DNA of 64,000 bases, taken from positions 1 through 64,000 of the forward strand of contig NZ_LQPM01000008.1 of assembly GCF_002101815.1 (NCBI RefSeq). Reading direction: 5' to 3'. Of the stretch, positions 1 to 64,000 are shown in pieces (the first letter of the stretch is position 1; every line of letters starts with the position of its first letter). This DNA comes from Mycobacterium paraense (lineage in GTDB: Bacteria; Actinomycetota; Actinomycetes; Mycobacteriales; Mycobacteriaceae). The position numbers were made by a program, and so were the translations under genes. The notes beneath the pieces are model-generated. The model saw only the letters and a list, made by a program, of their open reading frames with translations. It did no database searches and had not been told where the DNA came from.

Positions 1-170
1 CCGGTCGGCCCGACACCCGGCGGCTCACCCGTACCCCGGGCGAACACCACCTGGACGTCCGGGCATTGGGCGGAGGCGAAGGGGATGGCGGGCGCGAGGA
101 CCGAGGCGCTGAGCCCGGCCGCCGCGACCGCCGCGGAACCAAGGAAACGAGGGAGTTGACGTGCGATCAT
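1..170 (-). CDS. Cutinase-family secreted esterase, 5' end only
   Basis: Only the first 56 codons are in the window; the gene runs off the left edge. The reading frame from ATG at 170 starts MIARQLPRFLG, continues with an alanine-rich hydrophobic signal peptide ending near ASA, and then reads CPDVQVVFARGTGEPPG. That Cys-Pro-Asp start followed by FARGT-E is the mature N-terminus of mycobacterial cutinase-like proteins (CULPs), serine esterases exported to the envelope. The catalytic Ser, Asp and His lie outside the window. It is divergent from the SDR gene at 388. The exact paralogue cannot be told from this fragment. Confidence 0.8.
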   Translation of the reverse strand, partial: MIARQLPRFLGSAAVAAAGLSASVLAPAIPFASAQCPDVQVVFARGTGEPPGVGPT

Positions 171-387
171 GCCGCAATTGTGCCCATGTGAACCGTCGAC
201 TAAACAGAGATTTTTCTGACAAATGTTTCAGAGTCGTAAATTGGCCCGCCGGCTCACTTCGCGACGGCCCGGACCGGGCGATATGCGGGCCAAGGGGCGG
301 GCCCGTAGCCCGGTGTGGTCTGCTAGCTGTAGCCCGAGTCGAGGCGCGTGGTCAAGCCAGAGCCGCACCCTCGGCACGCAATTCGGA
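171..387. other. Intergenic region between divergent cutinase and SDR genes
   Basis: This stretch of about 217 bases should carry promoters for both flanking genes. No convincing -10/-35 pair or operator could be fixed. Readable frames across it do not resemble a protein. Confidence 0.4.
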
Positions 388-1314
388 GTGAATGCGGCAG
401 CGAACGTGAACGTGAACGTGATAGCACAGCCCTTCCAGCGAGTCCTGGCGGCGGCCACCGACCGAGTGGCCAACCCGGCGCGGGTCTCGGACCCCGACAA
501 GCTGCGCGAGACCGTATCGGGCAAGACGGTATTGGTGACGGGCGCGTCCTATGGAATCGGCGAGGCGACGGCCCGCACGATGGCCGCCGCCGGAGCGACG
601 GTGCTCGTCGTCGCGCGGTCGGCGGACAAGCTGGAGGATCTCGCGGCGGCGATCAACGCCGGCGGCGGCCGGGCCATCGCCTTTCCGACCGACCTCACCG
701 ACGAGGCCGCCGTCAGCGCGCTCGCCAAGCAGATCACCGAGGACCACGGCCCGCTCGACATCGTGGTGAGCAACGCCGGCAAGTCGTTGCGCCGGTCGCT
801 GCACGACCAGTACGACCGCCCGCACGATTTTCAGCGCACCATCGACATCAACTACCTGGGGCCGATTTGGCTGCTGCTCGGGTTGTTACCGGCCATGCGG
901 GAGCGCGGTTCCGGGCACATCGTGAACGTCTCGAGCGTCGGGGTGCGCGTGGCCCCCGGGCCGCAGTGGGGCGCCTACCAGGCGTCCAAGGGTGCGTTCG
1001 ACCGCTGGCTGCGCAGCGTGGCGCCGGAGTTGCACGTCGACGGCGTGGACGTCACGTCGGTTTACTTCGCGCTGGTCCGCACCCGCATGATCGCACCCAC
1101 GCCGGTGCTGGGCCGGCTACCCGGCATGTCTCCGGACGAAGCGGCCGACGCCATCGCCAAGGCGGTCATCGAGCGGCCCCGCACCAACGAACCCCCCTGG
1201 GTGTGGCCGGCCGAGCTGGCGTCGGTGCTGCTGGCCGGGCCCGCCGAACGCGCGGCCCGGTTGTGGCACCGCCGATTCTTCGCGAATTCCGATGCGCGCG
1301 AGGGCGCCTCGTGA
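388..1314 (+). CDS. Short-chain dehydrogenase/reductase (SDR)
   Basis: A 308-residue classical SDR, probably an NAD(P)-dependent alcohol/ketone oxidoreductase. The nucleotide-binding motif is TGASYGIGEA, followed by SNAGKS and the active-site Ser (VNVSSV) with Tyr-x3-Lys in GAYQASKGAF. The start is uncertain: GTG 388 is the first plausible one, but in-frame GTG codons at 406, 412 and 418 follow. That stretch is a tandem triplicate of AACGTG and would encode a Val-Asn run. The C-terminal tail after about residue 250 is typical of SDRs involved in lipid metabolism. Its stop overlaps the GTG of the next gene (GTGA), so the two are probably co-translated and act on the same acyl substrate. Substrate unknown. 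Confidence 0.85.
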   Translation: MNAAANVNVNVIAQPFQRVLAAATDRVANPARVSDPDKLRETVSGKTVLVTGASYGIGEATARTMAAAGATVLVVARSADKLEDLAAAINAGGGRAIAFPTDLTDEAAVSALAKQITEDHGPLDIVVSNAGKSLRRSLHDQYDRPHDFQRTIDINYLGPIWLLLGLLPAMRERGSGHIVNVSSVGVRVAPGPQWGAYQASKGAFDRWLRSVAPELHVDGVDVTSVYFALVRTRMIAPTPVLGRLPGMSPDEAADAIAKAVIERPRTNEPPWVWPAELASVLLAGPAERAARLWHRRFFANSDAREGAS

Positions 1315-2894
1315 CCGGGTTCGCCTCCCAAGAGGGGGTGGTCGCCACCGCGGCGCGGGCGCTGCTGCGGTCCGGACTGCTGGGCCCGCCCTCCCCGGCC
1401 GCGGTGGTACGGGTGATCCGCGAGGCGCGGCGCGGCGGCACGAATCCCTACACGCTGTTGGGCGTCACGGCGGCTCGGTGGCCAGACCGGGCGGCCATCG
1501 TCGACGACGACGGCGCCCTGACCTATCGGGAGCTGCGCTCGCAAGCCGAAGCGCTCGCCCGGGTGCTCTCCGACGGCGGCGAGGGACCCGGCCGGGCGGT
1601 CGGGGTCATGTGCCGCAACGGGCGGGGGTTCGTCAAGGCGTTCTTCGCGATAGCCCTCGTCGGCGCCGACGTCGTGCTGGTGAATACGGACTTCCGCACC
1701 GATGCGCTCGCCGCCGCGCTGAGCAGCCACCGGATCACCACGATCGTCGCCGACGACGAGTTCGCCGAGCGGGCGCGCGCCGCCCAGGGATCGGTCACCC
1801 TGCTCGATCCGGCCACGGTCGAGACGGGCGACGAGCGACCGCGGCCCCCGGTCGCCGCCCCGGGCCGGATCGTACTGCTCACGTCGGGCACCACAGGCAA
1901 GCCCAAGGGCGTGCCCCGCACCCCGCAGCTGCGTTCGGCAGTGGGCGTCTGGGTCACGATCCTCGACCGCACCGGGCTGCGAACCGGCTCGCGAATCTCG
2001 GTGGCGATGCCCATGTTTCACGGGCTGGGCCTCGGCATGCTCATGCTGACGGTGGCCCTGGGCGGGACCGTGCTGACGAATCGCCACTTCGACGCCGAGG
2101 CCGCGCTGGCGCAGGCGTCGCTGCACCGCGCCGACGCGTTCACCGCGGTGCCGGTGGTGTTGGCGCGCATCCTGGACCTGCCGGAGCGGGTTCGGGCGCG
2201 AAACCCGTTGCCCTACCTGCGCGTCGCGCTGTCCAGCGGAGACCGACTGGATCCCACCCTCGGGCAGCGGTTCATGGATGCCTACGGCGACATCCTCTAT
2301 AACGGCTACGGCTCCACCGAAGTCGGCATCGGTGCGTTGGCGACGCCGGCCGACCTGCGGGAGGCCCCCGAGACCGTCGGAAAACCGGTCGCCGGCTGCC
2401 CGGTGCGCATCTTCGACAAAAACGACCGGCCCGTCGGGCCGCGCGTCACCGGACGCATCTTCGTCGGCGGCGAGCTGGCGAGCGAGGGCTACACGGAGGG
2501 CTCGGGAGAGGCCAAGGCCGTCGTCGAGAACATGACCAGCACGGGCGACATGGGCTACTTCGACAACGCCGGACGGCTCTTCATCGTCGGGCGCGAGGAC
2601 GACATGATCATCTCCGGGGGAGAGAACGTCTACCCGCGGGCGGTGGAGAACGCGCTCGCCGAGCACCCCGACGTCGCCGACAACGCGGTCATCGGCGTTG
2701 CCGACGAGCGGTTCGGTCATCGACTGGCCGCGTTCGTGGTCGCGCGGCCGGGACGCAGCCTCGACCCATCGGCGCTGCGGGATTACCTGCAGGGCAGGGT
2801 GTCCCGCTTCGAGCAGCCCCGCGACATCAACATCGTCGACACCATCCCGCGCAACCCGGCCGGCAAGGTGGTGCGCAAGGAGCTATCGACCTGA
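1311..2894 (+). CDS. Acyl-CoA synthetase / AMP-dependent ligase (FadD type)
   Basis: A 527-residue ANL-superfamily enzyme that activates a carboxylic acid with ATP and loads it onto CoA. Visible motifs are the P-loop LLTSGTTGKPKGV, the adenine motif YNGYGSTEVG, the hinge-region TGDMGYFD and the C-terminal catalytic Lys in PAGKVVRKEL. GTG 1311 is chosen because it overlaps the SDR stop by 4 bases and gives a normal family length. Longer in-frame extensions upstream run through the SDR gene and are not real. It converges on ctpI with a 12-base overlap of the 3' ends. Chain-length preference cannot be read from sequence. Confidence 0.9.
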   Translation: MTGFASQEGVVATAARALLRSGLLGPPSPAAVVRVIREARRGGTNPYTLLGVTAARWPDRAAIVDDDGALTYRELRSQAEALARVLSDGGEGPGRAVGVMCRNGRGFVKAFFAIALVGADVVLVNTDFRTDALAAALSSHRITTIVADDEFAERARAAQGSVTLLDPATVETGDERPRPPVAAPGRIVLLTSGTTGKPKGVPRTPQLRSAVGVWVTILDRTGLRTGSRISVAMPMFHGLGLGMLMLTVALGGTVLTNRHFDAEAALAQASLHRADAFTAVPVVLARILDLPERVRARNPLPYLRVALSSGDRLDPTLGQRFMDAYGDILYNGYGSTEVGIGALATPADLREAPETVGKPVAGCPVRIFDKNDRPVGPRVTGRIFVGGELASEGYTEGSGEAKAVVENMTSTGDMGYFDNAGRLFIVGREDDMIISGGENVYPRAVENALAEHPDVADNAVIGVADERFGHRLAAFVVARPGRSLDPSALRDYLQGRVSRFEQPRDINIVDTIPRNPAGKVVRKELST

Positions 2895-5800
2895 GCCCGC
2901 CCACGCCTCGAGCTGCTTGGGTTCGAGCGCGGCGACCCGCTTGGCCAGCCAATTGGGCGCCAGCACCGACACCGCGGTGGTGCCGGCCGTCGCGCCGATC
3001 ACGCCGGACCAGGCGACGGGGCCCAGCGGAGTGCAGCCGAAGAACTGGCTGACGCCGGGGGTCTGCACGATGGCGACCAGGACGCCGGCGCTGCCCAGCG
3101 CCGTGGCGATGACCAGCGGGCTGTGGCGCCGCGTCAGCAGGGTCTGCGCGAGCTGCGTGGTGACCAGCGCGGTGAGACCCATTGTCGCCGTGCGGCGTTC
3201 GGTGCCCGGGGTCCAACGGCCGATGGCCCAGGCGGCCGTCGCTCCGGCGGCGGTGACGGCGCCGCGGGTGACGATCTGGCGCATGAGGGGCGCGTCGAGG
3301 GACGGCGAGGGTTCGGACAGCGCCGCGAGCTGGAAGGCGCGCTGCAATTCCTCGGCGTCGCGGTCCGCGAGCTCCTCGTCCTCCTCGGGCTGCGGGTACT
3401 GCGGGGTAACGGCGACCGCGAGCGCGGGAAACATGTCGGTGAGCAGGTTCACCAACAGCAGCTGGCGCGTGCCCACCGGTGCGCGACCGGTCCCCAGCGC
3501 GGTGCCGATGATGGTGAAGAGCACCTCCCCCACGTTGCCGCCGACCAGAATGCTGACGGCATCCTTCACGCCGCCCCACATCCCGCGGCCCTCGACCAGC
3601 GCGTCGATCAGCACGCCGAGGTCGTTGTCGGTCAAGACGATATCGGCGGCGCCCCGCGCGGCCGACGAACCGCGACCGCTCACGCCGATGCCCACGTCGG
3701 CCATCCGGATCGCGGCGGCATCGTTGGCCCCGTCGCCGACCATCGCGACCGCCTGCCCGCTGTGCTGCAGCGCCGCGACGATCTGCACCTTCTGCTCCGG
3801 GCTGACCCGCGCGAAGACCTGGACGTCGGCGGCGAGCTTGGCCCGGGCGTCCTCGTCGAGGGCGGTGAGCTCGGCGCCGGTGATCTCGCGCGCGTCCGAC
3901 GGCAGGCCGAGCTGGCGGGCGATCGCGCGGGCCGTCACCGGGTGGTCGCCGGTGATCAGCACCACCCGGCGACCGGCGTCGACCAGGGTCTCGATCAGGG
4001 GTCGCGCCGACGCCCGCGCGGTGTCCGCCAGGCCGACGTAGCCGACCAGTTCCAAGTCGTGCGCGGCGGCGTCGACGTTGTCGGCGTCGGTGTCCTCCTC
4101 GGTGGTCCCGCCGTCCCAGCGGCGCTGCGCCACGGCCAGCACCCGCAGGCCCTGTTCGGCCAGGCGCGTCACCAACGACTCCGCGTGGTCCTGGTCGGCG
4201 TCCGCATCGGCGAACCGGCAGCGCGGCAAGATCTGCTCGGGTGCCCCCTTGACCATCAACATCGGTCCCGCCGAGTTCGCGCTGCCGATCGAGGCGGAGT
4301 AGCCGCGGCTGGATTCGAACGGCACCTCCGCGAGGACCGTCCATTCCGGATCGCCGTGTCCGTCACGGGAATTGGCGGCCGTCAGGATGGCCTCGTCGGT
4401 GGCGTGCGCGTGGCCCTGCCCGTTGTGCGGCTGGGTGCACGCCCTCGCGGCGACGCGCAGCACCTCGGCGGCCTGTGGGTCGTCGGCCTCGGGCAGCGGG
4501 CCCCGCACGCTGGTCCCGCGCGGCACCGCGGAAACGACGCGCAGGTGGTTCTCGGTGAGCGTCCCTGTCTTGTCGAAACACACCGTCTGGACCCGGCCGA
4601 GCGCCTCGATGGCGCGCGGCGTGCGGACCAGCGCCCCGCGCCGTGACAACCGCTGGGCCGCCGCCAGCTGCGCCAGGGTGGCCACCAACGGCAGGCCCTC
4701 GGGAACGGCGGCCACGGCGATGGCGACGCCGTCGGCGACCGCTTGCCGCAGCGACCCGCGGTGCGCCAGCGCCAGCCCGGTGACCGCGGCGCCGCCGGCC
4801 AGGGTCAGCGGAAGCACCTTGCTGGTCAGTTCCCGCAACCGGGCCTGGACGCCCGCGGCCGACTCGACATCGGCGATCGCCGTCAGCGCCCGCTGCGCGG
4901 CGGTGCCGGCCCCGGTGGCGACGACGATCGCCCGGGCGCGCCCGGCGACGATGGTGCTGCCCTCGAACAGCATGCTGGCCCGGTCGGAGTCGGCGGCGGC
5001 GACGGGCTCGACCTGCTTGTCGACCGGCAGCGACTCGCCCGTGAGGAAGGACTCGTCGACCTCGAGGTCCTCGGCCACCAGCAGTCGTGCGTCCGCCGGG
5101 ACCACTTCCGGCGCGGCGAGGTCAATGATTTCGCCCGGGCGCAGCGATTTCGCGCTCACCGTGACGGTTCGCTCGGTCGTGCGCGCCGCCTCGAGCCGGC
5201 GGTGCGCCGTCGCCACGGTGGGCAGCACGACGCGGCGCGCGTGCTTTTCCTGCTCGGCGAACAGCTCGGCCACCGCGGCCTCGGCGCGCAACCGCTGCAC
5301 CCCGCCGGCGATGGCGTTGGCGGTCATCACGCCGGCCACCAGCAGCGCGTCGACATTGCTGCCGACGATGGCCGACGCCGCCGCCCCCACGGCCAGGATC
5401 GGCGTCAGCGGATCGGCGAGCTCGGCCCGCGTCGCCGACAGCAGCCGCCCGACCCGGGCCGCCGGACCCCGCAGCGGCGAGATGACCGGGTTGTAGGACA
5501 GGTCGTCGAGGACCTGGCGCCAGGGCGCGATTCCGGGTTCGACGGCGAGCGGTCGGGTGCGGCTGGTCAGCCGGGAGTAGACGATCTCGGGGTCCAGGGC
5601 ATGCCAGGCGGTCAGCGGCTGCGGCGTCGGATCGGCCAGCCGCAACACCCTGCTGGCCGAGAAGGTCCCCTGGATCAGCGCGGCCGCGGCCGCGGCATTG
5701 ACCGGGTTGAGCCAGCGCTGCAGGGCGAGCGGATTGGCCGAGCCGGGATCACCGGTCACCAGCAGCAGGCCGGCCAGGGTGCTGCCGCCCTTGGCGAGGC

Positions 5801-7724
5801 GCACCGCGGATTCCGTCGCCTCCCGGGCCACCGGCAGCGCCGACAAGATCCGCACCGCCGCCGCCAGATCGGTGCCGGTGATGATGTCCGCGGTCCACGG
5901 CGTCGCCGCCTGCGGATCGTCGAGGGCCACCCCGACGTCGGCGATGGCCAGCGCCGCCAGCGTGTCCGTCGACGCGAAGTCCCGGTGCAGCGCGGTGATC
6001 AGCAGCACCGGCCCGCGGTCCGTGCGCAGGTCGCGCACCAGCTGCAGCAACGGGGTTCCCGGCGGGTGACTCACCGCGACGCTGGCGGTCAGGTCTTCGG
6101 TGCCGGCGACGTGGCGCAGCACCACCCGCGCCCCCGTCCGGGCGGCGGTCTGCAGCAGCGGGATGGCGAACGGGTCGACCTCCCACCCCACGTCGACGCT
6201 GCCGACGCGTTCGCCGTCGACCACCAGGTCGGCGTGCTCGAGCCCCTGCGCGGGCGTCGCCGCCGGGTCCTGCGCGCGGACCCAGCGCAGGCGCGCCCCG
6301 GTGGCCGGCAGCTCGTCGGGGTCCGGCTCGGGCGCCTCCTCGCCGTGCAGCAGCGCGTCCGCGACCTCGTACACCCGGTCCTCGTCCCAGCCCGGGATGT
6401 CGCCCTGCGCCCGCAACACCGCGCGGTTGTCGCCCCGCAGCGCCGCCCCGTCGATGACGACCACCTTCACGCGATCCATCCGGCGCAACGCGCCGGGGTC
6501 GAGGACGAGTTGCCCGGCGTTGGCCAGCCCGCGGCCCAGCACCGCGGCGAACGCCTGCCGGCCCGCGTGGGCGGCTCGCGGCACGCCGGCCAGCAGCGCG
6601 CCGGCCGCGTCCTCGGTGCCGCCGCCGGCCAGCAGCGCGCCGGCCGCGGCGATCAACGAGGCGTTCGCCGCCTGATCGACGTACTCCTCCACCGGCCCGG
6701 CCATCGATCCCTTCGCGGTGTCGATGGCCGCGTCGATGGCGCCGCCGACCACGACGTGGGAAACCTCACCGGCCGCGGCGGCGGCCCAATTGTGCCGGGG
6801 CGCCTGCGTTTTGGGTCCCGCCGAGGAGATGACCGGAACCACCGGGGCTTGCGGCCGCTTCGGGGAGGCCAGCTCGGGCTCGCGCTCGCGCCAGCGCTGC
6901 CGGTGCGCCGACGCCTCGGAGATCTGCAGGCTGCGTTGCGCCAGATCGATCAGGGGCGTCCCCACGGCGTGGGTCAGCCCGTTGGCCAGCGCCGTCGAGG
7001 CGCTCAGCGCGATGTCGGTGCCGACGCGACCCAGCCGCGATTCCAGCACGGCCACCACCCGCGGCTGATGGTTGAGCAGGGCGGCCGCGGCGCGCGCGCT
7101 GCGCGGCGCGACGGGCAACCGGCCGAGCCAGCCGGTGACCGCCGCACCGATCGCCGCGACGTCCATCGCGGCCGCGGTCATCGGGACCAGGATCGCCAGC
7201 GGGTTGCCCGGGTCGGCGAACGGCGCGGTCCGGGGTGCCGACTTCGGACCCGTCAGATTCAGATCGGCGGCGACGTGACACACCGTGTCCTGCACCTCGT
7301 CGAGCACCGCGTCGCTGTCGGTCTCGCTTTCGAGTTCGACCACGAGCCGGCCGAGCGCGCCCTCGATGTGGGCGGCGGCCACTCCGGGAATCCGGCGAAC
7401 CGGCTCCTCCACCACCGCCGCGTGTTCGTGCCAGCGGGGGAAAGGCAGCAGCGGATCGAGGTCGAAATGCACCCGCCGCCCGCTTCGCCAGCGCACCGGC
7501 GGGGTGACGTCGCGGGAGCCGTCGGATTCGGAGCCGACGCCGATTGCCCGGCCCGTCGTGTGGGCCATCGACTGAACCACCGGGCCGGCCAGTTCCACCA
7601 CCGGGCTGGCCAGCATCTGCACCGCCCCCGCGGCACCGGCCGCGGTGGAGACGCCGGCCCGCACCACCTGCGCGGCCCCGCCGGTCACACCAGCGACGAC
7701 GCTGGCCACGCCCGGAATCTTCAC
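2883..7724 (-). CDS. ctpI: P-type cation-transporting ATPase CtpI
   Basis: A giant P-type ATPase of about 1613 residues, matching the length of M. tuberculosis CtpI (Rv0107c, about 1632). The first 600-700 residues are a long extension with no obvious motif. The catalytic core follows: TGES actuator loop near residue 900, the phosphorylated Asp in CFDKTGTLT near 1050, a KGAPEQ nucleotide-domain motif, and MVGDGANDAAA near 1330, then C-terminal membrane segments. The transported ion is not established for the family. A GTG at 7739 is also possible, but GTG 7724 has an AAGG ribosome site about 8 bases upstream, so I chose it. No linked regulator is visible. Confidence 0.93.
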   Translation of the reverse strand: MKIPGVASVVAGVTGGAAQVVRAGVSTAAGAAGAVQMLASPVVELAGPVVQSMAHTTGRAIGVGSESDGSRDVTPPVRWRSGRRVHFDLDPLLPFPRWHEHAAVVEEPVRRIPGVAAAHIEGALGRLVVELESETDSDAVLDEVQDTVCHVAADLNLTGPKSAPRTAPFADPGNPLAILVPMTAAAMDVAAIGAAVTGWLGRLPVAPRSARAAAALLNHQPRVVAVLESRLGRVGTDIALSASTALANGLTHAVGTPLIDLAQRSLQISEASAHRQRWREREPELASPKRPQAPVVPVISSAGPKTQAPRHNWAAAAAGEVSHVVVGGAIDAAIDTAKGSMAGPVEEYVDQAANASLIAAAGALLAGGGTEDAAGALLAGVPRAAHAGRQAFAAVLGRGLANAGQLVLDPGALRRMDRVKVVVIDGAALRGDNRAVLRAQGDIPGWDEDRVYEVADALLHGEEAPEPDPDELPATGARLRWVRAQDPAATPAQGLEHADLVVDGERVGSVDVGWEVDPFAIPLLQTAARTGARVVLRHVAGTEDLTASVAVSHPPGTPLLQLVRDLRTDRGPVLLITALHRDFASTDTLAALAIADVGVALDDPQAATPWTADIITGTDLAAAVRILSALPVAREATESAVRLAKGGSTLAGLLLVTGDPGSANPLALQRWLNPVNAAAAAALIQGTFSASRVLRLADPTPQPLTAWHALDPEIVYSRLTSRTRPLAVEPGIAPWRQVLDDLSYNPVISPLRGPAARVGRLLSATRAELADPLTPILAVGAAASAIVGSNVDALLVAGVMTANAIAGGVQRLRAEAAVAELFAEQEKHARRVVLPTVATAHRRLEAARTTERTVTVSAKSLRPGEIIDLAAPEVVPADARLLVAEDLEVDESFLTGESLPVDKQVEPVAAADSDRASMLFEGSTIVAGRARAIVVATGAGTAAQRALTAIADVESAAGVQARLRELTSKVLPLTLAGGAAVTGLALAHRGSLRQAVADGVAIAVAAVPEGLPLVATLAQLAAAQRLSRRGALVRTPRAIEALGRVQTVCFDKTGTLTENHLRVVSAVPRGTSVRGPLPEADDPQAAEVLRVAARACTQPHNGQGHAHATDEAILTAANSRDGHGDPEWTVLAEVPFESSRGYSASIGSANSAGPMLMVKGAPEQILPRCRFADADADQDHAESLVTRLAEQGLRVLAVAQRRWDGGTTEEDTDADNVDAAAHDLELVGYVGLADTARASARPLIETLVDAGRRVVLITGDHPVTARAIARQLGLPSDAREITGAELTALDEDARAKLAADVQVFARVSPEQKVQIVAALQHSGQAVAMVGDGANDAAAIRMADVGIGVSGRGSSAARGAADIVLTDNDLGVLIDALVEGRGMWGGVKDAVSILVGGNVGEVLFTIIGTALGTGRAPVGTRQLLLVNLLTDMFPALAVAVTPQYPQPEEDEELADRDAEELQRAFQLAALSEPSPSLDAPLMRQIVTRGAVTAAGATAAWAIGRWTPGTERRTATMGLTALVTTQLAQTLLTRRHSPLVIATALGSAGVLVAIVQTPGVSQFFGCTPLGPVAWSGVIGATAGTTAVSVLAPNWLAKRVAALEPKQLEAWAGSGR

Positions 7725-8322
7725 TCCGTCACCCTTCACCTACGTCTACCGCGCCTAATGATCCTGGCGCGTCACGGGCCTGTCCACAGCTGGGCTGCGT
7801 GGACGGCGCTCGATGACGCCGACGAGTGCGGCGCGTCATGATTCGCTCGGTTACCAGGGGGTGCAAATCGCTTCCTCGCAGAGAGGTTACCGGCTTGGAG
7901 CCCGGCCAAACCTGGCAGAACGATCGGGCCTCGAGAGGCGCCGGAGCGGTGCGACGGCGGACCGGCGTCGAGCCGGTCCGCAGCAACGACGGACTTCGCC
8001 TGCGACAATCGCACCGATCCCTCCATCGCCGCCTGAGCTCCCGACCGCTCGCGGCCGGATTCTGTTGGCGGAGGCGCTATTTCGAGCACGCGCCAACGGC
8101 GCATCGACGGCCCGGCCGAGCTGCGTTGGGGCGGAATCAATTAGCGCGCGCTCGCGGCGCCGGCCATTGCGATCAGCCTGATTCACAACGCTGTTTTGCG
8201 CGCGGTCGATCGATACCATCGGACCGTCGAAAGCCTGCCTCCAGCTAACCCGGCCGCGAAAGCGCGTTAGTCAGCGGTGATCGGCGACTTCTACGAGCCC
8301 GGTGATGGAGATGGAGGCGGCG
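7725..8322. other. Long divergent intergenic region (ctpI / sulfate-binding protein)
   Basis: About 600 bases without a convincing gene. Reading frames of 60-140 codons on both strands are Arg/Pro-rich, lack ribosome sites and look like high-GC noise. The region contains a nested inverted-repeat structure at 7947-8016 (listed separately) and must hold the promoters of both flanking genes. No match to a known riboswitch consensus was recognised. Confidence 0.5.
7947..8016. other. Candidate structured RNA element (nested inverted repeats)
   Basis: An outer 8-bp stem (CGGTGCGA at 7947-7954 with TCGCACCG at 8009-8016) encloses a perfect 10-bp hairpin (GCGGACCGGC at 7957-7966, loop GTCGA, GCCGGTCCGC at 7972-7981). 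About 27 unpaired or weakly paired bases remain. It could fold in a transcript from either strand: about 220 bases before ctpI, or about 300 before the sulfate operon. High GC makes chance pairing common, so this is only a candidate. Confidence 0.3.
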
Positions 8323-9438
8323 ATGACAGAGCCCCGGCAGGCGGCGGCGCCTCGGCGCAAACTGCGATTCCGCGTTCCCTGGCTCAACATCGTCGGTGTC
8401 CTCGCCATCGTCCTCGCGGCGGGCCTCATCACGGTGAAGAACCTGCAGGGCCACGCGTCGCCGAACCAGATTCTCAATGTCTCCTATGACCCCACCCGGG
8501 AGCTCTACGCGGCGCTCGACAAGTCCTTCGTCGAGCAGTTCCGCCGGCAGACGGGCGTCACGGTGGAAATCAAGCAATCGCACGGCGGTTCGGGGCGGCA
8601 GGCCGGCGACGTCATCGAGGGCAAGCAGAAGGCCAGCGTGGTCTCGCTCGCGTTGGTCAGTGACGTCGACGCGCTGCGCAAGCGCGGCCTGATCGCCCCC
8701 GACTGGCAGAAGCGCCTGCCGAACAACTCGATCCCCTACACGTCGACCATCGTCTTCGTCGTCCATCGGGGAAACCCGAAGGCAATCCACGACTGGCCAG
8801 ACCTGGTCAAGGACGGCGTCGCGATCGTGTCGCCCAACCCGCGCACGTCGGGCAACGGCAAGTTGAGCATCCTGGCGGCCTGGGGTTCGGTGACCACGCG
8901 CGGCGGCACCGAGGCCCAAGCGTCCGACTTCGTCAGGTCCCTGGTGCACCACGTCGCCGTCGCCGACTCCGGCGCGCGCGGCGCCGCCATCAGCTTCGCC
9001 GTCGAGAAAATCGGCGACGTCCATCTGACGTGGGAGAACGAAGCCCTGCGCGAGGTCGCCGAAAACCGGGACGAACTCGAGATCGTCTACCCGCCGATCA
9101 GCATCCGGGCCGAACCGGCCGTCGCCTGGGTCGACGCCAACGTCACCGACAAGCGGACCGCGTCCTACGCCAAGGCGTACCTGGAATACCTCTACAGCGA
9201 TGCGGCGCAGGAGACCATCGCCCAGCTGGGCTACCGGCCGGTGAAACCGGAGATCCTGGCCAGGCACGCCGACAAATTGCCCGACATCAAGCTCTTCCCG
9301 ATCGGCGCGATCGCCGGCGACTGGAACGACGCGCGCCAAAAGTTCTTCGGCGACAACGGCATCTACGACACGGTCTCGGGACCGGCCCAGGCCAGGGCCG
9401 TGTCGGCACACTCGCGGCGAAAGGCCAAGCGGCCATGA
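8323..9438 (+). CDS. Sulfate/thiosulfate-type substrate-binding protein, membrane-anchored
   Basis: A 371-residue periplasmic-binding-type protein of the Sbp/CysP sulfate family. Supporting features are [20 protein letters not shown] near the start of the mature domain, [14 protein letters not shown], the [10 protein letters not shown] anion-binding loop, AWGS, and GYRPVKPE near the C-terminus. The N-terminus has a basic stretch and one hydrophobic segment (about residues 22-40) but no lipobox, so it is probably anchored by an uncleaved helix or secreted. ATG 8323 has GGAGG at ideal spacing. Its stop overlaps the next gene (ATGA). That partner is a SulP transporter, not an ABC permease, which is unusual for this family. 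Confidence 0.88.
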
Positions 9439-11231
9439 GCGTTTCGGCGGTCCTGCAGGGTCTGAACTACGACACGACCAAGGCGCGCCGCGACGTCGTC
9501 GCCGGGCTCACCGTCGCGGCCGTCTCGCTGCCACAGAGCATCACCTACGCGCTGGTCGCCGGCGTCGATCCCAAATTCGGCGTGTACTCCGCGATCGTGG
9601 TGACCTTCGTCGCCGCGATCTTCGGGTCGTCCTCGCATCTCATCAACGGACCGACGAGCGCGATATCGCTTCTGGTGTTCAGTTCCCTGGCGTTTCTGGA
9701 TCCTGAGAACCGCACCGTTCTCTTCGACGCGCTGTTTTTGCTCGGGGTGCTCGTCGGTGCGTTCCAGATCCTCATCGCCGTGTTCAAGCTGGGCGACCTG
9801 ACCCGATACATCTCGGAATCGGTGATCATCGGATTCCTGGTGGCCGCCGCGCTCTTGATCGCGCTCGGTCAGCTGGGTAACGCGCTCGGCGTCAAGGACA
9901 AGGGCACCGGGCGGATGCCGGTGCTGAAACGCACCTACCTCACCCTGTTCGAGGGCGACGCCGTCAACTACCGCGCGCTGGTCCTCACCGTCACGACCGT
10001 GGCGTTGGCGGTCGGCCTGCGCTGGCTGGTCAAGCGGTACGGGCTCCCACAGCTGGACCTGCTGGCGGTGCTCATCATCGCGGCCGTCATCGCCTACGTG
10101 GCCGGGTGGTCCACCGCCAACAGTGGCGGCAACACGGCGGTCGCCCTCACCGCGAAAATCCCGCAAAGCCTGCCCACGCCGCACATTCCGGACGTCCAGC
10201 TCGGCGTGCTGGGCCAGCTGTCGGAAGGCGCGCTGGCGATCGCCTTCATCGGCCTGATCGAGGCGCTGTCGATCGCCAAGGCCATCGCCCACCAGAGCGG
10301 GCAGCGGATCGACTACAACCGGCAGATCCTCGCCGAGGGGCTGGCGAACCTGACCGGCGGCTTCTTCCAGTCGGTGCCGGGGTCGGGTTCGATGTCGCGC
10401 TCGCCGATCAACTTCCAGGCGGGCGCGGCCTCGCGGTTCTCCGGGGTGGTCGCTTCGGCCGGCGTCGCCGTGGTGGTGTTGCTGTTCGCGCCGCTGTTGC
10501 ACTACATGCCGAAGGCCGCGCTGGCGGGCCTGCTGCTCATCACCGCCGCGCGCCTCATCGACTACAAGCGGCTGTTCTACATGCTGAAGGCGTCACGCTA
10601 CGACGCGGGGCTGGTGGTCGTCACGGCGCTGACCGGCGTGCTGGTCGATTTGGACACGGCCGTGCTGCTCGGTGTCGCGTTGTCCATCCTGCTGTTCGTG
10701 CCGCGCGCGGCGAAGCTCAAGGCCAAGGAGTTGATCGTCACGCCCGAACGGGTGGTCCGCGAGCGCGTGGCCGGTGACCCGGTGGACCCGTCGACGATCA
10801 TCTACGACCTCGAAGGCGAGCTATTCTTCGGCGCCGCACCGGAACTCGACCGCTACCTGGATGCGCTGCGCGACCGCGTCAAACGCGACGGCATCAGCTT
10901 CGTGGTGCTGCGGCTCAAGCGGGTGCGCCATCCCGACGCCGTCGTGGTCGAGCGGATCGAGCAGTTCCTGCGCGAGGAAACCGCGCGCGGCGTAACGGTT
11001 CTGCTGGCGGGCGTGCAACCCGACATGTGGACCGTGCTCAAGAACGTCGGCCTGGAGAAATGGTTCTCGGGCGAGCACGTCTTCCCCGAGGAGGACGAGG
11101 AGTTCTCGGCGACGCTGAAGGCCGTCCGCTACGCCCACGCCCAACTCGGCATCGACGAACCGCGCGAGCCGCTGCCGGCTGCCGCGGTTACGGGCAACGG
11201 GGATCGGCAGCGGTACTACTACCTCGTTTGA
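9435..11231 (+). CDS. SulP-family anion transporter with C-terminal STAS domain
   Basis: A 598-residue secondary transporter of the SLC26/SulP family (sulfate, bicarbonate or related anions). The N-terminal signature [17 protein letters not shown] and the [11 protein letters not shown] motif are clear, with about ten to fourteen membrane segments up to about residue 430. A cytoplasmic STAS domain follows (from about residue 455: [17 protein letters not shown], later [13 protein letters not shown]). Translation is coupled to the binding-protein gene by a 4-base overlap, which suggests a sulfate-uptake pair. Direct cooperation of a binding protein with a SulP carrier is an inference. Confidence 0.92.
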
Positions 11232-11272
11232 GTCGCCTCGCCAGTGGTGTTGGTGGACGCCCAAAAACAGGA

Positions 11273-11306
11273 ATGCGCGGTAGCCGTCGACCGGCTACTC
11301 GCGCAT
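11273..11306 (+). terminator. Hairpin terminator after the SulP operon
   Basis: ATGCGCG+GTAGCCG pairs with CGGCTAC+CGCGCAT around loop TCGAC, with a single bulged A, about 40 bases after the stop codon. There is no T-run, as is usual for mycobacterial terminator hairpins. It could also serve the small convergent gene at 11326. Confidence 0.5.
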
Positions 11307-11325
11307 GAGCGGTGCGGAACCTGCG

Positions 11326-11559
11326 CTACAAGATCCGGTGGTGCGCCCGGCCCACCTGGTAGCCCGCCGGGAAAGACTTCTCGATGACCTGTAGCTGGTG
11401 GTCCACTCTGGACTCGAGCTCGAGCACCACGCAGCTGTCGCTGATGGTTTTCGATTCGAGGACTATGTAGCGCTGACCACAATCGGTGATCGGGTCGCCC
11501 GAGTGCAATTTCTCGACCGGCACCGACTCCGGGGTTCCGTCCGCCTCCATCTTTGACAC
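11326..11559 (-). CDS. Small conserved-looking hypothetical protein
   Basis: A 77-residue protein, MSKMEADGTPESVPVEKLHS at its start. Its normal amino-acid composition (mixed charged and hydrophobic, beta-strand-like pattern such as YIVLESKTISDSCVVLELES) is unlike the Arg/Pro-rich noise frames around it, so I think it is real. Start is GTG 11559 or ATG 11550. No motif recognised and function unknown. It stands alone between the sulfate operon (convergent) and the SnoaL-like gene upstream on the same strand. Confidence 0.55.
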   Translation of the reverse strand: MSKMEADGTPESVPVEKLHSGDPITDCGQRYIVLESKTISDSCVVLELESRVDHQLQVIEKSFPAGYQVGRAHHRIL

Positions 11560-11664
11560 GTTAGGTCAATTCCGGGACTGAGGGAAGGAACTCTTCGCGA
11601 GCCGAACGTGGAGTTGTTTGACGGATGGCGCCGAAATCCCGCCAACAAGTCGACGCTCGGCGCA

Positions 11665-12027
11665 TCAGCCCGGGCCGGCCCCGGGTTGCTTGAAGAACAC
11701 GCTGACGTGAGAGATCAGGCCGTCGTCGTCCTGCTCGAAAAGGATGCATTCGGGCCACGTCGCGGCGACCCCGTCGATTTCGAAAGCCTCGGTCAGCTCG
11801 GCGTAGGACACCCGCGAGTCGACGTGCGAGATTCGCTGCACGTCCAGCCGGTGGCCCCGCAGGGTGGTGCAGACCTTGCGCAGGTAGGCGACGTAGTGCT
11901 GTTTGCCCTCGACGACGTCGCAGAACGGGCCCTCACGGACCAAGCCTTCGTCGGCGATCGTTGCGGCCAGGCCGTCCCAATCGTGTCCGGCCAAGCAGTC
12001 CAGGTACCGCTCGACGACTCCAGTCAC
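11665..12027 (-). CDS. SnoaL/NTF2-like fold protein
   Basis: About 120 residues with the pattern of the nuclear transport factor 2/SnoaL superfamily. A helical N-terminus (VVERYLDCLAGHDWDGLAA) is followed by DEGLVREGPF, a strand-rich middle with VSYAELTEAFEIDG, and the closing strand LISHVSVFFKQPG. Such small cone-shaped proteins are isomerases, hydrolases or ligand binders; none can be chosen here. GTG 12027 is preferred because GGAG lies about 9 bases upstream. A GTG at 12060 would add 11 residues. It is divergent from the rhomboid gene with about 77 bases between. Confidence 0.75.
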   Translation of the reverse strand: MTGVVERYLDCLAGHDWDGLAATIADEGLVREGPFCDVVEGKQHYVAYLRKVCTTLRGHRLDVQRISHVDSRVSYAELTEAFEIDGVAATWPECILFEQDDDGLISHVSVFFKQPGAGPG

Positions 12028-12104
12028 GCCGGTGACTCCACGAAAAACACAGTAAGGCACGGCCGGGGCCCGCGAAATACGGCGAACCGGGTGAGAATGA
12101 GGCG

Positions 12105-12953
12105 ATGAGCGGACCCAGCGCGCCGGAGTCGCCGGCCGAGGCCCCGAGTTGTTACCGGCATCCCGGGCGCCAGACGTACCTCCGCTGCAACCGCTGCGAA
12201 CGGTACATCTGCGCGGACTGTATGCGCAGCGCGGCGGTCGGTCACCAGTGTGTGGAGTGCGTTCAGGAGGGCGCCAAAACGATTCGGCAACCGCGGACCC
12301 GCTTCGGCGGGCGCGAGCGATCGGGCACGCCGGTGGTCACCTATGCGCTCATCGCCGTCAACGTGCTGGTGTTCATCGTGCAGATGGCGGTGGGAAATCT
12401 GGAGAAGCAGCTCTCCCTGTGGCCGCCGGCCGTTGCGGACGGCCAGCTGTACCGCCTGGTGACCTCGGCGTTCCTGCACTACGGCGCGACCCATCTGCTG
12501 CTGAACATGTGGGCGCTGTACGTCGTGGGACCGCCGCTCGAAAGCTGGCTGGGCCGACTGCGATTCGGGGCGCTGTACGCGCTGAGCGGGCTGGGCGGCT
12601 CGGTCCTGGTCTACCTGCTGACGACCAACTCCGCGACGGCGGGCGCGTCGGGCGCGATCTTCGGCCTCTTCGGCGCCACGTTCGTGGTCGGCAAGCGGCT
12701 GGCCCTCGACGTTCGCTGGGTCGTGGCGGTCATCGTGATCAACCTGGTCTTCACGTTCGTCGCCCCCGCGATCAGCTGGCAGGGACACCTGGGCGGGCTC
12801 GTCACCGGTGCCGTGGTGGCCGCGGCCTACGTCTACCCGCCGAAGGAGGCCCGCAACCTGATCCAGGCCGCGGCGAGCGCGCTGGTGCTGGGCGTGCTGG
12901 TCGCGTTGGTCTGGTGGCGCACAGGCGTTCTCGTCGCGGAGTTGTACCAATGA
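12105..12953 (+). CDS. Rhomboid intramembrane serine protease with N-terminal zinc-binding box
   Basis: A 282-residue membrane protease, counterpart of M. tuberculosis Rv0110. Residues about 16-50 form a cysteine/histidine-rich B-box-like zinc module (CYRHPGRQTYLRCNRC then CADCM, GHQCVEC). Six or so membrane helices follow. The rhomboid signatures are visible: a His-rich loop and HLLLNMWALY, the catalytic Ser in GASGAIFGLFGA (about residue 185), and the catalytic His in SWQGHLGGLVTG (about residue 229). It cleaves membrane proteins within the bilayer; the mycobacterial substrate is unknown. Its stop overlaps the next ATG (ATGA). Confidence 0.93.
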   Translation: MSGPSAPESPAEAPSCYRHPGRQTYLRCNRCERYICADCMRSAAVGHQCVECVQEGAKTIRQPRTRFGGRERSGTPVVTYALIAVNVLVFIVQMAVGNLEKQLSLWPPAVADGQLYRLVTSAFLHYGATHLLLNMWALYVVGPPLESWLGRLRFGALYALSGLGGSVLVYLLTTNSATAGASGAIFGLFGATFVVGKRLALDVRWVVAVIVINLVFTFVAPAISWQGHLGGLVTGAVVAAAYVYPPKEARNLIQAAASALVLGVLVALVWWRTGVLVAELYQ

Positions 12954-13411
12954 GCTGGTGGGTCGCCCACACCGAAAAGACGTTGAGCGAAGACGTGCCC
13001 GCGGCGCCGGGCGACGTCCGCGATTTCTACGTGGACCTGGACAACATCAAGCTCGTGCACCCGTTGATCGTGTCCGTGCAGGCCACCTCGCGCACCGAAA
13101 CGCCGGACGGTTACCTGCAGGCATACCGGGTGGTGGACCGGATCCCGTTGGGGCCGTTCACCATGCGGATCACCTACCGGGCGCGGCTGCACGTCCGCGC
13201 CGATGGCATCGTGACGACGGAGGCCGATCAGTCACCGGGGGTGCGGTTGCGCGGAACGGTGAGCTTCGCGCCGAGCGGCGGCGGCACCCGGATCACCGAG
13301 CGGATACGGATCGCCGCACCGCGGCCGCTTGCGCCGGTCACCAACCGCGAGGCGGTCAAGGCGCACGTCGAGATGCTGGCGGGCATCCGGCGCCACTTCG
13401 AATCCCACTAA
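12950..13411 (+). CDS. SRPBCC-fold (START/polyketide-cyclase-like) protein
   Basis: A 153-residue protein starting MSWWVAHTEKTLSEDV. The fold signature is an N-terminal strand, then VRDFYVDLDNIKLVHPLIV, the repeated antiparallel strands (YRARLHVRADGIVTTEADQ) and a long C-terminal helix (VKAHVEMLAGIRRHFES). This is typical of SRPBCC lipid- or ligand-binding proteins. It is translationally coupled to the rhomboid gene. Ligand unknown. Its 3' end faces the alcohol dehydrogenase operon across 4 bases. Confidence 0.75.
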   Translation: MSWWVAHTEKTLSEDVPAAPGDVRDFYVDLDNIKLVHPLIVSVQATSRTETPDGYLQAYRVVDRIPLGPFTMRITYRARLHVRADGIVTTEADQSPGVRLRGTVSFAPSGGGTRITERIRIAAPRPLAPVTNREAVKAHVEMLAGIRRHFESH

Positions 13412-13415
13412 TCGG

Positions 13416-14576
13416 CTAGCCGCCGTCGAATTCGATGATCCCGCGGATGTTGCGGCCGTCGCGCAGGTCGGCGAACGCCTCGTTGATGTCGTCGAGCCGG
13501 TAGTGGCGGGTGACCAGCTCGTCGAGCTTCACCGCGCCGGCCTGATACAACGACAGCAACATCGGCACGCTGGTGCGGGGATTCATCCCGCCGTACAGCG
13601 CTCCCCGGAGTTGTTTGGCCGACAGCGTCATCTCCTGCAGCACCAGCGGAATCGGCGGCTCGGTGAACGGGGTGATGCCGGTGAGCACGCAGATCCCGCC
13701 CTTGCGCAGCAGCGACATCGCCAGCGGAACCAGCTCCGCGCGCACGACGCCGGGGCAGACGACCACCCGGTCGGCCATGACGCCCGCGGTGATCTCTTTG
13801 ACCAACGGCATCGCCTCCTCGGCGGAGGCCGCGGTATGCGTGGCGCCGAAGAACTTCGCCGAATCCCGCTTGGACTCCACCGGATCCACGGCCACGACGT
13901 ATTGCGCGCCGACGGCGCGCGCACCCTGCAGGGCGTTCATCCCGACCCCACCGGTGCCGATCACGACAACGGTGTCGCCGGGCTCGGTGCCCGCCGAGAT
14001 CGTCGCCGAGCCCCAGCCGGTGCTCACCCCGCACGACACGAGCGAGGCGGCGTGGAACGGGATCGCGTCGTCGATCTTGATGACGGACCGCTCGGAGAGC
14101 ACCGCGTATTCGGCGAACGTGCCGAGTTGCCCATAGGCCAACAGGTTTTCGTCGCCGAGATGCCGGCGGCACGTGCCATCGGTGGGCATCTCCTTGCTGA
14201 ACAGGCTGGCGCCGATATCGCAGATGTAGCTCTGACCGTTCACGCAAAACCGGCAATTTCCGCACGCGGGAATGAACGAAAGCGCCACCCGGTCCCCGGG
14301 CCGCACCGTCGTCACGCCCGGGCCGACGTCCTCGACGACGCCGGCGCCCTCGTGGCCGCCGAGTAGCGGAAACCAGTCCGGCGCCGGCTGACCGCTCGCG
14401 GCCAGCGCCTCCGGCGTCGGCACCACATCGCCGGTGAACAGGTGGTCGTCGGAATGACACACTCCGGCAACGGCCATTCGCACCAGGACCTCACCGCCGC
14501 GGGGCGGGTCCAGCTCGATGTCGTGGATCTCCCAATCCCTGCCCACGCCCCGAATCACAGCGGCACGACACTTCAT
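13416..14576 (-). CDS. Zinc-dependent (NDMA-type) alcohol dehydrogenase
   Basis: A 386-residue medium-chain dehydrogenase. It has [14 protein letters not shown] (catalytic-zinc Cys/Asp), GGHEGAGVV, the structural-zinc cysteine cluster [13 protein letters not shown], and the Rossmann motif [13 protein letters not shown]. The insertion [20 protein letters not shown] resembles the NDMA-dependent alcohol dehydrogenases of actinomycetes, which keep their nicotinamide cofactor tightly bound. ATG 14576 follows GGAGG by 5 bases. It is the last gene of the five-gene leftward operon and its start overlaps the preceding SDR stop (ATGA). A role in oxidising a hydroxylated intermediate fits the context but is inferred. 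Confidence 0.9.
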
Positions 14577-15346
14577 TGCGTCCTCCATTCCGACGTCAAC
14601 GCAAACTCCGACAGATACTTCGTCGAGCTCCAGCCGCCGTCGACGACGATCGTCTGCCCATTGATGAAACTTCCGCCCGGCGAGCACAGGAACGCGACGG
14701 TGCTGGCGATGTCGTCGACGGTGCCCAGCCGCTGGTGCGGGGTCATCTCGGTGTTGATCTTGCGGAATCGCTCGTCCGCCAAGCGTTTCTCGACCATCGG
14801 CGTCATCGTCACACCGGGGGCGACGGCGTTGCAGCGGATGCCCGACGCCCCGTACTGGCAGGCGATGTGCGTGGTCAACGCGGTCAGCCCGCCTTTGGCC
14901 GCGGAATAGGCGCCGCCGCGAAGCCCGCCGATGACGGCGAACGTGGACGTGATGTTGACGATTCCCGAGCCCGGCCGCATATGAGGCAGCACGTCACGCG
15001 CGAGCCGAAATGGCGCCCGCAGCATCAAACCCAGGAAGTAGTCCAGGGTTTCGTCATCGGTTTCGTGCAGCGGCTTGGGGCTGCCGACCCCGGCGTTGTT
15101 GATCAGGAAGTCCACGTGGCCCCAGCGAGTGACCGCGAGATCCACGATGCGTTGCGGCGCGTCGTCGTCGGTCAGGTCGACGGCGAGCGTCGCGACGCGA
15201 TGCGGATCGCCGACGGCCGCTGCCAGCTCGGCCAGGCGGCCTTCGTCGCGGCCCGCTCCGACGATCGCCATGCCCTGCTCGGCGAGCTTCGTTGCGCATC
15301 CCAGCCCGATGCCGCTGCTGGCTCCCGTGACGATCGCGACCTGCAT
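14573..15346 (-). CDS. Short-chain dehydrogenase/reductase
   Basis: A classical SDR of about 257 residues with [18 protein letters not shown], catalytic Ser in IVNITST and GAYSAAKGG (Tyr-x3-Lys), ending with the VVDGGWSS strand usual for the family. The second of two close ATGs (15346) is chosen because AAGGA stands about 8 bases before it; 15355 is the alternative. It lies directly behind the CoA ligase stop and overlaps the alcohol dehydrogenase by 4 bases, so it belongs to the leftward catabolic operon. Confidence 0.88.
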
Positions 15347-15357
15347 CTCACCCATCC

Positions 15358-16956
15358 TTAGTCAGCCCCACTGAGCGCGGCTCGGATCTGATGCTTCAGT
15401 ATCTTCCCGGCGTCGTTTTTCGGAAGCGCCTCCCAGATGACAACTTGTTCCGGCGCTTTGAATTTCGCGACGCCCCTGCTCTCCAGGAGCGACAGGAGGC
15501 TCGCGACGTCCGGCCTCGCCGTGCCCGCGGGCACGATCACCGCGCAGGCCCTTTCCCCAGTGCGTTCGTCGGGTAGCCCAACGACGGCAATCTCCGCGAT
15601 GCCAGGGTGCGCGGCGAGCAGATCCTCGACCTCCTTGGCGGAGATGTTCTCGCCGTTGCGGATGATCACGTCCTTGGCCCGCCCGGTCACCACCAGGTAG
15701 TGCTCGTCGATCCAGCGCCCGAGGTCCCCGGTGCGGAAGAACCCCGCCGCATCGAACGCGCCGGCGTCGTCCTCGGGATGCCGGTACCCCAGCAGCATCT
15801 GCGGGCCGCGCACGCAGATTTCCCCGTCGCCGGGCGGCGCGGCGTCGTGCGCGGTGAGCTTGATCTCGGCGATGCCGGGCCTCCCGTCGGTCGCCGCGGC
15901 CCAACCGGCTTCGTCGCGCCGGGGCGCGCCGACCGTCGCCACCGGCACCTCCGTGCAGCCGTACACCCGGGTGACCACCGCCTGCGTGAAATACCCTGCG
16001 GCGCGGCGGATCAGCGCGGGCGACACGGAGGCGCCGCCGCAGATGAACACCTTCAGGTCCGGCAGCCGGGTGCCGGCGCGCTCGGCGGCGGACAACAACT
16101 GCTGCAGGAACGGCGTCGCCCCGGCCATGTGGGTGCACCGCTCGGCGCTCATCAGCGACACGGCCGCCGCGGAATCCCAGCGCTCCATCAGCACCGCGGT
16201 GGTGCCCAGCAGCAGGGGGCATTCGAACGCATAGATCGAGCCGCCGATGTGGGCGATCGGCGAGGGGACCAGGAATGCGTCGCCCGCAGAGATGGCCCAG
16301 CTGTCGCTGATCTGACAGATCAGCGCATGCACCGAGTTGTGGCTGTGCAGCACGCCTTTGGGTCGGCCGGCGGTGCCGGAGGTATAGAGGATCATCCGCA
16401 CGGCGTCGGGGTCCAGCGCCGGCAGCGCCGCGGCGTCCCCTTGATACCCGAACAAAGCCCGGTACGGCGTGTGGTGACCGGGCTCGCCGCGCAGCACCAC
16501 CACTTCGGGGGCCGGGCGCAACGCGGCGGAGACGCGTTCGAGCATCGCCGCGTAGTCGTAGCCGCCGAAGCGGTGCGGGACGAAGACCATCGCGGGTGTG
16601 GCGTCTTCGAGGATCACACGCAGGTCGTGGTCGCGCAGCGACGGCAGGATCGGGTTCACCACCATGCCGGCCAGCGTCGCGCCTAGGTAGATGACGGCGG
16701 CCTCGTGCCAGTTCGGCAGCATGAACGACACGACACTTCCGGCGGGCATCCGCGACAGCAGGGCGTGCGCCAACTCGTTGGCCTTGCGGTGGAGCGTGGC
16801 GCAGTCCAACCGAGTGTCCCCGTCCACCACCACCGTTCGCTGCGGTGCGGCCTGCGCCGCCGCGCGCAGCGCATCGGCCAGCGTGGTGTGCACCCACAAC
16901 CCACGGCGGTACGCGTCCGCCGCGAGTGCCGTGTCGTGGTGCGTCCGAGCGATCAC
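15358..16956 (-). CDS. Acyl-CoA ligase (cyclohexanecarboxylate-CoA-ligase-like)
   Basis: A 532-residue AMP-forming CoA ligase. Motifs are [49 protein letters not shown] and the C-terminal catalytic Lys in [11 protein letters not shown]. The overall pattern ([18 protein letters not shown] start, cyclic-acid-type pocket) resembles ligases for alicyclic or aromatic acids, but substrate calls from sequence are weak. GTG 16956 is the start. It is the third gene of the leftward operon, after the GntR regulator (12 bases apart) and 2 bases before the following SDR's first possible ATG. It probably activates the starting acid or a ring-opened product. Confidence 0.88.
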
Positions 16957-16968
16957 CGCCGCGTCGCC

Positions 16969-17715
16969 TCAGTCCGCATCGTTCACGCGGCGCATGGTCA
17001 TCGCGTAACGAAAACTCGACGACAGGTGCGTGTTGATCGTCACCTGAGCGACCTCGCCGTCGGAGGTCTTGTACGTCCGGCGCATCTGCAGCGCCGCGGT
17101 GCCCGGCTCAACTCCCAGACCGTCGGCCAGCTCCCGGGGGAGCAGCACGGCGGCGATTTCCTGGCGCAACTCGGCGATGCTCACCCCGAACAGGTCCTCG
17201 ATCAGCGGGAAGATCGGCCCGGTGTGGCGCTGCAGGAGCCTGCCGACCGCGGCGAACGTGCGGTTGATGTAGTACTCCGTTCGGCACAGCGGCACCGACG
17301 CGCCGTCGGCCCGCCGGTAGCCGCGCACCGACAGCCACTGGGTGCCGACCTGAAGCCCGGTCCGATCGGCGAGTTCGGCATCGATCGTCACCATCTCGTT
17401 GGACTCGATGGTCAACTGCGCGCCGGCGGCGAACGCGAGCAGATCGTCGATCGACATCGTCTCCTGCGCATAGGAACTCGACGCCGGCCGGGGCACCACC
17501 CGGGTGCCCGCGCGCGGCCGCGACGCGACGAGGTTGTCCTCGCGCAGCCGGCGCAGCGCCTCGCGGACCGTGTAGCGGCTGACCGCGAATCGCTCACACA
17601 ATTGGTGTTCGGTCGGTAGTTGCGAGCCCACCGGGTACACGCCGTCGACGATCTCCTTGCGCAGGGTGCGCGCGATCTGTAGATAGCGGTGCTCGCTGGA
17701 GAGGGCTTGCGACAT
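16969..17715 (-). CDS. GntR/HutC-family transcriptional regulator
   Basis: A 248-residue regulator. Residues about 8-75 form the winged helix of GntR proteins (IARTLRKEIVDGVYPVGSQL, then RFAVSRYTVREALRRLREDN). The remainder is a UTRA ligand-binding domain of the HutC subfamily (IFPLIEDLFGVSIAELRQEI near residues 165-185, and LQMRRTYKTSDG). HutC-type proteins are usually repressors released by a pathway metabolite. It sits second in the operon it probably controls, with its ATG sharing one base with the upstream stop (TGATG). Candidate operators with the family's GTC..GAC core are in the divergent region at 19391-19406 and 19487-19500. Confidence 0.9.
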   Translation of the reverse strand: MSQALSSEHRYLQIARTLRKEIVDGVYPVGSQLPTEHQLCERFAVSRYTVREALRRLREDNLVASRPRAGTRVVPRPASSSYAQETMSIDDLLAFAAGAQLTIESNEMVTIDAELADRTGLQVGTQWLSVRGYRRADGASVPLCRTEYYINRTFAAVGRLLQRHTGPIFPLIEDLFGVSIAELRQEIAAVLLPRELADGLGVEPGTAALQMRRTYKTSDGEVAQVTINTHLSSSFRYAMTMRRVNDAD

Positions 17716-19337
17716 CAGCGGCCGCCCCGGGAGCGGCGCAGTGCCAGGACGCTGCCGTCACCGTCGGCCGCGACATAGAGCGTCCCATCGGCGGCGGCGG
17801 CGACGCCGGCGAACGGGCCCTGCGGGCCGGAAAACGGCGGCATGCCTTTCAGCGGCTTGGGCACCACGCCCGCTGGGGGGCCGACCGGTAGGCCCGACGC
17901 GACGGTCTGCCGGGTCCCGCTGTTCATATCGAACGCGATCAGTTCCTTGGCGCCGGCGTCGACGACGTAGAGGAGGCCGTCGCGCACGCAAATGCCCTGG
18001 GGGCGTTGCAAGTCGGTGACCGCGGTGTCCATCCGCGACCCGTCCACCCTGACCACCCGCCCGCCGCCGGCCTCCGCCACCAGGCAGGCCCCGTCCGAGG
18101 TGACCGCGACACCGACCGGCTCGCGCAGGCCGGTCGCCAGCTCTTCGACACCTCCCGAGCGCAGCGACAGCAGCCGCCCCGTGCCCAACTCCGCGAACAC
18201 CACGCCGCTCGGGCTCAGGGCGACACCATAGAGCTGGTCGAAACCGTCCGCCAGCACGTCGGTTTCGCTCGCCTCCGGCCGGTAACGGGCGACCTGGCCG
18301 CCCGACGTCGTGACGACGAACTCGCCGGGTCCGCTTGACTCGACGCCGCGCAGAAACCCGGGATAGCCGGGGCTGAACAACATTCCCACGGTGTGCAGGG
18401 AGCCGTCGGGCAGGGCGGCGTAGAAGTAGGTGCCGTCGGCGATGAAGAGCCGCCCGTCGTGGCCCACCGCCAGGTCCATCGGCCAGTTGAGCCCGCCCGG
18501 CAGCACGGATCGCGTTGTGCCGTCCGGCGATACCTCGGTGATCTCGCCGGTGAAGTTGGATACGAACAGCCGGTCGCCGACGAACGTGCAGTTGTCCAGG
18601 CCGGGATTGAGCTGGGCCAGCAGGCGCCGTTCGCCGTTGCGGGGATCGATGCGCAGCACCTGTCCGCTTGCCACCTGCGTCGAGACGATGTGGCCCTGCG
18701 CGTCGAACTTGACCGAGTCCGGCACGCCGAGATCGCCTGCGACACAGTGCGGCTCGCCCCCGTCGGGGTCGATTCGCCAGATCTCGTTGGCACCCATCAC
18801 CGGGAAGTACAGCAGGCCGTCGGGCCCGACCTCCATCGCGTTCGGTGACGGCACGTTCTCCAGGAGCACCCGCGGCGGTCCACCCGCCAGGTCGAACTCG
18901 AGCAGCCGCCCACCCTCGCGGCATTCGCCGACGAACAACCGGTCCCGATAAAAGGTGATGCCGTTGGCCGACGGCACGTCGTCGCGCAGCACGCGCGTTC
19001 GACCGCCGGTGTCACGCGCGCTGACCCGGCCGTCCATCACCTCGGTCGCGTAGAGATTGCCGGCGGCGTCGAACGCTACGTCGTCGGGCGCGACGATGTC
19101 GCCGCCCTTGGGGCTGGCGGTCGTCAGCTCCCCGGTGCGGTGGTCCAGCGCGCTGATCTGACTGCCGGTCACCTGGGCGATGTAAATGCGGCCGTCCGGG
19201 CCGGTGCGCAAGCCGTTGGCGCCGAACAGCCGGCTGGGCGGCGTGACCCGCTCGATCTCCCACCCCTCGGCCGCGTCGAGTGGCTGTGCCACCGGATAGC
19301 GCGAGGGCTGCGTTGCGCTGGCCCGTGAAATGGACAT
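17715..19337 (-). CDS. SMP-30/gluconolactonase-like beta-propeller protein
   Basis: A 540-residue protein made of NHL/SMP-30-type repeats: many copies of the pattern GPDGRIYIAQ, AAGNLYATEV, GPDGLLYFPV, GHDGRLFIAD, ADGTLYVAAD. These give six or more propeller blades, longer than the usual 300-residue SMP-30 enzymes. The family includes metal-dependent lactonases. In this cluster a lactonase acting on the product of the Baeyer-Villiger enzyme is an attractive idea but unproven; a sugar- or ester-binding role is possible. There is no signal peptide, so it is cytoplasmic. ATG 19337 begins MSISRAS. It is the first gene of the leftward operon. Confidence 0.8.
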   Translation of the reverse strand: MSISRASATQPSRYPVAQPLDAAEGWEIERVTPPSRLFGANGLRTGPDGRIYIAQVTGSQISALDHRTGELTTASPKGGDIVAPDDVAFDAAGNLYATEVMDGRVSARDTGGRTRVLRDDVPSANGITFYRDRLFVGECREGGRLLEFDLAGGPPRVLLENVPSPNAMEVGPDGLLYFPVMGANEIWRIDPDGGEPHCVAGDLGVPDSVKFDAQGHIVSTQVASGQVLRIDPRNGERRLLAQLNPGLDNCTFVGDRLFVSNFTGEITEVSPDGTTRSVLPGGLNWPMDLAVGHDGRLFIADGTYFYAALPDGSLHTVGMLFSPGYPGFLRGVESSGPGEFVVTTSGGQVARYRPEASETDVLADGFDQLYGVALSPSGVVFAELGTGRLLSLRSGGVEELATGLREPVGVAVTSDGACLVAEAGGGRVVRVDGSRMDTAVTDLQRPQGICVRDGLLYVVDAGAKELIAFDMNSGTRQTVASGLPVGPPAGVVPKPLKGMPPFSGPQGPFAGVAAAADGTLYVAADGDGSVLALRRSRGGR

Positions 19338-19390
19338 GCCCTGCCAAGGTCCTTCCGTCAGCCGATTGAGCTGGACGTTATCAACTCCTC

Positions 19391-19406
19391 GTAGTCCAGA
19401 CAATAG
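19391..19406. promoter_or_regulatory. Candidate GntR operator, copy 1
   Basis: GTCCAGACAA at 19394-19403 is identical to the core of the palindrome at 19487. It lies about 54 bases upstream of the leftward operon's first ATG. HutC-family sites commonly contain GTCTAGAC-like cores, and this differs by one central base. Confidence 0.45.
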
Positions 19407-19430
19407 GTGCCAACTCGGCCGGTCTCGGCC

Positions 19431-19460
19431 TTGACAGCCACCTTCGCCGATGGGAATAGT
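19431..19460 (+). promoter_or_regulatory. Candidate promoter of the rightward catabolic operon
   Basis: TTGACA at 19431-19436, then 18 bases, then AATAGT at 19455-19460. The -35 is a perfect consensus but the -10 is poor. The palindrome at 19487-19500 would lie just downstream of the start site, well placed for repression. Confidence 0.35.
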
Positions 19461-19486
19461 GTTCTCCAAACGACAGAACGCAGTAT

Positions 19487-19500
19487 TTTGTCCAGACAAA
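19487..19500. promoter_or_regulatory. Candidate GntR operator, perfect palindrome (copy 2)
   Basis: TTTGTC-CA-GACAAA is a perfect 6+6 inverted repeat 50 bases before the SDR start codon. Its GTCCAGACAA core recurs at 19394-19403, and both copies lie in the 213-base gap between the two divergent operons. Binding by the HutC-type regulator at 16969-17715 is inferred. Confidence 0.55.
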
Positions 19501-19550
19501 GCGGCAGGTCTGTGGGCGGCCGGCGTTGTCTGAGGCAGGGAAAGCAGGGC

Positions 19551-20408
19551 ATGGACGATCGCGACGATTTTCTGGGGCTCCGCGGTCGCGTCGTGGTGGT
19601 TTCCGGCGCCGGCGGTGGCGGCATCGGCACGACCGTCACGACCATGACCGCCCGGGCGGGCGCCACGGTGATCGCGGTGAGCCGGTCGAAGGAAAATCTG
19701 GACGAGCACATCGCCCCGCTGGCGCACCAGGGCCTGGCGGTGATTCCCGTCGCCGCGGACGTGTCGACCGAGGAAGGCATCGCCGCGGTCATCGACCAGG
19801 CACGGCGCGTCGACGGCAGCCTGTACGGCCTGGTCAACGTCGCGGGCGGCGCCCAGCCGGCGACGTGGATGCCGTCGACCCGGGTGACGCGAAGCGACTG
19901 GCGCAAGATCTTCACCGACAACCTCGAGACGGCGTTTTTCATGAGCCAGGCCGTCGCCGCCGAACTGGTCGAGCAGCAGCTCCCCGGATCGATCGTGTCG
20001 ATCTCCTCGATCAGCGGCATGAACACCGCGCCGTTTCACATCGCCTACGGGACCGCCAAGGCCGCCGTCGCCGCGATGACCCGCACCATGGCGCTCGAAC
20101 TGGCGCTGGCGCGCATTCGGGTGAATGCCGTGGCGCCGGGCGTCACCGAGACCGCGGCGTCACGCACCTACGTCGACGACGACCCGGACCGCGACAGGCA
20201 GGCGATCGCGATGGGCCGGCGCGGGCGGCCCGAGGAACAGGCCGGCGCGATCCTGTTCCTGCTCTCGGAGCTGTCCAGCTACGTCACGGGCCAGACGCTG
20301 CTGGTCGACGGCGGCCTCGACCTGAGATGGAGCCATCTGGCCGCCGACAACACCTCCTTGTTCCTCAAAGACGAGTCCTTCCGCGCGGCAATGAGGAGGA
20401 TGCGATGA
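19551..20408 (+). CDS. Short-chain dehydrogenase/reductase, first gene of the rightward operon
   Basis: A 285-residue SDR with a slightly unusual cofactor loop, VSGAGGGGIGTT, then LVNVAGGAQ, the catalytic Ser (VSISSISG) and AYGTAKAAV (Tyr-x3-Lys), and the final GQTLLVDGGLDL strand. ATG 19551 starts MDDRDDFLGL. The stop overlaps the Rieske oxygenase ATG by 4 bases. Its likely job is dehydrogenating a diol or alcohol formed by the oxygenase, inferred from context. Confidence 0.88.
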   Translation: MDDRDDFLGLRGRVVVVSGAGGGGIGTTVTTMTARAGATVIAVSRSKENLDEHIAPLAHQGLAVIPVAADVSTEEGIAAVIDQARRVDGSLYGLVNVAGGAQPATWMPSTRVTRSDWRKIFTDNLETAFFMSQAVAAELVEQQLPGSIVSISSISGMNTAPFHIAYGTAKAAVAAMTRTMALELALARIRVNAVAPGVTETAASRTYVDDDPDRDRQAIAMGRRGRPEEQAGAILFLLSELSSYVTGQTLLVDGGLDLRWSHLAADNTSLFLKDESFRAAMRRMR

Positions 20409-21781
20409 CGGATCTGGCCAAAGACGTGAATACCGCGGCGGCCGAGGAACTCTCGAAACCGATGACGATCGGCGTCGACGCGTACATCAGCGAGGACTAC
20501 GCCCGCGCCGAGCGCGACAAGCTGTGGCGAAAAGTCTGGCAACAGGTAGGCCGCGTCGAGGAGCTGCCCGAGGTGGGCAGCTACCTGACCTACGACATTC
20601 TCGACGACTCGATCATCGTCGTGCGCACCGCCGACAACGAATTTCGCGCGCACCACAACGTCTGCATGCACCGCGGCCGGCGCCTCATCGACACACCCGA
20701 GGGCGCGAAAAACGCCCGCGGCCGCGCCCGCAAGTCGTTCGTCTGCGGTTTCCACGGCTGGACCTACGGCCTGGACGGCGCGTGCACGCACATCCGCGAA
20801 CAGCAGGACTGGCAGGAAGCGCTGACACCGGAGAACACTCACCTGGCGAAGGTCCACGTCGACACGTGGGGCGGCTGGATTTTCATCAACATGGACACCG
20901 ACCCCGAGCCGCTGGCCGACTACCTGTTTCCCGCCGCGAAGATTCTCGACCCGTTCGGGTTGGAGAACATGCGCTACAAGTGGCGCAAGTGGTTGAACTT
21001 CGATTGCAACTGGAAGGTCGCGCTGGAGGCCTTCAACGAGACCTACCACGTCTACACAACCCATCCGGAGTTCAACAAGTTCGGCGAATTCAAGGGGTGG
21101 GCCAAGGCGCAGGGCAAGCACAGCAACATCGGCTACGACGCGCCGGATGACATGGAGGCCACCAAGTCCAAGATCCGGCTGGGCACGGGCGACCCGCGCA
21201 TTTCGACCGCAGAGATGCAGATCTACACGATGGAGGAAACCAACACCTCCACCACGGAGACGCTGGTGAACGCCGCCAAGCGGTTGGTGGACGAACTGCC
21301 CGAGGGCACGCCGCCCGACAAGGTGCTCGAGCACTGGCTGTCCTCGGCGCGCCGCGACGACGAGGCCCGCGGCGTGGTCTGGCCGACGATCCCGCCCGAC
21401 ATCCTCGGGCAGGCGGGTACGGCGTGGCAGATCTTCCCGAACTTCCAGATCGGTCAGGGCCTGACCGTCGCGCTGTGCTACAGCGCGCGCCCCCATCCCA
21501 GCTACGACCCGAACAAGTGCATCTTTGAGGTGTCGGTATTCGAGCTGTACCCGAAAGACCAAGAGCCGCAGACCGAATGGGAGTACACACCGGTGGGCGA
21601 CCCGCGCTGGCTGTCGGTCCTGCCCCAGGACTTCTCCAACATGGCCGCCGTGCAGCAGGGCATGAAGTCGCTGGGCTTTCCGGGCACCAAGCCCAACCCG
21701 TACCGGGAACGCAGCACCGTCAACCTGCACTACCAACTGTCGAAGTACATGGGCACCGGTGAACCGAAAGAGATTCGATGA
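20405..21781 (+). CDS. Rieske non-heme iron aromatic-ring-hydroxylating-type oxygenase, large subunit
   Basis: A 458-residue oxygenase alpha subunit. The Rieske [2Fe-2S] ligands are Cys87 and His89 (CMHRGR) and Cys114 and His117 (CGFHGW). The mononuclear iron site starts with NETYHVYTTH (His215, His220), with a later Asp expected as third ligand. These enzymes use O2 and NADH-derived electrons to hydroxylate rings or quaternary amines. No ferredoxin or ferredoxin reductase gene is in the cluster, so electrons must come from elsewhere. No small subunit follows, which suggests a homotrimeric type. It overlaps both neighbours by 4 bases. Confidence 0.92.
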   Translation: MTDLAKDVNTAAAEELSKPMTIGVDAYISEDYARAERDKLWRKVWQQVGRVEELPEVGSYLTYDILDDSIIVVRTADNEFRAHHNVCMHRGRRLIDTPEGAKNARGRARKSFVCGFHGWTYGLDGACTHIREQQDWQEALTPENTHLAKVHVDTWGGWIFINMDTDPEPLADYLFPAAKILDPFGLENMRYKWRKWLNFDCNWKVALEAFNETYHVYTTHPEFNKFGEFKGWAKAQGKHSNIGYDAPDDMEATKSKIRLGTGDPRISTAEMQIYTMEETNTSTTETLVNAAKRLVDELPEGTPPDKVLEHWLSSARRDDEARGVVWPTIPPDILGQAGTAWQIFPNFQIGQGLTVALCYSARPHPSYDPNKCIFEVSVFELYPKDQEPQTEWEYTPVGDPRWLSVLPQDFSNMAAVQQGMKSLGFPGTKPNPYRERSTVNLHYQLSKYMGTGEPKEIR

Positions 21782-23634
21782 CGACCTTCGACAGCTGCGG
21801 ACCAACCGACGTCCCGCAAGACATCGACATCGACGCGCTGCGCGAGAAGTACCTGCACGAGCGCGACAAGCGGCTGCGTCCCGAAGGATCCAAGCAGTAT
21901 CTGGAACTCACCGGCGATTTCGCGGAATTCTCGGAGGTGGATCCGCACACGCCGGTGACCCCGCGCACGCCGATCACCGAGGACATCGAGGTAGCGGTTC
22001 TCGGCGGTGGCATCGCCGGCCTGCTGGCGGGCGCCTACCTCAAGAAGTCCGGCGTCGACGACGTTCACGTCATCGAGATGGGCGGGGACTTCGGCGGCGT
22101 CTGGTACTGGAACCGCTTCCCCGGGATCCAGTGCGACAACGACGCGTACTGCTACATCCCGATGCTCGAAGAGCTCGACTTCATGCCGAGCAAGAAGTTC
22201 GCCGACGGCGCGGAGATCTACGACCACTGCCGCCGCATCGCCAAGCATTTCGGGCTGTACGACGGGGCGATCTTCTCCACCCAGGTCCGCACGATGCGCT
22301 GGGACGACTCGATCAAACGCTGGCGGCTGCGCACGAACCGCGGCGACGACATCCGCGCCCGCTTCGTGGTGATGACGCAGGGCTCCTACAACCGGCCGAA
22401 GCTGCCCGGGATCCCCGGCCTCATGGACTTCAGGGGCCACGTGTTCCACTCGGCGCGCTGGGATTACGACTACACGGGTGGGGACGCGAACGGCGGGCTG
22501 CACAAGCTGCACGACAAGCGGGTGGCGCTCGTCGGTACCGGCGCGACCGGCGTGCAACTGGTTCCGCACCTGGGCCGGGACGCCCAGCACCTCTTCGTGT
22601 TTCAGCGGACGCCGTCGTCGGTGGACGAGCGGGGAAACGAGCCCACGAATCCGGACTGGGTGGCCTCGCTGCAGCCCGGATGGCAGGCGGAACGCAAGCG
22701 CAATTTCCATCGATGGTCGCCGTTCGAGGGCGTGGTGTTCGACGCGGCGGATCAGGTCTGCGACTTCTGGACCGAGCTGGGGCGCAACATGACTGCGCGG
22801 ATCGCCGCCAGTGACGACCCCGCGTCGCTGGGCATCGAGCAGATCATGGCGATCCGCGAGGAGGAAGACTACAAAATCATGGAACGGCTGCGGCGCCGGA
22901 TCGCCGACATCGTCGAGGACCCCGATACCGCCGAATCGCTCAAGCCGTACTACCGGTTTCTCTGCAAACGGCCGTGCTCGAGCGACGAATACCTGCCGAC
23001 CTTCAACAACCGCAACGTCACGTTGATCGACGTGTCGGAGTCCAAGGGCGTGGAACGGCTCACCGAGAACGGCATCGTCGCCAACGGCGTTGAGTACGAA
23101 GTCGATTGCGTGATCTTCGCGAGCGGCTTCGAGATCTCGACCGAGATCAGCCGCCGCTATGCGGTGGAAGCGATCGAAGGCCGCGGCGGCCTGTCGCTCT
23201 TCGATCACTGGCGCGACAGCTACAAGACGCTACACGGCATGACCACGCGCGGCTTCCCTAACCAGTTCCACACCGGCTTCCTGCAGGGCGGCGTTTCGGC
23301 CAACACCACCGCGATGTTCGAGCAGCAGGCCGAACACATCGCCTACATCATTTCCGAAGCGATCAAGCGCGGCGCGACCACCGTCGAACCGAGTCAGCAG
23401 GGACAGGACAACTGGGTCACCACGATCCGGGAACTCGCGATCGACAACTCCGCGTTCGAAGTGACCTGCACGCCGGGCTATTACAACAACGAGGGCGGCG
23501 GCGGGGGAGAGGGCATCCGCTCGTTCCTCGGGGAGCCCTACTCGCCCGGCTTCTACGCCTTCGACGACCTGCTCAGGGAGTGGCGCGCCAAGGGCGACCT
23601 CGACGGTCTGGTGCTCGAGAACACCGATGGCTGA
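21778..23634 (+). CDS. FAD-dependent Baeyer-Villiger-type monooxygenase
   Basis: A 618-residue flavoprotein monooxygenase. After an N-terminal extension of about 70 residues comes the FAD motif VLGGGIAGLLAGAYL, then GGVWYWNRFPGIQCD, typical of Baeyer-Villiger enzymes related to phenylacetone and steroid monooxygenases. The fingerprint F-x-G-x3-H-x3-W is present as FRGHVFHSARWD, with Asp where many have Pro. The NADPH motif GTGATGVQLVP follows. The reaction would insert oxygen next to a ketone to give an ester or lactone. It sits between the Rieske oxygenase (4-base overlap) and an SDR (8-base overlap). The ketone substrate is unknown. Confidence 0.9.
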   Translation: MTTFDSCGPTDVPQDIDIDALREKYLHERDKRLRPEGSKQYLELTGDFAEFSEVDPHTPVTPRTPITEDIEVAVLGGGIAGLLAGAYLKKSGVDDVHVIEMGGDFGGVWYWNRFPGIQCDNDAYCYIPMLEELDFMPSKKFADGAEIYDHCRRIAKHFGLYDGAIFSTQVRTMRWDDSIKRWRLRTNRGDDIRARFVVMTQGSYNRPKLPGIPGLMDFRGHVFHSARWDYDYTGGDANGGLHKLHDKRVALVGTGATGVQLVPHLGRDAQHLFVFQRTPSSVDERGNEPTNPDWVASLQPGWQAERKRNFHRWSPFEGVVFDAADQVCDFWTELGRNMTARIAASDDPASLGIEQIMAIREEEDYKIMERLRRRIADIVEDPDTAESLKPYYRFLCKRPCSSDEYLPTFNNRNVTLIDVSESKGVERLTENGIVANGVEYEVDCVIFASGFEISTEISRRYAVEAIEGRGGLSLFDHWRDSYKTLHGMTTRGFPNQFHTGFLQGGVSANTTAMFEQQAEHIAYIISEAIKRGATTVEPSQQGQDNWVTTIRELAIDNSAFEVTCTPGYYNNEGGGGGEGIRSFLGEPYSPGFYAFDDLLREWRAKGDLDGLVLENTDG

Positions 23635-24562
23635 CTTGAGATTCGACGGCAGGGTAGCGGTGGTCACCGGGGGAGCCCGGGGGCTCGGCCGCTCCTACGC
23701 CATGCTGCTGGCGTCGCGCGGCGCGAAGGTCGTCGTCAACGACCCCGGCGGCGGCCTCTCCGGCGACGGCGCCGACGCCCGCCCGGCCGACGAAGCGGCG
23801 CGCGAGATCGTCGCCGCCGGCGGCCAGGCCATCGCGAGCACCGACTCGGTGGCCACCGCGGACGGCGGCAAGGCGATCATCGCCGCGGCGCTCGATACGT
23901 ACGGCCGCGTCGACATCCTCGTCCACAACGCCGGAAACGTCCGCCGCGGCTCCCTGAAGGAGATGGACTACGAAGACTTCGACGCCGTGCTCGACGTCCA
24001 CCTGCGCGGCGCGTTCCACGTGGTGCGGCCGGCGTTCCCGGTCATGTGCGAGGCGGGATACGGGCGCATCGTGCTGACTTCCTCCATCGGCGGCCTGTAC
24101 GGAAACCAGGACGTGGCCAACTACGCCGCCGCGAAGGCCGGCGTGATCGGCCTGTCCAATGTCGCGGCCATCGAAGGCGCGGCCGACGGCGTGCGGTGCA
24201 ACGTGATCGTGCCGGCCGCGGTGACCAGGATGGCCGCCGGCATCGACACCTCGGCCTACCCGCCGATGGGCCCGGAACTCGTTGCGCCCGTGGTGGGTTG
24301 GCTCGCACACGAAAGCTGTTCGGTGACCGGGGAGGTGTTCATCGCGTTGGCGGGCCGCGTCGCGCGGGCGGTCGTCGCCGAAAGCCCCGGCGTGCACCGG
24401 CCGGCCTGGACGGTCGAGGACGTCGGCGAACACCTCGACGCGATCCGAAACATCGAGGCGCCGTTGGTGTTTCCACCCGTTCCCGACGGCCACCAACAGC
24501 ACATCCGCTACAGTTTCGGCCTCGCGCGGCGCTCCAGCGAGCGGGGCGTGCTCCATGGCTAG
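23627..24562 (+). CDS. Short-chain dehydrogenase (HSD17B4/MFE-type)
   Basis: A 311-residue SDR with VVTGGARGLGRSYA, the long insertion VVVNDPGGGLSGDGAD, VHNAGNVRRG and NYAAAKAGV. The NDPGG insertion is characteristic of the dehydrogenase unit of peroxisomal-type multifunctional (3R)-hydroxyacyl-CoA/17-beta-hydroxysteroid enzymes. It therefore probably oxidises a hydroxyacyl-CoA or a cyclic alcohol. The tail after residue 230 resembles the linker following that unit, but no hydratase domain is attached. It overlaps both neighbours by 8 bases. Confidence 0.88.
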   Translation: MADLRFDGRVAVVTGGARGLGRSYAMLLASRGAKVVVNDPGGGLSGDGADARPADEAAREIVAAGGQAIASTDSVATADGGKAIIAAALDTYGRVDILVHNAGNVRRGSLKEMDYEDFDAVLDVHLRGAFHVVRPAFPVMCEAGYGRIVLTSSIGGLYGNQDVANYAAAKAGVIGLSNVAAIEGAADGVRCNVIVPAAVTRMAAGIDTSAYPPMGPELVAPVVGWLAHESCSVTGEVFIALAGRVARAVVAESPGVHRPAWTVEDVGEHLDAIRNIEAPLVFPPVPDGHQQHIRYSFGLARRSSERGVLHG

Positions 24563-25739
24563 CCGAGAGGGCACGGGACCACTGGCCGGTGTGCGGGTCG
24601 TCGACCTCACCGCGATGGTGATGGGGCCGTACTGCACGCAGATCATGGCCGACATGGGCGCCGACGTGATCAAGGTCGAACCGCCCCAGGGCGACAACAC
24701 CCGTTACATCTCGGTCGGCCCCGCACCCGGCATGAGCGGGGTGTTCGTCAACGTCAACCGCGGCAAGCGCAGCGTCGTGCTGGACCTGCACACCGACGCC
24801 GGAACGCAGGCGCTGCGCGCGCTCATCGAGACCGCCGACGTGTTCATCCACTCGATGCGCGCCAAGGCGATCGCCAAGCTCGGCTTCGCCTACGACGACG
24901 TCGCCGCGATCAACCCGGCGATCGTCTACACCAACTGCTACGGGTACGGGCGGCGCGGGCCCGAACGGGACCGGCCCGCCTACGACGACACCATTCAGGC
25001 CGAGTGCGGCCTGCCGGCGGTGCAACAGCAACTGACCGGCGAGGCCGACTACGTCGGAACGATCATGGCCGACAAGGTCGCCGGGTTGACCGCACTGTAT
25101 GCGACGACCATGGCGTTGTATCACCGCGAGCGCACCGGGGAGGGGCAAGAGGTCGAGGTCGCGATGTTCGAGACCATGGCCTCCTTCATGCTGGTCGAAC
25201 ACGCCAACGGCGCGCTGTTCGACCCGCCGCTGGGGCCGGCCGTCTATCCGCGAACCGTGGCGCCCAACCGCCGCCCGTATCGCACCAGTGACGGCTACAT
25301 CGCCGCGCTGATCTACAACGACAAGCACTGGGACGCCTTCATGAACGCCGTGCGGCCGCCGTGGGCCAGCGAGCTGTATTCGACGCTGGAACAGCGGGCG
25401 CACCAGATCGACACCATCTATGGATTGGTCGCCGAGACGATGAAGCAGCGCTCGACGCGCGAGTGGCTGGAGCTGTTCGGAGAGCTCGAGATCCCGGCCG
25501 CGCCGCTGAACACGCCCGGCGCGCTGTTCGACGACCCGCATCTGAACGCCGTCGGCATGTTCCAGACCGTCGACAGCCCACACGGTCCGGTGCGCTTCCC
25601 CGGCGTGCCCACCTGGTTCTCCCGGACGCCCGGTCGCGTTGCCGGGCCGGCCCCGGAACTCGGCGCCGACACCGCACAAGTGCTCGAAGAGCTCGGCGCG
25701 AGCGTGGTGGCCCCAGCTCGCGATGGAAAGGAATTGTGA
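24555..25739 (+). CDS. CaiB/BaiF (class III) CoA-transferase
   Basis: A 394-residue class III CoA-transferase. Motifs are GVRVVDLTAMVMGPYC, GADVIKVEPPQGD, NRGKRSVVLDL and the region around the catalytic Asp in GTIMADKVAGLTA (about residue 176). It moves CoA from a donor acyl-CoA to a free acid without ATP. Being directly followed by a ThDP enzyme, the arrangement parallels the formyl-CoA transferase/oxalyl-CoA decarboxylase pair. The substrate here is probably a pathway acid rather than oxalate; this is inference. Confidence 0.9.
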   Translation: MASREGTGPLAGVRVVDLTAMVMGPYCTQIMADMGADVIKVEPPQGDNTRYISVGPAPGMSGVFVNVNRGKRSVVLDLHTDAGTQALRALIETADVFIHSMRAKAIAKLGFAYDDVAAINPAIVYTNCYGYGRRGPERDRPAYDDTIQAECGLPAVQQQLTGEADYVGTIMADKVAGLTALYATTMALYHRERTGEGQEVEVAMFETMASFMLVEHANGALFDPPLGPAVYPRTVAPNRRPYRTSDGYIAALIYNDKHWDAFMNAVRPPWASELYSTLEQRAHQIDTIYGLVAETMKQRSTREWLELFGELEIPAAPLNTPGALFDDPHLNAVGMFQTVDSPHGPVRFPGVPTWFSRTPGRVAGPAPELGADTAQVLEELGASVVAPARDGKEL

Positions 25740-25741
25740 CC

Positions 25742-27457
25742 ATGGCCGTGCCCGTCTACAAGCGCATCCTCGACCTGTTCGAGGCCGAGGGCGTGAACAC
25801 GTTGTTCGGCATCCCCGACCCGAACTTCGTGCACATGTTCGCCGAGGCCGACGCCCGCGGCTGGTCGGTGGTGGCACCGCACCACGAACTGAGCGCGGGA
25901 TTCATGGCCGAGGCGGCGTCACGGATGACCGGTAAGCCCGGTCTGTGCATCGGCACGCTCGGACCGGGAATGGCCAACATGGCCGGTGCGATCCAGTGCG
26001 CGCTCGTGGAGAACTCGCCGGTGATCTTCCTCGGCGGCCAGCGCGCCCGCATCACCGAGCGCCGCGTGCGGCGCGGACGCATCCAATTCGTCCGCCAGGA
26101 GCCCCTTTTCGCCTCGTCGGTCAAGTACAGTGCGTCCATCGAGTACGCCACTCAGACCGACGAGATCGTCCACGAGGCGATCCGCCGGGCCATGTCCGGC
26201 ACCCCGGGCCCGGCCTACATCGAGTACCCGTCGCACGTCATCCTCGAGGAGCTCGACGTGGCGGATCCGCCGCCGCCCGACCGCTACCGGCTGGTCAACC
26301 AGACCGCGGGTGAGCGCGAGGTGGCCGAAGCGGCGAAACTGATCCGGGCGGCAGAGAGCCCGATCCTGTTGGTCGGACACGCGGTCCACACATCGCGCAC
26401 CGGCGCGGCGGTCCGGGAGCTCGCCGACCTGATGGCCTGCCCGGTGATCCAGACCTCCGGCGGCACCTCGTTCATCGCCGGCCTCGAGGACCGCACCTTC
26501 GCGTACGGATTCTCGCCGGCGGCCGTCGAGGCGGTGGTGCAGTCCGATCTGTGCGTCGCGCTCGGCACGGAGCTCGGCGAGCCCAGCCACTACGGCAGGA
26601 CCCGCCACTGGGCTGAGAACGACGCACGACGGAAATGGATTCTGGTCGAACAGGATCCGGTGGCCATCGGCGTCAACCGCCCCATCGACGTCCCCCTGGT
26701 CGGTGACCTGCGTGGCGTGGTGCCCCAGCTGGTCGAAGCGCTGCGGGGCAGCCCCAGGAAGGCTTCGGCCGAGCTGGACCGCTGGATCAAAGACGACGCG
26801 GCGGAGCTGGCACAGCTCGCGGAGAACGCGCCGACCGGCCGCACACCGATCCACCCGGCGCGGTTCGTCGTCGAGGCCACTCGAGCTTTTGCGGCGTTCG
26901 CCGCAGATGGCATCCTGGTCCGCGACGGCGGCGCGACCGTGATCTTCCAGTGGACCTACTCGCAGGCCAAACCGCGCGACGTCATCTGGAACCAGAACTT
27001 CGGCCACCTCGGCACCGGCTTGCCCTACGCGATCGGGGCGTCGGTCGCCGAGGGCGGCAAGCGCCCGGTCATGCTGCTGACCAGCGATTCGGCCTTCCTC
27101 TTCCACATCGCCGAGCTGGAAACCGCCGCGCGGCAGCAGCTTCCGCTGGTCTGCGTGGTGGGGGTCGACCATCAGTGGGGCCTCGAGGTGGGCGTCTACA
27201 AGCGCACCTTCCCCCAGCCCTCGCCGCAGCCCGGCGTGCACTGGAGCAAGGACGTCCGCCTCGACAAGGTCGCCGAGGGCTTCGGCTGCCACGGCGAGTA
27301 CGTCGAGAAGGAGGACGAGATCGGCCCGGCGATCGAGCGGGCCTACGCGAGTGGCAAGGCCGCCGTCGTCCACGTCTGCATCGACCCGAAGGCCAATTCC
27401 GAGGAGATGCCCAAGTACGACGAATTCCGCACCTGGTACGCAGAGGGCACCCAGTAG
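25742..27457 (+). CDS. Thiamine-diphosphate-dependent enzyme (acetolactate-synthase/2-hydroxyacyl-CoA-lyase superfamily), atypical cofactor motif
   Basis: A 571-residue protein with the usual three domains. The N-terminal Pyr domain has the conserved Glu in PHHELSAGFMAEAASR. A central Rossmann-like domain follows, then the C-terminal PP domain. The normal GDG-x(24-27)-NN cofactor signature reads SDS (LLTSDSAFLFH) and, after the usual spacing, VGVDHQWG, so GDG is SDS and the Asn pair is Asp-His. The two Asp residues could still hold Mg2+. A decarboxylase or 2-hydroxyacyl-CoA lyase fits the context better than acetolactate synthase. ATG 25742 is chosen; GTG 25736, overlapping the upstream stop, is possible. 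Confidence 0.85.
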   Translation: MAVPVYKRILDLFEAEGVNTLFGIPDPNFVHMFAEADARGWSVVAPHHELSAGFMAEAASRMTGKPGLCIGTLGPGMANMAGAIQCALVENSPVIFLGGQRARITERRVRRGRIQFVRQEPLFASSVKYSASIEYATQTDEIVHEAIRRAMSGTPGPAYIEYPSHVILEELDVADPPPPDRYRLVNQTAGEREVAEAAKLIRAAESPILLVGHAVHTSRTGAAVRELADLMACPVIQTSGGTSFIAGLEDRTFAYGFSPAAVEAVVQSDLCVALGTELGEPSHYGRTRHWAENDARRKWILVEQDPVAIGVNRPIDVPLVGDLRGVVPQLVEALRGSPRKASAELDRWIKDDAAELAQLAENAPTGRTPIHPARFVVEATRAFAAFAADGILVRDGGATVIFQWTYSQAKPRDVIWNQNFGHLGTGLPYAIGASVAEGGKRPVMLLTSDSAFLFHIAELETAARQQLPLVCVVGVDHQWGLEVGVYKRTFPQPSPQPGVHWSKDVRLDKVAEGFGCHGEYVEKEDEIGPAIERAYASGKAAVVHVCIDPKANSEEMPKYDEFRTWYAEGTQ

Positions 27458-27474
27458 GTAGTTAAGGAGTAGGC

Positions 27475-28896
27475 ATGCGCGAATACCTGAAGTTCTACAT
27501 CGACGGGCGCTGGGTCGACCCGGTGCGGCCCAACGCCTTCGACGTCGAGAACCCCGCGACCGAGCAGGCCTCCGGGAAGATCTCGCTCGGCTCGGCCGCC
27601 GACGTCGACGTGGCGGTCAACGCCGCGCGCCGCGCATTCACCGACTGGTCACAGACCAGCCGCGAGCAGCGCCTCGATCTGCTGGAGGCCATCCTCGCCG
27701 AATACGGCAAGCGCTCAGGCGATCTCGCCGACGCGGTCACCGAGGAAATGGGCGCGCCGCCGTCGCTGGCCGCGGGGCCGCAGGTCCAGCTCGGCATGGG
27801 GCACCTGGTGACCGCGATCGACGTGCTGAAGAACTTCCCGTTCTCCGAACAACACGGGGCGACGCTGATCTCCAAGGAGCCGATCGGCGTCTGCGGCCTG
27901 ATCACCCCGTGGAACTGGCCGCTGAACCAGATCGCGGTCAAGGTGTATCCCGCGCTCGCGACGGGGTGCACGATGATCCTGAAACCGTCCGAGGTGGCGC
28001 CCTTCTCGGCCTACATCTTCACCGAGATCCTGGATGCCGCCGGCGTTCCGGCCGGGGTCTACAACCTGGTCAACGGCGACGGACCCGGCGTCGGCGTCGC
28101 CCTGGCGAGCCATCCCGACATCGACATGGTGTCGTTCACCGGGTCCACCCGCGCCGGCGTCGAGGTGGCCAGGAACGCCGCCCCGACCGTGAAGCGGGTG
28201 ACCCAGGAGCTCGGCGGCAAGAGCCCCAACATCGTCCTCGATGACGCGGGCTTCGCCGACAGCGTTCGCGCCGGCGTGCTGAACATGATGCCGAACTCCG
28301 GGCAGAGCTGTAACGCGCCGTCGCGCATGCTGGTCCCGAATTCGCGGATGGCCGAGGCAATCGAGATCGCGCGCGGGGTCGCCGAGCAGGTGAAAGTCGG
28401 CAGCCCCGAAGACAAGACCGCGATCGGTCCGGTGGCGTCGCGGGCGCAGTTCGAAAAGGTCCAGGGCCTGATCCAGCGGGGCATCGACGAGGGCGCGACC
28501 GTCGTCGCCGGCGGCCCGGGCCGGCCCGCCGGGCTGAACACCGGGTACTACGTCAAGCCGACCGTCTTCGCCAACGTCACCAACGACATGACGATCGCGC
28601 GCGAGGAGATCTTCGGTCCGGTGCTGTGCATGCTCGGCTATGACGACATCGACCAGGCCGTGCAAATCGCCAACGACACCGATTACGGCCTGGCCGGCTA
28701 CGTCTCGGGCGCCGACCTCGACAAGGCCCGGGAGGTGGCCCGCAAGATCCGCGCGGGCTGGGTCACGATCAACCACGCCTTCGACATGAACGCGGCGTTC
28801 GGCGGCTACAAGCACAGCGGCAACGGCCGAGAGTGGAGCGAGTTCGGCTTCCACGAGTACCTAGAGGTCAAGAGCACCCTGGGTTACGCGTCCTAA
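27475..28896 (+). CDS. NAD(P)-dependent aldehyde dehydrogenase
   Basis: A 473-residue ALDH with the oxyanion Asn147 (TPWNWPL), general base Glu245 (TQELGGKSPN), catalytic Cys279 (NSGQSCNAPS) and the EEIFGPVL motif. It oxidises an aldehyde to an acid. It is the last gene of the seven-gene rightward operon, 17 bases after the ThDP gene, with AAGGAG upstream of its ATG. If the ThDP enzyme cleaves a 2-hydroxyacyl-CoA, the released aldehyde would be the natural substrate; that is inference. The stop codon lies in a 12-base tandem duplication. Confidence 0.93.
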   Translation: MREYLKFYIDGRWVDPVRPNAFDVENPATEQASGKISLGSAADVDVAVNAARRAFTDWSQTSREQRLDLLEAILAEYGKRSGDLADAVTEEMGAPPSLAAGPQVQLGMGHLVTAIDVLKNFPFSEQHGATLISKEPIGVCGLITPWNWPLNQIAVKVYPALATGCTMILKPSEVAPFSAYIFTEILDAAGVPAGVYNLVNGDGPGVGVALASHPDIDMVSFTGSTRAGVEVARNAAPTVKRVTQELGGKSPNIVLDDAGFADSVRAGVLNMMPNSGQSCNAPSRMLVPNSRMAEAIEIARGVAEQVKVGSPEDKTAIGPVASRAQFEKVQGLIQRGIDEGATVVAGGPGRPAGLNTGYYVKPTVFANVTNDMTIAREEIFGPVLCMLGYDDIDQAVQIANDTDYGLAGYVSGADLDKAREVARKIRAGWVTINHAFDMNAAFGGYKHSGNGREWSEFGFHEYLEVKSTLGYAS

Positions 28897-28911
28897 AAGG
28901 CGTCCTAAAAG
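28888..28911 (+). repeat. 12-bp tandem duplication spanning the stop codon
   Basis: GCGTCCTAAAAG occurs twice, head to tail. Each copy contains the in-frame TAA, so the gene has two successive stops four codons apart. It looks like a recent slippage duplication. Confidence 0.85.
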
Positions 28912-28913
28912 TC

Positions 28914-28928
28914 GCGCCCTGGAGGCGC
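28914..28928 (+). terminator. Short hairpin after the rightward operon
   Basis: GCGCC-CTGGA-GGCGC, 15 bases downstream of the duplicated stop. The stem is only 5 bp with no T-run, so it is a weak terminator candidate. Confidence 0.3.
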
Positions 28929-29225
28929 CCGTCCTCGCGTGTCTTCTGCCGAATTCGGCTGCGTCGCAATTAGGCTTGCTCCGATCACGAGGAGGGGCAG
29001 CGACGTATCGGCATCAACTTTGGCGCCGGGCGAAAAGTCGGTCAGGGCGCGTTAACGGCGGACACTGAGCCGGGCGGGAGGCACCCCGCGCCGGCGCGTT
29101 CTGGTCCCCGGCCACGGTGGGTAGCCCCGGTTCGCCGCGTCGGCCGGCTCGCGATCTGGGATCAACCCGAGCGGCGCAGCGGGATTCCCGCGCTGGACGG
29201 GCTTCGCGCGATCGCGGTCGCGCTG

Positions 29226-31127
29226 GTGCTCGTCGGCCACGGCGGCATCCCCGGCGTGGCCGGCGGCTTCATCGGCGTCGACATCTTCTTCGTCCTCAGC
29301 GGGTTCCTCATCACCTCGCTGCTGCTGGACGAGCTGCGGCGCACCGGCCGCATCGAGCTGACCGGCTTCTGGATCAGGCGCGCGCGACGGCTGCTGCCGG
29401 CGTTGCTGCTGATGGTGCTCAGCGTGGGCGCGGCCCGCGAGCTGCTGCCCAGCCAGTCGCTCACCGGGTTGCGCGACGACGCGATCGCGGCCTTCCTCTG
29501 GGTGGCGAATTGGCGGTTCGTGGCCCAGAAGACGGACTACTTCACCCAGGGCGCCCCGCCGTCGCCGCTTCAGCACACCTGGTCGCTGGGGGTGGAGGAG
29601 CAGTATTACTTCGTCTGGCCGGTGCTGCTGATCGCGGTGACCCTGTTGCTGGCCGCGCGCGCGAAGCGCTACTTCCGCCGCGCCACCGTGGGCGGGGTGC
29701 GGTTCGCCACCTTCGTGATCGCGACGCTGGGAGCGGTGGTTTCCGCGGCAGTCGCCATCGTCCTCGCCTCCGACGGCACGCGCGACCGCATCTATTTCGG
29801 CACCGACACCCGGGCGCAGGCGCTGCTGATCGGCTCCGCGGCGGCGGCGCTGCTGGTGCGGGATTGGCCGTCGATGAACCGGGGCTGGTGCCTGGTCCGC
29901 ACCCGCTGGGGACGACGGGTGGCCCGCTTCCTGCCGTTGCTCGGCCTGGCCGGCCTGGCGGCGGCGACCCGATACGCGACCGGCGGCGCCGGCGAGTTTC
30001 GGCACGGCCTGCTGATCGAGGTTGCCCTCGCGTCCGTCCTCGTGGTCGCCCCGGTGGCCATGGAGCAGCGCGGAGCGATCGCCCGCATCCTCGCCCTGCG
30101 CCCCATGGTCTGGCTAGGCACCATCTCGTACGGCATCTACCTGTGGCACTGGCCAATCTTTTTGGCGCTCAACGGCGAACGCACCGGATGGTCCGGGCTG
30201 CCGCTGTTCGCCGCCCGGTGCGCCGCCACCGTGGTGGTCGCGGCCGCGTCATGGTGGCTGATCGAACAACCGATCCGGCGCTGGCGCCCGGCGAGGGTGC
30301 CGTTGCTGCCGCTGGCCGCGGCGACCGTGGCCAGCGCCGCCGCGATGACGCTGCTGGTGATCCCGGTGGGCACCGGCCCCGGGCTGCGCGAGGGCCTGCC
30401 GCCGGGTGTGTCGGCCGTCGCCGCGATCTCTCCATCGCCGCCCGCCGGCGCCCGCCCCGCGCCCCGCGACCCGCACCGGCCGTTCACGGTTTCGGTGTTC
30501 GGCGATTCGATCGGCTGGACCTGGATGCACTACCTGCCGCCCACCCCCGGGTTCGCGTTCCTCGACCACACCGTCATCGGCTGCAGCCTGGTGCGCGGCA
30601 CTCCGTACCGGTACATCGGCCAAACTCTTGAGCAGAGACCAGAATGCGACGGCTGGCCCATCAGGTGGTCGGCGCAGATGGCCCAGGACCAGCCCGACGT
30701 CGCGCTGTTGATCATCGGCCGCTGGGAGACGGTCGACCGCGTCAACGAGGGCCAGTGGACGCACATCGGCGACCCGACCTTCGATGCCTACCTCAACGGT
30801 GAGCTCGAGCGCGCATTGAACATCGTGGGTTCCACGGGCGTTCGCGTGGTGGTGGCCACCGTCCCCTACAGCCGCGGCGGCGAAAAGCCGGACGGCCGGC
30901 TGTATCCCGAGGACCAACCCGATCGCGTCAACCTGTGGAACACCATGCTGCGCAAGACCGTTGCCCATCACCCGGGCGTTTCGATCCTCGACCTGAATAA
31001 AAAGCTGTGTCCGGACGGCGTCTACACCGCCAAGGTCGACGGCATCAAGGTACGCAGCGACGGCGTGCACCTCACCCCGGAGGGCGTGAAGTGGCTGACG
31101 CCATGGCTCGAGGAATCCCTGCGATAG
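29226..31127 (+). CDS. Membrane acyltransferase 3 with C-terminal SGNH domain (OatA-like)
   Basis: An N-terminal ten-helix acyltransferase-3 domain (GGFIGVDIFFVLSGFLIT, RRARRLLPALLL, SLGVEEQYYFVWP) is fused to an extracellular SGNH esterase-like domain (VFGDSIGWTW near residue 425; final RSDGVHLTPEG with catalytic Asp and His). Such proteins O-acylate envelope sugars. By position it matches M. tuberculosis Rv0111. The coordinates use the first ordinary start, GTG 29226, but the family's N-terminus (SGIPALDGLRAIAVAL) lies upstream in the same frame. That frame is open from 28974 without any ATG, GTG or TTG. The protein therefore starts at a non-standard codon (ATC 29007, 11 bases after AGGAGG, is one candidate), or the start has been mutated. 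Confidence 0.85.
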   Translation: MLVGHGGIPGVAGGFIGVDIFFVLSGFLITSLLLDELRRTGRIELTGFWIRRARRLLPALLLMVLSVGAARELLPSQSLTGLRDDAIAAFLWVANWRFVAQKTDYFTQGAPPSPLQHTWSLGVEEQYYFVWPVLLIAVTLLLAARAKRYFRRATVGGVRFATFVIATLGAVVSAAVAIVLASDGTRDRIYFGTDTRAQALLIGSAAAALLVRDWPSMNRGWCLVRTRWGRRVARFLPLLGLAGLAAATRYATGGAGEFRHGLLIEVALASVLVVAPVAMEQRGAIARILALRPMVWLGTISYGIYLWHWPIFLALNGERTGWSGLPLFAARCAATVVVAAASWWLIEQPIRRWRPARVPLLPLAAATVASAAAMTLLVIPVGTGPGLREGLPPGVSAVAAISPSPPAGARPAPRDPHRPFTVSVFGDSIGWTWMHYLPPTPGFAFLDHTVIGCSLVRGTPYRYIGQTLEQRPECDGWPIRWSAQMAQDQPDVALLIIGRWETVDRVNEGQWTHIGDPTFDAYLNGELERALNIVGSTGVRVVVATVPYSRGGEKPDGRLYPEDQPDRVNLWNTMLRKTVAHHPGVSILDLNKKLCPDGVYTAKVDGIKVRSDGVHLTPEGVKWLTPWLEESLR

Positions 31128-31130
31128 CCC

Positions 31131-31790
31131 CTAATCCCCGGTGCGGCAGCTGATTTCCATGCTGTCACTCTCCCGGACGGAGAAGTTGAAGCTGACATAC
31201 CCGTTGTCCGGGTCGCGCACCCGGTCGAGGTAGGGCCGCATGTCCGCGGCGCTGGCGTTGTCGGCGACGATCAGCGCGCCCGTCGCAAGCCGCGGTTCGA
31301 GCAGCTCGAGCACCGGAAGGTACAGGTCCTTCCACCCGTCGAGCAGGACGAACTCAACGGGGCCGTCGAGGTTGTCCAGCGTGGTCAGCGCGTCCCCCTC
31401 GAGGATCGTGATCACGTCAGCCAAGCCGGTCTCGGCGAATGTCTGCTTGGCCGCGGCGATCTTGGGGGCGCTGAGCTCGGTGGTCACCACCCGGCCGGCG
31501 CCGTTGTCGCGCACCGCGGCGGCCAGGTGCACGGCGGAGATTCCGAACGACATACCGAATTCGACGACCGTCGCGGGCCGGGTGGCGCGCACCAGGGCGT
31601 AGAGCAGGCGACCGGCTTCCGGTGTCACGGGAATGTAGAACTCGCTCATCGCGTCGGCGCGTTCCTGTGCGCTCATCGGTCGGTCGAAATCACCAACCCG
31701 CTCGCGCAACCGCGACATCTGATCTTTCGTTTCGGCGTACATCCGGTCGAGCACCGTCGCGACGCCGGACGCCTGCAAAGTATTGGCCAT
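31131..31790 (-). CDS. Class I SAM-dependent O-methyltransferase
   Basis: A 219-residue methyltransferase of the caffeoyl-CoA/catechol O-methyltransferase-like group. The SAM-binding motif is VVEFGMSFGISAVHLAAAV, followed by the acidic VVTTE, EGDAL, and FVLLDGWKDLY with the metal-binding type Asp, then ADNASAAD. Substrate unknown. The start ATG at 31790 is preceded by TACCCT and exactly 7 bases, which suggests a leaderless transcript. It is divergent from the M-box leader and converges on the acyltransferase. Confidence 0.87.
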   Translation of the reverse strand: MANTLQASGVATVLDRMYAETKDQMSRLRERVGDFDRPMSAQERADAMSEFYIPVTPEAGRLLYALVRATRPATVVEFGMSFGISAVHLAAAVRDNGAGRVVTTELSAPKIAAAKQTFAETGLADVITILEGDALTTLDNLDGPVEFVLLDGWKDLYLPVLELLEPRLATGALIVADNASAADMRPYLDRVRDPDNGYVSFNFSVRESDSMEISCRTGD

Positions 31791-31797
31791 GCCGTCG

Positions 31798-31803
31798 AGG
31801 GTA
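31798..31803 (-). promoter_or_regulatory. Candidate -10 element of a leaderless promoter
   Basis: On the minus strand TACCCT is followed by 7 bases and then the ATG of the methyltransferase, the spacing expected if transcription starts at the A of the ATG. Confidence 0.45.
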
Positions 31804-31882
31804 GGCCTCGACCGACGGGCCGAAGGACGGGCCCGGTGGGCGCCGGTTAACGCAAACCCACGTCAAGGTTGCGTAAACGCGT

Positions 31883-31912
31883 TTGACGAGTACGAGGGCC
31901 GCCATGCAAGAT
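31883..31912 (+). promoter_or_regulatory. Candidate promoter of the M-box transcript
   Basis: TTGACG (31883-31888), 18 bases, CAAGAT (31907-31912). The predicted start near 31919 falls a few bases before the first paired base of the riboswitch, which supports the assignment. Confidence 0.5.
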
Positions 31913-31922
31913 GGACGAGCAA

Positions 31923-32091
31923 GCACCTCGGTAGGTGAGGCGTCTGCATGGATACAGGCCACTGACCCCGAACGTCGAGAGACGCCCCGGGTCAGGACAG
32001 CTCTTCCCGGACCCAAGGGTTGAGCCCAAGTGGCTTCTGGACGATGTTCCGGATACGCCGTGCAGTGCCGAAGCTCCGACGAGAGGGGTGC
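31923..32091 (+). promoter_or_regulatory. M-box (ykoK) magnesium riboswitch
   Basis: This leader matches the M-box consensus along its length: GTAGGTGAGGCGTCTGCATG, GATACAGGCCACTG, ACGTCGAGAGACGCC, GGGTCAGGACAG, then GATACGCCGTGCAGTGCCGA, AGCTCC and GACGAGAGG. The closing stem pairs GCACC/CTCG at the 5' end with CGAG/GGTGC at the 3' end. M-boxes bind several Mg2+ ions; at high Mg2+ the folded aptamer switches off the downstream genes. The regulated genes are a small protein and an NRAMP-related transporter. No intrinsic terminator with a U-run is seen between aptamer and genes, so Rho-dependent or translational control is likely. Confidence 0.93.
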
Positions 32092-32142
32092 GGCCGGCGG
32101 TTTGCCGCCGCCATTCGTGCCTCTCCCGTGCAGGTGAACGCG

Positions 32143-32178
32143 ATGACACCCGCGTGTGTCCCGGCCGTGAGGAGGTGA
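32143..32178 (+). CDS. Upstream ORF 1 in the M-box leader (11 codons)
   Basis: ATG 32143, preceded by CAGGTG 6 bases upstream, encodes MTPACVPAVRR. Its last codons AGG AGG TGA form the ribosome-binding site of the second upstream ORF, so terminating ribosomes would affect access to it. This is direct reading of the sequence; expression is not shown. Confidence 0.45.
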   Translation: MTPACVPAVRR

Positions 32179-32185
32179 GGACGAG

Positions 32186-32260
32186 ATGAGTCCCGGCGAC
32201 AGTCCCTATCCGAATTCCGTCTTGTCCCGATCCGGCTCCGGCATTCCTTCTGCCGCCTGA
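32186..32260 (+). CDS. Upstream ORF 2 in the M-box leader (24 codons, Ser/Pro-rich)
   Basis: ATG 32186 lies 10 bases after AGGAGG, a near-perfect ribosome site. The peptide begins MSPGDSPYP and is rich in Ser, Pro and Gly. Proline-containing leader peptides take part in Mg2+ control of mgtA in enterobacteria (MgtL), because low Mg2+ slows translation at such codons. A similar role here is inferred. Confidence 0.55.
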   Translation: MSPGDSPYPNSVLSRSGSGIPSAA

Positions 32261-32280
32261 CTTCTCGGGTGCTCATGCGA

Positions 32281-32312
32281 GACCCCACGCGTGCGAACGC
32301 GTTGCGGGGGTC
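32281..32312 (+). promoter_or_regulatory. Hairpin between upstream ORF 2 and the small gene
   Basis: GACCCC/ACGCGT, loop GCGA, ACGCGT/GGGGTC with a small internal loop. It may be part of the expression platform or an anti-sequestering structure. There is no T-run, so it is not an ordinary intrinsic terminator. Confidence 0.4.
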
Positions 32313-32357
32313 GTTGCGGATGCCACGAGCCGATCGGACCTGCGTCAGGAGAAGATC

Positions 32358-32555
32358 ATGGCTTTTGTTGTTACACACCGCCTTTCCAGCGGCTCAATGC
32401 TGCGTGCGGGCCGGCAGTTTGCGGCCAGGCTGGGCGCGCGGAGCGCCCTGACTCCGCAGGAGCGCGCCAACCTGTACGTCTCGCGGATGCCGATCGCGGT
32501 GGTCACCGCCTCGCTCGGCGGCCATCCGTCGGACCGGCCGGCCGACCACCGGTGA
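32358..32555 (+). CDS. Small basic protein controlled by the M-box
   Basis: A 65-residue protein from ATG 32358 with AGGAG 8 bases upstream. The sequence MAFVVTHRLSSGSMLRAG, then LGARSALTPQERANLYVSRM, is non-random and ends in a hydrophilic tail. In M. tuberculosis an M-box precedes Rv1535, a similarly small protein of unknown function. I suspect the two are related but cannot check. The stop overlaps the transporter's GTG (GTGA), so translation of the transporter is probably coupled to this gene. Confidence 0.75.
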   Translation: MAFVVTHRLSSGSMLRAGRQFAARLGARSALTPQERANLYVSRMPIAVVTASLGGHPSDRPADHR

Positions 32556-34288
32556 CCAGCTCGGTCCCGACCCGCGGCGGTCCCGGCGACCAGGCCGTGC
32601 TGGATTCCGCGCACACCGGCGACATCGTCGGTGCGTTCGGCCGCATCCGGCGCGACGGCACCGGCGCGTCCGGGGCCGCCGCGGGGGGCTGGGCGCGCCT
32701 GCGCACCCTGCTCGTCATCACCGGTCCCGGCCTGATCGTCATGGTGGGCGACAACGACGCCGGCGGCGTCGCGACCTACGCGCAGGCGGGCCAGAACTAC
32801 GGGATGGGCCTGTTGTGGACGCTGGCGCTGCTGATCCCGGTGTTGTACGTGAACCAGGAAATGGTGCTGCGGCTGGGCGCGGTCACCCGGGTTGGTCACG
32901 CCCGGTTGATCTTCGAGCGCTTCGGCAGGTTCTGGGGCGCGTTCAGCGTCGGTGATCTGCTGATCCTCAACGCCCTGACCATCGTCACCGAATTCATCGG
33001 TGTAGCACTGGCACTCGGCTTTTTAGGCTGCCCCAAGGCGATCGCCATCCCCGCCGCCGCGGTGTTGTTGTTCGCCGTGGTGGCCGGGGGCTCGTTCCGC
33101 CGCTGGGAAGGCCTGATGTTCCTGCTGATCGCGGTGAACGTGGTGATCATCCCGATGGTGCTGATGGTGCATCCCAAGCTGAAGGAAACCGCCGGCGGCC
33201 TGATGCCGCAGTTCCCGGGTGGGCTCAACTCCACCGTCCTGCTGCTGGTCGTCGCGATCGTGGGCACCACCGTCGCGCCGTGGCAGCTGTTCTTTCAGCA
33301 GTCCAATGTCGTGGACAAGCGCATTACGGCCCGCTGGATCTCCTACGCGCGAGCCGATTTGGTGATCGGCATCGTCGTCGTGATGGCGGGGGCGACGGCG
33401 TTGATGGCCGTGACGGCGTTCGGGTTCGCCGGCACGGCCGGCGTCAGTGCCTTCACCGATGCCGGGGCGGTCGCGTCGGGGCTGGCCCGGCACCTCGGTA
33501 GCACGGTCGGGGTGCTCTTCGCGATCATCCTGCTGGACGCCTCGCTGATCGGCGCCAACGCGATCGGATTGGCCACCACCTATGCCATCGGGGACGCGCT
33601 GGGCAGGCGGCACTCGCTGCACTGGAAGATCAGCGAGGCCCCGCTGTTCTATGGCGGCTACGCGCTCCTGCTCGCGGTGTCCGCCGCGGTCGCGTTCAGC
33701 CCCGACCACATCCTCGGCCTGGTGACCCAGGGCGTGCAGGCCCTCGCCGGCGTCCTGCTGCCCTCGGCGACCGTGTTCCTCGTGCTGCTGTGCAACGACC
33801 GCGCGGTGCTCGGCCCGTGGGTAAACACGGTGCGGCAGAACGTCGTCGCGTGGACCATCGTGTGGTGCCTGGTGTTGTTGTCGCTCGCCCTGACGGCGAC
33901 GACCTTCTTTCCCGGCCTTTCGACGACCACGATCGAGGCCGGCCTGGCCGTTGGCGCCGCGACCGGCATCGTGGGCGGCGCCGCGACGATTGTCGCCGGC
34001 CGGCGCCACCGCGACCGGCGCGACGCCGAGGCGATCGTCGGGACGCTGGGCGGTGGCCTGGACCCCGAGGAGGTCGACGAGCTCGACGACACCCCGTCAC
34101 TGACCCCCGCCGAACGGCGCGCCGTGCGGCGACAGGACCGGTCGAGGTGGCAGACGCCAAGCCTCGCCACGCTTTCCCGGCCACGCCTGTCGCCCGCCCG
34201 CCGGGCGGGACTGCTCACCCTGCGCGGCTATCTGGTGGTCGCGGTCGTATTCGTGATCGTCAAGATCGTGCAGGCGGGGATGGCCTGA
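32552..34288 (+). CDS. NRAMP-related transporter, probable Mg2+ importer (NRMT type)
   Basis: A 578-residue SLC11/NRAMP-superfamily membrane protein with about eleven to twelve helices and a basic, hydrophilic C-terminal region (RRAVRRQDRSRW) before a last helix. In TM1 the canonical DPGN is replaced by VGDNDAGGVATY (Asp67-Asn68-Asp69). In TM6 the canonical MPH is APW (VGTTVAPWQLFFQQS, Ala242), so the methionine that favours Mn2+/Fe2+ is missing. These are traits of NRAMP-related magnesium transporters, and the M-box upstream independently points to Mg2+. GTG 32552 overlaps the small gene's stop. The name mntH would be misleading. Confidence 0.9.
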   Translation: MTSSVPTRGGPGDQAVLDSAHTGDIVGAFGRIRRDGTGASGAAAGGWARLRTLLVITGPGLIVMVGDNDAGGVATYAQAGQNYGMGLLWTLALLIPVLYVNQEMVLRLGAVTRVGHARLIFERFGRFWGAFSVGDLLILNALTIVTEFIGVALALGFLGCPKAIAIPAAAVLLFAVVAGGSFRRWEGLMFLLIAVNVVIIPMVLMVHPKLKETAGGLMPQFPGGLNSTVLLLVVAIVGTTVAPWQLFFQQSNVVDKRITARWISYARADLVIGIVVVMAGATALMAVTAFGFAGTAGVSAFTDAGAVASGLARHLGSTVGVLFAIILLDASLIGANAIGLATTYAIGDALGRRHSLHWKISEAPLFYGGYALLLAVSAAVAFSPDHILGLVTQGVQALAGVLLPSATVFLVLLCNDRAVLGPWVNTVRQNVVAWTIVWCLVLLSLALTATTFFPGLSTTTIEAGLAVGAATGIVGGAATIVAGRRHRDRRDAEAIVGTLGGGLDPEEVDELDDTPSLTPAERRAVRRQDRSRWQTPSLATLSRPRLSPARRAGLLTLRGYLVVAVVFVIVKIVQAGMA

Positions 34289-34298
34289 GGCGCGGCGA

Positions 34299-35243
34299 CT
34301 ACGGCGAACCGTTCGGCAGTAGAACGATTTTGCCGCGGGTGTGCCGCTTCTCGAGTTCTTCATAGGCGTCCGCGACCCGGTCCAGCGGGTAGGTGGCGGC
34401 GACCTCGAAATCGATGGCGCCCGTGACGATCAGCTCGGCCATCTCGGCGAGCACCTCGGTGGTCGACGCGTCGGCGCTGCCTTCGGTCTTGGCGCCGACC
34501 TCGCCGGCTTTCTGAAACGCGATGATCGTGTCGATGCGCTCGGGCGCCACACCGAGATCCACGGCGAGCTGGACGTACTCCGGGCCGAACAGGTCGATGA
34601 ACGCGTCGATCCCGTTCGGCGCCGCCTCCCGCAGCCGGTCGGCCAGACCATCCCCGTACGCGACCGGGACGACGCCGTGGGCACGCAGCCAGCCGGAGTT
34701 GGCGGCTCCCGCGATGCCCAGCACCCGCGCCTCGCGCAGGACCAACAACTGCACGACCAGGCCGCCGACCCCGCCCGCGGCGGCCGAGACGGCGACGGTC
34801 TCGCCCGGCTGCGGGTCGACCGCGCGGACGGCGGCGTACGCCGTCACCCCGACCACATAGAGGGAACCGGCCGTCTCCCAAGTCATTTCGGGCGGCTTGC
34901 GGATCAGCTGATCCGCCGGGACGGCGGCGTGGGTGGCGTGGCTGGATCGGCGCAAGCTGAATCCCAGCACCTCGTCGCCGACGGAAAACTCCGTCACTCC
35001 GGGTCCCGCGGCGGTCACGACCCCCGCGAGGTCGCTGCCCTCACCGGAGGGGAAGGTCGCGGGGAACATATCGTGCAGCGCGCCGCTTCGGATGGCGGCC
35101 TCGCCGGGATTGATCCCGGCGGCGCGGACCTCGACGACTACTTCGCCCGGGCCCGGCGACGGCATATCGACGTCCGCCACGTACAAGACGTCACGGCCCC
35201 CGTACCGGTCGAACCGTACGGCACGCGCCACCGCAGATGCCAT
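34299..35243 (-). CDS. Zinc-less quinone oxidoreductase (MDR superfamily)
   Basis: A 314-residue medium-chain reductase lacking the zinc ligands. Motifs are GPGEVVVEVRAAGINPGEA, GSDLAGVV, VGDEVLGF and the cofactor site SAAAGGVGGLVVQLL (AxxGGVG). It is an NADPH:quinone/enone oxidoreductase; the physiological substrate is unknown. ATG 35243 has GGGAGGAACG directly upstream. The last 10 bases before its stop face the NRAMP gene's stop. Divergent from the lipoprotein. Confidence 0.9.
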   Translation of the reverse strand: MASAVARAVRFDRYGGRDVLYVADVDMPSPGPGEVVVEVRAAGINPGEAAIRSGALHDMFPATFPSGEGSDLAGVVTAAGPGVTEFSVGDEVLGFSLRRSSHATHAAVPADQLIRKPPEMTWETAGSLYVVGVTAYAAVRAVDPQPGETVAVSAAAGGVGGLVVQLLVLREARVLGIAGAANSGWLRAHGVVPVAYGDGLADRLREAAPNGIDAFIDLFGPEYVQLAVDLGVAPERIDTIIAFQKAGEVGAKTEGSADASTTEVLAEMAELIVTGAIDFEVAATYPLDRVADAYEELEKRHTRGKIVLLPNGSP

Positions 35244-35343
35244 CGTTCCTCCCACCCCCTGCGCAATCGCCCGCACCCGCCAGCATAGGCGGGAACCGGG
35301 GCCGACCTGCTTGTGTGTGCAGCCGCCGCGCGGTGGCGCGCCC

Positions 35344-35372
35344 TTGTTCCCGCCGGCATTTCGCAGTAGCGT
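35344..35372 (+). promoter_or_regulatory. Candidate promoter of the lipoprotein gene
   Basis: TTGTTC (35344-35349), 17 bases, TAGCGT (35367-35372), giving a leader of about 30 bases. Confidence 0.4.
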
Positions 35373-35409
35373 CAGGCGGCCGAACTGTGGATTGATCGGG
35401 AGGAACGCC

Positions 35410-36030
35410 ATGGAGTTCGCCAGGATTGCCGCCGGCTGGGCGGTCGCCACCGCCGCGGTCGGCACCATGGTCACCGGATGCAGCAACGACCAAACGACGT
35501 CGGCCCCGACGTACTCGACCACAGCGGGCACCACCTCGTCATCGAGCGGTTCGAGCACGGTGACCGCCCCTTCGCCGGGCCAGCCCGCCGATTACAGCTC
35601 GTTGCTCATCAAGCCCAGCGACATCGGCGGAGACTTCAAATCCCCGCAGCCTCCCGTGCTGAACCCCAACAACGCGACCGGCGTCGCACAGCTTTTCGCC
35701 AATCCCGACAACAGCCGCCGCATCGGCGACACCATCCTGATCGTCGCCGACCCGGCGGTGGCAAAGGCGGCCATCGAGAACACCAAAGCCAACTACGCGG
35801 GCAAGGTCAGCGGCACGTGGCAGCCGGTCGACGTCGGCTCCAACGGGTTCATGATTTCCGGTAACTCGCCCGACAACTCCCAAGCGGTGACGGTGTTGCT
35901 GTTCAGCGAGGGCAAGGCCGTCGTGAACATCGAATTCGACAGCGCGCCCAACGATCCGATCGATCCGGCCATCGCGATCGATGTCGGTCGCAAGCAGGAC
36001 GCCGCGATCAAAAGCGGGTTACCCGGCTAG
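35410..36030 (+). CDS. Secreted lipoprotein of unknown function
   Basis: A 206-residue exported protein. The signal peptide (about residues 1-23) ends in a lipobox-like VTGCSN, so the Cys is probably acylated. A Ser/Thr-rich low-complexity linker (about residues 25-60) precedes a compact domain with DYSSLLIKPSDIGGDF and strand-rich repeats (DTILIVADPAVAKAAIENTK; AVTVLLFSEGKAVVNIEFDS). The domain resembles mycobacterial sensor-associated or LpqN-like lipoproteins, but I cannot name it. ATG 35410 follows GGGAGGAACGCC. Confidence 0.83.
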   Translation: MEFARIAAGWAVATAAVGTMVTGCSNDQTTSAPTYSTTAGTTSSSSGSSTVTAPSPGQPADYSSLLIKPSDIGGDFKSPQPPVLNPNNATGVAQLFANPDNSRRIGDTILIVADPAVAKAAIENTKANYAGKVSGTWQPVDVGSNGFMISGNSPDNSQAVTVLLFSEGKAVVNIEFDSAPNDPIDPAIAIDVGRKQDAAIKSGLPG

Positions 36031-36039
36031 GTCTGACGG

Positions 36040-36795
36040 TCAGGCCACGACCTGAATAGGGTCGCCGACGTTGACCTGGTTGAAATACCATGCGGCGTTG
36101 TCGGGGCTGAGGTTGATGCACCCGTGGCTGACGTTGGCGTGGCCCTGCGAGTCGACCGACCATGGGGCCGAGTGCACGTAAACGCCGCTCCAGGTGACGC
36201 GGACGGCGTACTGCGCCGTGATCTTGTACCCCTCCGGGGAACTCAGCGGGATGCCGATGGTCCGCGAGTCCATCACGACGGTGCGCTCCTTCTCCAGGGC
36301 GGTGAAGTTGCCGATCGGCGTCGGCCGACTGGGCTTACCCATCGACGCCGGCATCGTGCGCAGCACCTCGCCGTTCCGGCTGACGGTGAACGTGTGCCCG
36401 GAGAGGCTGGCCACCCCGAGCAATTCGTCACCCGTGTCGAAGCCCGTCGTCAGCTCCTGCACACCCGCCGAGACATGGCTGTGGGCGGGCCAGTAATGGT
36501 CGGGAACCCACTGGACGACCTCGTTGCGAACCCACTCGAAGTGTCCCGGTGTATTGCTCGGCGACGAGACGTGGATGGTCCGTTCGGCGGCAACGCGATC
36601 GGTGACAGGCGCGGTGAACGTGACGATCAGCGGGTGCGCCACGCCCACCACCGCTCCGTTAGCGGGCGAAACCGAGGCAACTCCGGGGACCGGCTCGGGC
36701 AGGGGCGCGGACGCGACGGCTCGAGTGGCGCTGCCCAAGGCGCCCATCCCGGCAATCGCTACCATAACGAACAGATAACGAAACGCTCGGTGCAT
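36040..36795 (-). CDS. ldtA: L,D-transpeptidase LdtA
   Basis: A 251-residue secreted enzyme, the same length as M. tuberculosis LdtMt1 (Rv0116c). A signal peptide (MHRAFRYLFVMVAIAGMGAL) is followed by an Ig-like domain and the YkuD catalytic domain. The active-site motif is YVHSAPWSV..SHGCINLS with the nucleophile at Cys226, the same number as in LdtMt1. It makes 3-3 cross-links in peptidoglycan and is inhibited by carbapenems. ATG 36795 is chosen over the upstream in-frame start at 36828 because AAAGGG lies 8 bases before it and the length matches. Confidence 0.95.
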   Translation of the reverse strand: MHRAFRYLFVMVAIAGMGALGSATRAVASAPLPEPVPGVASVSPANGAVVGVAHPLIVTFTAPVTDRVAAERTIHVSSPSNTPGHFEWVRNEVVQWVPDHYWPAHSHVSAGVQELTTGFDTGDELLGVASLSGHTFTVSRNGEVLRTMPASMGKPSRPTPIGNFTALEKERTVVMDSRTIGIPLSSPEGYKITAQYAVRVTWSGVYVHSAPWSVDSQGHANVSHGCINLSPDNAAWYFNQVNVGDPIQVVA

Positions 36796-36961
36796 GGCGC
36801 TTACCCTTTGCGATGGTTCAACTGACACAACGATATTCTACTGGCTGTCGGCTCATTACGGTTTTCAGCAAACATCGGCGGCTTCGCTGGCCCGCCACGA
36901 TAACGGTGCGATCACCGGATGAGCGCGAGTAGAGCAAGGGCAGGTTCGGCAAGGGGTGGAG

Positions 36962-37627
36962 ATGACCGCAAACGATCGCTACACGCGTCCGAGCGCGGAT
37001 ACCGCCGCCCTGGTCCTCATCGACATGCAGTGCGACTTCATCGACGCCCCCGACGCGCCCGGCAATGACGCCCCGATGCCGGTCGCCGGCACGCGTGCCG
37101 CCATCCCGGCGATGGCGCGGTTGGCGGCGGCCTTCCGGCGACGGGGACGGCCCATCGTGCACGTCGTCCGGCTGTATCTGCCGGACGGGTCGAACGTCGA
37201 CCTGGTGCGGCGCCAATCGATAGAGGCGGGCGCCCGAATTGCCGTGCCCGGCAGTGCCGGTTCGCAGATTGTCACCGAACTGTTGCCCAAACCCGTTGAG
37301 CTGGACCACGAGTTGCTGTTGGCCGGCGGCGTCCAACAGGTGGGTCCCGCCGAGCACGTGATGTACAAGCCACGGTGGGGTGCCTTCTACGGCACCGCCC
37401 TCGAACAACATCTACGCGAAAGCGGCAGCGATACCGTGGTTTTCGCGGGCTGCAACTTCCCCAACTGCCCCCGCACCTCGATCTACGAGGCGTCCGAACG
37501 CGACTTCCGGCTGGTCCTGGTGTCCGACGCGATCTCCGGCCTGTATGAGCGCGGCGTCGCGGAATGCCGTGCCATCGGAGTGGACGTGCTGGGCTTGCCG
37601 GAGACACTCGATTGGCTGGGGTGCTAG
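36962..37627 (+). CDS. Isochorismatase-family cysteine hydrolase
   Basis: A 221-residue hydrolase with the family's triad: Asp in LVLIDMQCDFID, Lys in VMYKPRWGAFYGT and Cys in VVFAGCNFPNCPRTS. Members cleave amides or vinyl ethers (nicotinamidase, ureidoacrylate and carbamoylsarcosine hydrolases); the substrate is unknown. ATG 36962 has AAGGGG about 6 bases upstream. It lies 21 bases before oxyS on the same strand and has no obvious counterpart between ldtA and oxyS in M. tuberculosis. Confidence 0.88.
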   Translation: MTANDRYTRPSADTAALVLIDMQCDFIDAPDAPGNDAPMPVAGTRAAIPAMARLAAAFRRRGRPIVHVVRLYLPDGSNVDLVRRQSIEAGARIAVPGSAGSQIVTELLPKPVELDHELLLAGGVQQVGPAEHVMYKPRWGAFYGTALEQHLRESGSDTVVFAGCNFPNCPRTSIYEASERDFRLVLVSDAISGLYERGVAECRAIGVDVLGLPETLDWLGC

Positions 37628-37635
37628 GCGCGCGT

Positions 37636-37641
37636 TAGCCT
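37636..37641 (+). promoter_or_regulatory. Candidate -10 element for a leaderless oxyS transcript
   Basis: TAGCCT followed by 7 bases and then the oxyS ATG. No ribosome-binding site is visible, which fits leaderless translation. Confidence 0.45.
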
Positions 37642-37648
37642 CAGCGAG

Positions 37649-38590
37649 ATGCTTTTCCGTCAACTGGAGTACTTCGTCGCGGTCGCCCAGGAGCGCCACT
37701 TCGCCCGGGCGGCCGAGAAGTGCTACGTCTCCCAACCCGCGCTGTCCGCCGCCATCGCCAAGCTGGAACGGGAGCTCAACGTCACGCTGATCAATCGCGG
37801 CCACAGCTTCGAGGGCCTCACGCCCGAAGGGGAGCGACTGGTCGTGTGGGCCAAACGGATTCTCGCCGAGCATGATGCCTTCAAGGCCGAGGTGCACGCC
37901 GTGCGGTCCGGCATCGCGGGAACGCTTCGGCTGGGCACGGTGCCGACCGCCTCGACGACGGCGTCCCTGGTGCTCTCCGCGTTCTGTTCGGCGCATCCGC
38001 TGGCGAAGGTGCAGATCCATTCCCGGCTGGCCGCCACCGAACTGTACCGGCGCGTGCGCGAGTTCGACCTGGACGCCGCTATCGTGCACACCGCCACCGA
38101 CGACGCCCAGGACGTGAACCTGGTGCCGCTCTACGAGGAGCACTATGTGCTGCTGTCGACGGCGAGCATGCTGCCCGCCGGGGCGTCGACGCTGACGTGG
38201 CCGGAGGCCGCGCAGCTGCCCCTGGCGCTGCTCACCGCCGACATGCGCGACCGCCAGATCATCGACCAGGCCTTCGCCGGTCACGGGATCACCGTCACCC
38301 CGCAGGTCGAAACCGATTCGGTCGCTTCGTTATTGGCGCAGGTGGCCACGGGCAACTGGGCGTGCATCGTCCCGCACACCTGGCTGTGGACCTCGCCGCT
38401 GGGCACTGAAATCGGCGAGATCCGCGCGGTGGAGATGGTCGACCCGGTGCTCAAGGCCGAGATCGCGCTCGCCACCAACGCTTCCGGCCCCGGCTCGCCC
38501 GTCGCGCGTGCGCTCACCGCGTGCGCTCAGGAGCTGGCGCTGGGCGAGTTCTTCGACGCGCAGTTGCTGGGCATCACGCGCCGGCGCTAG
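37649..38590 (+). CDS. oxyS: LysR-family regulator OxyS
   Basis: A 313-residue LysR-type regulator matching M. tuberculosis OxyS (Rv0117) in length and position. The N-terminal winged helix reads FARAAEKCYVSQPALSAAIA. The rest is a two-lobed effector domain that runs from about residue 90 (GTLRLGTVPTAS). OxyS has been reported to affect katG and oxidative-stress survival. Its 3' end overlaps the convergent oxcA gene by 17 bases. Candidate LysR-type sites are at 40397-40423 between oxcA and fadD7. Confidence 0.92.
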   Translation: MLFRQLEYFVAVAQERHFARAAEKCYVSQPALSAAIAKLERELNVTLINRGHSFEGLTPEGERLVVWAKRILAEHDAFKAEVHAVRSGIAGTLRLGTVPTASTTASLVLSAFCSAHPLAKVQIHSRLAATELYRRVREFDLDAAIVHTATDDAQDVNLVPLYEEHYVLLSTASMLPAGASTLTWPEAAQLPLALLTADMRDRQIIDQAFAGHGITVTPQVETDSVASLLAQVATGNWACIVPHTWLWTSPLGTEIGEIRAVEMVDPVLKAEIALATNASGPGSPVARALTACAQELALGEFFDAQLLGITRRR

Positions 38591-40292
38591 CTGTGGCCGC
38601 GCTGGCCGGGTTGAGGCTCGCCAGATGGCCGCTTTCCACGCCGGCCGCCGGGTCGAGTTCGCAGTCGATGACCGACGGCCCGTCGGAGCCGATCGCCTCG
38701 GCCAGCGCCGCGCGCAGCTCCGCCGGTGTGGTGACGTGATATCCCTTGCCGCCGAACGCCTCCGCGATCAGCTCGTGCCGCGCCCGGGCGTTGAGCACGG
38801 TCGGCGCCGGGTCCGGTCCGGTGGCGGCCGAGCCGGCCGGCGCCTCGTCGCCGCGGTAGACGCCGCCATTGTTAAAGATGACGACGGTCACGGGCAGCCG
38901 GTACCGGCAGATCGTCTCGACCTCCATGCCGGAGAAGCCGAACGCGCTGTCGCCCTCGATCGCGACCACCGGCTTGCCGGTCTCCACCGCGGCGGCGATG
39001 GCGTATCCCATGCCGATGCCCATCACGCCCCAGGTGCCCGTGTCGAGGCGGTGCCGCGGCTGCTCCATGTCGATGACGTTGCGGGCCAAATCCAGCGCGT
39101 TGGCGCCCTCGTTGACCACATAGGCGTCCGGGTTGTCCTGCAGCACAGCCCGAATCGCGCACAGCGCGTTGTAAAACCGCATGGGGTGGGGATCTTCGGC
39201 CAGCCGCTCGCGCATCTTGGCCTCGTTGCGGGCCCTGCGCTCGACCAGCTCGTCGAGCCAGTCCGCCGGCGCGACGAGCGGATGCGCGGCCACGGCGTCG
39301 CACATCGCCGACAGCACCGAGCCGACGTCGCCGGCCAGCGGCGCCGCGATCGGCCGGTTGTTGTCGAATTCCGCCGCCGCGATGTCGATCTGCACGAACT
39401 TGGCGTCGGCGGACCATTGCGGCGACTCCCCGTGGCCGAGCAGCCAATTCAGCCGGGCGCCCACCAGCACGACCGCGTCCGCGCGCGCGATTGCCAGCGA
39501 GCGCGCGGCCCCGGCCGACTGCGGGTGCGAGTCGGGCAGCAGGCCCTTGGCCATCGACATCGGCAGGAACGGAATCCCGGTGGCCTCCACGAACTTCCGG
39601 ACGATGTCGTCGGCCTGCGCGTAGGCGGCGCCCTTGCCGAGCACGATCAGCGGCCGCCGCGCCCGCTTGAGCACCTCCAGCGCGCGATCGATGGCCTCTG
39701 GCGCCGGCAGTTGCCGCGGCGCGGGGTCGACGATCCGCCAAATCGTGTCGGCCGCGGCGCAGGCGTCCATGGCCTGGCCCAGGATCTCGCCGGGGATGTC
39801 GAGGTAGACCCCGCCCGGCCGGCCGGAGGTCGCGGCCCGAATGGCGCGGGCCACGGCCCGGCCGATGTCCTCGATCCGGCCCACCCGGTAGGCCGCCTTC
39901 GCGAAAGGCCTTGCGGCGGCGAGCTGATCGAGCTCCTGATAGTCGCCGCGCTGCAAGTCCACCATCGCCCGGTTGCTCGAACCCGAGATCTGGACCATCG
40001 GGAAGCAGTTCGCGGTCGCGTTCGCCAGCGCGGGCAGGCCGTTGAGGAACCCCGGCCCGGAGGTCGTGAGGCACACCCCGGGTCGCCGGGTGAGGAACCC
40101 CGCGGCGGCAGCCGCGTTGCCGGCCGAGGTCTCCTGCCGAAAGCCGATGTAGCGGATTCCCGACGCCTGCGCGGTGCGGGCCAGGTCGGTGATCGGGATG
40201 CCGACGATCCCGTAGATGGTGTCGACGTCGTTGGCCTTCAGCGCATCGACGACGAGGTGGAAGCCGTCGGTCAAGCGCGTCGCGGTGGACAT
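38574..40292 (-). CDS. oxcA: Oxalyl-CoA decarboxylase-like ThDP enzyme OxcA
   Basis: A 572-residue ThDP enzyme corresponding to M. tuberculosis OxcA (Rv0118c). Unlike the ThDP protein at 25742, it keeps a near-normal cofactor signature: EGDSAFGFSG followed by FNNGGVYRG. The catalytic Glu is in GFRQETSAGNAAAA. Family knowledge suggests oxalyl-CoA to formyl-CoA plus CO2, or a 2-hydroxyacyl-CoA lyase reaction. ATG 40292 is chosen for the strong GGAGG upstream; in-frame starts at 40337/40334 would add 14-15 residues. Divergent from fadD7. Confidence 0.9.
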   Translation of the reverse strand: MSTATRLTDGFHLVVDALKANDVDTIYGIVGIPITDLARTAQASGIRYIGFRQETSAGNAAAAAGFLTRRPGVCLTTSGPGFLNGLPALANATANCFPMVQISGSSNRAMVDLQRGDYQELDQLAAARPFAKAAYRVGRIEDIGRAVARAIRAATSGRPGGVYLDIPGEILGQAMDACAAADTIWRIVDPAPRQLPAPEAIDRALEVLKRARRPLIVLGKGAAYAQADDIVRKFVEATGIPFLPMSMAKGLLPDSHPQSAGAARSLAIARADAVVLVGARLNWLLGHGESPQWSADAKFVQIDIAAAEFDNNRPIAAPLAGDVGSVLSAMCDAVAAHPLVAPADWLDELVERRARNEAKMRERLAEDPHPMRFYNALCAIRAVLQDNPDAYVVNEGANALDLARNVIDMEQPRHRLDTGTWGVMGIGMGYAIAAAVETGKPVVAIEGDSAFGFSGMEVETICRYRLPVTVVIFNNGGVYRGDEAPAGSAATGPDPAPTVLNARARHELIAEAFGGKGYHVTTPAELRAALAEAIGSDGPSVIDCELDPAAGVESGHLASLNPASAATASAGA

Positions 40293-40396
40293 GGTGGCCT
40301 CCTCGGGTGCCTGTGCCGTATCTGCCTCAACCATCACTGTCGTGTCGGTGCGCGCGGCTGTCCAAGACTAAGCCGCTATGCAGCGATTGACGCCGT

Positions 40397-40423
40397 CTAT
40401 CGATAGCCCCCGCTTATCGATAG
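40397..40423. promoter_or_regulatory. Two TATCGATAG boxes between oxcA and fadD7
   Basis: CTATCGATAG (40397-40406) and TTATCGATAG (40414-40423) lie 17 bases apart centre to centre, each a palindrome or near-palindrome. The spacing and T/A-rich dyads suit a LysR-type regulator binding as a tetramer. OxyS is the obvious candidate, by inference. Confidence 0.45.
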
Positions 40424-40508
40424 TGAGGGGATCGGTATTGGACGGACACCAGGGCGTCACGGCATGGTTCCACCAGGAGCATTCACCCGCAACGAAAGGG
40501 GTTGGGCG

Positions 40509-42059
40509 ATGAGGACGAGCGATCACGTTCTCGCCGATCTGGTCGAGGTGGCGGCGGGGCAGCGGCCGGACGCACCGGCGCTCGTCGCCACCCCCGAGCG
40601 CCTGCCGGTGAGCTACCGCGACCTGGTGCGACTCGTCGACGACCTGGCCGGGCAGCTGAAGCGGACCGGGCTGCACGCCGGTGATCGCGTCGCGCTGCGG
40701 GCGGGCAGCAACGCCGAGTTCGTCGTCGGCCTGCTGGGGGGTCTGCGCGCCGGGCTGATCGTGGTCCCGTTGGACCCGGCGTTGCCGGTCGGCGACCAGC
40801 GCACCCGAAGCGAGGCGGTGGGCGCGCGGGCCGTGCTGGTCGACGGTGACGGGCCCGGCGACGAACGGGACCCGGCCTTGCGCCGGTGGCCGATCGCGGT
40901 CACCGTCGGCGGCGACGGCGTGCCGGCGGTGCGCCTCGACGCCCCGACGCCGCCGGAGCGGGACGTCCCGACGCCCGAGGGGCTGCGCGACGACGACGCC
41001 ATGATCATGTTCACCGGCGGGACCACTGGGGTGCCGAAGATGGTCCCGTGGACGCACGACAACATCGCCAACTCCGTGCGCGCCATCATCGCCGGCTACG
41101 GACTGAGCCCCCAGGACGCGACGGTGGCGGTGATGCCGCTCTACCACGGCCACGGACTGATCGCCGCGTTGCTGTCCACCCTGGCGTCCGGGGGCACGGT
41201 GCTGCTCCCGGCGCGCGGGCGGTTCTCGGCGCACACGTTCTGGGACGACATCGACGCCGCCGGGGCCACCTGGTACACCGCCGTGCCGACCATCCATCAG
41301 ATCCTGTTGGAGCGCAGCAGGACTGAGCGGCCGGGAAGCGGCCGGGTGGCGCTTCGGTTTATCCGCAGCTGCAGCGCCCCCCTCACCCCGGAAACGGCCC
41401 AGGCGCTGCACGAGACGTTCTCGGCGCCCGTGGTGTGCGCGTTCGGCATGACCGAGGCGACGCATCAGGTGGCGACGACGGGCATCGGCCGGACCGAAAA
41501 CCCCGCCGCCACAGGCGGTCTCGTCGGCGCGTCGACCGGGCCGGAGATCCGGATCGCGGGACCCGACGGTCAGGCGCTGCCGGCGGAGGCCGTCGGCGAG
41601 GTCTGGTTACGCGGGCCCACCGTGGTGCGCGGCTACCTGGGCGACCCGGCGATCACCGCCGCCAACTTCACCGACGGGTGGCTGCGCACGGGCGATCTAG
41701 GCTCGCTGTCGGCGGCCGGGGACCTGATCATCCGGGGCCGGATCAAGGAACTGATCAACCGGGGCGGCGAGAAGATCTCGCCGGAACGCGTCGAGGGCGT
41801 GCTGGCCACCCACCCCAACGTCCTGGAGGTGGCCGTGTACGGGCTGCCGGACAAGATGTACGGCGAGACGGTGGCCGCGGTGATCGTTCCGCGGGAATCG
41901 CCCGCGCCCACCCCCGCCGAACTCGCGGTGTTTTGCCGCGAGCGCCTGGCGGCCTACGAGGTGCCCGCGACCTTCCGGGAGGCCGGCGAGCTGCCGCACA
42001 CCGCGAAAGGCTCACTGGACCGCCGCGCCGTGGCCGACCGATTCGCGCGCGCGACCTGA
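40509..42059 (+). CDS. fadD7: Acyl-CoA synthetase FadD7
   Basis: A 516-residue AMP-forming CoA ligase in the position of M. tuberculosis fadD7 (Rv0119). Motifs are MIMFTGGTTGVPKMVPW (an unusual GG in the P-loop), FGMTEATHQV, LRTGDLGS, GRIKELINRGGEKISP and the catalytic Lys near AKGSLDRRA. The set resembles oxalyl-CoA synthetase-type ligases, which would pair naturally with the divergent oxalyl-CoA decarboxylase. ATG 40509 has GAAAGGGG upstream. Its 3' end is 7 bases from fusA2. Confidence 0.9.
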   Translation: MRTSDHVLADLVEVAAGQRPDAPALVATPERLPVSYRDLVRLVDDLAGQLKRTGLHAGDRVALRAGSNAEFVVGLLGGLRAGLIVVPLDPALPVGDQRTRSEAVGARAVLVDGDGPGDERDPALRRWPIAVTVGGDGVPAVRLDAPTPPERDVPTPEGLRDDDAMIMFTGGTTGVPKMVPWTHDNIANSVRAIIAGYGLSPQDATVAVMPLYHGHGLIAALLSTLASGGTVLLPARGRFSAHTFWDDIDAAGATWYTAVPTIHQILLERSRTERPGSGRVALRFIRSCSAPLTPETAQALHETFSAPVVCAFGMTEATHQVATTGIGRTENPAATGGLVGASTGPEIRIAGPDGQALPAEAVGEVWLRGPTVVRGYLGDPAITAANFTDGWLRTGDLGSLSAAGDLIIRGRIKELINRGGEKISPERVEGVLATHPNVLEVAVYGLPDKMYGETVAAVIVPRESPAPTPAELAVFCRERLAAYEVPATFREAGELPHTAKGSLDRRAVADRFARAT

Positions 42060-42066
42060 TCGGTTG

Positions 42067-44214
42067 TCACGCCGTGGTTTTCACGCGGGCGGCCGCGGTC
42101 TCCGGCATGGGTTCGTAGCGGGCGAAGGAGCGGGTGAACGACGCCGCCCCGTGCGAGAGCGAACGCAGGTCGATCGCGTAGCGGGTCAGCTCGACCTGAG
42201 GCACCTCCGCCTTGACCACCGTGCGTTCGTGGCCGGCGGTGTCGCTGCCGAGCACCCGGCCGCGCCGGCCCGACAGGTCGCCCATCACGGCGCCGACGTA
42301 ATCGTCGGGCACCAGCACCGAGATCTCGTCGATGGGCTCCAGCAGGGCGACCCGGGTCGCCGCCGCGGCCTCCCGCAGGGCCAGCGCCCCCGCGGCCTGG
42401 AACGCGAAGTCCGACGAGTCCACGCTGTGCGCCTTGCCGTCGAACAGGGTGACCCGGATGTCGACGACCGGGTAACCGGCGTGCACACCCTTTTCCATCT
42501 GGGCGCGCACCCCCTTTTCGACGCTCGGGATGAACTGGCGCGGCACCGAACCGCCGACCACCTTGTCGACGAACTCGAATCCCGAGCCCTCCGGCAGCGG
42601 CTCCACCTCGATGTCGCATACCGCGTACTGGCCGTGCCCACCCGACTGCTTGATGTGGCGGCCGTGCCCTTTCGCCTTGCCACCGAACGTCTCTCGCAGC
42701 GGGACGCGGAGGTCGACCGTGTCCACGGTGACGCCGTACCGGTTGGCCAGCGCGTCGAGCACGACGCCGGCGTGGGCCTCACCCATGCACCACAGCACGA
42801 TCTGGTGGGTTTCCTGGTTCTGCTCGATGCGCAGCGTCGGGTCCTCGGCGGCCAGCCGCCCCAGCCCGACCGACAGCTTGTCTTCGTCGGTCTTGGCATG
42901 CGCCTGAATGGCCACCGGCAGCAGCGGCTCCGGCATCGTCCAGGGCTTGAGGACCAGCGGCTCGGACTTGTCCGACAGGGTGTCGCCGGTTTCGGCGCGG
43001 CTCAGCTTGCCGATGGCGCAGATGTCACCCGCCACCACGGCGGCCGCGGGGCGCTGCTGCTTGCCGAGCGGAAAGGACAGCACGCCGACGCGTTCGTCCT
43101 CGTCGTGGTCGGGGTGCGAATGCCCGTTCCCGTTGGTCCCGCCGAAGAACGACGCAAAATGGCCCGACACATGAACCGTCGTGTCGGGCCTGATGGTCCC
43201 GGAAAAGACCCGGACCAGGCTCACCCTGCCGACGTAGGGGTCCGACGTCGTCTTCACCACCTCCGCCAGCAACGGCGCGTCGACGTCGCAGGCCAGCGTC
43301 GCGTGCGTGGCACCGTTCGGCGTGAAGACTTCCGGCAGCGGGTGTTCCATCGGGGAGGGGAATCCCCGCGTGGCGACCTCCAGCAGTTCCAGGGTGCCGA
43401 CGCCGGTGCCGCTGCACACCGGGATGACCGGGAAAAAGGAGGCGCGGGCGACGGCTTTCTCCAGGTCGGCGATGAGCACCGACTCGTCGATCGATTCCCC
43501 GCCGAGGTAGCGGTCCATCAGGGACTCGTCCTCGGATTCCTCGATGATCCCCTCGATCAGAGTGCCGCGCTCCTCCGCGATCCGGTCGGCGTCCGACTCG
43601 TCCGGCGGCAGGATCGTCCGCTTGCCGCCGGAATACTGATACCGCTGCTGCGAGAGCAGACCGATCAGGCCGTCGGACGTCGGCAGGTAGAGCGGTAAGA
43701 CCTTGTCGCCGAACGCGTTTTGCGCTGCCGCCAGCGCCTCCTGGTAGTTCGCCCGCGCGTGGTCGAGCTTGGTGATCACGACAGCGCGGGGCATCCCGAC
43801 CTGGCTGCACTCCTGCCAGAGCGACTTGGTCGGCTCGTCGACGCCCTCGTTGGCCGCGATCACGAACAGCGCGCAGTCGGCGGCGCGCAGGCCGGCCCGC
43901 AACTCGCCGACGAAGTCGGCGTACCCGGGGGTGTCCACCAGGTTGACCTTGATGCCGTCGTGCGAAAGGGACGCGACGGCGACGCCCACGGAGCGCTGTT
44001 GCCGGATCTCGGCCTCGTCGTAGTCGCAGATCGTGCTGCCCTCGGTGACCGAGCCCGCGCGGGTCAACACGCCGCCGGCCACCAGCAGGGCCTCGACCAG
44101 AGTGGTCTTGCCGCCGCTCGAGGGACCCACCAGGACCACGTTGCGAACATCGCCCGGACCCTTCGCGGTGGGCGCGGCCCCTGCGCCCTGGGAAGCGTTC
44201 GCCTTATCCGCCAT
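42067..44214 (-). CDS. fusA2: Elongation-factor-G-like GTPase FusA2
   Basis: A 715-residue EF-G paralogue matching M. tuberculosis FusA2 (Rv0120c, 714). The domain order is as in EF-G: GTPase, beta-barrel, then domains III-V. The GTPase motifs deviate: G1 is VGPSSGGKTT (the EF-G His is missing), G3 is DTPGYADF, G4 is TKLD instead of NKxD. Its role in translation is unclear and it is not the essential translocase. ATG 44214 follows GGAGG by 6 bases. Around residue 350 a His/Asn/Gly-rich loop (GGTNGNGHSHPDHDED) could bind metal. Confidence 0.93.
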   Translation of the reverse strand: MADKANASQGAGAAPTAKGPGDVRNVVLVGPSSGGKTTLVEALLVAGGVLTRAGSVTEGSTICDYDEAEIRQQRSVGVAVASLSHDGIKVNLVDTPGYADFVGELRAGLRAADCALFVIAANEGVDEPTKSLWQECSQVGMPRAVVITKLDHARANYQEALAAAQNAFGDKVLPLYLPTSDGLIGLLSQQRYQYSGGKRTILPPDESDADRIAEERGTLIEGIIEESEDESLMDRYLGGESIDESVLIADLEKAVARASFFPVIPVCSGTGVGTLELLEVATRGFPSPMEHPLPEVFTPNGATHATLACDVDAPLLAEVVKTTSDPYVGRVSLVRVFSGTIRPDTTVHVSGHFASFFGGTNGNGHSHPDHDEDERVGVLSFPLGKQQRPAAAVVAGDICAIGKLSRAETGDTLSDKSEPLVLKPWTMPEPLLPVAIQAHAKTDEDKLSVGLGRLAAEDPTLRIEQNQETHQIVLWCMGEAHAGVVLDALANRYGVTVDTVDLRVPLRETFGGKAKGHGRHIKQSGGHGQYAVCDIEVEPLPEGSGFEFVDKVVGGSVPRQFIPSVEKGVRAQMEKGVHAGYPVVDIRVTLFDGKAHSVDSSDFAFQAAGALALREAAAATRVALLEPIDEISVLVPDDYVGAVMGDLSGRRGRVLGSDTAGHERTVVKAEVPQVELTRYAIDLRSLSHGAASFTRSFARYEPMPETAAARVKTTA

Positions 44215-44360
44215 GACTTTCCTCCAGTTCTGCAGCGCTGCGGCGTGCTGTGGCGCGGTGTGGTCTGGGCCACAGGACGCTGTAGGCAACTTTTCCCCCA
44301 ACTGCCGCCCAACACAAGGCCACCGGGCGGCCACAATTGGGGCTGTCGGCGTGGCCCGCG
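44215..44360. other. Intergenic region upstream of fusA2
   Basis: About 146 bases between two leftward genes. It should contain the fusA2 promoter. No clear -10/-35 pair or repeat was found. Confidence 0.3.
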
Positions 44361-44783
44361 TCAGGCGTGCCAGGCCGACCAGCGTCGCACCGCGACCGCG
44401 ATTACCGGGCCGTCCAGCGAAACGGACTGGTACTGAGGGTATTTGGCGCGCAGCAGCCGAAATCCCGTTACCAGCGGCTCGCCGTCGGAGTGCAGCGTGG
44501 CGACCCCGTCGGCCCGAACCCACCACAGCTGCGCCCAGTCATCGTCATAGTGGTCGACGAGCAGGCTGACCTGGGGATTGCGCTCGATGTTGGCCAGGCG
44601 CCGCAGCCGCCGGGTGGTCTTGGGCTTGGCGTCGACGGCGGTGTACACGACGTCGGGGTCGCCGCGCGAATCGGCCACGGCGAATACCACCGGCACCAGG
44701 TGTGGAATGCCGTCGGGCGTGGCCGTGGCCAGCCGGGCTATCGGGGACTGCGTGAATCTGACCTTCGGGTCGAATTCGCCCAC
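44361..44783 (-). CDS. PPOX-class F420/flavin-dependent oxidoreductase (Rv0121c type)
   Basis: A 140-residue split-barrel protein of the pyridoxamine-phosphate-oxidase-like fold, similar in size and position to M. tuberculosis Rv0121c. Features are [39 protein letters not shown] and [22 protein letters not shown], the pattern of F420-binding members. The reaction is unknown. It starts with GTG 44783, preceded by TAAGCT and 6 bases, suggesting a leaderless mRNA. Confidence 0.88.
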
Positions 44784-44789
44784 GTTGTC

Positions 44790-44795
44790 AGCTTA
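44790..44795 (-). promoter_or_regulatory. Candidate -10 element of a leaderless promoter
   Basis: On the minus strand TAAGCT, 6 bases, then the GTG of the flavoenzyme gene. Confidence 0.4.
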
Positions 44796-44992
44796 GGGGC
44801 CGGACCGCGGCGTTACGTTCAACCGCATGCCGGCGGAGGCCTGAGCTGCCCCCGACGGGGAGCAGGCCAAACAGGGACTGAGCACGGTCCTGCATAGCTA
44901 TCTGCATTACGGTTATACAGATTGAGTCGTGTCGCCCAGATGCGGAGGCTGGGCCGATTCTGGTTCTGATGGCGAAGCAGGAGGTGACGGGG

Positions 44993-46051
44993 ATGGGCAA
45001 ATGGCACCACCGCTCAGTCTGGTGGTCATGGTTGGTCAGCGTGCTGGCCGTGGTCGCACTGGGCCTGGGCCTGGCCACGGCGCCGGCATCGGCCGCACCT
45101 CCCGGGCCGTCGCATGACCGGCCGATGGCGCCGCTCGACCCGTCGGGCATTGTCGGCAAGGTGGGGCCGCAGGTGGTCGACATCAGTACCAAATTCGGCT
45201 ACAACAACGCGGTCGGCGCGGGCACCGGCATCGTCATCGATCCGGGCGGCGTCATCCTGACCAACAACCACGTCATCTCGGGTGCCACCGACATCAGCGC
45301 GTTCGCCGTCGGCAACGGTCAGACGTACGCCGTTGACGTGATCGGCTACGACCGAACGGCGGACGTGGCCGTCCTGCAGCTTCGCGGCGGCGGCGGCCTG
45401 CCCGCCGCCAACATCGGCGGGCCGGTCGGGGTCGGCGAGCCCGTCGTCGCGCTGGGCAACGCCGGCGGTCAGGGCGGAACGCCCAGCGCGGTGGCCGGCA
45501 AAGTCGTCGCGCTCAACCAGACGGTCTCGGCCACTGACACGCTGACCGGCGCCGAGGAGAACCTGGGCGGCTTGATCCAGGCCGACGCGGCGATCCGGCC
45601 CGGCGACTCGGGCGGGCCCATGGTCAACCAGGCCGGGCAGGTGATCGGCATGAACACCGCCGCCACCGACAGCTACAAGATGTCGGGCGGTCAGGGCTTC
45701 GCCATTCCTATCGGTACCGCGATGGGGGTCGCCGGGCAGATCCGGTCCGGCGCCGGGTCGAACACGGTGCACATCGGCCCGACGGCCTTCCTGGGCCTGG
45801 GCGTCACGGACAACGGCGGCAACGGCGCGCGGGTCGAACGCGTGGTCGGCAGCGGCCCCGCGGCGGCGGCCGGAGTCTCGGCCGGCGACGTCATCACCGG
45901 GGTCGACAACACGCCGATCACCGGGGCCACCTCGATGACCGATGTGCTGGTCCCGCACCACCCCGGCGACACCATCATCCTGCAGTGGCGCGCCAAGGCG
46001 GGCGGCGACCGCAGCGGACCGGTGACGCTGGCCGACGGGCCGCCGGCCTGA
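44993..46051 (+). CDS. pepA: Secreted trypsin-like serine protease PepA
   Basis: A 352-residue HtrA-like protease corresponding to M. tuberculosis PepA/Mtb32A (Rv0125, 355 residues). A signal peptide ends near ASA (about residue 34). The triad is His93 (TNNHVIS), Asp124 (RTADVAV) and Ser206 (RPGDSGGP). A C-terminal PDZ domain runs from about residue 265 ([19 protein letters not shown]). ATG 44993 is chosen because AGGAGG sits 8 bases before it. ATG 44969 is in frame but has no ribosome site. It is a dominant secreted antigen in mycobacteria and precedes treS. Confidence 0.94.
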
Positions 46052-46172
46052 TATCCGCGCGGATAATGCCCGCCTCCCATCCAGTCCGCTTGCGGCACAG
46101 CGTGATTCGTCGCCTGGCAGCGGCGGTGATTCCCGATGTGCCACGTCGGGTACACGTGGCATCGTGGAATTG

Positions 46173-47948
46173 ATGAACGACGCACGAGACGCTGTCGAGC
46201 ACGATCCAGCCGCGGGAAGTCACGTCGAAGACGGCGTGGTCGAACACCCGGATGCCGAGGATTTCGAGAACGCCGCCGCGCTGCCCGCGGACCCCACGTG
46301 GTTCAAGCATGCGGTGTTCTACGAGGTCCTGGTCCGGGCATTCAGTGACGCCAACGCCGACGGGCAGGGCGACCTGCGCGGCCTGCTGGACCGGCTGGAC
46401 TACCTGCAGTGGCTCGGGATCGACTGCATCTGGCTGCCCCCGTTCTACGACTCGCCGCTGCGCGACGGCGGCTACGACATCCGGGACTTCTACAAGGTGC
46501 TGCCCGAATTCGGGACCGTCGAGGATTTCGTCGCCCTGCTCGACGCGGCCCACGAGCGGGGGATCCGGGTGATCACCGACCTGGTGATGAACCACACCTC
46601 GGAGTCGCACCCGTGGTTTCAGGAATCGCGGCACGATCCCGACGGGCCGTACGGCGACTACTACGTATGGAGCGACACCAGCGAGAAGTACACCGACGCC
46701 CGGATCATCTTCGTCGACACCGAGGAATCGAACTGGACGTTCGATCCCGTCCGCCGCCAGTTCTACTGGCACCGGTTCTTTTCCCACCAGCCCGACCTGA
46801 ACTACGACAACCCGGCTGTTCAGGAGGCGATGATCGACGTCATCCGCTTCTGGCTCGGCCTTGGGATCGACGGGTTCCGCCTGGACGCGGTGCCGTACCT
46901 GTTCGAACGCGAGGGCACCAACTGCGAAAACCTGCCCGAGACCCACGCGTTCCTCAAGCGGGTGCGCAAGGTCGTCGACGACGAGTTTCCCGGCCGGGTC
47001 TTGCTGGCCGAGGCCAATCAGTGGCCGGGCGACGTGGTCGAGTACTTCGGGGACCCCAGCACCGGCGGCGACGAATGCCACATGGCGTTCCACTTCCCGC
47101 TGATGCCGCGCATCTTCATGGCCGTCCGCCGCGAATCGCGGTTTCCGATCTCGGAGATCCTGGCGCAGACGCCCGCCATCCCCGACATGGCCCAGTGGGG
47201 CATCTTCCTGCGCAACCACGACGAGTTGACGCTGGAAATGGTCAGCGACGAAGAGCGCGACTACATGTACGCCGAGTACGCCAAGGACCCGCGGATGAAG
47301 GCGAACGTCGGGATCCGCCGCCGCCTGGCGCCCCTGCTGGACAACGACCGCAACCAGATCGAGCTGTTCACGGCGCTGCTGCTGTCGCTGCCGGGCTCGC
47401 CGGTCCTTTACTACGGCGACGAGATCGGCATGGGCGACGTGATCTGGCTGGGGGACCGCGACGGGGTGCGCACCCCGATGCAGTGGACACCCGACCGCAA
47501 CGCCGGGTTTTCCACGGCCAACCCCGGCCGGCTGTACCTGCCGCCCAGCCAGGACCCGGTCTACGGCTACCAGGCCGTCAACGTGGAGGCCCAGCGCGAC
47601 ACCTCGACGTCGCTGCTCAACTTCACCCGGATGATGCTGGCCGTGCGGGGGCGGCACAAGGCTTTCGCGATCGGCAACTTCGAGGAACTGGGCGGCTCGA
47701 ACCCGTCCGTGCTGGCGTTCGTCCGCCAGGCGGGTGGGAACGGCGACACCGTGCTGTGCGTCAACAACCTGTCCCGGTTCCCTCAGCCGATCGAGCTGAA
47801 CCTGCAGCACTGGAGCGGTTGCACGCCGGTGGAGCTGACCGGGCACGTCGAATTCCCCCGCGTCGGTCACCTGCCCTACCTGCTGACACTGCCCGGACAC
47901 GGGTTCTACTGGTTCCAGTTGTCCCGCGCTTGTGAGGAGAACGCATGA
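46173..47948 (+). CDS. treS: Trehalose synthase TreS
   Basis: A 591-residue GH13 enzyme that interconverts trehalose and maltose, the first step of the GlgE glucan pathway. It matches M. tuberculosis TreS (Rv0126, 601) very closely. Catalytic landmarks are the nucleophile region [10 protein letters not shown], the acid in LLAEANQWP, and [10 protein letters not shown]. The N-terminal [17 protein letters not shown] leader is shared with the orthologue, supporting ATG 46173; GTG 46164 is 9 bases upstream. The stop overlaps mak (ATGA), matching the known TreS-Mak complex. A CCACGT..ACGTGG dyad stands just before the start. Confidence 0.97.
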
Positions 47949-49297
47949 CTGTCCCTGCTGGGGGCCCCGCCAAGCTGCCCTGGTCGGAGTGGCTGCCACA
48001 ACAGCGTTGGTATGCCGGACGCAACCGGGAGCTATCGGATGCCCAGGCCTCCGTCGTCGTCCCGCTGCGGGATGACCTCGACCTGGTGCTGGTGGACGTC
48101 AAGTATGCCGACGGTTCGTCGGAGCGCTACCAGGTGATCGTCGAGTGGGATTCGGCGCCGGTCTCGGAGTACAGCACCGTGGCCACCATCGGCGCCGCGG
48201 ACGATCGGACCGGCTTCGACGCCCTCTACGACGTCGAGGCCCCGCGGTTCCTGCTGTCGTTGGTCGACTCCTCCGCCGGCCGCGCCGCCTCCGGCACCGA
48301 GGTGACGTTCGCCAAGGAACCCGACGTCGAGCTGCCGCTGGACGCGATGCCGCATGTTTCCGACGCCGAGCAGAGCAATACCAGCGTGATCTTCGATCGG
48401 CGCGCCATCTTCAAGGTGTTTCGCCGCGTCAGCAGCGGCATCAACCCCGACATCGAATTGAACCGGGTGCTCGGGCGCGCGGGCAACCCGCACGTGGCCC
48501 GGTTGCTCGGCACCTACGAGATGGCCGGGCAGCGCGAGGACGCCTGGCCGCTGGGCATGGTGACTGAGTTCGCGTCGAATTCCGCCGAGGGCTGGGCCAT
48601 GGCCAGCGCCAGCATCCGGGACCTGTTCGCCGAGGGCGACCTGTATGCGCACGAAGTCGGCGGCGACTTCGCCGCCGAGTCCAACCGGCTCGGCGAAGCC
48701 GTGGCCTCCGTGCACGCCACGCTGGCCGAGTCGCTGGGGACGGCCGAGATCACCTTCCCGGTGGACACGGTGCTGGCGCGGCTGTCGTCGACCGTTTCGA
48801 AGGTTCCGGAACTCGAGGAGTACGCGGCGACGATCGAAGAGCGATTCGGCAAGCTCGCCGGTGAGACGGTCACCGTGCAGCGTGTGCACGGCGACCTGCA
48901 CCTGGGGCAGGTGCTGCGGACCCCGGAGAGCTGGCTGCTGATCGACTTCGAAGGCGAGCCGGGGCAGCCGCTCGAGGAGCGCCGGGCGCCGGACTCGCCA
49001 TTGCGCGATGTGGCCGGTGTGCTGCGCTCGTTCGAGTACGCGGCCTACGGACCGCTGCTCGATCAGGGCGGGGACAAGCAACTCGCCGCCCGGGCCCGGG
49101 AGTGGATCGAACGCAACTGCGCGGCGTTCTGCGACGGCTACGCGGCGGTGTCGGGGATCGACCCGCGGGATTCGGCGCAGCTGCTGGCCGCCTATGAACT
49201 CGACAAGGCGGTCTACGAGGCCGGCTACGAGGCGCGGCACCGGCCCGGCTGGCTGCCGATCCCGCTGCGCTCCATCGCCCGGTTGACGGCCGCGTAG
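47945..49297 (+). CDS. mak: Maltokinase Mak
   Basis: A 450-residue ATP:maltose 1-phosphotransferase (M. tuberculosis Rv0127, 455). It begins [20 protein letters not shown], typical of Mak N-terminal cap domains, and carries the kinase motif [11 protein letters not shown] with LIDFEGEPG. It makes maltose-1-phosphate for GlgE and forms a complex with TreS, whose gene overlaps it by 4 bases. Confidence 0.96.
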
Positions 49298-49373
49298 CCA
49301 GATGGCGGCGACCCGCAGCGCCCGGCTGCGCCGCGCTTGCGATCGCCGCCCGATGCGGCTGCGCCGGCGGGTC

Positions 49374-50102
49374 ATGTCTGACAACATGTCCCGCGTGGGG
49401 AGTCGGATCTTCAACAGCGAGGCGAGGTTGTCGTGGGTGCTGGCCGGGCTGGCCGGCGTGCTCGGGGCGACGGCGTTCACGCACTCCGCCGGATACTTCG
49501 TCACCTTCATGACGGGAAACGCCCAACGGGCCGCGCTGGGCTATTTCCGCGGCGACGTGCTGCTCTCGATGACGGCGGCGCTGCTGCTGGTGTGCTTCGT
49601 CGCCGGGGTGGTGATCGCGTCGGTGTGTCGCCGGCACTTCTGGGTCGCGCATCCACATGGCCCCACCGTTCTCACGACATTCAGCCTGCTGGCCGCCACC
49701 GTGGTGGACGTCCTCGATGAGGGATGGGAAGAGAACCTTCTCGACTTCGCGCCGATTATGTTGGTGGCCTTCGCCATTGGCGCGTTGAACACCTCGTTTG
49801 TCAAGGACGGCGAGGTGTCGGTGCCGTTGAGCTACGTGACCGGCACGCTGGTCAAGATGGGCCAGGGCATCGAACGCCACATCGCCGGGGGGACGGCGGC
49901 GGACTGGCTCGGCTACTTCCTGCTGTTCACCAGCTTTGTGTTGGGCGCCATCGTCGGTGGCTGCATCAGCCTGGTCGTCAACGGCACCTGGATGCTGGTG
50001 GTCGCCACGGCCGTGTCCGCGTTGACGACCGGCTACACCTACTTCCACCAGGACCGGCGCGCGCTGCTGGACGACCGGTCAGAAAAGAAGCATCGGCAGT
50101 AG
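49374..50102 (+). CDS. YoaK/DUF1275-family membrane protein
   Basis: A protein of about 242 residues with six or so hydrophobic segments. The signature AFTHSAGYFVTFMTGNAQRAALG and later GEVSVPLSYVTGTLVKMGQGIERH belong to the DUF1275 (YoaK) family, whose function is unknown. By position it may be the counterpart of M. tuberculosis Rv0128. Start uncertain: ATG 49374 or 49386. Upstream in-frame sequence to 49302 is Arg-rich and looks non-coding. Its stop codon lies inside the terminator hairpin. Confidence 0.83.
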   Translation: MSDNMSRVGSRIFNSEARLSWVLAGLAGVLGATAFTHSAGYFVTFMTGNAQRAALGYFRGDVLLSMTAALLLVCFVAGVVIASVCRRHFWVAHPHGPTVLTTFSLLAATVVDVLDEGWEENLLDFAPIMLVAFAIGALNTSFVKDGEVSVPLSYVTGTLVKMGQGIERHIAGGTAADWLGYFLLFTSFVLGAIVGGCISLVVNGTWMLVVATAVSALTTGYTYFHQDRRALLDDRSEKKHRQ

Positions 50103-50130
50103 CGCTGACCGGTGCGCTACTGCCGATGCT
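50089..50130. terminator. Strong bidirectional hairpin between the DUF1275 gene and fbpC
   Basis: A perfect 17-bp stem: AGCATCGGCAGTAGCGC pairs with GCGCTACTGCCGATGCT across an 8-base loop. It overlaps the upstream gene's stop (50100-50102) and lies 13 bases beyond the fbpC stop, so it can end both converging transcripts. No T-run. Confidence 0.75.
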
Positions 50131-50143
50131 GGCTTGGAGGGTG

Positions 50144-51371
<1,228 letters not shown>

Positions 51372-52232
51372 CTAGGCGACGAGGCGGCGCAAAAGCGTTG
51401 AGGCCGTGGCGATCCCGACCACCGCTGCCACCACCAACACCACCACGTCGACCGGGTTGAACGGGGTGCCGATCAACAGCGCCCGCAGCGCGTCGACCTC
51501 GTAGCTCAGCGGGTTGACCTTGCTCAGCGCGTGCAGCCAGGCGGGCATCACGTCGACCGGGTACAGCGCGTTGGACGCGAAGAACAGCGGCATGGTGATG
51601 GCCTGCCCGATGCCCATCAGGCGATCGCGACTGAGCACCAGCCCGGCCAGGGTCATCGACAGGCAGGCGAAGAAGCCCGCGCCGAGCATGACCACGGCCA
51701 TGGCCGCCAGGATCCGCAGCGGATTGACGGTCAGGCCGACGTTCATCAGGTAGGCCAGCGCCATCACGCCGACGACCTGGGCGACCGATCGCACCCCGGC
51801 CGCGAACGCCTTCCCGGTGATCAGCGCGGATGCCGGGGCCGGGGTCACCATCAGCTTGGCCAGCACCCCGGCGTCCCGATCCCAAATGATTTGTATCCCA
51901 TAGAAAATCGAGATGAACAACGCCGACTGGGCGATGATCCCCGGCGCCAGGAACGCGAGATAGGACACCGGCCCGGTGTGGATGACGTGCAGCTTGCTGA
52001 AGGTCGTGCCGAAGATCAGCAGCCACAGCGCGGGCTGCACCATCCGGGTGACGAGCTCCGTCCGGTCGTGCTGCAGCTTCTGCAGCTCGACGATGGCGAA
52101 CGCGCCGATGCGCGCCAGGGTTGCCTGGACCCGTTGCCATCCGCGCGGGGCGCGGACCAGGGTGGCCGCGGGGGCGTTGCGGACGATGTCAACTGGCACG
52201 GCTGGCAACCTTTCTGCTGGAACGGATTTCAC
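51372..52232 (-). CDS. ABC-2 type exporter permease (DrrB-like)
   Basis: A 286-residue permease with six hydrophobic segments. It carries the ABC-2 family pattern RMVQPALWLLIFGTTF, YLAFLAPGIIAQSALF and NPLSYEVDALRALLIG. It would form the membrane half of a drug or lipid exporter with the ATPase whose gene overlaps it by 44 bases. Substrate unknown; daunorubicin-resistance-type exporters are the nearest characterised group. Confidence 0.9.
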   Translation of the reverse strand: MKSVPAERLPAVPVDIVRNAPAATLVRAPRGWQRVQATLARIGAFAIVELQKLQHDRTELVTRMVQPALWLLIFGTTFSKLHVIHTGPVSYLAFLAPGIIAQSALFISIFYGIQIIWDRDAGVLAKLMVTPAPASALITGKAFAAGVRSVAQVVGVMALAYLMNVGLTVNPLRILAAMAVVMLGAGFFACLSMTLAGLVLSRDRLMGIGQAITMPLFFASNALYPVDVMPAWLHALSKVNPLSYEVDALRALLIGTPFNPVDVVVLVVAAVVGIATASTLLRRLVA

Positions 52233-53010
52233 GGAAAGAGACGGAAGCCTCCGAGTGGTCGGAGAGGTCGGATGCCGCGTAGTGGCGGAACACGTCCTCG
52301 AGCGTGGCGCCCGGTGACACCCGCGATTTCAGCTCGGCGGGCGTGCCCACGGCGCGCAACTTGCCCCGGTGCATCAGCGCGACCCGGTCGCACAGCGCGT
52401 CGGCCTCTTCCATGTAGTGGGTGGTGAGCAGGACGGTCATGCCGAACTGGGCCTGCATGCTCTGCACCTGCCGCCAGACACCGTCCCTGGCGATCGGGTC
52501 CAGGCCGACGGTCGGTTCGTCGAGCACCAGCAGCGACGGCCGGTTCACCAGCGCCTGGGCCACCTCGAGGCGACGCACCATGCCGCCGGAATACGCTCCC
52601 GCCCGCCGGTCGGCGACGTCGAGCAGCTCCATGGCGTCCAGCGCCTGCGCGACCCGTTCGGCCCGGCACGCGCGCGGCACACCGTAGAGCCGCGCGAACC
52701 ATTGCACGTTCTGCCGACCGGTCAGCGACGGCTCGATCGAAAGTTGTTGCGGGACATACCCGATATTGCTCCGGATGTCCACCGTCTGACTGCGGGCATC
52801 CATGCCGAAGACGCGTAGCTCGCCCTGCTGCACCGGCGTCAGCGTGGTCAGCATGCGGACCAGCGTCGTCTTTCCCGCGCCGTTGGGCCCGAGCAGGCCC
52901 ATCGTCTCGCCGGGCCGGACCTGCAGTGTCACGTCATCGACCGCGGTGAATTGGCCGTAGCGGTAGGTCAGGTTCTGGCAGTCGATCGCCATCGGCAGTC
53001 GGTCGCTCAT
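52189..53010 (-). CDS. ABC exporter ATPase (DrrA-like)
   Basis: A 273-residue ATPase with Walker A GLLGPNGAGKTT, Q-loop YVPQQ, signature YSGGMVRRLEVA, Walker B LLVLDEPTVGLDP and switch His (LLTTHYMEEAD). The C-terminal part resembles the DrrA extension (GATLEDVFRHY). Its ATG overlaps the MarR stop (ATGA) and its 3' end overlaps the permease start by 44 bases, so the three genes form one operon. Confidence 0.92.
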   Translation of the reverse strand: MSDRLPMAIDCQNLTYRYGQFTAVDDVTLQVRPGETMGLLGPNGAGKTTLVRMLTTLTPVQQGELRVFGMDARSQTVDIRSNIGYVPQQLSIEPSLTGRQNVQWFARLYGVPRACRAERVAQALDAMELLDVADRRAGAYSGGMVRRLEVAQALVNRPSLLVLDEPTVGLDPIARDGVWRQVQSMQAQFGMTVLLTTHYMEEADALCDRVALMHRGKLRAVGTPAELKSRVSPGATLEDVFRHYAASDLSDHSEASVSFREIRSSRKVASRAS

Positions 53011-53468
53011 GATCGCCGCTCCTGTAGTCGTCGGGTCATCGTGTCAAGGACCTCCAATCCCTTTGCCAGGGACTCGATTTGGTCGTGGTCGAGTTCGCCG
53101 AGCACTTCCGACAGCAACGCCCGCCGCGCGGCCCGAGACGCGTCGACGAGTTGCTGGGTGGGCTCGGCGAGCCGCAGCTGGCCGACGCGGCGGTCCGTCT
53201 TGCCGACGGTCCGGATCAGCAGGCCATTGGCGACCAGCTTGGAGACCAGGGTCGACGCGGTGTTAGGCACCAGGCCGAGCTCCGCGGCGGCGACGCTGAC
53301 CGAGATTCCCGGTCGCCGGCCGACGAGCCACAGCAGCTCCGCCTGCGCCTCGGACAGCCGGGCCGAATCCAGCCCGCGACCGGCCGACCGGCGAAGTTGC
53401 CGGCGAAACCTGCCGACGACGCCGAAAACCTCGGCGACCAGATCGGTGCCCACGGTCGCTGCAGCCAT
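53007..53468 (-). CDS. MarR-family transcriptional regulator
   Basis: A 153-residue winged-helix regulator with the MarR pattern SEAQAELLWLVGRRPGISVS, VAAAELGLVPNTASTLVSKLVANGLL and the wing RTVGKTDRRVGQLRL. As first gene of the exporter operon it is probably a ligand-responsive autorepressor. ATG 53468 has GAGG 4-5 bases upstream. A TTTA-N5-TAAA dyad lies just before it. Confidence 0.9.
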   Translation of the reverse strand: MAAATVGTDLVAEVFGVVGRFRRQLRRSAGRGLDSARLSEAQAELLWLVGRRPGISVSVAAAELGLVPNTASTLVSKLVANGLLIRTVGKTDRRVGQLRLAEPTQQLVDASRAARRALLSEVLGELDHDQIESLAKGLEVLDTMTRRLQERRS

Positions 53469-53477
53469 ATACCTCTG

Positions 53478-53490
53478 TTTACGAGCTAAA
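53478..53490. promoter_or_regulatory. Candidate MarR operator
   Basis: TTTA-CGAGC-TAAA, 9 bases upstream of the regulator's start codon in an otherwise GC-rich region. The arms are short, so this is tentative. Confidence 0.3.
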
Positions 53491-53524
53491 TATGTGTGCA
53501 GGCTGTGTAGGGGCTAGCTCCCAG

Positions 53525-54022
53525 CTACTTGTCGAGAAACTGCAGGGCGACGTCGGCCAGCTCCCCGGCCACCACCCGGGCGGTCATGTAGCTGCACCGG
53601 GGTTGGCGGCGACGGTCCGTCGGCGACCCCGGATTGAGCAGGCGCAGGCCCGTGTCTGTCGTCGTGTCCCAGGGGATGTGGCTGTGGCCGAACACCAGCA
53701 CGTCGCTGTCCGGGTAGAGCCGCGACATCCGCGCGTCGCGGCCGGCCGCCGCCCCCGTCTCGTGCACCACGGTCAGGCGCAATCCGTCCAGCGTGGCGTC
53801 GGCGCGCTCCGGCAGCCGCGCCCGCAAGGCGGGGCCGTCGTTGTTTCCCCAGCACCCGATCAGCCGCGCCGACCTGGCCTGCAGCTGGTCGAGCAGATCG
53901 GTCGACACCCAGTCGCCGGCGTGCACGACGACGTCGGCGCCGGCAACCTCGTCCCACACCCGCGCGGGCAGGTCGCGGGCGCGGCGTGGCACGTGGGTGT
54001 CGGCGATCAGCAGCAGCCTCAC
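53525..54022 (-). CDS. YfcE/MJ0936-type metallophosphoesterase
   Basis: A 165-residue calcineurin-like phosphodiesterase. Metal ligands are visible in order: IADTHVP (Asp8, His10), HAGDWVS, CWGNNDGP, VVHETG and VFGHSHIPW. Small proteins of this group hydrolyse phosphodiesters; the cellular substrate is unknown. It starts at GTG 54022; upstream in-frame sequence is Arg-rich and unlikely to be translated. Confidence 0.9.
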   Translation of the reverse strand: MRLLLIADTHVPRRARDLPARVWDEVAGADVVVHAGDWVSTDLLDQLQARSARLIGCWGNNDGPALRARLPERADATLDGLRLTVVHETGAAAGRDARMSRLYPDSDVLVFGHSHIPWDTTTDTGLRLLNPGSPTDRRRQPRCSYMTARVVAGELADVALQFLDK

Positions 54023-54042
54023 ACGGTCATCTTGCGCTAAGC

Positions 54043-54077
54043 GCGCCGAGCCTGCGCTGACGGCGCCGAGCCTGCGC
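54043..54077. repeat. Short direct repeat
   Basis: GCGCCGAGCCTGCGC at 54043-54057 and again at 54063-54077, a 20-base period, in the gap upstream of the phosphodiesterase gene. Similar GC-rich motifs are common between mycobacterial genes. Confidence 0.6.
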
Positions 54078-54142
54078 GCAGAGTGCGTTTCTCCGCCTCT
54101 GGGCAGCGCTGGACGCAATCTCGATCCGCCCGGGTTCTCGCC

Positions 54143-54313
54143 TCACCCTCGCTGGCTGCGGGCTTCGGCGCCCGTTTCGCCGGCGTCGATGGCGTCGTCG
54201 GGACCGGTCGCCCCGACGTACGAGCCGTCCTCGCCCTCCGCGGCGCGCGATCGGGCCTCGTGCACTTCGGGTTCTACGTCTTCCTCGGCTCTGTGGCCCT
54301 TGTTCTCCGGCAT
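54143..54313 (-). CDS. Small acidic hydrophilic protein
   Basis: A 56-residue protein starting MPENKGHRAEEDVEPEVHEA, rich in Glu, Asp, Ala and Gly and without hydrophobic segments, so probably disordered and cytoplasmic. It has no strong ribosome site. The GTTT-N15-GGGAAA promoter pattern ends 10 bases upstream of its ATG, as in the other stress genes here, which supports it being real. Function unknown. Confidence 0.55.
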   Translation of the reverse strand: MPENKGHRAEEDVEPEVHEARSRAAEGEDGSYVGATGPDDAIDAGETGAEARSQRG

Positions 54314-54322
54314 GGACCCAGG

Positions 54323-54347
54323 TTTCCCGCGCAGCGGCGCGCGAAAC
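54323..54347 (-). promoter_or_regulatory. SigF/SigB-like promoter for the small acidic protein
   Basis: On the minus strand GTTT (54347-54344), 15 bases, GGGAAA (54328-54323). This fits the GTTT..GGGWAW consensus of general-stress sigma factors. Confidence 0.5.
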
Positions 54348-54407
54348 GGCCACGATCGGGCTCCGATAGGGTGCAGGCGGGCATCGTCAGCACCCCCAGG
54401 AGGACCA

Positions 54408-54863
54408 ATGCGCACCTTCGATTCAGTGGCCGACCTCGCCGCCGCCACGGGCGAACAGATCGGGCAGAGCGACTGGGTGACCATCACCCAGGAGGACGTC
54501 AACCTGTTCGCCGACGCGACCGGCGATCACCAATGGATCCACGTCGACCCGGAACGCGCGGCCGCGGGTCCGTTCGGCACGACCATCGCCCACGGTTTCA
54601 TGACCCTGGCGCTGCTGCCGCGGCTGCAGCACGAGATGTACACCGTCAAGGGCATCAAGCTGGCAATCAACTACGGCCTCAACAAGGTTCGCTTCCCCGC
54701 GCCGGTGCCGGTCGGCTCCCGGGTGCGCGCGCAGAGCTCGCTGGTCAACGTCGACGACCTCGGCGACGGCGCCGTGCAGGCGACCGTGTCGACCACGGTC
54801 GAGATCGAGGGCGGCGCCAAGCCGGCGTGTGTGGCGGAAAGCATCGTCCGCTACATCTCCTGA
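54408..54863 (+). CDS. htdZ: (R)-specific enoyl-CoA hydratase HtdZ (MaoC-like)
   Basis: A 151-residue single hot-dog hydratase, the same length as M. tuberculosis Rv0130. The catalytic motif is DATGDHQWIHVDP with Asp40 and His45, preceded by FADATGD and followed by GPFGTTIAHGFMTLAL. It hydrates trans-2-enoyl-CoA to (R)-3-hydroxyacyl-CoA. ATG 54408 follows AGGAGG by 5 bases. Convergent with fadE1, leaving 5 bases between stops. Confidence 0.94.
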   Translation: MRTFDSVADLAAATGEQIGQSDWVTITQEDVNLFADATGDHQWIHVDPERAAAGPFGTTIAHGFMTLALLPRLQHEMYTVKGIKLAINYGLNKVRFPAPVPVGSRVRAQSSLVNVDDLGDGAVQATVSTTVEIEGGAKPACVAESIVRYIS

Positions 54864-54868
54864 GGCGG

Positions 54869-56164
54869 TCAGAACTCGGCGATCGAGTGCTCGAGGCGCT
54901 CGGCCAGCCGGGCCTGGGCTTCGGCACGCCGGGTCGGTATGTGCTGAGACGGGAAAGGCGTTGCCACGGGCTGGTATTCGCGCAACGTGCGGCGCGCCAC
55001 CGTCATCTTGTGCAGCTCGGTCGCCCCGTCCGCGATGCCCAGCGACTCGGCGGCGACCATCATCTTGACGAACGGCATCTCGTCGGAGACGCCGAGCGCG
55101 CCGTGCAGGTGCATGGCCCGTTGCACGACGTCGTGCAGCACCTGGGGCATCGCGACCTTCACCGCGGCGATGTCGCGGCGTACCTTCTGGTAGTCATGGT
55201 GCTTGTCGATCAACCACGCGGTCCGCAGCACCAGCAGCCGGAACTGCTCGATCTGGATCCAGCTGTCGGCGACCTTCTCCTGGGTCATCTGGAAATCCGA
55301 TAGCCGACCGTGCCTGGTCTTCCGCGACACCGCACGCTCACACATCATGTCAAAGGCGCTGCGCGCCAACGCGATCGTGCGCATCGCGTGGTGGATGCGG
55401 CCACCCCCGAGCCGGGTCTGGGCGATCATGAAGGCCTGGCCCTCGCCGCCCAGCACGTGGTCGGCGGGCACCCGGACATCGGTGTAGCGGACGTAGCCGT
55501 GGCTGGCCCGCTTCGAGGATTCGGCGCCGACGCCGACGTTGCGCACTATTTCGACGCCCGGGGTCTCGGCGGGGACGATGAACAGCGACATCTTGTCGTA
55601 GGTGCGCGAGTCGGGGTTGGTGACGGCCATGACGATGAAGAACGACGCGTGCTTGGCGTTGGTGGAGAACCACTTCTCGCCGTTGATCACCCAGTAGTCG
55701 CCGTCGCGGGTGGCGGCGGTGACGAACTGCCCGGGATCCGAACCGCCCTGGGGTTCGGTCATCGAATAGCACGACGTGATCTCGCCGTCGAGCAGGGGTT
55801 GCAGGTAGCGCGCCTTTTGCTCGTCGGTGCCGAACAGCGCGAGGATCTCGGCGTTGCCGGAGTCCGGCGCCTGGCAGCCGAAGACCGACGGCGCCCAGCG
55901 GGAGCGCCCGAGGATCTCATTGAGCAGTGCGAGCTTGACCTGACCGAAGCCCTGGCCGCCGAGCTCGGGCCGCAGGTGCGCGGCCCATAGCCCCTGGTCC
56001 TTCACCTGCTGCTGCAACGGCCGCAGGATGGCCATCATCTCGGCGTTCTTTTTGTCGTACGGATCGAGGGCGACGAGATCGAGCGGTTCGAGTTCGTCCG
56101 TCATGAATTTTTCGACCCAGTCCAGCTTCGCCTGGTATTCCGGGTCCGTTTCGAAATCCCACAC
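54869..56164 (-). CDS. fadE1: Acyl-CoA dehydrogenase FadE1
   Basis: A 431-residue (or 442 from 56197) flavin acyl-CoA dehydrogenase in the position of M. tuberculosis fadE1 (Rv0131c). Landmarks are CYSMTEPQGGSDPGQF, GEKWFSTNAKHASFFIVM, and the C-terminal LHGALGVSDEMPF with MMVAAESLGIADGATELHK. It introduces the 2,3-double bond of acyl-CoAs. The substrate pocket resembles the ACAD10/11 type. GTG 56164 (WDFETDPEYQ) is the likely start but has only a distant GGGGAACGG. Confidence 0.92.
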   Translation of the reverse strand: MWDFETDPEYQAKLDWVEKFMTDELEPLDLVALDPYDKKNAEMMAILRPLQQQVKDQGLWAAHLRPELGGQGFGQVKLALLNEILGRSRWAPSVFGCQAPDSGNAEILALFGTDEQKARYLQPLLDGEITSCYSMTEPQGGSDPGQFVTAATRDGDYWVINGEKWFSTNAKHASFFIVMAVTNPDSRTYDKMSLFIVPAETPGVEIVRNVGVGAESSKRASHGYVRYTDVRVPADHVLGGEGQAFMIAQTRLGGGRIHHAMRTIALARSAFDMMCERAVSRKTRHGRLSDFQMTQEKVADSWIQIEQFRLLVLRTAWLIDKHHDYQKVRRDIAAVKVAMPQVLHDVVQRAMHLHGALGVSDEMPFVKMMVAAESLGIADGATELHKMTVARRTLREYQPVATPFPSQHIPTRRAEAQARLAERLEHSIAEF

Positions 56165-56245
56165 CGTGGCCAACCGTTCCCCGGCGCAGCGCCGCACCGG
56201 ACTCGCTGATTACGCCACCTCATCCTAGAGGGCGGCGGCCGGGGA

Positions 56246-56944
56246 TCAGCGGTCGCTGCGGGTCTCGATGACGCGCTCGGCGATGTCGACGAGCTTCGTC
56301 TGCCCCTCCTGCGAAAGCGCCCGCAGCATCTCGAAGGCGCGCACATCGTCGACGCCGTAGCGTTCCATGATGATGCCCTTGGCCTGGCCGATGCGATCCC
56401 TGCTCGACAGCGCCGACTCCATCTGCTCGCCGTGGCGCCCGGCCATGATGGCCGCCGCCGCGTGCGCGGCGAACACCGACCCGATGGTTTCGGCCTCGGT
56501 GTCCCACGCGCCGGCCTGGAAGCTGAACAGGTTCAGCGCGCCAGCGGTGCGGTCCGCCGTGTACAGCTTGAACGACAGGCTGCTCAGCACCCCGTGCTGC
56601 ACGGCCGCCGGCGCGTACCGGGGCCAGCGGGGTTCCTTGCGAAGGTCATCGGTCCGCACCACCGTCTGTTTGAGGGCGGCGTCGGCGCAGGGACCTTCGC
56701 CGAATTCGTGCTGCAGCCTGTCGAGCTCCGCCACGAGACTGTCGGTGTCGGCGAGAGATTCGAAATCGCCGCCCCTTTTCACCAACAACACCCCCGCGAT
56801 GTCCGTCGCGGGGATCAGCTGGACCGCCGCCGCGGTCACATCGGTGAGGACGTGCTCGAGCGCGCGGGGCGCGGCCATCTCGCGGGAGAGCCTGGCCATC
56901 CGCTCGGCCAGCTCGTGCGTGGAGTTCGGATGTGAAGGATCCAT
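56246..56944 (-). CDS. GAF and ANTAR domain protein
   Basis: A 232-residue regulator. A GAF-type sensory domain (about residues 30-165) contains FGEGPCADAALKQTVVRTDD and LSSLSFKLYTADRTAGALNLFS. A C-terminal ANTAR domain of about 55 residues (SRDRIGQAKGIIMERYGVDD, then AFEMLRALSQEGQTKLVDIA) follows. ANTAR modules bind paired RNA hairpins and prevent transcription termination. The conserved Ala and aromatic positions of ANTAR are present. Its target RNA is unknown. Divergent from the manganese catalase. Confidence 0.9.
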   Translation of the reverse strand: MDPSHPNSTHELAERMARLSREMAAPRALEHVLTDVTAAAVQLIPATDIAGVLLVKRGGDFESLADTDSLVAELDRLQHEFGEGPCADAALKQTVVRTDDLRKEPRWPRYAPAAVQHGVLSSLSFKLYTADRTAGALNLFSFQAGAWDTEAETIGSVFAAHAAAAIMAGRHGEQMESALSSRDRIGQAKGIIMERYGVDDVRAFEMLRALSQEGQTKLVDIAERVIETRSDR

Positions 56945-57050
56945 GAGACCGGATTTCGTTTGATTTGTCGTGCCTTTGACCCCGCCCAATCTAGGCATGG
57001 ATGGATCCAGCGGCAAAAATCGTCGGGTTCGAAAATTTGCTGTGGTCGGT

Positions 57051-57075
57051 GTTTCGGCACATAGCGCAGGGGTAC
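57051..57075 (+). promoter_or_regulatory. SigF/SigB-like promoter of the manganese catalase
   Basis: GTTT (57051-57054), 15 bases, GGGTAC (57070-57075), 43 bases before the ATG. This is the same architecture and spacing as the hemerythrin promoter at 58680-58704. Confidence 0.6.
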
Positions 57076-57118
57076 CCGCCGTCGATCAGGAAAATCGCAA
57101 ACCCGCCGGGGAGGCCCA

Positions 57119-58012
57119 ATGTTCGTGCACAACAAAGATCTTCAATTCGAGGTTCGGGTCGACCGGCCGGACCCACGCTTCGCGACGCTGCTGCAGGAGC
57201 AGTTCGGTGGCGCCAACGGCGAACTCAAGGCCGCGATGCAGTATTTCACCCAGGCTTTTGCCCTGCGGGGGAAGAACCCCAAGATGTATGACCTGTTCAT
57301 GGACATCGCCACGGAGGAACTCAGTCACCTCGAAATGGTCGGGTCCATGATCACGATGTTGCTCGACGGGCTCAACGACAACTTGAAGATCGCCAACGAG
57401 AAATGCGACTGGATGCCGGCGGTGGCCAGCAACGACGGCCGCGAGCAGATCATCCATCAAGTCGCGGTCAACCCGCTGTATTTCGCGCTGAACGGGGGCA
57501 CCCCCGACGTGAGCAACTCGCAGGGGGTGCCGTGGATGGGGTCCTACGTCAACGCCAACGGCGACCCGACGGTGGACCTGCGCAGCAACCTGGCCGCCGA
57601 GTCGCGGGCCAAGATCGTCTACGAATACCTCAAGCAGTTCACCGACGATCCCGGTGTGCAGGACACCTTGACCTTCTTGATGACCCGCGAGGTCACCCAC
57701 TACCAGCAGTTCACCGCCGCGCTCAACGAACTCCCGGTGAACTTCCCGCCGGGGCAGTTGCCGGCCGACCCCCGCTTCCAAAACGTCGCGTTCAACATGT
57801 CCGACGGTGGGGAGTCGGTTCGCGGACCCTGGAACCAGGGGCAGGGCCCGTGGCCCAAGGGCATGGAATGGGAGTACGTCGAGAAGCCGGAGCAGCAGTG
57901 GCTGGGCGGCACCGCTCGCCAGAACAAGGGCGCCGAGCAGAACCCGTCGGGGTCACCCGCCGTCAACGCGGAAAAGCCGTTCACCCACGAACAGCGGATT
58001 CCCACAAGCTGA
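57119..58012 (+). CDS. Manganese catalase
   Basis: A 297-residue non-heme catalase. The dimanganese ligands can be placed: Glu35 (GGANGELKAAMQYF), Glu67 and His70 (ATEELSHLEMV), Glu161 (LAAESRAKIVYEY) and His194 (TREVTHYQQF). It breaks down H2O2 in the cytoplasm and complements KatG. ATG 57119 follows GGGGAGG. No counterpart exists between fadE1 and fgd2 in M. tuberculosis. Expression from a SigF-like promoter is predicted. Confidence 0.93.
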   Translation: MFVHNKDLQFEVRVDRPDPRFATLLQEQFGGANGELKAAMQYFTQAFALRGKNPKMYDLFMDIATEELSHLEMVGSMITMLLDGLNDNLKIANEKCDWMPAVASNDGREQIIHQVAVNPLYFALNGGTPDVSNSQGVPWMGSYVNANGDPTVDLRSNLAAESRAKIVYEYLKQFTDDPGVQDTLTFLMTREVTHYQQFTAALNELPVNFPPGQLPADPRFQNVAFNMSDGGESVRGPWNQGQGPWPKGMEWEYVEKPEQQWLGGTARQNKGAEQNPSGSPAVNAEKPFTHEQRIPTS

Positions 58013-58023
58013 TTGGATGCACG

Positions 58024-58056
58024 AGGCCGGGTGTCGATCGCTTCGACACCCGGCCT
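58024..58056. terminator. Bidirectional terminator hairpin
   Basis: A perfect 14-bp stem (AGGCCGGGTGTCGA / TCGACACCCGGCCT) with loop TCGCT, placed between the converging catalase and hemerythrin genes. No T-run on either side. Confidence 0.75.
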
Positions 58057-58071
58057 GGTGCGCTCGGCTCT

Positions 58072-58650
58072 CTAGTGCACCTGCGGGTCCGGCGGGTTGT
58101 CCTCGCTCCGGCCGGTGACGGCGTCGCGCACGTGGTCGACGACCGCGGCACCCATCCCCACCGTCTTCAGCACGGCCGGGTTGGGCGGCGTGGCCGGATG
58201 CGGGCGGGTCGGCGCCATTTTCTTTGCGGCCTCCAGCTTTTCGCCGATTTTCTCCAGATCCTCTCGGCCGATCACCACCTCGACCTGCGGCCACACCACC
58301 TCCTGCTCGTAGGCGATGTGTTCCCGGGCCGCTTTCACGAACTCTTGCAGCGCCTCGTGGTAGTCGGGATCTCCCGGCTTGCCGTCCTCCAGCCGCTGCA
58401 GCAGCTTCTTTCCGGCCTGCTCCTGCTCGATCGCCTTGTCGGCGAGCGAATCACCGATCGCGTTGCGCACCGCGGGCCAGAAGAATTGCTCCTCGATCGC
58501 CTCGTGCTGGGACTCGGCGATGATGAGGTTGTTCACCATGGTCTCCAGCCCGCTGCTCTCGGCGCCGGTCCCCGACGGCGCCCCGTCGAGGGTCTCCAGC
58601 AAGCCGAGCACACTCTGGTGGTCCTGGCGAAGAAAAGTGATCGCGTCCAT
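58072..58650 (-). CDS. Hemerythrin-like (HHE) protein
   Basis: A 192-residue protein with two HHE cation-binding helices pairs: FLRQDHQSVLGLLETL, SQHEAIEEQFFWPAV, then HEALQEFVKAAREHIAYEQEVVWP. The His/Glu pattern suits a di-iron site. A C-terminal Pro-rich tail follows from about residue 145. Mycobacterial relatives are linked to peroxide, nitric oxide or oxygen sensing. It converges on the manganese catalase and shares the same promoter type, so the two probably act in one oxidative-stress response. Confidence 0.9.
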   Translation of the reverse strand: MDAITFLRQDHQSVLGLLETLDGAPSGTGAESSGLETMVNNLIIAESQHEAIEEQFFWPAVRNAIGDSLADKAIEQEQAGKKLLQRLEDGKPGDPDYHEALQEFVKAAREHIAYEQEVVWPQVEVVIGREDLEKIGEKLEAAKKMAPTRPHPATPPNPAVLKTVGMGAAVVDHVRDAVTGRSEDNPPDPQVH

Positions 58651-58679
58651 GTCGTGCCTTCCGTGAGATTGGCGTGCGG

Positions 58680-58704
58680 GTACCCGGGTGTGATGTCTTG
58701 AAAC
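58680..58704 (-). promoter_or_regulatory. SigF/SigB-like promoter of the hemerythrin gene
   Basis: On the minus strand GTTT (58704-58701), 15 bases, GGGTAC (58685-58680), 29 bases before the ATG at 58650. Confidence 0.6.
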
Positions 58705-58737
58705 GCGAGGGACGGCGGCGAAAAGCCTTGAGCGCCT

Positions 58738-59829
58738 TTAGTGGAGTCTGGGCAGCACGTTGCCGCGGTAGAAGTTGATGGCGGCGACGGGATCGTCCTG
58801 CGGGAAGTGTAGGAACGGTACCGCTCCGGCGTCGAGAACCTTCTGCACGGCAGCGACGTGCGGGGCGGGGTCGGTGCCGACCGTCCAGTTGGCCAGGACC
58901 TTGTCAATCGGGTTCGACGCCGCGGCGTGCTGGATCTCGACGGGGTTCGGTTGATCGACGGCCCCGGCGGTGAAGCGCCACAGGGTGGCGGCGCGGGTGG
59001 CCTGGCCGTTGTCGCCGACCACGGCGAACAACTCGGCGCGCTTGCCGAGGTTGGCGGCGTCGCGTCCGGCGGCCTGGGCTCCGGCGCTGAACGCGGCCAA
59101 CAACTTCGCATCGGTGACCTCGCGGGCCTGGGTGATCCAGCCGTCGCCGTATTGACCGGCCAGTGTTGCGCTCTTGGGGCCGCTGGCGGCGACGAAGATC
59201 GGCGGCGGCGTGGCCGGGGTGTCGTAGAGCTTCAACGAATTCGTCCGAAAGTAGCGGCCGGCGAAGGATATTCGCGAACCACTCCACAGTTGCCTGATCA
59301 ATTCGATGGCCTCGACCAGGCGGTCGTGGCGCTCACGGTAGTTGCCGTACGCGTCGGTGGTGGCCTGTTCGTTGAGACGCTCGCCGGTGCCCAGGCCCAG
59401 GAACACCCGGCCCGGGCTGAGGATGGCCAGGGACGCGAACGCCTGGGCCACCGTGGCGGGGTGATAGCGGTAGGTCGGGCAGGTCACCCCGGTGCCGAAC
59501 GAGATGCGGCTGGTGGCGTTGCCGACCAGCGCCAGGGTCAGCCACGGAAACATCGAGTGCCCCTCGTCGTCCTGCCACGGCTGGATGTGGTCGCTGGCCC
59601 AGGCGTACTGGAAGCCGGCCTGCTCGGCGGCCTGCGCCTGCGCCACCAGCTGATCGGTACGGAATTGCTCATGGGAGAGCACGATTCCGACGCTCTTGCC
59701 CGCCGGCGGCGGAGCGGTGGGCTTGTGATCGGATCCCGATTTTCCGCAGGCTTCCGATATTCCGACGGGGCCGAGCACGCCCGCACCGGCGGCTATCCGC
59801 CCGAACGCCCGCCGCGAGATGCCGGTCAC
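58738..59829 (-). CDS. fgd2: F420-dependent hydroxymycolic acid dehydrogenase Fgd2
   Basis: A 363-residue luciferase-like F420 enzyme, matching M. tuberculosis Rv0132c (360). The N-terminus has a twin-arginine signal (ISRRAFGRIAAGAGVLG) followed by a Cys (SEACGKSG) that might be lipidated, so it works outside the membrane. The barrel shows WASDHIQPW, LGLGTGERLNE and AGQYGDGWITQ. It oxidises hydroxymycolic to ketomycolic acids; the related Fgd1 is a glucose-6-phosphate enzyme and should not be assumed. GTG 59829 is chosen; an in-frame start at 59892 would bury the signal peptide. Confidence 0.92.
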   Translation of the reverse strand: MTGISRRAFGRIAAGAGVLGPVGISEACGKSGSDHKPTAPPPAGKSVGIVLSHEQFRTDQLVAQAQAAEQAGFQYAWASDHIQPWQDDEGHSMFPWLTLALVGNATSRISFGTGVTCPTYRYHPATVAQAFASLAILSPGRVFLGLGTGERLNEQATTDAYGNYRERHDRLVEAIELIRQLWSGSRISFAGRYFRTNSLKLYDTPATPPPIFVAASGPKSATLAGQYGDGWITQAREVTDAKLLAAFSAGAQAAGRDAANLGKRAELFAVVGDNGQATRAATLWRFTAGAVDQPNPVEIQHAAASNPIDKVLANWTVGTDPAPHVAAVQKVLDAGAVPFLHFPQDDPVAAINFYRGNVLPRLH

Positions 59830-59867
59830 CGGATCGGCATACCCGTCCCGTCGCGCATCACACCCAC

Positions 59868-59873
59868 TAGCCT
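59868..59873 (+). promoter_or_regulatory. Candidate -10 element for a leaderless GNAT transcript
   Basis: TAGCCT, 7 bases, then GTG 59881. This is the identical hexamer and spacing seen before oxyS. Confidence 0.5.
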
Positions 59874-59880
59874 GACGTGG

Positions 59881-60486
59881 GTGACCCCGCAAGTGCGCCC
59901 GGCGCGCAAAGCCGACGTTCGCGAGCTGTCACGCACCCTGGCGCGGGCCTTCTACGACGACCCCGTCATCATGTGGATCCTTCCGGACGAGCGCGCGCGC
60001 TCTGCGCAGGCGGCCCGGTTGTTCGCGGCGATGACCCGCCACCATCATCTGGCCGGTCGCGGCGTCGAGGTGGCCTGCGACGGCCCGGGCATCGGCGCGG
60101 CGGCGCTGTGGGACCCACCCGACCGCTGGCGGCATTCGCGCCGCGAGGAGTTCTCGATGATGCCGAGCTTCATCCGCGTGTTCGGGTCGCGTTCGGCCAG
60201 GGCGCGCGGAGTGCAGGAACTGATGAAGCGCCTGCACCCCGAAGAACCCCACTGGTATCTGGCCGTGCTGGGCAGCGACCCCACCGTGCGCGGCCAGGGC
60301 TACGGGCAGGCGCTGATGCGGTCGCGGCTGGACCGCTGCGACGCGGAGTACTGCCCGGCGTATCTCGAGTCGAGCAAACCCGAGAACGTTCCGTACTACG
60401 AACGTTTCGGCTTCACGGTCACCCAGGAGATCCGGCTGCCCCACGGGGGTCCGCCGATCTGGGCGATGTGGCGTACGCCGCGGTGA
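59881..60486 (+). CDS. GNAT-family N-acetyltransferase
   Basis: A 201-residue acetyltransferase, the same length as M. tuberculosis Rv0133. Features are VRPARKADVRELSRTLARAF, YLAVLGSDPTVRGQGYGQAL (acetyl-CoA binding, RxxGxG) and YLESSKPENVPYYERFGF. It transfers an acyl group from CoA to an unknown amine. GTG 59881 leaves only 51 bases to the divergent fgd2, and no ribosome site is present, which fits a leaderless start. Confidence 0.9.
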   Translation: MTPQVRPARKADVRELSRTLARAFYDDPVIMWILPDERARSAQAARLFAAMTRHHHLAGRGVEVACDGPGIGAAALWDPPDRWRHSRREEFSMMPSFIRVFGSRSARARGVQELMKRLHPEEPHWYLAVLGSDPTVRGQGYGQALMRSRLDRCDAEYCPAYLESSKPENVPYYERFGFTVTQEIRLPHGGPPIWAMWRTPR

Positions 60487-60497
60487 GCCCTCACCGC

Positions 60498-60522
60498 GTT
60501 TAAGCGCGGGGCACCCGGGCAA
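60498..60522 (+). promoter_or_regulatory. Weak SigF/SigB-like promoter of the DUF5709 gene
   Basis: GTTT (60498-60501), 15 bases, GGGCAA (60517-60522), 9 bases before the ATG. Spacing equals the other three sites, but the -10 is off consensus at one base. Confidence 0.4.
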
Positions 60523-60531
60523 TCGTTGCGT

Positions 60532-60888
60532 ATGGCTAGCGACACTGGCGACTTTCCCGAAGAGGGCGGCCCGGGTGACACCCTGAGCGCGAGCGAGGGC
60601 ACCGACTCTGACGAGCTGCGCAACGACGACGGCGACATCGTCGTCGACCCGCCCGAGGACTGGAGCGAAGCGAATCGCTTCGGGATGACGGCTCGCGAGG
60701 AGCGCGAAGGCGAATCCCTCGACGATCGACTGGCCGAGGAAGAGCCGGACGTTTCCGCCGACGCGGCCCTCGGGGCCGGCGCGGGCGACGACGGTGGTCC
60801 CGGGCGCGCCCACCACGGCCAGATCGACGGCACCCCCGAAGACGGGGACTCCCTGTACGACGTTGTCGACGAGCAGCCCGAGCAGTGA
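60532..60888 (+). CDS. Acidic DUF5709-like protein
   Basis: A 118-residue, very acidic protein starting MASDTGDFPEEGGPGDTLSA, with EEREGESLDDRLAEEEPDVS near the middle and GTPEDGDSLYDVVDEQPEQ at the end. The DDRLAEEEPDV pattern fits actinobacterial DUF5709 proteins, which have no known function and are probably disordered. It stands between the GNAT gene (45 bases after its stop) and a convergent TetR gene. Confidence 0.8.
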   Translation: MASDTGDFPEEGGPGDTLSASEGTDSDELRNDDGDIVVDPPEDWSEANRFGMTAREEREGESLDDRLAEEEPDVSADAALGAGAGDDGGPGRAHHGQIDGTPEDGDSLYDVVDEQPEQ

Positions 60889-60925
60889 GTGCTCGGTTGT
60901 TCACTCCGCGGACGCGGCGTTCGCC

Positions 60926-61600
60926 TTAGGGACTGCTCCGCCAGCCGGCGATCCCGATGGTGATCATCCGCAGCTGCTTGACCGCCGCCCGCCGGATGTC
61001 TTCCAGCGCCTCGGTGGTCTGCGCGTCCTCGATCGCCTCGGCGATGACGATCATCGAATTGACGAACAGGGTCGCCAGGATGTTCAGGTCCTCGGTGCTC
61101 CAGGCGTTGAGGCCGGTGAAGCGGGCGAGGTCGGTGGCCAGCTCGGAGGTGATCAACCGCAGCTCGGTGCGGATCGCGTAGCGCAGCACGGTCACCCCGC
61201 CCGAGCGTTCCCGGTAGATGAAGCGCCAGTGCTCGCGCCGCTCGGTGATGCTGGCGACGACGATCTCCACCGACGACTCGATCACCCGGTTCGGGTCCAG
61301 CTTGCCGGCGCGCGCCCCCCGCAGGGTGTCCCGCAGGGTGCGAAACGATTCGTCGATCAGGACCAGCCCGAGCGCCTCCATCGATTCGAAGTGCCGGTAG
61401 AAGGCCGCCGGCACGATCCCGACCTCGCGGGTCACCTCGCGCAGGCTCAGGCTGGAAAAGCTGCGGTCCTGCAGCAGCTTGAGCGCCGCGGCGATGATCG
61501 CGCGACGCGTGGCCTCCTTGCGCTCCTCACGCGACGGGTTCTCGCGGGAGCGCTCGCGGCCCGACCGATGCGGCCGTGAGCTAGGAGTACGGCTGTTCAC
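60926..61600 (-). CDS. TetR-family transcriptional regulator
   Basis: A 224-residue regulator with a basic N-terminal extension (RTPSSRPHRSGRERSR) and the HTH AALKLLQDRSFSSLSLREVT, REVGIVPAAFYRHFESMEAL. Its position corresponds to M. tuberculosis Rv0135c, but it is divergent from a ferredoxin reductase/desaturase pair, an arrangement like Pseudomonas DesT with its desaturase operon. A perfect GTTCAC-TAT-GTGAAC dyad covers its own start codon (GTG 61600), suggesting autoregulation. Confidence 0.9.
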   Translation of the reverse strand: MNSRTPSSRPHRSGRERSRENPSREERKEATRRAIIAAALKLLQDRSFSSLSLREVTREVGIVPAAFYRHFESMEALGLVLIDESFRTLRDTLRGARAGKLDPNRVIESSVEIVVASITERREHWRFIYRERSGGVTVLRYAIRTELRLITSELATDLARFTGLNAWSTEDLNILATLFVNSMIVIAEAIEDAQTTEALEDIRRAAVKQLRMITIGIAGWRSSP

Positions 61601-61609
61601 TATGTGAAC
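61595..61609. promoter_or_regulatory. TetR operator candidate 1
   Basis: GTTCAC-TAT-GTGAAC, a perfect 6-bp inverted repeat overlapping the regulator's GTG. Confidence 0.5.
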
Positions 61610-61662
61610 CCTACCACAAACAGGCACAAAACCCTTGACTACCAGGGCAGTGCCGTCGCACG

Positions 61663-61678
61663 GTGTACATATGTTCAC
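61663..61678. promoter_or_regulatory. TetR operator candidate 2
   Basis: GTGTAC-ATAT-GTTCAC, an imperfect dyad (5 of 6 matching) using the same half-site, overlapping the reductase ATG at 61671. Binding here would block reductase/desaturase expression. Confidence 0.4.
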
Positions 61679-62765
61679 TCAAACAGCGACTCGAAATCTC
61701 GCGCAAAGCTTGCGGAAGCGAGTGCTGGGTTCAGACCTGCTGGACCTGCTCACCGGTCCGCACGGCGTGGACCGCTACACCGAGCTGGTGGCGCCGACCT
61801 GGACGCTGGGCGAGGCCCGCGCCAAGGTCGTCGACGTCCGCCGCACCACGCCGCGCAGCGTCACGCTCACGCTCGCCCCCAACGCGACCTTCACCTCCAA
61901 CCACACCCTTCAGGCCGGCCAGTACGTCAACCTCACCGTCGACATCGACGGTCGCCGGCACACGCGCTGCTACTCACCGGCCAACGCCGAAGGCGGCAGC
62001 ACCCTCGAGCTGACGATCGGCCACCACGACGGCGGGCTGGTGTCGAGCTACCTCTACGAGCGGGCCCACCGCGGCATGGTGGTCGGCCTGGCCGGCGTCG
62101 GCGGCGACTTCGTGTTGCCCGCGGTGCGGCCGCGCCGGATCCTGCTCGTCTCCGGCGGCAGCGGCATCACGCCGGTCATGGCGATGCTGCGCACGCTGAT
62201 CGCCGAGCGCCACGACGGCGAGGTCGCCTTCGTGCACTACGCCCGCACGCCCGCGGAGGCGTGCTACCGCGACGAACTGGCCGCCCACCGCGATCGGTCC
62301 GGCGTCCGCGTTCTGCACGGGTACACCCGCTCCGGCGCCGGGGACCTGGTCGGCCGCTTCTCACCGGAGCACCTGGCCGCCGCCCTGCCCAACCCCGACG
62401 CGGTGTTCGTCTGCGGGCCAACGGCTTTGGTCGAGGCGGTGCGCGAGCACTGCGACAACGTGTACACCGAGAGCTTCGTGCCGCCGGCCTTCGACGCTCC
62501 GGCCGACCCGTCGGGCGGCCGAATCGCCTTCGCGGACAGCGGGATCGACGTCGTCGACGACGGCCGGTCGCTGCTGGAGCAGGCCGAATCGGCCGGCCTG
62601 ACGCCCCAGAACGGATGCCGGATGGGCATCTGCCACACCTGCACCCGGCGCAAAACCGCCGGAACCGTGCGCAACCTGGTCACCGGCGCGGTGTCCACCC
62701 AACCCGACGAGGACGTGCAGATCTGCGTGTCCGTCCCGGTCGGAGACGTCGATCTAGCCCTCTGA
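61671..62765 (+). CDS. Ferredoxin-NADP reductase-type oxidoreductase for the desaturase
   Basis: A 364-residue flavoprotein with a plant-type [2Fe-2S] domain at the C-terminus, similar in layout to M. tuberculosis Rv3230c, the electron donor of DesA3. Features are RCYSPANAEG (FAD), VSGGSGITPVMAMLR (NADPH), VFVCGPTALVEAV and the cluster Cys residues in NGCRMGICHTCTRRK with a final Cys in DVQICVSVP. It passes electrons from NADPH to the downstream desaturase. ATG 61671 is chosen for the match to the family's start; no strong ribosome site precedes it. Confidence 0.92.
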   Translation: MFTQTATRNLAQSLRKRVLGSDLLDLLTGPHGVDRYTELVAPTWTLGEARAKVVDVRRTTPRSVTLTLAPNATFTSNHTLQAGQYVNLTVDIDGRRHTRCYSPANAEGGSTLELTIGHHDGGLVSSYLYERAHRGMVVGLAGVGGDFVLPAVRPRRILLVSGGSGITPVMAMLRTLIAERHDGEVAFVHYARTPAEACYRDELAAHRDRSGVRVLHGYTRSGAGDLVGRFSPEHLAAALPNPDAVFVCGPTALVEAVREHCDNVYTESFVPPAFDAPADPSGGRIAFADSGIDVVDDGRSLLEQAESAGLTPQNGCRMGICHTCTRRKTAGTVRNLVTGAVSTQPDEDVQICVSVPVGDVDLAL

Positions 62766-62791
62766 CTCTCACGATGGAGAGGAGAAATGCC

Positions 62792-63898
62792 ATGTCAGAC
62801 ACCAAGATAACCCTGACCCCCGAGCAGGCCGAGGCGTTCGGCCGCGAACTCGACGCCATCAAGGAACGCGTGGTCGCGGACCTCGGCGAAAAGGATGCCG
62901 ACTACATCCGCCGCGTCATCAAAGCTCAACGCGCGCTGGAAGTCGGCGGCCGGGCACTGCTGTTCCTGCCGCCCGCGTGGCCGCTGGGCACCGCGATGCT
63001 GGGCGTGTCCAAGATCCTGGACAACATGGAGATCGGCCACAACATCATGCACGGCCAGTACGACTGGATGCGTGACCCGGCGATCTCCGGCCGGTCCTTC
63101 GAGTGGGACACGGCCTGCCCCGCCGACCAATGGCGGCACTCGCACAACTACATGCACCACACGCACACCAACATCGTGGGGATGGACCGCGACATCGGCT
63201 ACGGCATCCTGCGGATGAGCGAGGACCAGCGCTGGCATCCTTACTACCTGGGCAACCCGGTGTACGCATTCCTGCTGATGGTGCTGTTCCAGTACGGCGT
63301 CGCCCTGCACGAGCTGGAGACCGAACGCATCCGCTCCGGCGAGATCCGGCTCGCCGACAAGCGCGAGGTGTTGCGCGAGATCTGGAAGAAGACGCGCCGG
63401 CAGACCCTCAAGGACTACGTCGCCTTCCCGCTGCTGGCCGGGCCGTTCGCCCCGTTCGTCTTCGCGGGCAATCTCTCGGCGAACCTGATGCGCAACGTGT
63501 GGTCGTACATGATCATCTTCTGCGGTCACTTCCCGGACGGCACCCAGGAGTTCACCGTCGAGGAGACCAAGGAGGAGTCCCGCGGCATGTGGTACTTCCG
63601 CCAGGTGCTCGGTTCGGCAAACCTGACCGGGGGCAAGCTGTTTCACCTGCTGTCCGGCAACCTCTCGCACCAGATCGAGCATCACCTGTTCCCGGACATG
63701 CCGGCCCGCCGGTATGCCGAGATCGCGCCCGAGGTGCAGGAGATCTGCCAGCGCTACGGCATCCCCTACAACCGGGGCCCGCTGCCGCGGCAGTTCGCCA
63801 CCGTCGTCCGCAAGATCGTCAAGCTGACCTTCCCGGACTCGTGGACGCGGAAGCCCAGCCCCGACCGGCCCGCCGATCGGGTCCCCGTCGCCGCATAA
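62792..63898 (+). CDS. Membrane fatty-acyl desaturase (DesA3-like)
   Basis: A 368-residue integral membrane di-iron desaturase. The three histidine boxes are HNIMHGQYD (His83, His87), HSHNYMHHTHTN (His118, His122, His123) and HQIEHHLFPDM. It introduces a double bond into stearoyl- or similar acyl-CoA, as DesA3 (Rv3229c) does with its reductase Rv3230c. This pair looks like a paralogue placed next to its own TetR regulator. ATG 62792 has GGAGAGGAG upstream, 26 bases after the reductase stop. Confidence 0.93.
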   Translation: MSDTKITLTPEQAEAFGRELDAIKERVVADLGEKDADYIRRVIKAQRALEVGGRALLFLPPAWPLGTAMLGVSKILDNMEIGHNIMHGQYDWMRDPAISGRSFEWDTACPADQWRHSHNYMHHTHTNIVGMDRDIGYGILRMSEDQRWHPYYLGNPVYAFLLMVLFQYGVALHELETERIRSGEIRLADKREVLREIWKKTRRQTLKDYVAFPLLAGPFAPFVFAGNLSANLMRNVWSYMIIFCGHFPDGTQEFTVEETKEESRGMWYFRQVLGSANLTGGKLFHLLSGNLSHQIEHHLFPDMPARRYAEIAPEVQEICQRYGIPYNRGPLPRQFATVVRKIVKLTFPDSWTRKPSPDRPADRVPVAA

Positions 63899-63918
63899 CG
63901 TCTCTGTCCCGCTTCTCA

Positions 63919-63936
63919 CCGGAGCATTGCCTCCGG
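63919..63936 (+). terminator. Small hairpin after the desaturase gene
   Basis: CCGGAG-CATTGC-CTCCGG, a 6-bp stem, 20 bases after the stop codon. It is a weak terminator candidate. Confidence 0.3.
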
Positions 63937-63961
63937 CCCGTTCCGGGGGACAATGAGGTGC

Positions 63962-64000
63962 GTGGAATGGACCGGTGCGCGCTACGCGGACACCCCCACG
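63962..64000 (+). CDS. SRPBCC/polyketide-cyclase-like protein, 5' end only
   Basis: Thirteen codons from GTG 63962 read VEWTGARYADTPT. The WTGARYAD start is typical of a family of mycobacterial SRPBCC ligand-binding proteins. ATG 63953 is in frame and may be the true start. The rest lies beyond the right edge. Confidence 0.55.
   Translation, partial: MEWTGARYADTPT

Follow-up and report, generated by a model that had tools for sequence, protein, structure and literature searches.

A membrane-tethered sulfate-binding protein paired with a SulP carrier points to a probable binding-protein-assisted H+/sulfate symporter in mycobacteria and other bacteria

Introduction

The SulT ABC importer (TC 3.A.1.6) joins a binding protein of the Sbp, CysP or SubI kind to CysT, CysW and CysA, and solitary SulP/SLC26 carriers, such as AtSULTR4;1, BicA, DauA and the SulPs of mycobacteria, combine a Sulfate_transp domain with a STAS domain. 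Binding proteins (SBPs) also serve secondary transporters: before 2025 the use of a soluble SBP was known, among secondary transporters, for TRAP and TT alone (PMC12344293), and these TRAP and TTT systems have DctQM or TctAB membrane parts and SBPs of other families, carry mostly organic acids and have no STAS domain (PMC5812351). In 2025 TAXI-GltS of Bordetella pertussis was proposed as a new class from evidence similar to that presented here, together with ligand binding and gene fusions (PMC12344293); its SBP, a glutamate-binding TAXI lipoprotein, shows translational coupling with the Na+/glutamate carrier GltS and is proposed to feed it, GltS being a one-gene elevator-type carrier of a kind which usually works alone. 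The same paper asks whether the elevator mechanism permits SBP use, which further classes would test (PMC12344293), and it cites a TAXI-TRAP system with a membrane-anchored SBP (Roden et al. 2023, as cited in PMC12344293), a precedent for an SBP held at the membrane.

Here we describe a mycobacterial locus in which an Sbp-type protein is paired with a SulP carrier, for which we found no description in the open-access literature, nor one of any SLC26 protein with a binding protein. The pair resembles SulT in having an Sbp homologue with the ligand positions of that family; unlike SulT, its locus has a SulP in place of CysT/W/A, and a predicted uncleaved anchor replaces the lipobox or cleaved signal peptide. 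It resembles TAXI-GltS in the translational coupling of an SBP to a single elevator-type carrier, but the TAXI protein and GltS are both unrelated to Sbp or SulP.

Results

The locus

The window, a stretch of 64,000 nucleotides from the 5.62 Mb genome of Mycobacterium paraense (GCF_002101815.1, contig NZ_LQPM01000008.1), carries the two genes on the plus strand:

8313 to 8317, plus strand, GGAGG Shine-Dalgarno-like sequence 5 nt ahead of the ATG, read from the sequence
8323 to 9438, plus strand, sbp-type sulfate-binding protein gene, 371 aa, from ATG at 8323 to TGA at 9438
9435 to 9438, plus strand, ATGA stop/start overlap from sbp to the SulP gene (putative translational coupling), read from the sequence
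9435 to 11231, plus strand, SulP/SLC26 carrier gene, 598 aa, starting inside the ATGA overlap

The start codons are supported by near relatives (L052, L053, L045 and L055), in which start and length are conserved. The nearest relatives at the locus, in Mycobacterium interjectum and M. terramassiliense, have an Sbp 94% identical to that of the window. The 4-base overlap recurs in many of the other pair loci. The preliminary description had read the locus as an Sbp-type gene joined by an ATGA overlap to a SulP/STAS gene, and both gene identities and the overlap are borne out: Sbp passes both NCBIfam sulfate-binding protein models (NF008022, 346 bits against a cut-off of 288; TIGR00971, 339.7 bits against 155.5), and the downstream product matches both Sulfate_transp (PF00916, 268.7 bits) and STAS (PF01740, 47.5 bits). 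These two domains were all that the Pfam search gave for the carrier, Sbp itself falls in the SBP_bac_11/Sbp families, and DctQM- or TctAB-type components are absent from the locus. Just upstream and divergent from the pair lies a very long P-type ATPase-like open-reading frame (1618 aa, 2883-7739, minus strand). An Rfam search for a riboswitch or RNA leader in 11 non-mycobacterial pair loci returned only tRNAs and one Acido-Lenti-1.

The binding protein

The product of sbp divides into three parts:

8380 to 8445, plus strand, predicted uncleaved N-terminal membrane anchor, residues 20-41, with an Arg/Lys-rich cytoplasmic side before it and K39-N40 at its end; a modelled helix of low pLDDT
8446 to 8475, plus strand, tether, residues 42-51, linking the anchor to the binding domain, which starts with NVSYDPTRE; nearly constant in length across phyla
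8467 to 9378, plus strand, binding domain, residues 49-352, with D56, S90, S176, G177, N178, A218 and W237 at 1SBP sulfate-ligand positions

Its best solved relative is Salmonella Sbp (1SBP, 3e-88), with mycobacterial SubI far weaker (6e-35), and in a fold search the AlphaFold2 model of Sbp matched 1SBP better than any other PDB structure (TM-score 0.88 over the target, 49% identical). The sulfate ligand positions of 1SBP, which we take to be D11, S45, S130, G131, A173 and W192, are retained in 72-73 of 73 SulP-paired Sbps.

The N-terminus has no lipobox and a predicted helix stands there instead (residues 21-41 in a low-confidence model), as had been read earlier. This arrangement is general: all 73 SulP-paired Sbps examined have a hydrophobic membrane helix at the N-terminus and then a tether of almost fixed length (10-12 residues), the helix ending in a (K/H/G/A/R)-(N/S) motif 10-12 residues ahead of NVSYDPTRE with Asn in 72/73. 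Related Sbps adjacent to cysTWA mostly have a lipobox or a signal-peptidase-like site and are without the 10-12 residue spacing; L116 departs from this rule, being linked to cysTWA yet having an N-terminal helix that resembles the anchor and lacking an evident lipobox. Most of the host phyla are Gram-negative, and in such bacteria ABC importers usually work with a soluble binding protein; an anchor that is conserved, with a tether nearly constant in length, therefore points to a membrane partner.

The carrier

The SulP product contains the following features:

9474 to 10709, plus strand, transmembrane domain, 14 helices, residues 14-425, with Q34, Y38, E276, S321 and R322 equivalent to Gln112, Tyr116, Glu347, Ser392 and Arg393 of AtSULTR4;1
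9567 to 9569, plus strand, D45 in the TM1-TM2 outer loop, candidate docking residue (suggestive only), Asp in 67/67 paired SulPs and Pro in 4/4 sister SulPs
10716 to 11147, plus strand, STAS domain, about residues 428-571, placed from Pfam and the model

It lies outside the curated TIGR00815 sulP subfamily model (342.2 bits, below the cut-off of 380.45), and AtSULTR4;1 was the first match in a fold search with its model. In AtSULTR4;1 transport depends on Gln112, Tyr116, Ser392 and Arg393, and its driving by H+ on Glu347 (PMC8298490). The equivalents of Gln112, Tyr116, Glu347 and Arg393 are present in all 67 paired SulPs, with Ser or Thr at position 392; solitary SulP paralogues keep Gln112 in 7/51 and Tyr116 in 14/51. 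The retention of this residue set in the paired SulPs favours, by analogy with the plant protein, their being H+/sulfate symporters.

We also looked for a docking site among residues specific to paired SulPs, taking the topology from the SLC26 7+7 repeat and the helices of the model. Four of 11 pair-only residues (Asp45, Asp89, Gly232 and His250) fall in outer loops and may be docking contacts, but the enrichment is not significant (Fisher p = 0.065); a docking site read from them was rejected on that ground, and the result weighs against the reading of the pair as one importer. Beyond the STAS domain, the C-terminal tail holds a YYLV-like motif (window positions 11208-11228) whose Tyr596 is found in 66/67 paired SulPs.

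The same architecture could instead carry a different oxyanion, such as thiosulfate, selenate, molybdate, chromate or another. Sbp comes near the CysP model of NCBIfam (292.9 bits, under its cut-off of 308), Asn replaces Gly at 1SBP position 132, where the contact is through the main chain, residue 134 is Lys or Gln rather than Arg, and no clear residue pattern sets selectivity in SLC26 (PMC8298490). Yet Asn132 occurs alike in relatives beside cysTWA, Sbp retains the direct ligand positions of 1SBP, every residue of the SULTR sulfate-site set is present in SulP and organosulfur genes recur around some pair loci, which makes another oxyanion decidedly improbable and sulfate the preferred ligand.

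Conservation of the pair

The preliminary description had proposed a survey of Sbp-SulP adjacency, with no conserved pairing as the outcome that would count against it; the survey found the pairing conserved. We scanned 84,980 species genomes (GTDB) with Sbp and took the 80 best homologue loci: a SulP lies directly downstream on the same strand in 68, cysT-cysW-cysA stands in its place in seven, and neither is present in five (three of these at contig ends). The SulP-paired loci span six phyla, which excludes chance adjacency, with hosts among mycobacteria, Antrihabitans, Acidobacteriota, Verrucomicrobiota, one Planctomycetota MAG, alpha- and gammaproteobacteria (Rhodopila, Acidisphaera, Methylobacterium, Methylococcaceae) and Cyanobacteriota (Pseudanabaena, Rhizonema). 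Within the family of the window, close Sbp homologues (67-91% identity) occur in 8/301 genomes and all eight have the pair; other Sbp matches in the 301 genomes are SubI-like, at about 1e-46 or weaker. Among 199 Acidobacteriota genomes only one Sbp homologue, that of G311, adjoins a SulP, the 22 others all adjoining cysT/W.

The converse test gave the same association. PF00916 matches in 43 genomes were scored with a profile built from paired SulPs, and the 19 subfamily members found independently in this way, at 934-1054 bits, have an Sbp upstream in 19/19; solitary paralogues in the same genomes reach at most 291 bits, versus >930, and have an Sbp alongside in 0/51. Intermediate sister SulPs (588-730 bits) were found at four loci of Planctomycetota and Binatota (L160, L198, L199 and L149, at least the last of which ends at a contig edge); these have no adjacent Sbp, share most residues of the paired clade and would form a natural Sbp-independent comparison. 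The paired subfamily is rare and patchy in SulP-baited phylum samples: in each of four samples (241-349 genomes, 3-5 candidates scored per genome) it was found in one genome, always that at the centre of the sample.

In none of 73 pairs are Sbp and SulP fused, unlike in TAXI-GltS, where fusions are known, and this counts against the two proteins forming one importer. Plasmid carriage was considered and dropped, as PLSDB held no SulP of the paired kind and its Sbp matches were <60% identical. A pair that shares 70% identity with the mycobacterial one lies on a contig filed as Methylovirgula sp. (L064), through either a binning error or transfer, and one Verrucomicrobiota MAG (G333) has two divergent Sbp-SulP copies (L120 and L122).

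Ancestry and co-inheritance

In a tree built from the binding domains only, with the anchor left out, the SulP-paired Sbps group as a single clade (SH-aLRT 100), which is surrounded by ABC-paired Sbps of Planctomycetota and Binatota, so that their nearest relatives come from SulT-type operons. A Binatota MAG in this survey (L131) has the sbp-cysT-cysW-cysA operon twice in tandem, and its two Sbps share 40% and 53% identity with the query. The paired SulPs likewise form one clade (support 100) beside the solitary sister SulPs, and differ in this, and in always standing by an Sbp, from the solitary SulPs with which they share their domains. The distance matrices of Sbp and SulP correlate at r = 0.95 over 68 pairs (0/2000 permutations as high), or r = 0.93 without the mycobacteria, and 29 well-supported splits are common to both trees. 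The anchor and the SulP partner change together on the Sbp tree, in a single change. Each protein thus forms one clade and the trees agree. The most economical account is a single recruitment of an ABC-type Sbp to a place next to a SulP, after which both would have moved between phyla as a unit.

Such a history also bears on whether the two proteins are separate and merely co-regulated, an anchored Sbp and a SulP in a sulfur-starvation operon, with Sbp concentrating or sensing sulfate and perhaps acting as a gate on SulP or on a signalling protein, and no handover of the ion. Operon conservation and a common ligand type would by themselves produce this pattern, solitary SulPs function without SBPs (which also counts against a joint importer), and some pair loci do sit among sulfur-starvation genes. 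NtaA/DmoA-family monooxygenases scored above cut-off near the pair in 3/3 tested loci (L107, L112 and L113), as did SsuA in the neighbourhood of L112, with weaker SsuE-, SfnB-, TauD- and TauC-like matches in L062, L096 and L106; the neighbours in several pair loci thus point to sulfur starvation. Organosulfur genes were seen near the pair in L062, L107, L112, L113 and L128. Co-regulation, however, would not call for a tether so nearly constant in length or for inheritance strictly one to one across six phyla, and no third gene, signalling genes included, is conserved with the pair in the loci compared; we consider co-regulation without handover unlikely, and prefer a joint transporter.

The ABC importer elsewhere in the genome

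The preliminary description stated that no cysT/W/A genes are present, which holds at the Sbp-SulP locus and fails for the genome, where a complete subI-cysT-cysW-cysA set lies on contig C6 (G000:C6:298822-301300 and onward). CysT/W is also encoded in most pair-bearing genomes, where sulfate therefore has another route besides the pair, and this counts against the reading as one importer. An alternative is that the anchored Sbp feeds a CysTWA importer encoded elsewhere, its adjacency to SulP being incidental, in keeping with the usual role of the Sbp family, with the presence of cysTWA in this very genome and with sbp genes that can stand apart from permease genes (PMC5840216). Against this, pairing with SulP is nearly invariant, the anchor and the SulP partner go together on the tree, and the CysTWA operons of the checked genomes have binding proteins of their own. 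Three pair-bearing genomes (G311, G314 and G324) have no CysT/W over cut-off and the anchored Sbp as their only Sbp-family protein, and G333 has no CysT/W and a fragment of another Sbp besides the pair; all four are MAGs, so the missing CysT/W is not proof of absence. Taken with the other evidence, a role for Sbp in trans is highly improbable, and SulP is the preferred partner.

Discussion

The Sbp-SulP pair is real and conserved, and probably functions as one transporter. Our main reading, to which we give a probability of about 70%, is that the pair specifies a single sulfate importer of high affinity, a tethered, SBP-assisted H+/sulfate symporter. The N-terminal helix and the short tether of near-constant length would fix Sbp to the outside of the membrane, where it would capture sulfate between its two lobes; the loaded protein would then dock on an outward-facing SulP dimer and pass the ion to this elevator-type carrier, which would import it together with protons, Glu276 (Glu347 of AtSULTR4;1) having a coupling role. 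We infer from sequence that sulfate is the substrate, that transport is coupled to H+, that the proteins dock physically and that transport requires Sbp. The preliminary description had suggested a binding-protein-assisted secondary transporter for sulfate or another oxyanion, and this interpretation is supported by the conserved pairing, single origin, co-inheritance, a tether specific to paired Sbps and sulfate-site residues in both proteins, the handover itself being read from these sequence features.

In Sbp-SulP a binding protein is conserved and coupled with a secondary carrier, which is the mark of an SBP-dependent secondary transporter. The best reading, by analogy, is that it would work like TRAP, TTT and TAXI-GltS while sharing no component with them. 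We regard as evenly poised the broader claim that an SLC26/SulP elevator obligately fed sulfate by a membrane-tethered Sbp represents a further class of binding-protein-dependent secondary transport, which would have arisen once from an ABC binding protein and a solitary SulP and spread horizontally as a unit. The system is simple, with two genes; its ligand is well studied, and both parts have relatives whose structures are characterised. Our results suggest that at least six bacterial phyla contain a sulfate scavenging system that had not been recognised before, made of two parts and probably driven by protons. If this is true, it would provide an SBP-assisted example of the SLC26 fold, to whose family prestin, pendrin and the plant SULTRs belong, and some non-tuberculous mycobacteria would have a distinct route for sulfate beside SubI-CysTWA.

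Follow-up and report, generated by a model that had tools for sequence, protein, structure and literature searches.

An M-box riboswitch upstream of two conserved small ORFs and a predicted Mg2+ importer of the NRMT branch in Mycobacterium paraense

Aptamer, leader elements and genes of the locus

The window, a 64,000-nucleotide stretch of the Mycobacterium paraense genome, carries on its forward strand an M-box aptamer followed by a leader and three ORFs, the last of which encodes an SLC11-type transporter (P0001). The features of the locus are as follows.

31883..31912, + strand: candidate promoter, TTGACG (31883-31888), 18-nt spacer, TG-CAAGAT (31905-31912)
31920..32094, + strand: M-box (ykoK) Mg2+ riboswitch aptamer, Rfam RF00380, full length
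32081..32090, + strand: SD1 / anti-anti-SD GAGAGGGGTG, 3′ strand of the aptamer closing helix
32120..32127, + strand: anti-SD CCTCTCCC, CU-rich, found in nearly all aligned orthologues
32170..32179, + strand: SD2 AGGAGGTGAG of uORF2, strongly conserved in mycobacterial orthologues
32186..32260, + strand: uORF2, 24 aa MSPGDSPYPNSVLSRSGSGIPSAA, Rv1805A-like, served by SD2
32358..32555, + strand: ORF1, 65-aa conserved small protein with the core LTPQERANLYVSRMPIAVVTASLGGH, between uORF2 and the transporter
32552..34288, + strand: NRMT-type SLC11 transporter (P0001), 578 aa, GTG start, Pfam Nramp E = 9e-71

The RF00380 covariance model matches the aptamer over its full length (cmscan; model positions 1-169 of 169, 142.1 bits against a gathering cut-off of 44, E = 4.4e-32) with no non-standard pairs flagged, and this is the sole Rfam match above the gathering cut-off within the window. 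The M. paraense genome has three M-boxes, including this one. A first-pass annotation had placed a near-complete M-box at 31923-32091, upstream of a two-gene unit ending in the transporter. The M-box is borne out, with coordinates that were right to within 3 nt, and the transporter indeed comes last, but the unit was incomplete, as three ORFs follow the M-box (the 24-aa uORF2, the 65-aa ORF1 and the transporter). A TTGAC box is found 35-38 nt 5′ of the aptamer in 32 of the 32 M-box loci of the genus. A generic sigma-70 scan of 31780-32600 returned no promoter-like match, and such a scan is silent on the candidate promoter because its -10 element is weak.

It is evident that the order SD1, anti-SD, SD2 and Rv1805A-like uORF in the window leader is that of the pe20-type translational M-box leader. 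In M. tuberculosis pe20, the anti-SD masks SD2 unless it is captured by SD1, and termination is Rho-dependent (D'Halluin 2026, PMC12810186). SD1 is near-invariant across the 30 orthologous loci, and the anti-SD is predicted to pair alternatively with SD1 or with SD2. SD2 lies 65-86 nt 3′ of the aptamer in the mycobacterial orthologues and 191 nt 3′ of the aptamer boundary in locus L021. The RNAalifold consensus of the leader is weak and uninformative because the hairpin between SD1 and the anti-SD varies, and ensemble folding with shuffled controls was therefore used. We folded 30 leaders (29 orthologous leaders and one rv1535-type locus) with SD1 either withheld, as when the aptamer is closed, or free. 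The mean probability of SD2 sequestration is 0.67 with SD1 withheld and 0.32 with SD1 free, compared with 0.47 and 0.41 in the shuffled leaders (P = 6e-4, Wilcoxon test). In the folds of the leaders as they stand prior to SD2 synthesis, the mean pairing of SD1 is 0.83. In the equilibrium fold of the window leader with 40 nt downstream, SD2 is sequestered whether SD1 is withheld or free (0.82 and 0.83, respectively), and the SD1/anti-SD helix appears only in folds ending before SD2 or shortly past it. The case for switching in the window therefore rests on the order of folding and on the orthologues.

We favor, with moderate confidence, a leader that serves as a platform for translational and Rho-dependent control. 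A GC-rich inverted repeat (GACCCC...GGGGTC) near 32282-32313 might suggest that the M-box acts instead by intrinsic transcription termination, which is the usual M-box mechanism and that of B. subtilis ykoK. This appears improbable, as a scan of 31780-32600 for terminator-like sites detected no intrinsic terminator, and the SD1/anti-SD/SD2 layout, experimentally shown for pe20 (PMC12810186), is conserved here.

Class of the transporter and its linkage to the M-box

The best PDB match of P0001 by sequence is EleNRMT of Eggerthella lenta (7QIA; E = 1.7e-54, ~33% identity), compared with E = 1.2e-13 for the best classical NRAMP. EleNRMT is a demonstrated Mg2+ transporter that carries Mn2+ too, and the NRMT site consists of DxxG with TxxA/T, with Trp and Asn replacing two proton-path histidines (Ramanadane 2022, PMC8806188). 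In P0001, D69AGG72 of TM1 and T239TVA242 of TM6 share alignment columns with the EleNRMT site (DxxG...TxxA), and the two TM6b proton-path histidines are lost, with W244 and Q249 in their place (W and N in EleNRMT). Alignment with the M. paraense MntH confirms the motif changes that the first-pass annotation had read from TM1 and TM6 (DPGN to DAGG and ATVMPH to TTVAPW, respectively), and the classical NRAMP/MntH motif DPGN ... (A/C)xxM-PH is absent from P0001. Relatives at ~47-94% identity in the alignment have an identical TM6 site and DAG(G/A) in TM1, and all of the M-box-linked relatives aligned share the NRMT signature of EleNRMT. In a tree of 88 proteins inferred by a quick ML method, a branch with 100% SH-aLRT separates the side of EleNRMT and P0001 from classical NRAMP; EleNRMT, on a long branch, is the sole functionally proven NRMT in this tree, the C. 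acetobutylicum and A. capsulatum proteins having been left out. A Foldseek search with the AlphaFold2 model of P0001 (pLDDT 80.3) also returned EleNRMT as the best match (6.5e-17, target TM 0.87-0.88), followed by DraNramp (7.5e-13). On the sequence evidence, neither of the outcomes that the first-pass annotation had named as refuting occurred: the covariance-model match is very strong, and P0001 groups with EleNRMT, away from the Mn2+ transporters.

Among 149 genomes of the genus, close orthologues of P0001 (~68-94% identity) are distinct from paralogues at 51-60% and relatives at ~35%. An M-box lies 5′ on the same strand, about 0.4-0.9 kb from the transporter, in 30 of the 30 orthologous loci (the window and 29 others), and the transporter is present 3′ of the leader in every one of them. 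The named carriers include M. interjectum, M. colombiense, M. scrofulaceum, M. gordonae, M. simiae, M. asiaticum and M. szulgai, among which the M-box was checked at loci L067, L084, L086 and L099. In loci L090-L107, which are mainly from Nocardia, other mycobacteria, Kutzneria and Streptacidiphilus (~66-71% identity except L099), 17 of the 18 have an M-box. Among the 38 relatives searched at 47-57% identity, nine have one (Streptomyces, Kitasatospora, Alicyclobacillus and Actinobacteria MAGs), and none was found near the Pseudomonadota relatives. Thus, the link between this transporter and Mg2+ regulation is old and repeated in Gram-positive bacteria.

The M. paraense genome encodes four Nramp-domain proteins: P0001 in the window, a classical MntH (contig C19), an NRMT paralogue (C51) and a ~35% relative that keeps the Met (C30). 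The NRMT paralogue has a PRC/MgtE_N/CBS-type gene 5′ (Pfam domains shown on homologues), and an MgtE_N gene is also found beside its relatives; an MgtE_N partner gene is absent from the window locus. One CorA was identified in this genome and an MgtE membrane domain was not, so regulated Mg2+ import probably depends mainly on the NRMT.

In two genomes that each consist of a single contig (3,268,203 and 3,271,694 bp), the M-box has been kept (95.3 and 84.6 bits, respectively), as have the uORF and an uninterrupted transporter frame, and ORF1 scores 45.5 bits in the former and only 14.8 bits in the latter. The size of 3,268,203 bp is one that we take to be that of the strongly decayed M. leprae TN genome. 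In the genome of this size the module is complete and its transporter frame intact, which suggests selection in a host-restricted species.

Judged by the binding site, the tree and EleNRMT as best relative, it is highly likely that the locus encodes a Mg2+ importer under an M-box, in agreement with the first-pass annotation, which had favored Mg2+ over Mn2+. The qualifier "Mg2+-specific" used there is too strong, as EleNRMT carries Mn2+ too, and "Mg2+-importing" is defensible. The expectation that automatic annotation would call the protein MntH holds in part: D'Halluin 2026 (PMC12810186) gave such loci a manganese-type label, but the NCBIfam MntH model scores P0001 at 93.7 bits, far under its cut-off of 430, and plasmid relatives bear the generic name "Nramp family divalent metal transporter". 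P0001 could alternatively be a physiological Mn2+ or general transition-metal importer, with the M-box merely linking it to overall divalent-cation status, as the "Mn2+-type" label implies. EleNRMT does transport Mn2+ besides Mg2+ (PMC8806188), the nearest NCBIfam model is MntH, albeit under cut-off, and it was Mn2+ uptake, rather than that of Mg2+, that the A. capsulatum NrmT rescued well (Shin 2014, PMC4072509). The A. capsulatum gene, however, is without an M-box, whereas the P0001 branch is M-box-linked in 30 of 30 loci. Moreover, the site of P0001 is without the Met, Asn and His that Mn2+ transporters have, a classical MntH (L004) is encoded elsewhere in the genome, and an MgtA-type Mg2+ ATPase stands under the same leader cassette, which together make a Mn2+ importer very unlikely.

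Two small ORFs shared with other M-box loci

uORF2 is found in 30 of the 30 orthologous loci and in both other M-box loci of the M. paraense genome. The Rv1805A-like peptide was described as mycobacteria-specific (D'Halluin 2026, PMC12810186), whereas we have also found (S/K)(S/P)GDSPYPS-type uORF2 peptides in Nocardia and other genera. The pN/pS of uORF2 is ~0.73 (pN 0.197, pS 0.271), which suggests weak protein-level constraint, and its conservation may reflect constraint on the RNA. ORF1 is likewise present in 30 of the 30 orthologous loci, and its stop codon overlaps the GTG start of the transporter (GTGA at 32552-32555). The ORF1 core shows pN 0.149 and pS 0.375, and in the PQER/TPQER subset these values (0.038 and 0.308) are like those of the transporter (0.048 and 0.424). 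The full-length pN/pS of both small ORFs is little below 1. Judged by these substitution rates, ORF1 is under protein-level selection, which is clear in the core only.

ORF1 has no match in Pfam or NCBIfam, and we found no description of ORF1 or of the two-ORF cassette in the literature searched. A profile search of 201 genomes of the family identified 39 ORF1 matches in 35 genomes. Of these matches, 18 share their strand with an M-box and are located 0.2-0.5 kb 3′ of it, and the remaining ones are not so placed. Seven genomes have an M-box-linked ORF1 but no close NRMT. ORF1 was thus rejected as a marker of the transporter, since it is found after M-boxes even where a genome has no NRMT, and also as a strict marker of the M-box, given the 18 of 39. 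In genome G328 (L196, checked), the gene after ORF1 encodes a Mg2+ P-type ATPase (TIGR01524, MgtA-type), and the same ATPase was assigned to L195 and L197, which are of the same sequence type as L196. ORF1 is followed by an MgtE_N gene and an NRMT in G174 and by a Met-containing NRAMP in G173, and an MFS-like protein, identified by eye, lies further 3′ in G169 and G210. Since the M-box, uORF and ORF1 precede an MgtA-type ATPase, an MgtE_N/NRMT pair and another NRAMP, the cassette is specific neither to Mycobacterium nor to NRMT. We detected no ORF1 3′ of rv1535-type M-boxes or in the single pe20-type leader examined.

That the two small peptides are the real output, with the transporter expressed mainly from an internal promoter, would be in line with the M. 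tuberculosis uORF being expressed >10-fold above pe20 (PMC12810186) and with ORF1 staying with the M-box where NRMT is absent, but this has very little to commend it, given the overlap of the ORF1 stop with the transporter start, the transporter following in every orthologous locus and the lack of any promoter-like match in 31780-32600.

Enterobacteria likewise have short ORFs with Pro or acidic residues (mgtL, corL and mgtQ), located between a leader that responds to Mg2+ and the gene of a Mg2+ transporter. uORF2 (MSPGDSPYP) is unrelated to them in sequence; its prolines are spaced, but it contains only one acidic residue, and a ribosome-destabilising role of uORF2 is speculation. Taking uORF2 and ORF1 jointly, we raise as a tentative and rather unlikely reading that they constitute a two-peptide cassette for Mg2+ uptake, general to the Mycobacteriales and composed of a regulator and a Mg2+-reading leader peptide. 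ORF1 would then be a functional small protein, e.g., a regulator of whichever importer comes after it (NRMT, MgtA-type ATPase or MgtE_N/NRMT), and translation of uORF2 would read Mg2+ via the spaced prolines, by analogy with mgtL. If so, there would be a second, ribosome-based sensor besides the RNA sensor.

Proposed control and relation to known systems

We propose that the locus is a Mg2+ uptake operon induced by Mg2+ starvation, in which the aptamer would bind intracellular Mg2+. At high Mg2+, the closing helix would form and lock up SD1, so that the anti-SD pairs with SD2, uORF2 stays untranslated and the untranslated leader is probably ended by Rho. When Mg2+ is low, opening of the closing helix would let SD1 capture the anti-SD, leaving SD2 free; uORF2 and then ORF1 could be translated, and transcription and translation would run on into the transporter, whose GTG start overlapping the ORF1 stop may couple the two. 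The NRMT-branch protein would then import Mg2+, could probably carry Mn2+ and would probably do so without proton coupling.

It is already known that M-box and NRMT occur together in Clostridium, and most NrmT genes are reported to have an MgtE_N companion (Shin 2014, PMC4072509). P0001 resembles the C. acetobutylicum NrmT and EleNRMT in its SLC11 fold, its DxxG-TxxA site and the loss of the classical Met and His, and the Clostridium NrmT is under an M-box too. It differs from them in an extra C-terminal helix, in an operon without the MgtE_N partner gene and in the two conserved small ORFs that separate the transporter from the switch. The B. subtilis ykoK (mgtE) M-box belongs to the same aptamer family and has the same Mg2+ off-switch logic, but it drives MgtE through an intrinsic terminator; none is seen in the window, where small ORFs with ribosome-binding sites are found instead. 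Closest to the window leader is the pe20 M-box with rv1805A, which shares the aptamer, the SD1/anti-SD/SD2 layout with SD1 in an equivalent position, and the Rv1805A-like uORF.

Four mycobacterial M-box classes have been published, including a "Mn2+-type" class with manganese-transporter-type genes that is missing in M. tuberculosis (D'Halluin 2026, PMC12810186), and the window locus is very probably a member of this class. The differences are that the target here is an NRMT with Mg2+ as its predicted substrate, not a manganese transporter, and that the conserved ORF1 is additional. Our analysis thus adds a predicted re-assignment of the "Mn2+-type" class from Mn2+ to Mg2+, from the sequence of its transporter, together with the depth of the M-box-NRMT class across Actinobacteria and a two-ORF cassette common to unrelated Mg2+ transporters. 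With the published class re-read as controlling Mg2+ importers, a gap would be filled, given the one CorA and the lack of an MgtE membrane domain in the M. paraense genome. Since a recognised Mg2+ ATPase in other genera is preceded by relatives of Rv1805A and by ORF1, Mg2+ uptake at large, not PE/PPE biology, is where to look for what these peptides do, and the cassette offers a way to approach the role of the Rv1805A peptide.

ORF1 with and without an M-box

Window 32358-32555: ORF1, a conserved small ORF of 65 aa; further loci L191-L202 and L210

The core motif of ORF1 is TPQERxNL...TPxAVxxASLGGH. It accompanies M-boxes in different genera of Mycobacteriales, where it precedes various unrelated transporters. 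No M-box was found near the ORF1-like small proteins at L203-L205 (in G177, G230 and G243) and at L206-L209. The protein that comes after the Mg2+ ATPase in G301 and G328 stands directly behind ORF1 in G319 and G271, as if ORF1 and the downstream protein had remained after loss of the M-box and the ATPase.

The module in small genomes

At L184 and L183, in genomes of 3,268,203 and 3,271,694 bp, respectively, which are the size of that of M. leprae, the M-box-uORF2-ORF1-NRMT module is retained with an open transporter frame, although its M-box scores lower there, at 95 and 85 bits.

NRMT paralogues and an NRAMP-like protein

The NRMT paralogue in the window's genome (L175, G000:C51:72000-86000) is directly preceded by a PRC/MgtE_N/CBS-type gene, and no M-box was found within its 1.5 kb flanks. 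MgtE_N/CBS genes also accompany NRMT paralogues at L178, L179 and L180 (G117, G071 and G046), where these paralogues are clustered with PE/PPE and ESX-like genes and several M-boxes, apparently forming magnesium islands. At L200 (G173:C12:553000-560000), the NRAMP-like protein downstream of an M-box carries the motifs DAGS ... GAVVM-PW and still has Met in TM6, so that it may depart from the rule that an M-box means no Met.
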